Positions 1 through 25,066 of a stretch of 25,066 nt of DNA are shown here, one piece after another (the first letter of the stretch is position 1; each line of letters begins with the position of its first letter). The stretch comes from a virus, in the IMG/VR virus record IMGVR_UViG_3300020459_000065, positions 1 through 25,066 of that record. One strand, given 5' to 3'. The notes beneath the pieces are model-generated. The model had not been told where the DNA came from, searched no databases, and saw nothing but the letters and a program-made list of their open reading frames with translations. Both the position numbers and the translations under genes were made by a program.

Positions 1-1112
1 CCACTGCTACTACTTACATTATATGTTCTAGAAAGAGAACCAGCACCACTTCCTGAAGCAGTTCCACTTAAATATCCATGACAGGTTAGATTACTAGGTC
101 CTTGTGGTCCTGCAGGTCCTTGTGGTCCTTGAGGTCCCTGTGGTCCTGGAGGTCCCTGATTACCCTGTGGTCCTGGAGGTCCTTGAGATCCTTGACCACC
201 CTGATTACCCTGTGGTCCTGGAGGTCCTTGAGATCCGCCAGGTCCTGGAGGTCCTTGAGAACCTTGCCCACCTTGAGCACCTTGAGCACCTTGATTTCCT
301 TGTGGTCCAGGAGGTCCAGGAGGTCCTTGTCCACCATCATCACCATCACTACCATCAGATCCTGGTGATCCTGGTGATCCTGGAGGTCCTGCATTACCGC
401 CAGGTCCTGGAGGTCCTTGTGGTCCTTGTGATCCACCAGGTCCTGGAGGTCCTGATCCACCTGTTCCACCTAAATCTCCAGTTCTTGCAAAACTAATTAC
501 ACATTCTTCAGTATTTGATGGAACATTTCCAGAAACTGGAGCAACAACTATCTGTAACCAACCAGTATTATCTGTTACTGCACCACTAACTGTAAAAATT
601 GAATATGTTCCATCAGTATTATTATTAGACTTAACAATTATCTGTCCTCTATTTGCAGTATTTGTGGAATCATCCCATGTTGCTATAAAATCTGATACAT
701 CAGTAGATTCTATTGTAGTAGCATCAATAGCAAATCTAGATATAGATCCAAAAGTAGCATTATTATATCTAAACTTTCCTGTTCCAGGATCAGTCATAGA
801 TGTGCTATTAGAAAATTGATATCTTAATCCACCTTTATCACCTTGAGGTCCTGTAGGTCCTGTAGGTCCTTGAGCACCTTGAGGTCCTTGTCCACCCTGA
901 TTACCTTGTGGTCCTGGAGGTCCTTGTGGTCCAGTAGGTCCTTGATCACCCTGATTACCTTGAGGTCCTTGTGGTCCAGTAGGTCCTGGTGGTCCTTGAG
1001 GACCTGGAACAGTAGAAGCAGGTCCAGGAGGTCCACTAGGTCCAGGAGGACCTATAGGACCAGTTTCACTAACTGGAACCCATGAACCATTTTGTCGAAC
1101 CTTAAGAGCCAT
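1..1112 (-). CDS. Collagen-like tail fibre protein (3' end beyond window)
   Basis: An open minus-strand frame starts at ATG 1112-1110 (Met-Ala-Leu-Lys-Val-Arg-Gln) and runs unbroken off the left edge, giving about 370 visible residues. Residues 17 to about 92 are Gly-X-Y repeats rich in GPQ, GPT and GPP. Residues about 93-205 form a non-collagen beta-type module beginning [10 protein letters not shown], with ATWDDSTNT in the middle and FARTGD at the end. A second long Gly-X-Y stalk (about 210-335) follows, then a Gly/Ser-rich stretch where the window ends. The module is clearly homologous to one in the 890-residue protein at 6168-8840. The architecture is that of trimeric phage fibres with collagen stalks, so a host-contact fibre is inferred. 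A late-promoter-like AATAAATA lies 16 bases before the start. The C-terminal tip, which would show the binding domain, is not visible. Confidence 0.85.
100..480 (-). repeat. Gly-X-Y coding repeat tract, left-edge fibre gene
   Basis: Imperfect 9- and 18-base units built from GGA CCT CCA, GGA CCA CAA and GGT AAT CAG repeat along the minus strand, encoding an uninterrupted collagen-like stalk. A second tract of the same kind lies at about 835-1065. Near-identical units make the tract prone to length change by slippage or recombination and also hard to assemble. Confidence 0.85.
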
Positions 1113-1127
1113 AAATTATTTTTTAGT

Positions 1128-1135
1128 TATTTATT
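1128..1135 (-). promoter_or_regulatory. Candidate T4-type late promoter (AATAAATA)
   Basis: On the minus strand AATAAATA lies 16 bases before the ATG of the left-edge collagen-like gene and overlaps the stop codon of the preceding tailspike gene. It matches the TATAAATA consensus of T4 late promoters at seven of eight bases. Such a motif can occur by chance in AT-rich DNA; its position in a short gap supports it. Confidence 0.45.
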
Positions 1136-3734
1136 GTGCGGTTCCTGGGAACGTAGTCTGCCCAGTAGAGTAACCCAAACAATGTTGTATATAGTTATGA
1201 GAACCAGAAGCAACATTATCTCCACTAGTAGTCCAACCAATAGTACCTAACTTATTATTAGTTACATCAACACTATTAATTAGAATACGTTTATTTCCAT
1301 TACCATTAAACAGTATACCATATCCTTGGGTCATACTATTATTATTGGGAGTTTGTCCAGTAGTATTACCAAACATATCACCACCACATTGTCCACCAAT
1401 AATTTGAATGTCATGATTACTACCAACAGCACTTATACCATGAAAATTTCCTGCTGAAGTTTGTGAATTATGAGCACAATGTGGAGTACTTATATGAATC
1501 TTATTATGATTAATTCCACCAATTTCAATACCATGCTCACCATTACCTCTACAATCAGGACTTCTAATCCATAATACACCATCAAAATTACTATCAGTTG
1601 CTATTCCACTATCATTATTACTACTTGAATATACATTATCAATCCAAATAGTGTTTCCACCAGATATTTCAACTCCATTCTCTTTATTTTGATCAAAATC
1701 ACAATTTGTTATTCTGTGGAAAGCACCATGATTACCTCCACCACCATTCATACTTGAATCAAACTTCATTCCAATCTTACAACGAAGACCACAACAATCC
1801 TTTGCCCAAATAGAATTAGTATATCCCTTGAATAAAAATGCTACACAAGTATTATGTCTAGAACCACCAATAACACCATCAACTACAATATTCTCTAATC
1901 TAGTTTGATCCTGACGAGTATCTGTTCCTTTCTCACATAAAATTGCATAGGTACTATTAGTAGGCAAATCTCTTACCTCACAATTTCTAATTGCAGAATT
2001 AGCATATCCAATCAAAGCCATACCTTGGAAGCATTGTCTAACGTAAACTTGCTCAATAGTAACACCTTGCCTGTCAGCAGTTGATGTAGCTTTGATTCCT
2101 ACTCCACCAGTTTTAGTGACAGTAGAATCTATTCCTAAATGTCCAATATAAACTGATATAGAATTGTTTACTTCAATAACATTATTAGTTGTACTTGTAC
2201 TTCTAATAATTGATCCACCACCATTATCTCCTGTTAATGGGAAATGACCATTTGCACCTACAAGTCTTATATTCTTTACACTAGAATTAATCTGTAAAGC
2301 AGCAGATACTCTATAAATTCCTGGTGGGAGATAAACAGTTCCACCAGTTATACCTAAAGAGTTAATTGCATTTTGAATAGCAGTCTTATCATCATTACTA
2401 TTATCACCAAGTGCACCAAAATCTTTTACATTAGCAACATAATATCCATTAATCCACTTAATACCAGAATTCTCACTACTATCTGCAGTAATAAATTTAT
2501 TATTTGATCCTACTGGTACTCTTCCAACAGTATTATCAGCATTAGCAACTATTAAATCACCTTTAGCATCAACGATTGATGATAGTATTCCACCACCAGA
2601 AGTAGTACCATTCGCAGCTGCAGTAATTCTTCCCTGTGCATCAACAGTTATATTTGTATTATTATATGATCCAGCAGTAACTGATGTATTTGCAAGATTT
2701 AAAGTTACTCCTCCAGTAGTTCCTCCACCAGATAATCCAGTACCAGCAGTTACTTCTGTTATGTCACCACTACCACCTCCACCTGGAGGTCCTGGAGGTC
2801 CTGGAGTAGTAGATCCTGGTCCTGGTGGACCTGGAGGTCCAGCAACAGTAGAAGCAGGTCCTGGTGGTCCAGCAGGTCCAGAACCACTAGAATTAAGTGT
2901 AGTACCACTCATAGAAAGATTAGTTCCAAGAGTAGCATAAGTTAATTTATTTCCAGAATCATCCCAAAATACTAATTTATCTGCACCTGCATCATCAGCA
3001 ACAATATCCCCAGAACTTATTGAAAGAATATCTGTTACATTTGTACCTACAGAAACACTTCCACCACCACCTCCAGCAGCAGCAATAGTAATTGAATCAT
3101 TTGAATTATTTGTTGTTATCGTTACGTTACTACCAGCAACTAATGTTAAAGTATCAGCAACACCATCTGCCTGAACTGTATTCTGTCCACTTACAGCAAT
3201 ATCTCTAAATGCAGCAGATACTGTTGTTCCAGGACTACCAGTTTCTTCTGAATACCATAAATCCCCATCACAAGCAGTATAACCACCACCTGCTGGAGTC
3301 GTTGGATCAGTTAATTGTACATATTTACTACCATAAGCATTACTTGTAGATCCAATACCTATTATACTTGAAGTATACCAGATTGGACTCTCACAACTTC
3401 TCTCTGCAAGTGCAAGATTCTTATATTGTTTTACCGCTAAATTAACAGCAGGTCCAACAGGTCCTATTGGTCCCGTAGGTCCTGTAGGTCCAGTTGATCC
3501 TGGATTACCTATAGGTCCTGGAGGTCCTCCTGGTGGTCCTGGAGGTCCAGTATTTCCCTGTGGTCCAGTTGATCCTTGAGGTCCAGTTAATCCAGTTGGA
3601 CCTCCAGGACCTGGAGGACCTTGAGCACCAGGATCAGGTATTCTGACCCATCCATATCCATTCCATCTCCAAGTAGCACTACCTACAGTATGTGTATCAT
3701 TAATACTAGGATTATTTGGAAAATTTATAGGCAT
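1131..3734 (-). CDS. Collagen-like tailspike with pectate-lyase-type beta-helix
   Basis: An 867-residue protein, probably a trimeric host-recognition or polysaccharide-degrading spike. Residues 4-35 ([13 protein letters not shown], then [10 protein letters not shown]) match the N-terminus of the 525-residue fibre at 4133-5710 and are a likely attachment module. Gly-X-Y repeats follow at about 36-95 and 285-320. Between and after them are beta-rich phage-fibre segments, including TVDAQGRIT and a [19 protein letters not shown] stretch seen in many tail fibres. From D438 the sequence [20 protein letters not shown], then [14 protein letters not shown], matches the start of the Pectate_lyase_3 right-handed beta-helix family, which continues to the C-terminus with Asn/Gly-rich coils ([16 protein letters not shown]). 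Enzymatic activity is not proven: catalytic residues cannot be assigned by eye, and a non-catalytic binding spike is equally possible. Confidence 0.85.
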
Positions 3735-3746
3735 TTAAAAATATTA

Positions 3747-4130
3747 TTAACTAGGTCTTGTTGGAAATGTTGGGTCTGAAGGATCTGAAGTATTTGCTGG
3801 AAGATCTCTTAATTGCTGACGATACGTTGCCCATTCAGTTTTCTTACTAGAAGATAATGGACTGTCTGTAAATTGAGTCCAATCAGATCTAAGAAGTTCT
3901 CCATCTCTAATATTTCTAAGAGATTCCCAGTGTTGTTCTGTTGTTATTGTAGGTTGTGTTGGTGGAGTAAAAGTACCACTACCACTATTATATGTATATC
4001 CAACATTGGCATCACTAGTAGTAGAAACACCAACTACCGTACCCATAAGTCCAGCAGTTGTGGTTCCAATACCAACATTATAGACTTTATTGTCGGAATG
4101 TATCCATAATAATTTAAGTTGATTAGACAT
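3747..4130 (-). CDS. Tail-fibre assembly chaperone-like protein
   Basis: A 127-residue protein. The frame stays open 12 codons further upstream, but that extension overlaps the end of the preceding fibre gene and reads as an unlikely basic peptide; ATG at 4130-4128 leaves a 2-base gap and gives MSNQLKLLWIHSDNK, so I chose it. The first 65 residues are a small Gly/Thr/Val-rich beta-type segment. The C-terminal 60 residues carry the signature of phage tail assembly chaperones (Phage_tail_APC type): W-x2-LR-x2-RD-x-LL-x-SDW, then DSPLS, W-x2-YRQ-x-LRDLP, and a P-x-FP-x-RP end. Members of this family assist folding or trimerisation of an adjacent fibre, or remain as a fibre cap. It lies between two collagen-like fibre genes, which supports that role for one or both of them. 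Confidence 0.7.
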   Translation of the reverse strand: MSNQLKLLWIHSDNKVYNVGIGTTTAGLMGTVVGVSTTSDANVGYTYNSGSGTFTPPTQPTITTEQHWESLRNIRDGELLRSDWTQFTDSPLSSSKKTEWATYRQQLRDLPANTSDPSDPTFPTRPS

Positions 4131-4132
4131 AA

Positions 4133-5710
4133 TTAGAAATCTCCGAATTCTGTAATTATAACACAACCAGCATTTCCAGCAATGCCGTGCTGCCCACTAC
4201 TATTAGAACTACTATACCATCCTTTAGCACCTTTACCATAATAAGAATTACCATCACCAGCAAATCCAGCATCTAAAGAAGTATGATGATCAGATGTATT
4301 AGTAATAGTGTGATCATTTAGATTTCTATTTCCATTATGTCCAGGAAATAAAGTTGGAGCAGAATAATGAGGATAAGAACCACTAAGAACTGAATAAGCA
4401 TTAGTAGTCGTCGCACCGATACCATGTCCATTTGATATCGAATTGCCATATCCTTCAGATCCATATCCACCAAAAGCTCTTAAAAGAATTCCAGCAGATG
4501 AATAATTAGTATAAAACTCAGACGTACCACCATTACCACCATTTTTTCCAGAACCTTGGTTATTACCATAAGTACCTGCAGTTCCACCAGAACCAGCACC
4601 AATTGCACCAGAAATTATATCAGAAGCTCTGACCCATATCTCAGAGTAACCACCACCACCTCCACCATAAGTTCCGTGTTCATAACTACCAGTCGTATTA
4701 AAAGCACCACTACCACCTCCACCACCAATAAGTTGGACACGAACCATTACAGTTCCAGATGTGGGAGTATATGCAGTTAAAGAACCAGTATATAGAAATC
4801 TATTATAAGGTCTACTTTTGTCTCCACCAATATTACTTTGAAGAGTAGATTGACTTGTCCATGTCCACGGACTACCAGTTCCATTAGATGTAAGAAGATC
4901 TCCTGAATTACCAAAACTACCATTGTTCCAATCTTTAATATACTGTGTCTGACTTACCCTAGATGCCAATATCTCCCCATGTGGATTCCATTGTAATTGA
5001 GCACTCTCATCATCCATTTTAAGGATTTGTTGCTGATTATCAGTAGTACTATCAACAAATATTAAATTATGCCAAGCATTACCACTATCAGTTCTAATTG
5101 TTGCAGTGCCAGCATTTGATGCACCTGGTCCAGGAGGTCCTGGTGGACCTGGAACAGTTGAATCTGCACCTGGAGGTCCTGGTGGACCTGGAACAGTTGA
5201 ATCTGCACCTGGTGGTCCAGCAACAGTTGAATCTGCACCTGGTGGTCCAGCAACAGTTGAATCTGCACCTGGAGGTCCTGGTGGACCTGGAACAGTTGAA
5301 GGAGTACCATCATCACCATCTTCACCTGGAGGTCCTGGTGGACCTGCTGTTGTTGAATCAGATCCTGGAGGTCCTGGAGGTCCAGGTGGTCCTGCTGTTG
5401 TTGAATCATCACCATCAGATCCTGGAGGTCCTGGAGGTCCAGGTGGTCCTGCTGTTGTTGAATCAGATCCTGGTGATCCAGGAGAACCTGGAGGTCCTGG
5501 AGGTCCTGCTGTTGTTGAATCATCACCATCAGATCCTGGAGAACCTGGAGGTCCTGGTGGACCTGCTACAGTTGATCCAGGTCCTGGAGGTCCAGGAGGT
5601 GCTACACTTTCAACTCTCTTCCAAACAGTGCCATTCCACTTCCATTGCACACCATTCTCGGTGTGAGTGTCATTAGTGCTAGGACTATTTGGAAAATTAA
5701 AAGCTGCCAT
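4133..5710 (-). CDS. Collagen-like fibre with glycine-rich tip domain
   Basis: A 525-residue probable fibre. Residues 4-33 ([13 protein letters not shown], then [11 protein letters not shown]) are the same N-terminal module as in the 867-residue tailspike. Residues about 37-201 are Gly-X-Y repeats in blocks such as [16 protein letters not shown] and [10 protein letters not shown], nearly identical at DNA level. A short beta-type linker ([20 protein letters not shown], then [22 protein letters not shown]) leads to a C-terminal glycine-rich domain: [13 protein letters not shown], runs of [17 protein letters not shown] and a final [11 protein letters not shown]. Gly-rich domains of this kind occur at the tips of many phage fibres and resemble the polyglycine sandwich of T-even gp38 adhesins, so receptor binding is inferred. 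It is 4 bases from the 140-residue gene upstream and 2 bases from the chaperone-like gene downstream. Confidence 0.85.
5106..5600 (-). repeat. Tandem collagen repeat tract in the glycine-rich-tip fibre
   Basis: On the minus strand, 30- to 60-base units encoding (GPPGPPG) plus [21 protein letters not shown] or SDSTTA repeat with few differences between copies. The region is GC-richer than its surroundings. Because GGTCC and GGACC are reverse complements, the opposite strand also reads as open Gly/Pro-rich frames, which are artefacts. Confidence 0.9.
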
Positions 5711-5714
5711 ATTA

Positions 5715-6137
5715 TTACTCTGGTATCACTACAATATTACTAGCAATGACGCAATCGGAACCAGTCCAAAGGATCTTGAAATACTCATTGTTGGCAAGCA
5801 TTATTTCTGTGGGTGCGTTTCTATCTGTAGTTGCAGTTCCACCTGAATGTCCCTGCCAGTTCTGATCATTGAAACTTTGACTATTGCTAAGTTGAGTAGC
5901 ATATGCTACATTCTTACCAAAAGAATTACAATAAGCTACCTTACAATCATTAATACCATTAGGTCCAGATGAACTAGATCCAAAATGTATATCTATATAT
6001 GCATTACCTGCATCGTTCTTCAACCTTATAAAATTTATAATCACCCTCTGATTACCACCAGAAGTGTTCTGATGGTTGAGTAGAGTTCCAGACGATGCAC
6101 CACCAACGCAATTTAAATTATATACTGTTGCTGCCAT
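5715..6137 (-). CDS. Small probable structural protein, unknown function
   Basis: A 140-residue protein I do not recognise. It starts MAATVYNLNCVGGASSG and looks like a single beta-rich domain: alternating hydrophobic stretches (RVIINFIRLKN, AYIDIHFGS, EIMLANNEYFKILW, CVIASNIVVIPE), three or four cysteines and no membrane segment or coiled coil. It sits between two collagen-like fibre genes with its own late-promoter-like motif 22 bases upstream and the next gene 4 bases downstream, so a small virion component such as a fibre collar, tip or connector is the natural guess. A head-decoration-like fold is another possibility. It is less A/T-biased in wording than its neighbours (several CG-containing codons), which could mean separate acquisition. 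Confidence 0.7.
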   Translation of the reverse strand: MAATVYNLNCVGGASSGTLLNHQNTSGGNQRVIINFIRLKNDAGNAYIDIHFGSSSSGPNGINDCKVAYCNSFGKNVAYATQLSNSQSFNDQNWQGHSGGTATTDRNAPTEIMLANNEYFKILWTGSDCVIASNIVVIPE

Positions 6138-6158
6138 AATTTTAAAATACCTTTTTAA

Positions 6159-6165
6159 TATTTAG
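6159..6165 (-). promoter_or_regulatory. Candidate late promoter (CTAAATA)
   Basis: CTAAATA on the minus strand ends 22 bases before the ATG of the 140-residue gene, inside the 30-base gap after the 890-residue gene. It has the same spacing and core as the motifs before genes 4, 54-like and the spike gene, suggesting a T4-type late promoter that starts an internal fibre transcript. Confidence 0.5.
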
Positions 6166-6167
6166 AA

Positions 6168-8840
6168 TCATACTGGAATCTGCCAATCACTAACAAAAGG
6201 TGCTTGTCCTCCTGGAGGTCCTGGAGAACCAGCAGGTCCTGCTGATACTGTTACCCATTGAAAACTATTACCATCATTATAATAAACATGTAAATCTCCA
6301 TCATCACTATCCCACCACATATCTCCATGAGAAGAAGGACCAGATGGAGGAGATGTTCCAATATCTAATCCAGCAACACCAGCTGGTCCTGGAGGTCCTG
6401 CTGGTCCACCAGATCCTGAATTACCAGTTCTTGAAAAATTAAGTACACATTGTTCATTATTTGAAGGTATTGTCCCTGCAACAGGACTCACAGAAATGTT
6501 TAACCAACCTCCATTATCTACTACACTAGTAACTGTAAATACACTATAAGTATCATCTGAATTTTCATTCGACTGTACAACTAATGTTCCTTTATGAGAT
6601 GTGTTTGTAGAATCATCCCATGTTGCTATAAAATCTGATAAATCTGTAGATTGCGTTGTTAAACTATCAAGCACAATATTACTAATAGAACCAAATGATC
6701 CACTACTATACCTAAAATTACCAGCTCCAGGATCAGATATAAGATTACTAGATAAAAATTTATACCTTAATCCACCTTTATCACCTTGAATTCCTTGAAT
6801 TCCTTGAATTCCTTGTGGTCCTTGAGTACCTTGAGTACCTTGATCACCTTGTGGTCCTGGAGGTCCTGCTGAACCTGGAGGTCCTGCTGGTCCTGGAGGT
6901 CCTTGTGCACCTGGAGATCCTTGCGTTCCTTGATTACCTTGATTACCTTGTGGTCCTGGAGGTCCTGCTGGTCCATCATCCCCATCATCCCCTGCTGGTC
7001 CTGGAGGTCCTGCATCCCCTGCTGGTCCTGGAGGTCCTGCTGAACCTGCTGAACCTGGAGGTCCTTGTGGTCCAGTAGCACCTCTACCACCAGCATTTGT
7101 CTGAACCCATTGTCCTGAATTAGGATCATCATAATAAATGTATAATTCCCCAGTATCACTTTCCCACCATAATTCACCCATTCTAGGTGCAGGTATATTT
7201 GGTGGATTATCAGCAACTGTTACTGGATTAATTGAAATAGTAGCAGCAATACCCATTGGTTGTGCCGTTGCAGTTACAGCAGCACCAACAAAATCTAATT
7301 GAGTAATACTAGAAGCAGTACCTACAAGAACACTCTCATTAAATACACTAATCGCACCTGGAATTAGACCACCACCAATAGGAACCCAATATCTTTGTCC
7401 TGGATGTGTTGGTAAAGATACCATCTGATATTGTTGCCCAGCTGGTACTGAAGAATTATCATTTCCACTCTGTGCTGCACCAGTGGTTGCAGATACAAAT
7501 GTATGTGTATAATCACCACCAGAAGTTACAGAATTTGTTAAAGCAGATTGGAATTGATGAGTTGTTGTATTAGATGATTCACCAACAAAAAGACTAATTG
7601 AAGATGCAGTTGTTGCTACAATAGGAACTGCAGTATCATATGCTCTATCACGTTTTTGCTTAATACCACCAGAAGTTGCAGATACAAATGTATGAGTTGT
7701 TGTATTGGTTGAAGGAACATTAGCAAGAACTTGAATATCAAAAGTATTTGTAGTTACATTCCTAACTCTAATCCACTTATTAGCAATTGGATCGGTATTT
7801 CTTGGATAATCATGCTCTGTGGCATTATTATCCTCCATACATTTAAACTTAAGAGTTCCAGTATCTAACTTAACCCAATCACCGTTACGCATTCCGTGAT
7901 TAGCAACAGCAATTCTTACTAATCCAGTTTGAGGATTATATGTTGTACCACTTGCAGCAGTATGGGTATCAATAGTACTTCTTGGATAAGCATGATCTGA
8001 ACCATTACTATCCTGTGCACAACGGAAGGTTACAGCACCCTCACTTAACCTAACACTATTTTTTACTTTCTTAAGACCGTTATTTGCAGCAGTTATAAAT
8101 GTATGAGTTGTTGTATTAGTTGAGGGAAAAGCATCAAGAACCTGTATATCAAATGTATTTGTTGTTGGATTTACTACTTGTATCCATCTTCCACTAATAG
8201 GATCGCTTGATCTTGGATAAGTCTTATTACCAGATCCATGAGTACAACTAAATGTTAACGAATCATCTGCAAGTTGAACAAGTTCTCCTTCACCAAATCC
8301 ATGACCTGCAACTGTTAAAGTTAAGTTACCAGTACCTGGTGTATATGCAGCATTAGTTACTGTATGAGTAGATGGAGATTCTAATTGATGATTTGTAGCA
8401 AGATCAAGTACTAAAATTCCAGTTGCAGGTGTATATGATCCACCTGAAGGAGTAAAAGATTTACTAGGAGTTGTACCTACATTAACTGTAACTGTTGTAT
8501 TTGTTCTTTCTTTGATAGAAAGTTCTGGATTACCACCAGCAGGGTCAGTTGAACGTGGATACTTATGTTGAGAAAAATGATTATCTTGTGCACACGTAAA
8601 AGTTATAGATTCTTCAAATATTCTAATCTTATCGTTAACAGAAAGATTATGTGAACCTATTGTTATTGTTAAATCACCTGAAGATGGATTATATGTTGCT
8701 GCACTTATATTATAGTTTATAGTCGCATTAGGATCTCCAAGATTGGGTTCTGTCTGCTCCAATCCAAGGAAATTATACCTGTCATCCGTTAATTTATATT
8801 GAGGGGTTCTTTTTACCCTGCCACTAAGATACTTAGGCAT
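6168..8840 (-). CDS. Large modular collagen-like tail fibre / structural protein
   Basis: An 890-residue multidomain protein. Residues about 45-370 hold four copies of a beta-type module whose signature is F-x-C-x2-(D/G), then H-x-YPR-(S/N)-(T/S)-D, with YPR near residues 93, 206, 283 and 343; three copies are preceded by Y-x-P-x-(S/T)-G. The same module occurs once in the neighbouring 331-residue protein. After a Gly/Val/Ile-rich linker comes [19 protein letters not shown] at about 552-570, then Gly-X-Y repeats (about 587-687), then the GDKGGLRY...ATWDDSTNT...FSRTG module shared with the left-edge gene, a short second collagen stretch, and a second copy of the WW motif ([18 protein letters not shown], about 837-855). 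I infer a long stalked fibre with an N-terminal virion-attached or spacer region. The start is ATG one base after the stop of the upstream gene. Confidence 0.85.
6430..6785 (-). repeat. Fibre insert module, copy 2 (copy 1 at about 495-840)
   Basis: This segment encodes the roughly 115-residue beta-type module lying between collagen stalks in the 890-residue protein. It matches the module in the left-edge gene along its whole length ([11 protein letters not shown]-x-G-x-FRY, [17 protein letters not shown], then R/S-TG). At DNA level about 40 bases around 6607-6650 differ from 663-705 at only a few positions. Confidence 0.8.
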
Positions 8841-8841
8841 A

Positions 8842-9837
8842 TCACGTCGTGCTATTTTCTAATATACTGCCAACAAACTCCATTTCTAATGGAGCAACAA
8901 AACCACCATTCATACTTTGTCCTACGTTGACTCTAATTGTTGTTGCATTAACTCTAGCAACATTTAAATTCTGTCCAGAAGCTGGATCTGTTGAACGTGG
9001 ATATGAATGTTCAGTTGCTCTATTATCCATAGAACATGTGAATATGAAAGAATTATCTGCCAATTTCACTTTATCATTATTTTGAAGATTCATTGAAGGA
9101 AGAGTAATTGTCATTTCACCTGAAGTTGGATTATATGATGCATTTGAGGGAAGATACTTTGTACCCACTGTTACTGTACTACTTACCATAACTTCAACAG
9201 CGTTAGGTTTACACCTTTCAAAGTAATGAATAGCAGGTTGATAAACATGGGGATATCCTTTTGATACACCAACTTCTGCAGTAAATGTCTTTGATGTTCC
9301 AACAGTTGCACCTTCTGTAATACTATCAACTACAAAAGATTGTTGTGGATCTGGGAAAATTGTAGTTGTAATACCAGTACTTCCAGTACATGAAAAACTA
9401 ATTCCACTCATACATATGGGATCACCAGCACTTAATTTATGAGCAGCTGCAGTAGTGACTGTAGCTATTCCAGATGGTTCATGATATGCTACATTAGTTA
9501 TTATACCAACATTCTGTTGTGTTCCTTTTATAAAAATCTTATCTAAAACTAAAGGTGTTTTTTCTAACACCATTCTACCATCAACTATAATTACAGCATC
9601 ATTTGGTGGTATCTCAACATCTTCTATAACTTTAATATCTCTTGTATTACCAGTACTTCTTGATTCTCTTCTTTGAATAAAAGTAACAGTTGGATATGTA
9701 TTTCCAGCACCAACATGTGCTACTTGTGCATATAGCAAAAGAGCAGAAGTTCCTGTAGGTACTTCATAAAGTTCTTGCATTCCTGGTGCAACAGGAACTG
9801 CTAATGATATAAACTTATTGACTGGTGCTATTGCCAT
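8842..9837 (-). CDS. Probable virion structural protein with one Cys/His-YPR module
   Basis: A 331-residue beta-rich protein starting [19 protein letters not shown]. The N-terminal half ([54 protein letters not shown]) looks like a small beta-sandwich of the type found in phage baseplate or neck proteins. The C-terminal part carries the Y-x-PTSG-x-MTITLP...F-x-C-x2-D...H-x-YPRSTD module near residues 230-300 that occurs four times in the adjacent 890-residue protein. Proteins of this kind are usual next to the fibre cluster in marine T4-like phages, but I know no assigned role. Genes on both sides are 1 to 3 bases away, so co-translation within the fibre/baseplate operon is likely. Role in fibre attachment is inference. 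Confidence 0.75.
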
Positions 9838-9840
9838 ATT

Positions 9841-12800
9841 TTATCTCAAAGCTAGTATTAAGGGGGTTAATTGTGCTTGAATTGCTCTGTTAAAGTCTCT
9901 TCCTCGAATTGTTGATGTTGTCTGATCAATTGTTAGTCCATCACCAATTCTAAAGTTACCTTTTTGATCGGTACTAGTGAACGGAACTTGTCCTCCATTC
10001 TTGGCAATAACTTCATTTTCAGGTCTAGGTTTTCCACCTTGGAAGGGGTTAGCTGTATTTAGGTCTGTACCAGAACCAATATATTCAAATGAATGTGAAC
10101 TGGTTATAATTCTACTCAATCTTACAAAGTCAACTCTTGTTGAAGCATTAAGATTATAAGGAATAAATTCATTAAAGGTAACTGAAGATATTCCAGTAGG
10201 ATGATTTGCACCATCTGTTGCATCACTAACAGTATATAGAATTGGATCAGTATCAACATCTGCAGTTGCTGCTCCACCACCAGAAATTGATACTACCAAA
10301 TTCTGTGTAGGTAAGAAATTCCTTCCACTATTAATAACATCAATAGAAGTAATTGTTCCTGCAGCACTTACATTTGCAGAAAATTCTGGAAGAATACCTT
10401 CAGGTCCTAATGGATCTGGAAGATTATTATTACCACTATCAATAACAGTAATAATTGGTGGTGCTCCAGCATTATAATCACCATTATTACCACCATTAGT
10501 AATTTCTAATGATCTAATTTGCTCTAAAGGTGCAGTTATTGTATTATTAGCAGGAGTATCATTATATTGACTTAAATTTAAATGGAAATAAGCACCTTGA
10601 CCGTCAAATGGTGTTCTATTATTATTACCCTGATCTTGAGTATTATTAACAACTACAATATCAGTTTCAGCTTCAGTTGTAGTTAATACTGTACCATCAA
10701 ATTCAACAGCACCATATCCATCTGCTACAAGACCTTTATTACCAAATGAACTATTAGAGTTTGTTAGGTCACATTGCCCACCTGAAGAACAAAATATACC
10801 AATATCACATCCAATAGTAAATATAGAAACTAACTGTGCATATCCATTATTTGTAAGTGATACACCGATACCATTTTCATTATATTGTGTAAATGAATCA
10901 CAAACCATACTCTTAATATCCTGACCTAAATTATTATCTCCACTGAAACCAGCATTACAATGATTACCATCAATTCTCATACCAATACTACCTGTCATAA
11001 AATTAGTACAGTTTCTAATATAAGGACTCTTATATCTACCAGATGCACCTTCATTCGCAGGTCCTAATATTGCATATCCACTAACTGCTTGGAAATTATT
11101 TCCTGCATTAACATCTGCTTGTGTTGGTGGGAATGCTACTGCACCACATCCAGGATGATTCACTGCAACACTAGAACCAGCAAAACTCAAATTTTCTACT
11201 AAACATCCTCTTCTAACATGGAATACATCTCTAGTTGCATTATTTGGAACTATAGTAACTAATCTTAAATCTTCACCACTAATTGCAACATCAGTTCTTA
11301 ATCCAATTGGATTATTCTCATTATAAACACCAGAACGAACTTTAACAGTATCACCCTCTTGTGCTATTGCAGCTGCTGCAGCAATAGTATGTTTTGCATC
11401 ACCCTCTAATAATCCACTATTAGTATCACATCCATTCTTTGTAACCCAAATAGTTCTCTTTGTTTGAACACCAGAAGGTCTCCATGATACACCAGCACCT
11501 ACACCACTTACATTAAATGATGATAATCTATAATCAGTCTTACATGCACCAACACCAGTATTATCAAAATAATCAATTAACTGACTTTCTAATTCTAAAT
11601 CACCAAATATTGTTGCTTTCTGCCCTACATTTAGATTTTTCTCAATACCAACACCACCTTCTACAATCAATGCCCCATCATCTTTAGTAGTTGATTGTGT
11701 AGTATCTTCAACTTTTGTAATTCCACCAACAAATAGTTTCTTGGCAATACCAACACCACCATCAAACACTGCTGATGCATTACCTATACCAGAAGCTTCT
11801 GTTGTATTATTAGAAGTAATCAATCCATCTACATCAAGTGCAGCATTTAAATCTGTATCACCATCTACATTTAATGTACTATCAAAATCAACAGCACCAC
11901 CTACATTTAATCTCTTAACAATACCAACACCACCATCAATTTGAACTGAACTAGATGAAGTAGGACTTGTTGAATCTGTTACATCATTAAATGTTGTCTT
12001 ACCATCAACATCAAGTTGAGCATTAAAAGTAACATTACCATCTACATTTAATGTTGCATCAAAATCAACATCACTAGTCGCATGAACGGTTCCAGTTATA
12101 TCTAAAGTAGTAGATGGATTATTATTATTAATACCAACCTTGGTCATCCTATAAATTGGAGAATCATTATCAGTATTCGTGTGTCCCCAATAATCTTGCG
12201 TTTGTATTCTGGCAATCGCTGTAGGATTATTTGGATCTGGTATAGGAATTAATGTATCAGTTCCTAAACCAGCACTATTTTTCTGCGTAAAGTTTAAAGT
12301 TGAAAATAGTTGAGCAGTACCACCAAGAGGTAATGTTGAATGTTCATCTTGTATAAAGAATCCATCTTGATTAACAGGAGATGCTACTACCCACCTAATA
12401 CCATTACCATCTCTCTTTAAATAATTACCATTAGCACCATAAGAATCAGCAGAGTCTATTATATGACGATCAATCTTTACACTACCATCTAGATTTAATC
12501 TTATTTTTCCATCAGCAGAAGGATTATATCCTGGAACTGTAATACCAGTGGGATCAGTACTTCCAATTCCAACACTACCACCTTCAGTAACTACAAATAC
12601 ATCATCACCAGCATTAATTTTAAATTGAGTTGGATCTGTATAAGTCTCAAATCCTGTAGTTCCTACGCCAACTTTCCCTGCAGTAGTAACAACAAAAGAT
12701 GAATCTCCACTTTCTCCAATTTCAAACCTACCTGCAGGTGTAGTAGTTCCTAATCCAACTCTACATTCATCTGTAACAACTAAACAATTATTACCAACTT

Positions 12801-13281
12801 CAAATATACCATCAGGTTGTGTGGTTCCAACACCAACATCACCCTCATCAGTAACTATAAGAGAAGATTTAAATGGATCAATTGGTCGTGTAGGGTCAAG
12901 AGTAGCACCACCAATACCAACTTCAAATCTACCTGTTGGTTGTGTTGATCCAATACCAACTCGACCACCTGTTTGTCCCTGTCCACCTATACCATTAGTA
13001 GTGGATATTGCAGTAAAAACAGTTCCAGCAACACCAACATCAAGTCTTTGTTTTACTGTTAGATAATCAAAATCAACAGGTCCAATAAATGTTGCTATTC
13101 CACTTACATAAAGATTACCAACAGTTACATCACCAAGATTAATATCATCACCATCACCCCAACTAATTGCAGTAGCATCTATATCAGCATATAACTTACC
13201 ATAAATGTATACGTCATCATAAAATTCTGATACGTTACCGTGCCTATTTTCTGGGGTTTGCGGTGATTCGTTATGTGCCAT
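9841..13281 (-). CDS. Large beta-helical tail fibre / baseplate-associated protein
   Basis: A 1146-residue protein of a class common in T4-like cyanophages. Residues about 1-90 are a probable attachment domain. About 105-245 contain four or five short repeats of the type VG(I/V/L)GTT-x-P-x-G-x-FE(V/I)G, a fibre-stalk motif. About 390-560 contain repeats of L-x-VDG-x3-F and GGVGI-x-K-x-L-x-VGG. From about 620 (TIWVTKNGCDTNSG, then GDTVKVRSGVYNENNPI) the sequence becomes a right-handed parallel beta-helix with Asn/Gly/Cys-rich coils to about 860. The C-terminal section has a GxxY-PP-type beta module and ends RDFNRAIQAQLTPLILALR. A long trimeric fibre or baseplate spike contacting the cell surface is inferred; no catalytic site is evident. 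The ATG overlaps the stop of the spike gene by one base (TAATG). Confidence 0.8.
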   Translation of the reverse strand: MAHNESPQTPENRHGNVSEFYDDVYIYGKLYADIDATAISWGDGDDINLGDVTVGNLYVSGIATFIGPVDFDYLTVKQRLDVGVAGTVFTAISTTNGIGGQGQTGGRVGIGSTQPTGRFEVGIGGATLDPTRPIDPFKSSLIVTDEGDVGVGTTQPDGIFEVGNNCLVVTDECRVGLGTTTPAGRFEIGESGDSSFVVTTAGKVGVGTTGFETYTDPTQFKINAGDDVFVVTEGGSVGIGSTDPTGITVPGYNPSADGKIRLNLDGSVKIDRHIIDSADSYGANGNYLKRDGNGIRWVVASPVNQDGFFIQDEHSTLPLGGTAQLFSTLNFTQKNSAGLGTDTLIPIPDPNNPTAIARIQTQDYWGHTNTDNDSPIYRMTKVGINNNNPSTTLDITGTVHATSDVDFDATLNVDGNVTFNAQLDVDGKTTFNDVTDSTSPTSSSSVQIDGGVGIVKRLNVGGAVDFDSTLNVDGDTDLNAALDVDGLITSNNTTEASGIGNASAVFDGGVGIAKKLFVGGITKVEDTTQSTTKDDGALIVEGGVGIEKNLNVGQKATIFGDLELESQLIDYFDNTGVGACKTDYRLSSFNVSGVGAGVSWRPSGVQTKRTIWVTKNGCDTNSGLLEGDAKHTIAAAAAIAQEGDTVKVRSGVYNENNPIGLRTDVAISGEDLRLVTIVPNNATRDVFHVRRGCLVENLSFAGSSVAVNHPGCGAVAFPPTQADVNAGNNFQAVSGYAILGPANEGASGRYKSPYIRNCTNFMTGSIGMRIDGNHCNAGFSGDNNLGQDIKSMVCDSFTQYNENGIGVSLTNNGYAQLVSIFTIGCDIGIFCSSGGQCDLTNSNSSFGNKGLVADGYGAVEFDGTVLTTTEAETDIVVVNNTQDQGNNNRTPFDGQGAYFHLNLSQYNDTPANNTITAPLEQIRSLEITNGGNNGDYNAGAPPIITVIDSGNNNLPDPLGPEGILPEFSANVSAAGTITSIDVINSGRNFLPTQNLVVSISGGGAATADVDTDPILYTVSDATDGANHPTGISSVTFNEFIPYNLNASTRVDFVRLSRIITSSHSFEYIGSGTDLNTANPFQGGKPRPENEVIAKNGGQVPFTSTDQKGNFRIGDGLTIDQTTSTIRGRDFNRAIQAQLTPLILALR

Positions 13282-13823
13282 TATCCCAACCCACTCTTAA
13301 TACTGGAAAGTGTATCACCAGAAATTTGTGTGCCAGCAGCACACCATCCAGCAAATGTCAATTCACGTGGTGCTAAATTTCCATGTAAAGCATCACAGTT
13401 TGCAACATTACTATTAAGATCTATTCTATTTCCTGCCTTTAATTGTATATCCTTACCTGCATCTAACATAATATTTTCATCAGAGTCAATTACAATATTT
13501 TTAGCAGTTATTTTAACAGCACCATTGGATTGAGCAGTAATAGTAATATCACCACTTCTTCCAATAAGATTAATACTACATCCACCTCCAGCTTTTTCTC
13601 CTCCAATAATCTCTATAGCTTGGTCATTCATAAGATGGAGATCTCCACCATTATTCATACCAATAGCACTAGTATTATTATCTGCAGCTAGACCAATTAA
13701 ATTATAAACAACAGACCCATTCTCACCCATTTCTGGATTTCCTGACTCTATTCTAAAATGTGGTCCAAAGGAATCGTATTGCCTTTGTTGCCAATTTTGC
13801 TTATCAGCTGGTCTTTCTGCCAT
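13281..13823 (-). CDS. Baseplate central spike beta-helix protein (gp5 C-terminal domain-like)
   Basis: A 180-residue protein. Residues about 75-150 consist of short alternating repeats with the period of the trimeric beta-helix of T4 gp5 C-terminal domain and VgrG tips: DITITAQSN, GAVKITAKN, IVIDSDEN, IMLDAGKD, IQLKAGNR, IDLNSN. The preceding residues 25-70 (FRIESGNPEMGENG) are likely an adaptor, and the last 30 residues (LAPRELTFAGWCAAG) a cap. I infer the membrane-piercing needle below the hub. In T4 this needle is the C-terminus of the same polypeptide as the OB-fold; here the OB-fold is in the gene immediately upstream (13852-15915), so the two would assemble as separate chains. A late-promoter-like GATAAATA lies 21 bases before the ATG. 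Confidence 0.75.
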   Translation of the reverse strand: MAERPADKQNWQQRQYDSFGPHFRIESGNPEMGENGSVVYNLIGLAADNNTSAIGMNNGGDLHLMNDQAIEIIGGEKAGGGCSINLIGRSGDITITAQSNGAVKITAKNIVIDSDENIMLDAGKDIQLKAGNRIDLNSNVANCDALHGNLAPRELTFAGWCAAGTQISGDTLSSIKSGLG

Positions 13824-13843
13824 TTTTTACAGTCCTATGCTAA

Positions 13844-13851
13844 TATTTATC
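13844..13851 (-). promoter_or_regulatory. Candidate late promoter (GATAAATA)
   Basis: GATAAATA on the minus strand sits in the 28-base gap between the gp5-like stop and the ATG of the spike gene, 21 bases before that ATG. Its fit to the TATAAATA late core and its spacing match the other candidates in the window. It would allow the spike and fibre genes to be transcribed independently of the hub genes. Confidence 0.5.
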
Positions 13852-15915
13852 TCAACTGACACAATCAATAACTTCCTTAACATCACCCTGATATGGAGGT
13901 CTTGGTTTCAATTGTGGTTTTAATATAGCACCATATCCAGTTTGAGTTATAATTATCAATTCTGGCAATTCAGTGATCTCATTGACATTTGCAACTGAAG
14001 AATCAGATGGAATAACATTTAAAATACCACCCGTATTATCATCAATATACACAGTATATTCATTATCAAAGGAATCAGTAACTATATCACCTTTAACATA
14101 ATCAGTACCAGGAGAAACAACCACAACATGATCAATAATTTTTGGTGTTGTATCTTGTGGATCCTTAATTGGATAATTTTCACCTTCAGAAACAATATAA
14201 ACATCAACTATTTGTTGATAAGTAGGTGATTTTTCATCATAATCTACTACTGCTTTTGCAACAGCACCATATCCTTGCTTACAAGTGTCAACAATTTCAA
14301 CAGATGGTTGTGAAGTATATCCAGATCCACCACTTTCCATATCAATACCAATAAGACTTCCAGTTGCTGCAGCACCTTCACCTACAATAGCACCTAAAAT
14401 TGCCTTACCAATTGCACCTTTACCACCTCCACCAAAGATATTAATCTTCAGTCCAGCACACTCTAAAGGAGGACCAGCATAACATTTACCTAATGGACTA
14501 CTAAATCCAGGATTAGATACACTTGGATTCAAGAAATCGAACATTCCCAAAGATCCAGATGCAATACTTAAATCTTGAATAGCACCCACTGCAGCATTAG
14601 ATGATGCTTCAGCAGCATTAGCAACTTCTAATATCTTATCAACTGCAACTCCAACAATATTTTTAGGTCCCTTACCAATTACCCATGCTCTTACATTCTC
14701 TTTCGCTGCATCAAATACTGGAGTTGGGCAATCTATTACATTTGCAATACCTGATAATCCTTCTGCTGTAGAACGAAGAGTATCTGCAAGACTAAACCCA
14801 CCTAATATTTTTCCAACACCGCCCATAAGTGGTCCCAACCCTTTCATAAGTCCACTAACTATATGATTAAATATTCCACCTATAAACTGATCACCAATAC
14901 AATTCACAAAATTACTGACATTGTCTACAATTCCCTGCAATAGACCTTTGACAGTATCTAACATATTTTTTGCAACATTCTGAATAGCACAAGGTAAGAA
15001 CTTCTGTATTGCACCAATACCTGGAACCATTGCATTTTGTGCTGCTGCTCCTGCTCTCTTCGCAGCACTTCTACTTTTAGTTGCTGCAAATACCATAGAA
15101 TAAACTTGATCATATAGTTTTTTCAACCCACCATTTAATGCAGGTCCTAACTTCTTATAAGTGGAATTTACCATTGTTCCAACAATACCAGAAGTTAATC
15201 CAGTAATTTTAGGAGCAGCAGAACTTACCATAGCAGCAAGTTGTGATGGATTTGCACTCTGAACTCTGGTAACTAGATTACTAACTTCAGAACTTATCTT
15301 ATCAATAGCAGCAGTTGTCTGTGTACTACCAAATACAACTTCAGCACCAATTGCTTGATTTAATGCTCTATTTGCTTTCCCAGTTGCATCTTCAATCTTT
15401 TTCGCTAATTCAACAGAAACTGGTCTAGGTGATCTCTGATTACTACTACCAGATTGTTCATTCGTTTCTGTTTTTGCAATTAAATAACCATCATTCTTTA
15501 TCTTTTTAGTATATCCAGTATATGGTTGGAATGGTCCTTTATATTCATCACTAGGAGAATAACTAGTATTACCAAAAACACCCGTAATTACAGGTAGTTG
15601 TCCATCATCACCATCCAAAAAGAATCCTAATACACTATCACCAGGAGATAAACGAAGTGATTTTGCTCTATTTGCTTTACCAGATCCATCAGTAGGTGAT
15701 AATAAGACTTGTGCCCAAGGTAAGTCTTCATCAGGTAATTCAACAATATTTTGAGGATGATACCCCATAATACGAACTTTAACCCTATTACCCCAAGCAT
15801 CACCAATCTCATTTAATTGATCACCCTGCGAATCTTCAGGTGCAACTTGACCGATCCACCACTTGAATCCGTCCCTTCCTATAAAATTACTTTGTACTAC
15901 TGATTCTCCAATCAT
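13852..15915 (-). CDS. 5: gp5-like baseplate hub OB-fold protein without visible lysozyme domain
   Basis: A 687-residue protein. Residues about 15-115 match the T4 gp5 N-terminal OB-fold: WWIGQVAPEDSQ, then GNRVKVRIMGYHP, ELPDEDLPWAQVLL, and SPGDSVLGFFLDGDDGQLP-x-ITGVFG. In T4 this domain binds the gp27 trimer. T4 gp5 then has a lysozyme domain and beta-helix; here residues about 160-470 are instead Ala/Gly-rich helical sequence (PKITGLTSGIVGTMVNS, GIVDNVSNFVNCIGDQFIGG) with no T4-lysozyme-like Glu-Asp-Thr pattern that I can find. The C-terminal 200 residues are beta-type, with GSGYTSQPSVEIVD and SPGTDYVKGDIVTD elements. The gene overlaps the gp27-like stop by 4 bases (ATGA), consistent with hub partners being co-translated, and is followed by a separate needle gene. 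Confidence 0.8.
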   Translation of the reverse strand: MIGESVVQSNFIGRDGFKWWIGQVAPEDSQGDQLNEIGDAWGNRVKVRIMGYHPQNIVELPDEDLPWAQVLLSPTDGSGKANRAKSLRLSPGDSVLGFFLDGDDGQLPVITGVFGNTSYSPSDEYKGPFQPYTGYTKKIKNDGYLIAKTETNEQSGSSNQRSPRPVSVELAKKIEDATGKANRALNQAIGAEVVFGSTQTTAAIDKISSEVSNLVTRVQSANPSQLAAMVSSAAPKITGLTSGIVGTMVNSTYKKLGPALNGGLKKLYDQVYSMVFAATKSRSAAKRAGAAAQNAMVPGIGAIQKFLPCAIQNVAKNMLDTVKGLLQGIVDNVSNFVNCIGDQFIGGIFNHIVSGLMKGLGPLMGGVGKILGGFSLADTLRSTAEGLSGIANVIDCPTPVFDAAKENVRAWVIGKGPKNIVGVAVDKILEVANAAEASSNAAVGAIQDLSIASGSLGMFDFLNPSVSNPGFSSPLGKCYAGPPLECAGLKINIFGGGGKGAIGKAILGAIVGEGAAATGSLIGIDMESGGSGYTSQPSVEIVDTCKQGYGAVAKAVVDYDEKSPTYQQIVDVYIVSEGENYPIKDPQDTTPKIIDHVVVVSPGTDYVKGDIVTDSFDNEYTVYIDDNTGGILNVIPSDSSVANVNEITELPELIIITQTGYGAILKPQLKPRPPYQGDVKEVIDCVS

Positions 15916-17252
15916 TTTCCTTTAGGTCCTAGAGTATCTCTGAATAGAGTTAATTTTGTATACGATCCTGAAGAATCGAATTGATGACATAATTCCTTGA
16001 TCATATATAATCCACTTTGATCTTCACTAACGTCAGTTCTTTTTTCCATATCAATTTTAGGAAATCTACATTTAATAAGAGTACCTACCCTTAAATTAGT
16101 ATTTAACGGAATTAACATAGTGGCAGTATGTGTCATCAATAAATTATATCTCATCATTGATTGAGAATGTATTTTAGTTGGATCTGCGTTTTTTGGTTTA
16201 TCTTGAACATCTTCTTTAGTTATCTTTGGAACCTTTTCCATTGTCCCAATATCCATAACAGCAGTTATATTTCTACTTGGAACATCACCTAAAGTTTTAT
16301 CATCATTCTCACTTAATGCTGGTAAACTAATTTTTTCACCCATATTTTTAGTTTTTCCTGCATAATTCTCCAATTTAAATAATCCTTTTTCTGGATTAGT
16401 ATATGTAAATGTTAATGGGTTAAAATATATTCTATGACTACAATAAGCACCCCTTTTTAATTTCTCCATCAAATCTTGATTTTTACTTGCTTGAAAACTA
16501 AGTATTTTAAAATCATTACTGGGATCATTTGCAATAACACCAGAAGAATATTCATAATCAGTTTCATATGGTTCATCATCAATTAATTGATCAATAGATT
16601 TAAAATTATATCCATCTTGTGTTTCAAAGAAAAAATATCCAGCAGTAGCATCTCCACCAGATACTGTTCCTGGAACACCTTTTGATGCTAACCACATAAG
16701 AACAGTAAATGGTTTTCTTAAATTACCAATAAACCCATATGGATTTTGAGTTTTATCACATATAACTTCCTTTTGAGTCTTCAAATACTTTTTAACTATA
16801 TCTTTAACACTGTCTGATATAGAAGATGATGCTGGATATTTTTTACCAACTCTAGAAGTCTCATTAGTAATTGCTTCTCTAGGGACCAAATTTAACATAA
16901 AGGACTCTTGTTGCTCATCAATCATTACACCAGTAACACTTTTAACATGCCAATACAATGAAGATTTTGAAAAATCCAAACCTTTATTATTATCAGAATT
17001 ACCAGCGATTTTCATAACAACTCTTTCACCACCTCTTAAAGGTAAACCATTATATATGGTGGTTAATTTACCATCCTTACCTTCTACAGTATTACCAGTA
17101 TTCACAACAAATATAGTAGCAGTTATATTAGGAGAAAATAAATCCTCAAAATAACGAATCTGAATCACACCCTGACCTATATCAACAGTCTTACTACCAT
17201 CTGCTGATTCTATTACAATTTCTTCGTAAATTGACTTATCTATTGCTGCCAT
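15912..17252 (-). CDS. 27: Baseplate hub protein, gp27-like
   Basis: A 446-residue protein. Its N-terminus (IYEEIVIESADGSKTVDIGQ, then YFEDLFSPNITATIFVVN) and the following LPLRGGERVVMKIAG have the pattern of the first domain of gp27/gpD/VgrG hub proteins, which form the pseudo-hexameric ring joining the tail tube to the spike. Mid-protein features include NPYGFIGNLRKPFTVLMWLA and a predicted domain around YFFFETQDGYNFKSIDQLID, typical of these hubs. The C-terminal section (LRVGTLIKCRFPK, GLYMIKELCHQFD, YTKLTLFRDTLG) is the last hub barrel. Length is somewhat above T4 gp27 (about 390). It directly precedes and overlaps the gp5-like gene, its expected partner, and follows tape-measure-like genes. 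The family call rests on pattern and context, so gene number is less certain than hub role. Confidence 0.7.
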   Translation of the reverse strand: MAAIDKSIYEEIVIESADGSKTVDIGQGVIQIRYFEDLFSPNITATIFVVNTGNTVEGKDGKLTTIYNGLPLRGGERVVMKIAGNSDNNKGLDFSKSSLYWHVKSVTGVMIDEQQESFMLNLVPREAITNETSRVGKKYPASSSISDSVKDIVKKYLKTQKEVICDKTQNPYGFIGNLRKPFTVLMWLASKGVPGTVSGGDATAGYFFFETQDGYNFKSIDQLIDDEPYETDYEYSSGVIANDPSNDFKILSFQASKNQDLMEKLKRGAYCSHRIYFNPLTFTYTNPEKGLFKLENYAGKTKNMGEKISLPALSENDDKTLGDVPSRNITAVMDIGTMEKVPKITKEDVQDKPKNADPTKIHSQSMMRYNLLMTHTATMLIPLNTNLRVGTLIKCRFPKIDMEKRTDVSEDQSGLYMIKELCHQFDSSGSYTKLTLFRDTLGPKGK

Positions 17253-18811
17253 TACGTAAATGCGGATTCTAATTCTTGAAGTGTTTTTATAGTACTATTT
17301 ACACTAGATCCATTAACAACAATACTTGGACCACTCTTTTTACTCTTTGTAACAACTGGAGGTTGACTAGAACCAGAAGTAGATTCAGTATTCCTTATTA
17401 TTATAGTACTTTTAGATTTTCTTTCTGGTGTAAATTTTTTACTTATACCTTCAATATCTTTAGTAAATTCCCCAATAGGAAAATCACGTAATTTATCGAA
17501 TGGTAACTTATCAATCTGATCCATAGCAGTACTTGCACCAGACATCATTTCTTCAATATTTTTTTCATTAAAACTATCTTTAAAAGCATCTAAATCTATA
17601 CTTTGTTTAGCTTGATTAAGAGCATTCATTGGAGACAATTTACCATCATTTAACATTGATAAAAATTCTTTATTTTTTTCTGCTATATTTTTTTGTATAA
17701 CAAATTCACCTTTTGTCAATTTTGCAGGAATCTGATCAATACCACCGATACCTTTAACTTCACCACCCTTATTAAACATATTAAATTCAGCTTCTTGAGA
17801 TTTATTTTCTTGTACTGCAGAATCAATCTCCTCTTGAGACAATCCTTTATCAGGATCAGGTTTTTTATTATTAGAATCTTCTTTTATAGATTCAGCATCT
17901 ATATTATTTTTCTGCCCTTCAACTTTTTGGTCATCCTTTTGATCTATAAATTCATCTTTTTTCTCTTCATCGTTACCATCTTCAGATTTATTATCCTTTT
18001 CTTTCTTTTTATTTGGAAATAAATCTAGAAAATCCCACCATTGATTTTTTACTTCTTCCTTTTCACCATCAGTAAGATTCTCTTCACCATCCACTTCACC
18101 TTCAGATTCACCTTCAGATTCACCTTCTCCTTCCCCATCATTAGGATCTGGAAACTTTGTCCATGAATAATTATTATATGCTTGCTTTGGATCATTAAAT
18201 ACATTAAAGGAATTAATAATATCTTCATTTAATGATTCAAAACCTCTTTGAATTTCATCATTAGCTTTATTAATACTATCTCTATCTTCATCAAAATTAT
18301 ATCCTCTAATCGTAGTCAAAGAATTATTCAATACTGAAGCGATTCCTTCCTTAATACCACCAATCATACTTGTAAAGTTACTCAAAATATCAATAGTATT
18401 TTTTATATTTTTAATAGTATTTTCTGTAACCTTAATTATACCTGGTAATCTAGTTACCATCCAACCAAGTATAATAATTCCAAGAAAGTCTAATATCCTT
18501 CCAAGAAATCCTCGTGTACTCTTGGTAAGAATAGAACCTTGCCTTTTAATTACACCACCTACTGTTGAAGCTTCAATTTCATCTTCTCTTTGTCTTCTTC
18601 TAACAGCCTCTCTTCTTTTTCTAAAAAATGATTGTTCTTTACTAATTAAAGATCTTTTAAACTTATTATCTTCATCAATTTGAGCATTAATTTCAGATGC
18701 TTTCTTTTGAGCACCTTTCATACCTTTAGTAAAAGACGTGACAGACTTTCTTATACTATCAATACTGATAGAAGATTTAAGTAAAGAATTTCTAACTACC
18801 TTTATAGACAT
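17252..18811 (-). CDS. Tape-measure-like tail protein with TMP C-terminal motif
   Basis: A 519-residue protein. Residues 1-100 are highly charged and helical (EINAQIDEDNKFKRSLISKE, FFRKRREAVRRRQRED), then a hydrophobic helix at about 106-127 (ILDFLGIIILGWMVTRLPGI). Residues about 223-330 are acidic, low-complexity and probably disordered (GEGEGESEGESEGEVDGEE, then many Lys/Glu/Asp). At 346-372 is FNKGGEVKGIGGIDQIPAKL followed by TKGEFVI, the GG-x-V-x-G-x-G-x2-D-x-(I/V)PA-x-LT-x-GEFV signature common in phage tail tape-measure proteins. The end is Ser/Thr-rich. I infer a component of the extended core that sits inside the tail tube and may enter the host membrane. T4 gp29 (about 590 residues) is one chain; here two successive genes share the features. 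The ATG lies one base after the upstream stop. Confidence 0.6.
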   Translation of the reverse strand: MSIKVVRNSLLKSSISIDSIRKSVTSFTKGMKGAQKKASEINAQIDEDNKFKRSLISKEQSFFRKRREAVRRRQREDEIEASTVGGVIKRQGSILTKSTRGFLGRILDFLGIIILGWMVTRLPGIIKVTENTIKNIKNTIDILSNFTSMIGGIKEGIASVLNNSLTTIRGYNFDEDRDSINKANDEIQRGFESLNEDIINSFNVFNDPKQAYNNYSWTKFPDPNDGEGEGESEGESEGEVDGEENLTDGEKEEVKNQWWDFLDLFPNKKKEKDNKSEDGNDEEKKDEFIDQKDDQKVEGQKNNIDAESIKEDSNNKKPDPDKGLSQEEIDSAVQENKSQEAEFNMFNKGGEVKGIGGIDQIPAKLTKGEFVIQKNIAEKNKEFLSMLNDGKLSPMNALNQAKQSIDLDAFKDSFNEKNIEEMMSGASTAMDQIDKLPFDKLRDFPIGEFTKDIEGISKKFTPERKSKSTIIIRNTESTSGSSQPPVVTKSKKSGPSIVVNGSSVNSTIKTLQELESAFT

Positions 18812-18812
18812 A

Positions 18813-20348
18813 TTATACTGCTACTACTCCATAGAATTTTGATGCAAGTAAAGTAGGATTATCCATATTTGAAGAAGGTATTACTGGAAGAGAATTAGCC
18901 ATATCAGTTCCAGATGATCCTGATGGTGAAGATCCACCACTTTGAGTATTAGTAGTACTCATATCAAGTATATTTGGAGATGGTTCTTCTAAAGAAGATA
19001 TATTTTCTGCAACATTAACTTCCTTTTTCTTACCTTCAAATAAATCTCCCCTCTTATCAAAATCTGTCACACCAAAAGTTGCAAAGTCAGCTAAACCAGC
19101 AAGACCTCTCATAAAACCTTTAGGTTTTTCCTCCTCTATAGGACTAAACGCAGATGGCATTATATTTTCTCTTCCACCTGCATTTTGTATTATTTGTTCC
19201 TTGTCTGCTTCTGATAGAGATTCTTCTGAACCATTTTGAATATCCGTACCTTCCTTCTGAGTTCCTACGAACATACCTGTTATACCTTTTACAGCTTCAA
19301 AAGCAAACCAAGATTGTAAAAATTTACCTATTGGTCCTGCTTTACTTACATTCTGAACAATAATCCATGCTGTGGTTCCTGCACCACTTTTAATAATTGC
19401 AGGTCCTGCAGGTTCACCACCTAAAATATCAATTCCTGCATCTAAAGTACCAGCAGTAAGACCACCACCTGTTGTAAGACCACCCTTTGGAGTTGGTGTT
19501 TGTCCACTACCCTTTCCTTTACCAAAACCAAATAATCCTGCTAATGTCTTAAGAATACCACCAGAACCAATTTTAGCACCAGCACTAACAGTTGTCTTAA
19601 CTATTTTTCCACCAGCAGCAGCATATATTGCATTCCATGCTACTTGTGCTGCTTTACCGAAAAGACTTGTTAAAGCCTTTATCGGTTTCATTATCATATT
19701 ATTACCAATAACCCTGAAAATAGTACCAGCTATTCCAGTCAATACTCGTACTAATCCAGTTATAGCTAATTTAACACCAAGAAATATACCAGTAAGAGTT
19801 AATAAACCACCAATGACACCATCACGAATCTGATTCATTAAATCAATATTTCCATCAGATTTTGCTTTTAACCATTGAACTAATTTAGTACCTAACCATC
19901 CACCAACTATCTGTGTAAAAGCAGTAGCTAATCTACCTAAAGTAAATTGAGCCTTCTGTCCGATTGCTTCAACAGGTTTCATCAAAGAACTTTGTATTCT
20001 TCTCTCTACTGCACTTTCCTTACCTTCTCTTAATCCTTGTTCTGCTAATTGTGCTTCTCTAGCCTGTTCAGCAGCAGCTCTTTGTCTATCTAACTGTGAT
20101 TGAAGTGCTAGATTGCTCTGTATATTAGATAATGAAAAATTTAATTGTCCAATTTGTTGAGATATTGATGCTAATTGTCCAGAAACTGACGATAATACAG
20201 ATGTATTCTGACTTATTAAACTAGTTGTTTGTGGATCTGGTTGAGTAACAGCAGGAGTTGGGGCACCACCACCAGCAAAGACACTAGAAGAAACTGTTCT
20301 TCTAACTGCCTGTATTCCTCCTGATATTGGTGATTGTATCTCAGCCAT
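18813..20348 (-). CDS. Tape-measure-like tail core protein
   Basis: A 511-residue protein. Residues about 40-125 form a Gln/Ala/Leu-rich coiled coil (SGQLASISQQIGQLNFSLSN, then RQRAAAEQAREAQLAEQG). Residues about 135-215 contain amphipathic and strongly hydrophobic helices, including GGLLTLTGIFLGVKLAITGL at about 175-195. A Gly-rich middle (GFGKGKGSGQTPTPKGG, GGGLTAGTLDAGIDILGG) follows, and a Ser-rich disordered tail ends SKFYGVVAV. Coiled coil plus membrane-active helices, together with position just after the tail-chaperone pair and before the hub, point to a tape-measure or tail-core protein. Its start overlaps the 59-codon ORF by 8 bases (ATGGCTGA), implying translational coupling. Whether it or the next gene, or both, sets tail length cannot be judged from sequence alone. 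Confidence 0.55.
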   Translation of the reverse strand: MAEIQSPISGGIQAVRRTVSSSVFAGGGAPTPAVTQPDPQTTSLISQNTSVLSSVSGQLASISQQIGQLNFSLSNIQSNLALQSQLDRQRAAAEQAREAQLAEQGLREGKESAVERRIQSSLMKPVEAIGQKAQFTLGRLATAFTQIVGGWLGTKLVQWLKAKSDGNIDLMNQIRDGVIGGLLTLTGIFLGVKLAITGLVRVLTGIAGTIFRVIGNNMIMKPIKALTSLFGKAAQVAWNAIYAAAGGKIVKTTVSAGAKIGSGGILKTLAGLFGFGKGKGSGQTPTPKGGLTTGGGLTAGTLDAGIDILGGEPAGPAIIKSGAGTTAWIIVQNVSKAGPIGKFLQSWFAFEAVKGITGMFVGTQKEGTDIQNGSEESLSEADKEQIIQNAGGRENIMPSAFSPIEEEKPKGFMRGLAGLADFATFGVTDFDKRGDLFEGKKKEVNVAENISSLEEPSPNILDMSTTNTQSGGSSPSGSSGTDMANSLPVIPSSNMDNPTLLASKFYGVVAV

Positions 20349-20520
20349 TGTTTGCTTGTTGTGCTTTTAAATTTTCCTCCTCAATATACTGTTGTAGAAG
20401 AGAAAGGTAAATTTCTCTTTCCCACGGGATCATATTTTCTAGCTCTGTCAAGCTATATTTATGATGTTGCATCAAGGCAAAATTAATTTTATAGTATGAC
20501 TCAAGATCCTCATGAGACAT
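20341..20520 (-). CDS. 59-codon ORF, candidate frameshifted extension of gp26 (gene 51 position)
   Basis: A short ORF beginning ATG 20520-20518 and ending TGA 20343-20341. It encodes 59 residues, predicted helical: MSHEDLESYYKINFALMQHH, then KYSLTELENMIPWEREIYLS, ending in a Gln/Glu-rich tail. An IPW-x-R-x2-Y-type motif like this appears in small proteins beside tail assembly genes. It occupies the place of T4 gene 51 (order 26-51-27) but is far shorter than T4 gp51, so equivalence is positional only. No good ribosome binding site lies at the usual distance from its ATG, and the ATG falls within a stem-loop. It is in the -1 frame relative to gene 26, and a slippery site precedes it, so it may be made mainly as a gp26 fusion of about 300 residues. 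Confidence 0.75.
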   Translation of the reverse strand: MSHEDLESYYKINFALMQHHKYSLTELENMIPWEREIYLSLLQQYIEEENLKAQQANNG

Positions 20521-20550
20521 ACTTACCCGAAAAAACTTTGCAAACCCTCC
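20493..20550 (-). promoter_or_regulatory. Predicted -1 programmed ribosomal frameshift signal (gene 26 to 59-codon ORF)
   Basis: Reading the minus strand: GGAGGG (20550-20545), a 9-base spacer, the heptamer T_TTT_TTC (20535-20529) in the correct X_XXY_YYZ phase for gene 26, a 5-base spacer (GGGTA), then a stem-loop (20523-20493) of AGTATG/CATACT plus CTCA/TGAG separated by one T-T mismatch, with a 9-base loop. The zero frame stops two codons after the heptamer; after a -1 slip the ribosome reads Arg-Val-Ser and then the 59-codon ORF in frame. This has all three parts of a bacterial -1 signal of the dnaX type. Function is predicted, not shown. Confidence 0.7.
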
Positions 20551-21242
20551 AAAACAACTTCACTTTCAACCTTTGTATTGGGATTTATAATTTTAATTTT
20601 ATGAGATAGTTTAGGCATAGTCTCAAAGAAAGATTCAATTTCTTTAAATTGTTTGGAATTTAATTGTTCCACAAATTGAGATAATTCTTTTTTTGTACAA
20701 TCAGATGAATTCCAAGATTCCTCTTCAGAATAAACTTGTTCAATACAAGAAGCAATCAAATCAAAAGTATCATCAACATTAATATCACCAGCCGTAGAAA
20801 AATTATTTTTAATAAATTCATCTAATGATGGATATTTCATTCTTAAAGTATAATCATTATCCAATTTAATATCTCTATTATGATTATCACCTATTTCAAT
20901 TTTTATATCATCTAAATTAATAAGAGTTGGAACTTGTGTTTTTCCATCATCTGGACAAGTAACCATAACTTCAACATCTTCACCGATAGATTTTCCTCTA
21001 ATATTAAGAAAAAGATATTCAATATCAAAAGTTGATAATTTTTCTACTTTAATTCCTCTAGATAGAATGCAATTTGAAATAACATCTTTTACTGCATTAG
21101 CAATTTGAGTAGTGTCTTGACTCTCCATTGCTAATATTAAAATCTTTTCTTCTTTTACAAGAAATGGTCTAAACTTAACCTTCTTTTTAGAAGATGGTAT
21201 AACCAACTCATAAGAAGGTGTTGCAATTTTTGGTAAAGGCAT
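20523..21242 (-). CDS. 26: Baseplate hub assembly protein gp26-like
   Basis: A 239-residue protein matching the T4 gp26 / T4 base-plate family: it opens MPLPKIATPSYELVIPSSKK, then KVKFRPFLVKEEKILILAME, the usual conserved block, followed by VISNCILSRGIKVEKLSTFD and the (I/V)EYLFLNIRGKSIGE block, a CPDDGK-type strand, MKYPSLDEF, and a helical C-terminus with FFETMPKLSHKI. T4 gp26 is about 208 residues. In T4 it is needed for hub assembly, and members resemble tail-assembly chaperones. The reading frame ends in a T6C run and stops two codons later; see the frameshift signal at 20493-20550. A TATAAATT late-promoter-like box lies 21 bases before the ATG. Confidence 0.85.
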   Translation of the reverse strand: MPLPKIATPSYELVIPSSKKKVKFRPFLVKEEKILILAMESQDTTQIANAVKDVISNCILSRGIKVEKLSTFDIEYLFLNIRGKSIGEDVEVMVTCPDDGKTQVPTLINLDDIKIEIGDNHNRDIKLDNDYTLRMKYPSLDEFIKNNFSTAGDINVDDTFDLIASCIEQVYSEEESWNSSDCTKKELSQFVEQLNSKQFKEIESFFETMPKLSHKIKIINPNTKVESEVVLEGLQSFFG

Positions 21243-21262
21243 AATAAACTATAACAAGTCGT

Positions 21263-21270
21263 AATTTATA
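21263..21270 (-). promoter_or_regulatory. Candidate late promoter (TATAAATT)
   Basis: Within the 46-base gap between the gp54-like stop and gene 26, the minus strand reads TATAAATT, one base from TATAAATA, ending 21 bases before the gene 26 ATG. The spacing equals that seen for the spike-gene candidate. The gap is very A/T-rich, so a chance match is possible. Confidence 0.4.
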
Positions 21271-21288
21271 TAGGTAGGTTATTTAAAT

Positions 21289-22149
21289 TTAAATTTTATA
21301 AGATGAGATAACATCCCCAGAAATAGGTCTATCATTCCAAAAATTATCATTAAGATATTGTGGAACTTTTATTCCTGTATCTGTTAAAGATGAAACTTTG
21401 TTCCAGGGAACTTTAGATTCTGAAGGAGGTTTATCATAAACTCCAGGATCATTTAACTTATTATAATTAAGAGATGTCTTCTTCTCTAATGTACTTTTTT
21501 CTCTAGTACCAGCATAACTATTAAGATCAATCATTTTATCTCTTTCTAATGAAGTAGTTCCACCAGCAACATATCTATCATAACTAAATGAACAAGTTGC
21601 TTTTAAGACTTGAGAATTTTGATATTGTACTCTGGTTGAACTTAAATTCATTGGAAATAAACCAATAAATTTATATTCCATATATTGTCTATAATTCTTT
21701 TCAAATTTAATTATTCTAGTTTCATTTGACTTATATTCTTCAGGATATCTCATTCTAAAATAATAATTCTCATCACCAGGATATTCCTGTCCACCATCAG
21801 AAATATAATCCATCCAATGTTCCAGGAACTTTAATGATTTATATCCATTATCAACATAAAACTCTAGTTGAATTTGAGTAAATATTCTAGTATGTGCCAT
21901 CTGCTCAACAACACCCTGATAATCACCTTGTGCTGGAATATTTGCTAAACTACTTCCAGGTAATGATGCACCAGAACAAAGTAATCCAATAGTCTCAAGA
22001 CTAAATCTAGTATCAACACCTTTAGCTCTTAAATGATCCCTCAAACTACTAGCAGGTAATCCAAATTGAACAGAATAATGTGATGTTTGAGCAACATTTT
22101 GAAATGTTGGTAGAATCTGCGATATTTTCTTCGGTATCGGTCTACGCAC
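21289..22149 (-). CDS. 54: Tail-tube initiator, gp54-like
   Basis: A 286-residue protein with the pattern of the T4 gp19/gp54 tube fold: HYSVQFGLPASSLRDHL near residue 25, LLCSGASLPGSSLAN near 60, then FTQIQLEFYVDNGYKSLKFL near 110, HWMDYISDG, and YKFIGLFPMNLSSTRVQYQN leading into LKATCSFSYDRYVAG at about 165-210. In T4 gp54 sits on the hub and nucleates tube polymerisation. Length and the extended C-terminus (about 220-286, Lys/Ser/Pro-rich) suit an initiator better than the shorter gp19 tube protein, though a tube paralogue cannot be excluded. The start is GTG at 22149-22147: an in-frame TAA lies four codons upstream and no other early start is present. A CTAAATA box lies 29 bases before it. 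Confidence 0.7.
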   Translation of the reverse strand: MRRPIPKKISQILPTFQNVAQTSHYSVQFGLPASSLRDHLRAKGVDTRFSLETIGLLCSGASLPGSSLANIPAQGDYQGVVEQMAHTRIFTQIQLEFYVDNGYKSLKFLEHWMDYISDGGQEYPGDENYYFRMRYPEEYKSNETRIIKFEKNYRQYMEYKFIGLFPMNLSSTRVQYQNSQVLKATCSFSYDRYVAGGTTSLERDKMIDLNSYAGTREKSTLEKKTSLNYNKLNDPGVYDKPPSESKVPWNKVSSLTDTGIKVPQYLNDNFWNDRPISGDVISSYKI

Positions 22150-22150
22150 T

Positions 22151-22157
22151 CTAAATA
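22151..22157 (+). promoter_or_regulatory. Rightward candidate late promoter (CTAAATA)
   Basis: Plus-strand CTAAATA begins 34 bases before the ATG of gene 4 and lies next to the GTG of the divergent gp54-like gene. The core matches T4-type late promoters (TATAAATA) except at its first position. No sigma-70 -35 element is evident. Confidence 0.55.
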
Positions 22158-22177
22158 TTTAATATGATTAACATAGT

Positions 22178-22184
22178 TATTTAG
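22178..22184 (-). promoter_or_regulatory. Leftward candidate late promoter (CTAAATA)
   Basis: Minus-strand CTAAATA, 29 bases before the GTG of the gp54-like gene and immediately before the gene 4 ATG on the other strand. With the rightward copy at 22151-22157 it forms a divergent pair in which each box abuts the start codon of the opposite gene. Confidence 0.55.
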
Positions 22185-22622
22185 ATGGCTTACAAAGGAA
22201 AGTATTATCCATCATTCCCACGAAAATATAAAGGTGATCCCACTAATATAATATTTCGATCATTATGGGAAAGAAAGTTCATGGTCTACTGTGATAAAAA
22301 TGCTAATGTTTTAGAATGGAACAGTGAAGAAATTGCAATACCATACCGTTCACCTCTTGACAATCGTGTGCATAGATACTTTCCAGACTTCTATATGAAA
22401 GTAAAAGAATCTAACGGTATCATTAAAAATTATATTGTTGAAGTTAAACCACTAAAACAAACTACTCCTCCAAAGAAACCAAAGAAACAAACAAGAGGTT
22501 ATATCCGTGAAGCATATGAGTATGCAAGAAATCAAGCAAAATGGAAAGTTGCAAAAGAATTCTGCAAAGATAGAAGATGGGAATTTAAAGTGATAACCGA
22601 AAAAGAACTAGGTATCAAATAA
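22185..22622 (+). CDS. 4: Head completion protein gp4
   Basis: A 145-residue protein closely matching T4 gp4 (about 150 residues) along its length: a basic N-terminus (KGKYYPSFPRKYKGDPTNII), then RSLWERKFMVYCD, LEWNSEEIAIPY, HRYFPDFYMKV, IVEVKPLKQTTPPKKPKKQT and YARNQAKWKVAKEFCKDR. The RSxWExxF, RxYFPDF and VEVKP elements have the spacing of TnsA/nuclease-like folds (Glu, Asp, Glu-x-Lys), and gp4 family members are thought to be nuclease-fold proteins. In T4 gp4 acts after DNA packaging, before tail joining. The ATG is the first in frame; I see no convincing Shine-Dalgarno. The stop overlaps the next start by one base (TAATG). Confidence 0.93.
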   Translation: MAYKGKYYPSFPRKYKGDPTNIIFRSLWERKFMVYCDKNANVLEWNSEEIAIPYRSPLDNRVHRYFPDFYMKVKESNGIIKNYIVEVKPLKQTTPPKKPKKQTRGYIREAYEYARNQAKWKVAKEFCKDRRWEFKVITEKELGIK

Positions 22623-23026
22623 TGGCAGAAAGAGAAACTTTTCTACAAGGTCAGAGAAGAAAACTAGCAGAACAAAGAGGAAATAGAATTACTCCAATTC
22701 TAGATGAATTGATAGGTACTGAAAATCCTGATGATCTAGCAGTAGAAATTCTTAATGTATTATCAGAAGGTGGTAAAGTTCCTCAATCAGGAAATTATTA
22801 TGTATTTGTTTATAAACCCAAAACACCTCTAATACAATATGATGCACATCCACTAGTTGCTGTATTTGAAGTTCTTGAATGGGGATTTCGTGGATTAAAC
22901 TATCATTGGGGTGAAGTTAGGAATTATACATGGAATGAAGTAGTTGGTGGACTGTATAAAGTAACTGAAATGGAGTTAAGATCTTTAAGAACAATTCCTT
23001 TTGCAAGATTCAGGCTAAATAGTTGA
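22622..23026 (+). CDS. Conserved-looking protein of unknown function between genes 4 and 48
   Basis: A 134-residue protein I cannot name. The N-terminal 25 residues are polar and helical (ERETFLQGQRRKLAEQRGNR), then TPILDELIGTENPDDLAVEI. The rest looks like a small alpha/beta domain: NYYVFVYKPKTPLIQYDAHP, LVAVFEVLEWGFRGLNYHWG and RNYTWNEVVGGLYKVTEMEL. It is aromatic-rich around the GFRGLNYHWGE-x2-RNYTW segment and has no signal or membrane helix. The start overlaps the gene 4 stop (TAATG), and 21 bases separate it from gene 48, so it is co-expressed with head-completion and baseplate proteins. A role in head or baseplate assembly is inferred from position only. Confidence 0.8.
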   Translation: MAERETFLQGQRRKLAEQRGNRITPILDELIGTENPDDLAVEILNVLSEGGKVPQSGNYYVFVYKPKTPLIQYDAHPLVAVFEVLEWGFRGLNYHWGEVRNYTWNEVVGGLYKVTEMELRSLRTIPFARFRLNS

Positions 23027-23047
23027 TAATCACAAATAAGGTCGATA

Positions 23048-24238
23048 ATGGCAATGGGAACCTGGCGGGTAGATCCTGTCGAAAATAGAAAATTACAAGT
23101 AGAAAGTGGAGTCGATAAGAGTAAACTTCTAGGAACACCAAAACCTCTTCCTAAAAAGAAAATTACAGGTGGTACAGAGCAATCAAAAACAAAAAAATCA
23201 AAACCAGTTGAAGATACAGTACTTCGATATCCATATAATGCAGCAGAGCAATCAAGAGATTCTTTAGTAATTAAATGTATAGAATATATACCTCCAATGA
23301 AAAGTGCTGCTAGTGGAATAACTTTTGGTGGTCAGGAAGTTCAGGACTTTAAAAATGAGAAAACTGGTGAGATAAGAAAGGAAGTTGTTACATCTAGTAA
23401 AGTAGACGGATTAAAATGGAATTTTGGTCAAAGTGCTGGTCAAAGAAGCACAAGTAAAAAAAATGAGAAAGTAAAATATTATGTAAAATTACCAATACCA
23501 CAAAACGTTAATGATAGTCATGGCGTTACTTGGGGTGAAAGCACAATGAACCTATTTGAATTAGTGGGTTTACAAGCTGCCCAGAACTTTATGGAAGATC
23601 CTGGAAAAGCTGTAGAACAATATACTAATGCATTAAATCAATTAGACGCTGAATCTTTAGGATTAGATGATAGTGTAATGAAAGGTTTCAGAGCAGCAGT
23701 ATCTGGAACAGCATTGAATACAATAGGTTCAAATGTTACTGCAGGTGCTGCTCTAGCAAGATCAACAGGACAAATTCTTAATAGTAATAGAGAATTACTA
23801 TTTGAAGGTGTTAGATTAAGATCCTTCCCATTCAATATACAATTCTCACCAAGAAGTTCTCGTGAAGCAAATCAAGTAATGAGAATTATAAAAAAACTTA
23901 AACAATCAATGTCACCTAAAAAAGGTGCAGGATCAGGATCAGAAGGTGGAACAGGAGTTTTCAATAAAAGTGGTGGTCAAAATTCTGGTGGAATGTTTAT
24001 AAAAACACCTGATATTTTTACATTAGAGTATAGACAAGGTAGTGCTAAACATCCATTTTTAAATAGTTTTAAAACATGTGCTCTAACACAACTTAATGTA
24101 AATTACACTGGAGCAGGAACTTGGGCTTCATATAATAATGGATCACCAGTAAAAATTATCGTAGATATGACATTTAAAGAAATAGATCCTGTATATGCAG
24201 AAGATTATGATGAAATAGAAAGAGGAGTAGGTTACTAA
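23048..24238 (+). CDS. 48: Baseplate tail-tube cap gp48-like
   Basis: A 396-residue protein (T4 gp48 is about 364). The N-terminal 60 residues are basic and likely extended (KPLPKKKITGGTEQSKTKKS). The middle holds a Gly/Ala-rich helical section (AALARSTGQILNSNRELLFE). The diagnostic C-terminal part begins near residue 255 with RLRSFPFNIQFSPRSSREAN, then Q-VMRIIKKLKQSMSP, FIKTPDIFTLEYRQG, KTCALTQLNVNYTG, ASYNNGSPVKIIVDMTFKE and a final EDYDE. This is the pattern of gp48 and related tube-baseplate junction proteins (F-x-PRS-EA-x2-VxxII, then SP-x-x-I-x-(V/M)-x-M-x-FxE). An AAGG element sits about 8 bases before the ATG, and the stop overlaps gene 53 (TAATG). Together with gp54 it caps the hub and starts the tail tube. 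Confidence 0.82.
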   Translation: MAMGTWRVDPVENRKLQVESGVDKSKLLGTPKPLPKKKITGGTEQSKTKKSKPVEDTVLRYPYNAAEQSRDSLVIKCIEYIPPMKSAASGITFGGQEVQDFKNEKTGEIRKEVVTSSKVDGLKWNFGQSAGQRSTSKKNEKVKYYVKLPIPQNVNDSHGVTWGESTMNLFELVGLQAAQNFMEDPGKAVEQYTNALNQLDAESLGLDDSVMKGFRAAVSGTALNTIGSNVTAGAALARSTGQILNSNRELLFEGVRLRSFPFNIQFSPRSSREANQVMRIIKKLKQSMSPKKGAGSGSEGGTGVFNKSGGQNSGGMFIKTPDIFTLEYRQGSAKHPFLNSFKTCALTQLNVNYTGAGTWASYNNGSPVKIIVDMTFKEIDPVYAEDYDEIERGVGY

Positions 24239-24975
24239 TGGGATACTTTAGAGAGCTACCTAATGTAGCTTACCAATCACCACTTGGACATAAAATTTCT
24301 TCAACAGAATATGTTCTTATAAAAAATTTATTCAGAAGAACAAAATTATTAGATTATCTTGCAGATAAAGCAACCTTATTTAATAAGTTTGTAATTGGTG
24401 AAGGTGATAGACCAGATACCATAGCAGATTATTATTATGGTGATCCTGAACTAGATTTTATAGTTTTATTGACTTCAGGAATTACAAATATAGTTGATGA
24501 TTGGCCTCTAGGAGATCATGATCTATATGAACATACTCTTAATAAGTATGGTACAACTGCAAAAATGAATGAAATCCATCATTATGAAACCAAAGAAATA
24601 AGAGATGAAAACAACAGATTAATTTTACCAAAAGGTTTAATAGTTGATTCTCAATTTAAAATAGATGGTCCTGGCAAAAAGTATAGAGCAAGTGGTGCAG
24701 CACCTATCACATGGACAATGATTGCTGATGAAGGTAATATTACATTAACTAATGACGAATTATCGGTTGCGACTAATAATATTGCATATTATGTAACTAA
24801 TTTTGATTATGAAATTATAGAAAATGAAAAGAAAAGAGAAATTGATCTATTAAGACCTGAATATGTACAACAATTCTTATTAGATTTTAGAGAAATAATG
24901 CGATATGATCGAAACTCTCAATATATTAGTGATAAACTTATAGGAACGGAAAATACAAGAATAGTTGGACAATAA
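24238..24975 (+). CDS. 53: Baseplate wedge protein gp53-like
   Basis: A 245-residue protein (T4 gp53 is about 196). The N-terminal half carries the family pattern: YVLIKNLFRRTKLLDYLADK, then YVIGEGDRPDTIADYYYGDP (here FVIGEGDRPD...), ELDFIVLLTSGITN and WPLGDHDLYEHTLNKYG. The GDRPDTIADYYYGDPELDFIV segment is the LysM-like element of gp53, which clamps neighbouring baseplate wedges. The C-terminal half (about 110-245) contains a beta insert and ends in EIDLLRPEYVQQFLLDFREI, a common ending of marine T4-like gp53. The start overlaps the gene 48 stop by one base; a strong terminator hairpin follows directly after its stop. Confidence 0.85.
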   Translation: MGYFRELPNVAYQSPLGHKISSTEYVLIKNLFRRTKLLDYLADKATLFNKFVIGEGDRPDTIADYYYGDPELDFIVLLTSGITNIVDDWPLGDHDLYEHTLNKYGTTAKMNEIHHYETKEIRDENNRLILPKGLIVDSQFKIDGPGKKYRASGAAPITWTMIADEGNITLTNDELSVATNNIAYYVTNFDYEIIENEKKREIDLLRPEYVQQFLLDFREIMRYDRNSQYISDKLIGTENTRIVGQ

Positions 24976-24976
24976 A

Positions 24977-24999
24977 AAAGGGGGTGGTTAACCCCCTTT
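24977..24999. terminator. Bidirectional intrinsic terminator
   Basis: A perfect 9-bp stem, AAAGGGGGT / ACCCCCTTT, with a 5-base loop (GGTTA) begins right after the gene 53 stop. Plus-strand transcripts read TTTCTTTG after the stem core; minus-strand transcripts read TTTTTTATT, a better U-tract. It therefore serves gene 53 from the left and the converging gene from the right. Confidence 0.9.
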
Positions 25000-25006
25000 C
25001 TTTGTA

Positions 25007-25066
25007 TTATTCTGCTAGTTTAGCAAAATAGGATAACGTATCATCCTCTTCATCGGTTGCAGTAAC
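25007..25066 (-). CDS. Carboxy-terminal end of a converging gene (partial)
   Basis: On the minus strand the last 60 bases read as an open frame ending in TAA (25009-25007): Val-Thr-Ala-Thr-Asp-Glu-Glu-Asp-Asp-Thr-Leu-Ser-Tyr-Phe-Ala-Lys-Leu-Ala-Glu. The acidic, helical ending followed 8 bases later by a terminator with a good minus-strand U-tract makes it a credible gene end. Nineteen residues are too few to name it. Confidence 0.65.
   Translation of the reverse strand, partial: VTATDEEDDTLSYFAKLAE

Follow-up and report, generated by a model that had tools for sequence, protein, structure and literature searches.

Gene 26 and the 59-codon open reading frame (ORF) at the position of gene 51 very probably constitute a single gene that is expressed by a programmed -1 ribosomal frameshift, with 51 being an extension of gp26. 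Both lie in a 25,066-nucleotide stretch of DNA from an ocean cyanophage (IMG/VR record IMGVR_UViG_3300020459_000065), here called the window. Sequence comparison with relatives establishes the reading frame, the slippery heptamer, the loss of the start codon in many relatives, the RNA stem and the homology between the fusion and T4-type gp51. That ribosomes slip, at what rate they do so, and that both products serve as chaperones is what we infer.

Slippage by one base is an established way in which tailed viruses obtain two lengths of a chaperone for building the tail. Most ribosomes would terminate at the gp26 stop codon and release a short tail assembly chaperone. A minority would pause at a Shine-Dalgarno (SD)-like GGAGGG sequence and a stem-loop. 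Slippage at T TTT TTC would then take these ribosomes into the -1 frame and yield a 300-aa gp26-51 fusion as the long chaperone. By analogy to gpG/gpGT of phage lambda, coating of the tape measure protein would fall to the gp26 part, and recruitment of the tube protein to the helices of 51.

Organization of the locus

All features described for this locus are encoded on the minus strand, in the order tail tube gene, gp26, 59-codon ORF and tape-measure-like gene. The tail tube gene (21289-22149) was assigned by PF23849 (E 1.4e-17) and phrog_45 (E 1.6e-39). The gp26 gene (20523-21242) encodes a protein of 239 aa, the putative short tail assembly chaperone (TAC-N), which matches phrog_150 (E 5.6e-83) and PF12322 (T4_baseplate, the T4 gp26/gp51 family; E 2e-76), the latter with 257 bits at a curated cut-off of 24.5. 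The ORF 51 (20341-20520) was described correctly from the sequence alone in a preliminary description: it starts with ATG, encodes 59 aa and overlaps by 8 nt with the start of the 511-aa tape-measure-like gene (18813-20348). Its 59 residues match phrog_634 (E 2.9e-28; annotated as 'baseplate hub assembly catalyst') as well as positions 238-278 of phrog_150 (E 1e-7). The latter positions lie at the end of the gp26 family profile, and this match was a first hint that elsewhere the two parts belong to a single protein. A tail assembly chaperone is expected between the tail tube and tape measure genes; the tube gene is found upstream, and the assignment of the downstream gene is suggested by its position, its product having no convincing family match in Pfam or PHROG.

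In the region 17252-20348, two large tail genes (511 and 519 aa) follow one after the other, neither with a convincing Pfam or PHROG match. Further along the same strand (6168-9837), two adjoining tail-fibre-like genes match phrog_1276 and perhaps represent a duplicated module.

The slippery heptamer and its conservation

The gp26 gene ends with AGT TTT TTC GGG TAA and thus contains, in its own frame, a heptamer of the X XXY YYZ type, T TTT TTC (20529-20535), with the stop codon TAA (20523-20525) 3 nt past it. The frame of 51 is -1 relative to gp26 and is open from position 20559 within gp26 down to 20341, so that the predicted trans-frame product gp26-51 (long chaperone, TAC-NC) would span 20341-21242. 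In the 7844 codons of the window's genes, T TTT TTC occurs in frame only twice, and a heptamer that is this rare in the window yet invariant at the junction in relatives points to more than chance. The second copy is located in the gene at 15912-17252 (minus strand), 724 nt before the gene end, and shows no sign of function.

Two sets of related loci were compared. The first set comprised 109 distinct junctions and was reduced to 107 loci with 105 distinct 64-nt segments by excluding two loci (L113, L150) in which gp26 ends ahead of the junction due to a deletion or frame error. Two further loci were left out, one (L014) in which 51 was not found and the contig ends soon after gp26, and one (L160) that equals the window; a locus with a cut 5' end (L110) was omitted from the codon counts. 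The heptamer was invariant in 107 of 107 coding sequences, and TTTTTTC was present in all 105 distinct segments. The second set was retrieved with gp26 of S-RIM2, Vibrio V07, Melnitz and phiM7 and comprised 239 loci, of which 183 distinct ones remained after removal of 51 repeated junctions and 5 cut loci. The 51 domain was detected in 181 of the 183, each time in the -1 frame (181/181), and both loci without a detectable domain (L223, L283) have kept the heptamer.

Together, the two sets provide 266 distinct 60-nt metagenomic junctions; since every query was a gp26 of a phage with a small 51 ORF, counts on them are no census of the whole family. In all 266, 51 is in the -1 frame and a T TTT TTN heptamer is present (TTTTTTC in 229, TTTTTTT in 19, TTTTTTA in 17 and TTTTTTG in one). 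Among 97 conserved gp26 columns, only the Phe pair of the heptamer is free of codon variation (TTT 107/107, TTC 107/107), while elsewhere Phe is encoded by 852 TTT and 262 TTC codons. The codon ahead of this Phe pair always ends in T, whether it encodes S, A, N or D. Among phage isolates, 51 is in the -1 frame in 13 of 14. The exception, S-SCSM1 (L163, around 2488-2530), retains the heptamer and has its 51 ORF in the +1 frame, the -1 frame closing soon after; this may be an artefact of sequencing (an error or indel), or frameshifting may truly have been lost.

Elements flanking the slip site

The SD-like sequence GGAGGG (20545-20550) is located inside gp26, 9 nt ahead of the heptamer, and is a likely stimulator. 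An anti-SD duplex of -5 or lower at gaps of 5-7 nt is predicted in 98% of the 107 coding sequences, with a median of -9.8 compared to a gene-wide mean of -0.32, and in 47 of the 107 a stronger anti-SD match exists elsewhere in gp26. The Glu codon at this site is GAG in 94 of 107 sequences, as opposed to 842 of 2586 Glu codons overall.

Downstream of the heptamer, the window is predicted to form a stem-loop (20493-20523; arms 20513-20523 and 20493-20503) with a folding energy of -14.7 kcal/mol (z -2.0). The 38-nt downstream stretch in 105 related segments has a median z of -4.45 (90% below -1.5), whereas 315 control stretches from gp26 have a median z of -0.02 (9% below -1.5). RNAalifold without guidance predicted only 3 pairs at -0.7 kcal/mol and did not recover the full stem, and pairs were therefore counted on the named structure. 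By this count, 90.9% of cells are paired, compared to 25-46% when the stem is slid, a control that leans towards the named stem because this was drawn from the window.

Covariation is most evident for pair 21-35, which in 106 rows is UA in 61, AU in 16, GC in 16, GU in 3 and unpaired in 10, with changes on both sides in 35 rows. Since column 21 falls on a wobble position and column 35 is the middle base of a Glu, Ala or Val codon, it is here the protein that follows the RNA. When the tree is considered, columns 21 and 35 change 17 and 16 times, respectively, and the pair state only 20 times; independent pairs gave 6 changes in the same and 0 in the opposite direction (median p 0.031). Furthermore, Ser codon 8 is TCA in 97 of 97 cases. 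Rfam returned only implausible matches, far below the gathering scores. In 7 of 13 isolates the stem is weak (z above -1.5). ACG-2014h has a strong stem of a different sequence that lacks the ATG (z -5.44), and thus the structure persists where the start codon is gone. In the window's own group, a putative stimulatory RNA structure is accordingly present a few nucleotides 3' of the heptamer, and together with the upstream GGAGGG this covarying stem-loop completes a predicted -1 signal of the typical bacterial kind.

Initiation at 51 and alternative explanations

The ATG of 51 (20520-20518) forms part of the 5' arm of the covarying stem, in agreement with the preliminary description, which had considered this start to be hidden. 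The same description took the missing ribosome binding site as a sign of weak initiation. This argument does not discriminate: the median anti-SD duplex energy is 0.0 for the 51 ATG, -0.9 for gp26 and -1.0 for the downstream gene, and since the latter two also lack an SD sequence, its absence does not single out 51. Of the 266 distinct junctions, 61 contain no ATG, GTG or TTG from -45 to +30 of the gp26 stop codon, and 90 contain no ATG. Where no start codon precedes the 51 domain, only a change of frame can express it. Four of the 14 isolates (DSL-LC03, Melnitz, S-RIM2 and ACG-2014d) are of this type, and in ACG-2014h the sole candidate start is a TTG at +20. The proposal that the product is made by frameshifting is thus supported by the uniform frame and heptamer and by these start-less junctions.

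If 51 were instead an independent small gene, its ATG could be reached by termination-reinitiation from the gp26 stop codon two bases upstream. In favor of this explanation, the spacing in the window is TAA GT ATG, which places the ATG 5 nt past the first base of the stop codon, and 101 of the 106 rows in the window's group have kept the ATG. However, the ATG is part of the stem, which by itself explains its conservation, and a separate gene would need neither the invariant heptamer nor its phase. Together with the start-less junctions and the fusion of the T4-type homologues in one frame, this makes an independent gene very unlikely. Less improbable, but still unlikely, is that the window's group makes both products, the frameshift fusion and a minor amount of free 59-aa protein by reinitiation. 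Here, conservation of the ATG and conservation of the stem are indistinguishable, but a free protein cannot be required in those relatives whose 51 has no start codon, and the 51 ATG lacks an SD sequence.

Alternatively, the fusion could arise by transcriptional instead of ribosomal slippage, because a run of six to seven T residues could also make RNA polymerase slip. The run is nevertheless short and fixed in the T TTT TTN phase, and it is flanked by elements specific to translation, namely the SD-like sequence and the downstream stem, which renders transcriptional slippage even less probable than an independent 51 gene. Finally, homologues fused in one frame in T4-type phages might suggest that a frame error in sequencing or assembly has split one gene and produced the overlap. 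The junction recurs, however, in 266 distinct sequences and 13 of the 14 isolates, covering several genera and hosts, which refutes such an error and leaves it a practically negligible probability. The programmed -1 ribosomal frameshift is therefore the explanation that we favor.

Possible coupling to the downstream gene

Among 102 loci, the overlap between the start of the downstream gene and the 51 stop codon measures 8 nt in 62 and 11 nt in 23; in the second set, the commonest offsets between the 51 stop and the downstream start are -8, -1, -11 and -14. Such overlaps are also retained in loci that lack a 51 start codon (L048, L146 and S-RIM2). It is plausible, as had been suggested from the 8-nt overlap, that expression of the tape-measure-like gene is driven by ribosomes that read through 51. 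The start codon of this gene lies within the final part of the -1 frame with no SD sequence ahead of it, and in phages with a start-less 51 only frameshifted ribosomes would arrive there. One could tentatively speculate, although we consider it rather doubtful, that the frameshift gates both the long chaperone and the tape-measure-like gene, such that one slip rate would set the amounts of both and lock their ratio to the short chaperone.

Relation to T4 gp26 and gp51

T4 gp26 and gp51 are baseplate hub assembly proteins. In T4, the paralogues gp26 (208 aa) and gp51 (249 aa) are encoded on opposite strands, and both match the whole length of the PF12322 profile (E 8.8e-64 and 3.9e-52, respectively). 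T4 gp51 also matches phrog_634 (E 1.2e-23). When the 14 conceptual fusions are compared with eight gp51 proteins of the T4 type, the alignment runs directly through the junction, while the gp26 proteins of this type stop at that position. The suggested kinship of the 59 residues to T4 gp51 was thereby confirmed, as they correspond to its C-terminal extension by phrog_634, phrog_150 and the alignment. At the end of T4 gp26 (GLKEFFELL), the two Phe residues are retained and the slip site is lost (GAG TTC TTT). Among 17 records, the T4-type phages T4, Citrobacter CF1 and Aeromonas AhMtk13a contain two PF12322 genes each, and the other 14, all of phages with a small 51 ORF, contain one each. Combined with the alignment, these counts indicate that short and long forms are made by either frameshifting or gene duplication.

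The structure model of a T4-type gp51 is confident (pLDDT 86.9) and its extension is helical (residues 206-221, 226-231 and 234-249). A fold search of the PDB with this model gave no match at E <= 0.001 (best Z 4.8), and known tail assembly chaperone structures were absent among the matches listed; weak matches to C1QBP and to a phicrAss001 protein were not taken as relatives of gp51. BFVD matches confirm only the kinship with phage gp26/gp51 proteins, and a sequence search of the PDB found no match. An AlphaFold2 model of the window's gp26 with 18 close relatives was too poor for use (pLDDT 59.3).

None of the 14 isolate records contains a joined coding sequence at the junction. The 51 extension is left unannotated in five of them (L164, L165, L166, L168 and L172), and in S-RIM2 and Melnitz it is annotated from an internal ATG. 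Thus, a gene of abundant ocean phages that usually appears in annotations as a stand-alone 'hub assembly catalyst', or is overlooked entirely, would be the extension of gp26. The two solutions offer a natural comparison of how short and long chaperones are produced, by frameshifting in Kyanoviridae and in T4-like phages of Vibrio and Sinorhizobium, and by gene duplication in T4. The junction itself is a readily testable frameshift signal that bears on the old question of the role of T4 gp51.

Comparison with known systems

Vladimirov 2022 reportedly describes T4 gp26 and gp51 as tail assembly chaperones, with probable poly-T slippage in some T4-like phages. In the literature searched, which was covered in part, no recognisable paper on a cyanophage 26/51 frameshift was found, and neither were the ATG-hiding stem, the SD-like element or counts of start-less relatives. 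The T4 tail review lists gp51 as essential and of unknown function (PMC3004832), and Atkins 2016 states that the G-T frameshift is widely conserved, T4 being excepted (PMC5009743). According to the PRFect paper, which cites Vladimirov, Gautam and Davidson 2022, some T4-like phages dispense with the frameshift and instead have one gene for the short chaperone and a second, longer gene that encodes the fused form (PMC10885494). The paper on phage Adele cites Vladimirov 2022 for poly-T slippery sequences in TAC-N genes of T4-like phages, and describes a -1 frameshift with a conserved GTTTTT motif in the TAC locus of Vandenendeviridae/Andersonviridae (PMC12846349). These are different phage families, which would share with the window a TAC locus with a -1 frameshift.

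Among the closest counterparts are gp26 and gp51 of P-SSM2 and other Kyanoviridae ('baseplate hub' and 'baseplate hub assembly catalyst'), which are direct orthologues with the same junction as the window. Like G/GT of phage lambda, the window encodes a short protein with a predicted -1 frameshift extension between the tail tube gene and the presumptive tape measure, and the 8-nt overlap of lambda T and H equals that of 51 and the downstream gene. Different from lambda G/GT, the slip site is T TTT TTN, and a downstream stem and an upstream SD-like element are evident. The T4 proteins share the PF12322 family with the window, gp51 being collinear with the fusion and gp26 with the short product. 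In contrast to the window, T4 encodes them by two divergent genes on opposite strands without a slip site.

Follow-up and report, generated by a model that had tools for sequence, protein, structure and literature searches.

Does the marine T4-like phage represented by the window (the whole stretch of DNA analysed, a virus record of 25,066 bases) make two tail assembly chaperones from one gene? The preliminary description of this stretch had read the end of gene 26 as a -1 frameshift site that yields G/GT-type chaperones at the gp26/gp51 position, and comparison with relatives supports that reading. We are highly confident, judging from sequence comparison, that a -1 frameshift close to the 3' terminus of gene 26 makes a short and a long chaperone: the heptamer is nearly universal, the -1 phase is fixed, start codons for a separate downstream gene are often missing, a stem covaries, and T4 gp51 corresponds to the whole predicted fusion.

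Gene 26 lies on the minus strand and ends in the codons GAG GGT TTG CAA AGT TTT TTC GGG TAA (Table 1). The heptamer T_TTT_TTC had been described as standing in gene 26 phase two codons before the stop. The motif and its phase match the bases exactly, and its nearness to the stop stands, but it ends only one codon (GGG) before the TAA. It has the X_XXY_YYZ form of slippery heptamers, read in the 0 frame, and a -1 frame overlaps it. The GGAGGG 9 nt upstream is where it was said to be. A -1 slip would read Arg-Val-Ser-Met and continue through the whole 59-codon ORF, whose ATG lies 2 nt past the gene 26 stop, and the product, estimated beforehand at about 300 residues, was computed as 300. The window's one other in-phase T6 heptamer falls midway along another gene. 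Gene 26 also has an in-phase slippery run of A_AAA_AAA at about 20688-20694 on the minus strand, 165 nt before the gene end.

Table 1. Features at and around the 3' end of gene 26 in the window
Feature	Position	Strand	Basis
Tail-tube gene, directly upstream of gene 26	21289-22149	-	Phage_TTP_2
Gene 26, coding for TAC-N, the short tail assembly chaperone (239 aa)	20523-21242	-	PF12322, phrog_150, T4 gp26 alignment, predicted fold
Internal GGAGGG resembling a Shine-Dalgarno sequence, 9 nt upstream of the heptamer	20545-20550	-	codon bias, anti-SD match
Slippery heptamer T_TTT_TTC, in gene 26 phase	20529-20535	-	conserved as T_TTT_TTN (248/249 distinct loci; each of 153 clusters)
TAA that ends gene 26, with GGG between it and the heptamer	20523-20525	-	
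Downstream stem-loop (arms 20523-20513 and 20503-20493; T-T mismatch 20517/20499)	20493-20523	-	folding energy, covariation
Extension in the -1 frame, 62 aa: predicted gp51-type C-terminal domain of TAC-NC	20344-20529	-	phrog_634, 46-lineage alignment, helical model
Stop codon of the -1-frame extension	20341-20343	-	
59-codon ORF as gene prediction would give it, ATG inside the 5' arm of the stem	20341-20520	-	
511-codon gene, tape-measure candidate	18813-20348	-	position
Adjacent gene, tape-measure candidate	17252-18811	-	position

The two parts of the predicted fusion have clear family assignments. The gene 26 product matches PF12322 (E 2e-76) and phrog_150 (E 5.6e-83), and T4 gp26 aligns with it over model columns 8-239. 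The extension, and with it the small ORF, belongs to the gp51 family (phrog_634, E 3.9e-29). The gp26 profile phrog_150 itself continues into the small ORF (profile positions 238-278), as would be expected if some members of that family are natural fusions. Across the junction, T4 gp51 aligns with the full length of the predicted fusion (columns 1-292), as does Aeromonas gp51; the C-terminus of the T4 protein matches the -1-frame extension, and the T4 protein matches phrog_150 over profile positions 13-280. The short and long forms would share their N-terminus through the predicted shift, and T4 gp51 spans that whole fusion by itself. There are two gp26-like places in the T4 genome and one each in those of KVP40 and Stenotrophomonas phage BUCT608.

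Structure prediction is consistent with these assignments. We folded gp26 and the extension apart, since short extension rows misaligned against full-length proteins. The gp26 model (pLDDT 92.5) resembles solved tail assembly chaperones: its top three fold matches were HK97 gp13 (2ob9), 3fgx and YqbN (3klu), at Z 7.3-7.9, a match that covers only the first ~96 residues at Z below 8, against 2.6 or less for unrelated rows. A Foldseek search with the gp26 model returned no significant E-values, and the sequence search for solved structures found none that was relevant. The extension is modelled as helical (pLDDT 81).

Gene 26 sits between the tail-tube gene and the 511-codon gene. The latter and its neighbour are adjacent genes of ~515 codons each, with hydrophobic stretches and without a good family match; for the 511-aa product downstream of gene 26, Pfam-type and phrog profiles gave no match. 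By their position, both genes are candidates for the tape-measure gene.

To assess whether the slip site is conserved, we scanned IMG/VR with five gp26 queries (from the window, P-SSM4, phiM7, KVP40 and Melnitz) and added isolate records. Together these yielded 321 loci (249 distinct) in which the gene end could be read, all selected on gp26 homology and not on the site. They fall into 153 clusters of loci below 90% identity and 46 below 70% identity. The alignment across relatives that the preliminary description had called for bears out two of its three expectations, for a heptamer of the form T_TTT_TTN stands in phase at or near the gene end, with the downstream frame at -1, in 248 of the 249 distinct loci, and the heptamer is present in all 153 clusters. 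It is TTTTTTC in 126 clusters, TTTTTTT in 15, TTTTTTA in 11 and TTTTTTG in one; the stop follows after one codon in 128 clusters and directly in 20. The third expectation, an upstream GGAGG, was borne out as a frequent element but not as a near-universal one, GAGGG or GGAGG being found 9-10 nt before the heptamer in 109 of the 153 clusters.

The amino acids encoded at the site are less constant than the bases. The codon before TTT is AGT, TCT, AAT, GCT, GAT, ACT or CAT, so that the residue varies among Ser, Asn, Ala, Asp, Thr and His while the codon ends in T in all 153 clusters. Elsewhere in the same genes, 61% of such codons end in T, and if the 46 clusters below 70% identity are treated as independent, the chance that all of them would do so here is about 1 in 10^10. 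The second slip codon likewise switches between Phe and Leu (TTC, TTT, TTA, TTG), and the heptamer remains slippery. Bases that are kept while amino acids change are as expected for a slip site, and the conservation of this putative one at the nucleotide level exceeds what the amino acids need.

We next considered the elements on either side of the heptamer. The Glu codon within the Shine-Dalgarno-like element is GAG in 109 cases and GAA in 28, against 1039 GAG and 2418 GAA elsewhere, and the longest match to the anti-SD is at least 4 nt at 95% of sites versus 24% of background. A conserved Glu-Gly forces part of this likeness to a Shine-Dalgarno sequence; the choice among synonymous codons is not so forced. 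Downstream, the window's stem consists of 6+4 bp with one T-T mismatch and begins 5 nt past the heptamer, with a minimum free energy of -12.2 versus -4.1 for synonymous shuffles. Across 75 relatives from the window's clade, 93.6% of the stem cells are paired, compared with 47% or less in slid controls, and 35 cells carry double changes versus 12 in shuffles. One pair alternates between U-A (39), G-C (18) and A-U (12), another goes from C-G to U-A, and the position of the window's T-T mismatch is G-U in most relatives. Covariation thus supports a predicted stem within the window's own clade.

The 10-bp stem of the preliminary description is therefore found in the window but does not extend to the family, and most distant clades lack it. 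A hairpin common to the whole family was rejected: among the 68 clusters that have no early ATG, only 38% of cells can pair as in the window's stem, and across the 46 diverse clusters the site shows just a slight excess of structure over gene-body controls (mean z -1.17 versus -0.45). This weak structure limits the hairpin claim to one clade.

Could the same region instead encode two separate proteins? Under this alternative, translation of gp26 ends at its TAA and starts again at the ATG two bases on, yielding a free 59-aa protein. Stop and start are close enough for coupled re-initiation, and in 89 of the 153 clusters, as in the window, the extension has an ATG among its first 14 codons. In the other 64 there is no ATG in those codons, and there the extension can hardly be a separate gene; in 43 of the 153 there is no ATG, GTG or TTG. 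The isolate S-CAM8 is an example of an extension without an early ATG. Still, an alignment of 46 lineages shows the frame to be conserved from the slip site onward. The GGAGGG is moreover too far upstream to serve the ATG of the 59-codon ORF, that ATG sits within the covarying stem, and separate translation would leave the conserved heptamer unexplained. We regard two separate proteins as very improbable, although the ATG of the window may give some free product by re-initiation.

A frameshift could also arise before translation, if RNA polymerase added or dropped a base in the T run and so produced mRNAs with a fused frame. The run is indeed conserved, and some lineages have T7 or T8, but 138 of the 153 runs have only six T, which is short for slippage by a bacterial polymerase. 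The run also always falls as T_TTT_TTN relative to the codons, a register that matters to ribosomes and not to a polymerase, and the Shine-Dalgarno bias and the RNA stem both point to the ribosome, so that we consider transcriptional slippage very improbable. As for a sequencing or assembly error that split one continuous gene, the site is a homopolymer, and a single contig (L140, IMG/VR 3300049043_000112) has a fused frame, in which a 2-nt deletion in the slip site creates an in-frame gp26-gp51 fusion. That fusion is itself possibly a sequencing error; no second gp26 copy was found in the contig's 236-kb record. The same split, however, recurs in 248 distinct loci, and isolates sequenced in separate studies carry it as well, which already refutes this explanation and leaves it a negligible probability.

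The ribosomal -1 shift, by comparison, would apply to a wide range of phages. Isolates with the site belong to Kyanoviridae, Emdodecavirus, Pootjesviridae, Menderavirus, Otagovirus, Chakrabartyvirus and Eurybiavirus, and the site is also present in Straboviridae (KVP40, Ceceduovirus). Their hosts include cyanobacteria, Methylophilales, Sinorhizobium, Agrobacterium, Pseudomonas, Stenotrophomonas, Aeromonas and Vibrio. The preliminary description had held that relatives without the slippery run would speak against the shift; 248 of 249 distinct loci keep T_TTT_TTN, and Vibrio phage K362 (L332, about 2190-2400) lacks it. Its downstream frame is still in -1 phase, the stop codon overlaps the start codon (TAATG), and the gp51-domain profile found no match in the genome. 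The overlap is possibly a change to coupled initiation.

What we infer, namely the slipping itself, its rate and its role in tail assembly, can be put as follows. Gene 26 would encode the short chaperone TAC-N. Some ribosomes on UUU-UUC would slip back one base at U_UUU_UUC, miss the gene 26 stop and go on to translate the gp51-type domain, giving the long chaperone TAC-NC of 300 aa. In the window's clade, slipping is probably made more frequent by the GGAGGG 9 nt upstream and the stem 5 nt downstream. Like gpG and gpGT of lambda, the two chaperones probably coat the tape-measure protein and bring in subunits of the tail tube.

The proposed arrangement recalls several known systems. With lambda G/GT it would share a -1 shift in the last part of the short gene, here just ahead of the candidate tape-measure genes, that yields a short and a long chaperone with the same two-domain logic. 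The lambda heptamer is GGGAAAG, unlike the T_TTT_TTN found here, where the sequence family is PF12322, a Shine-Dalgarno-like element is added and, in the window's clade, a covarying stem as well. The E. coli dnaX signal consists of an upstream Shine-Dalgarno-like element, a slippery heptamer and a downstream hairpin, and the elements of the window stand in the same order; dnaX differs in its heptamer (A_AAA_AAG), in being a DNA polymerase gene and in that its shift shortens the product. T4 has homologs of both predicted products, gp26 of the short one and gp51 of the entire fusion, but encodes them in two separate genes on opposite strands where a frameshift is predicted here.

According to a review, long-tailed phages "except T4" conserve the G-T frameshift (PMC5009743), and the PRFect paper reports that in some T4-like phages a short gene stands beside a long fusion gene instead (PMC10885494). 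Our search of the literature for frameshifting in connection with gp26, gp51 or cyanophages turned up no account of it. Vladimirov et al. 2022 (10.1016/j.virol.2021.11.003) reportedly identified the T4-like chaperone genes, in a paper whose title proposes a mechanism other than frameshifting. PMC12846349, in its passages on chaperone genes, cites that work when it mentions poly-T -1 signals in the TAC-N genes of T4-like phages. The preliminary description, which knew of no account of frameshifting in T4-like phages, therefore put the case too strongly, and the idea appears to be at least partly published. The locus of phage Adele (Vandenendeviridae/Andersonviridae) treated in the same passages resembles our case in having a poly-T -1 shift from the end of TAC-N into a C-terminal domain in the -1 frame, argued from conservation; it differs in the motif, GTTTTT, and in the phage family, and for this locus those passages describe no covariation of a stem or Shine-Dalgarno element (PMC12846349). 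Base-pair covariation, the losses of start codons and the breadth across lineages may be additional to the published work.

Most T4-like lineages examined, KVP40 and Ceceduovirus included, keep what appears to be a G-T-type frameshift, which makes T4 look like an exception in its own group. We lean slightly toward a history in which the shift was ancestral in T4-like phages and the separate gp26 and gp51 of T4 were a later replacement, and in which the coevolving stem of the marine clade tunes the level of slipping and covers the ATG, leaving the fusion as the sole product of the downstream frame. The covarying stem, together with natural sites that have or lack the stem or the Shine-Dalgarno-like element, offers ready material for measuring what determines the ratio of the two chaperones.

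The predicted shift also bears on annotation. In many cyanophage records, gp51 is annotated as separate or truncated, or is missed, though it would be the C-terminal part of a fusion. The gp51 extension is unannotated in the GenBank records of S-CAM1, S-CAM4, ACG-2014d, ACG-2014i and metaG-MbCM1, and those of C48C1 and Melnitz annotate it as starting within the conserved domain.
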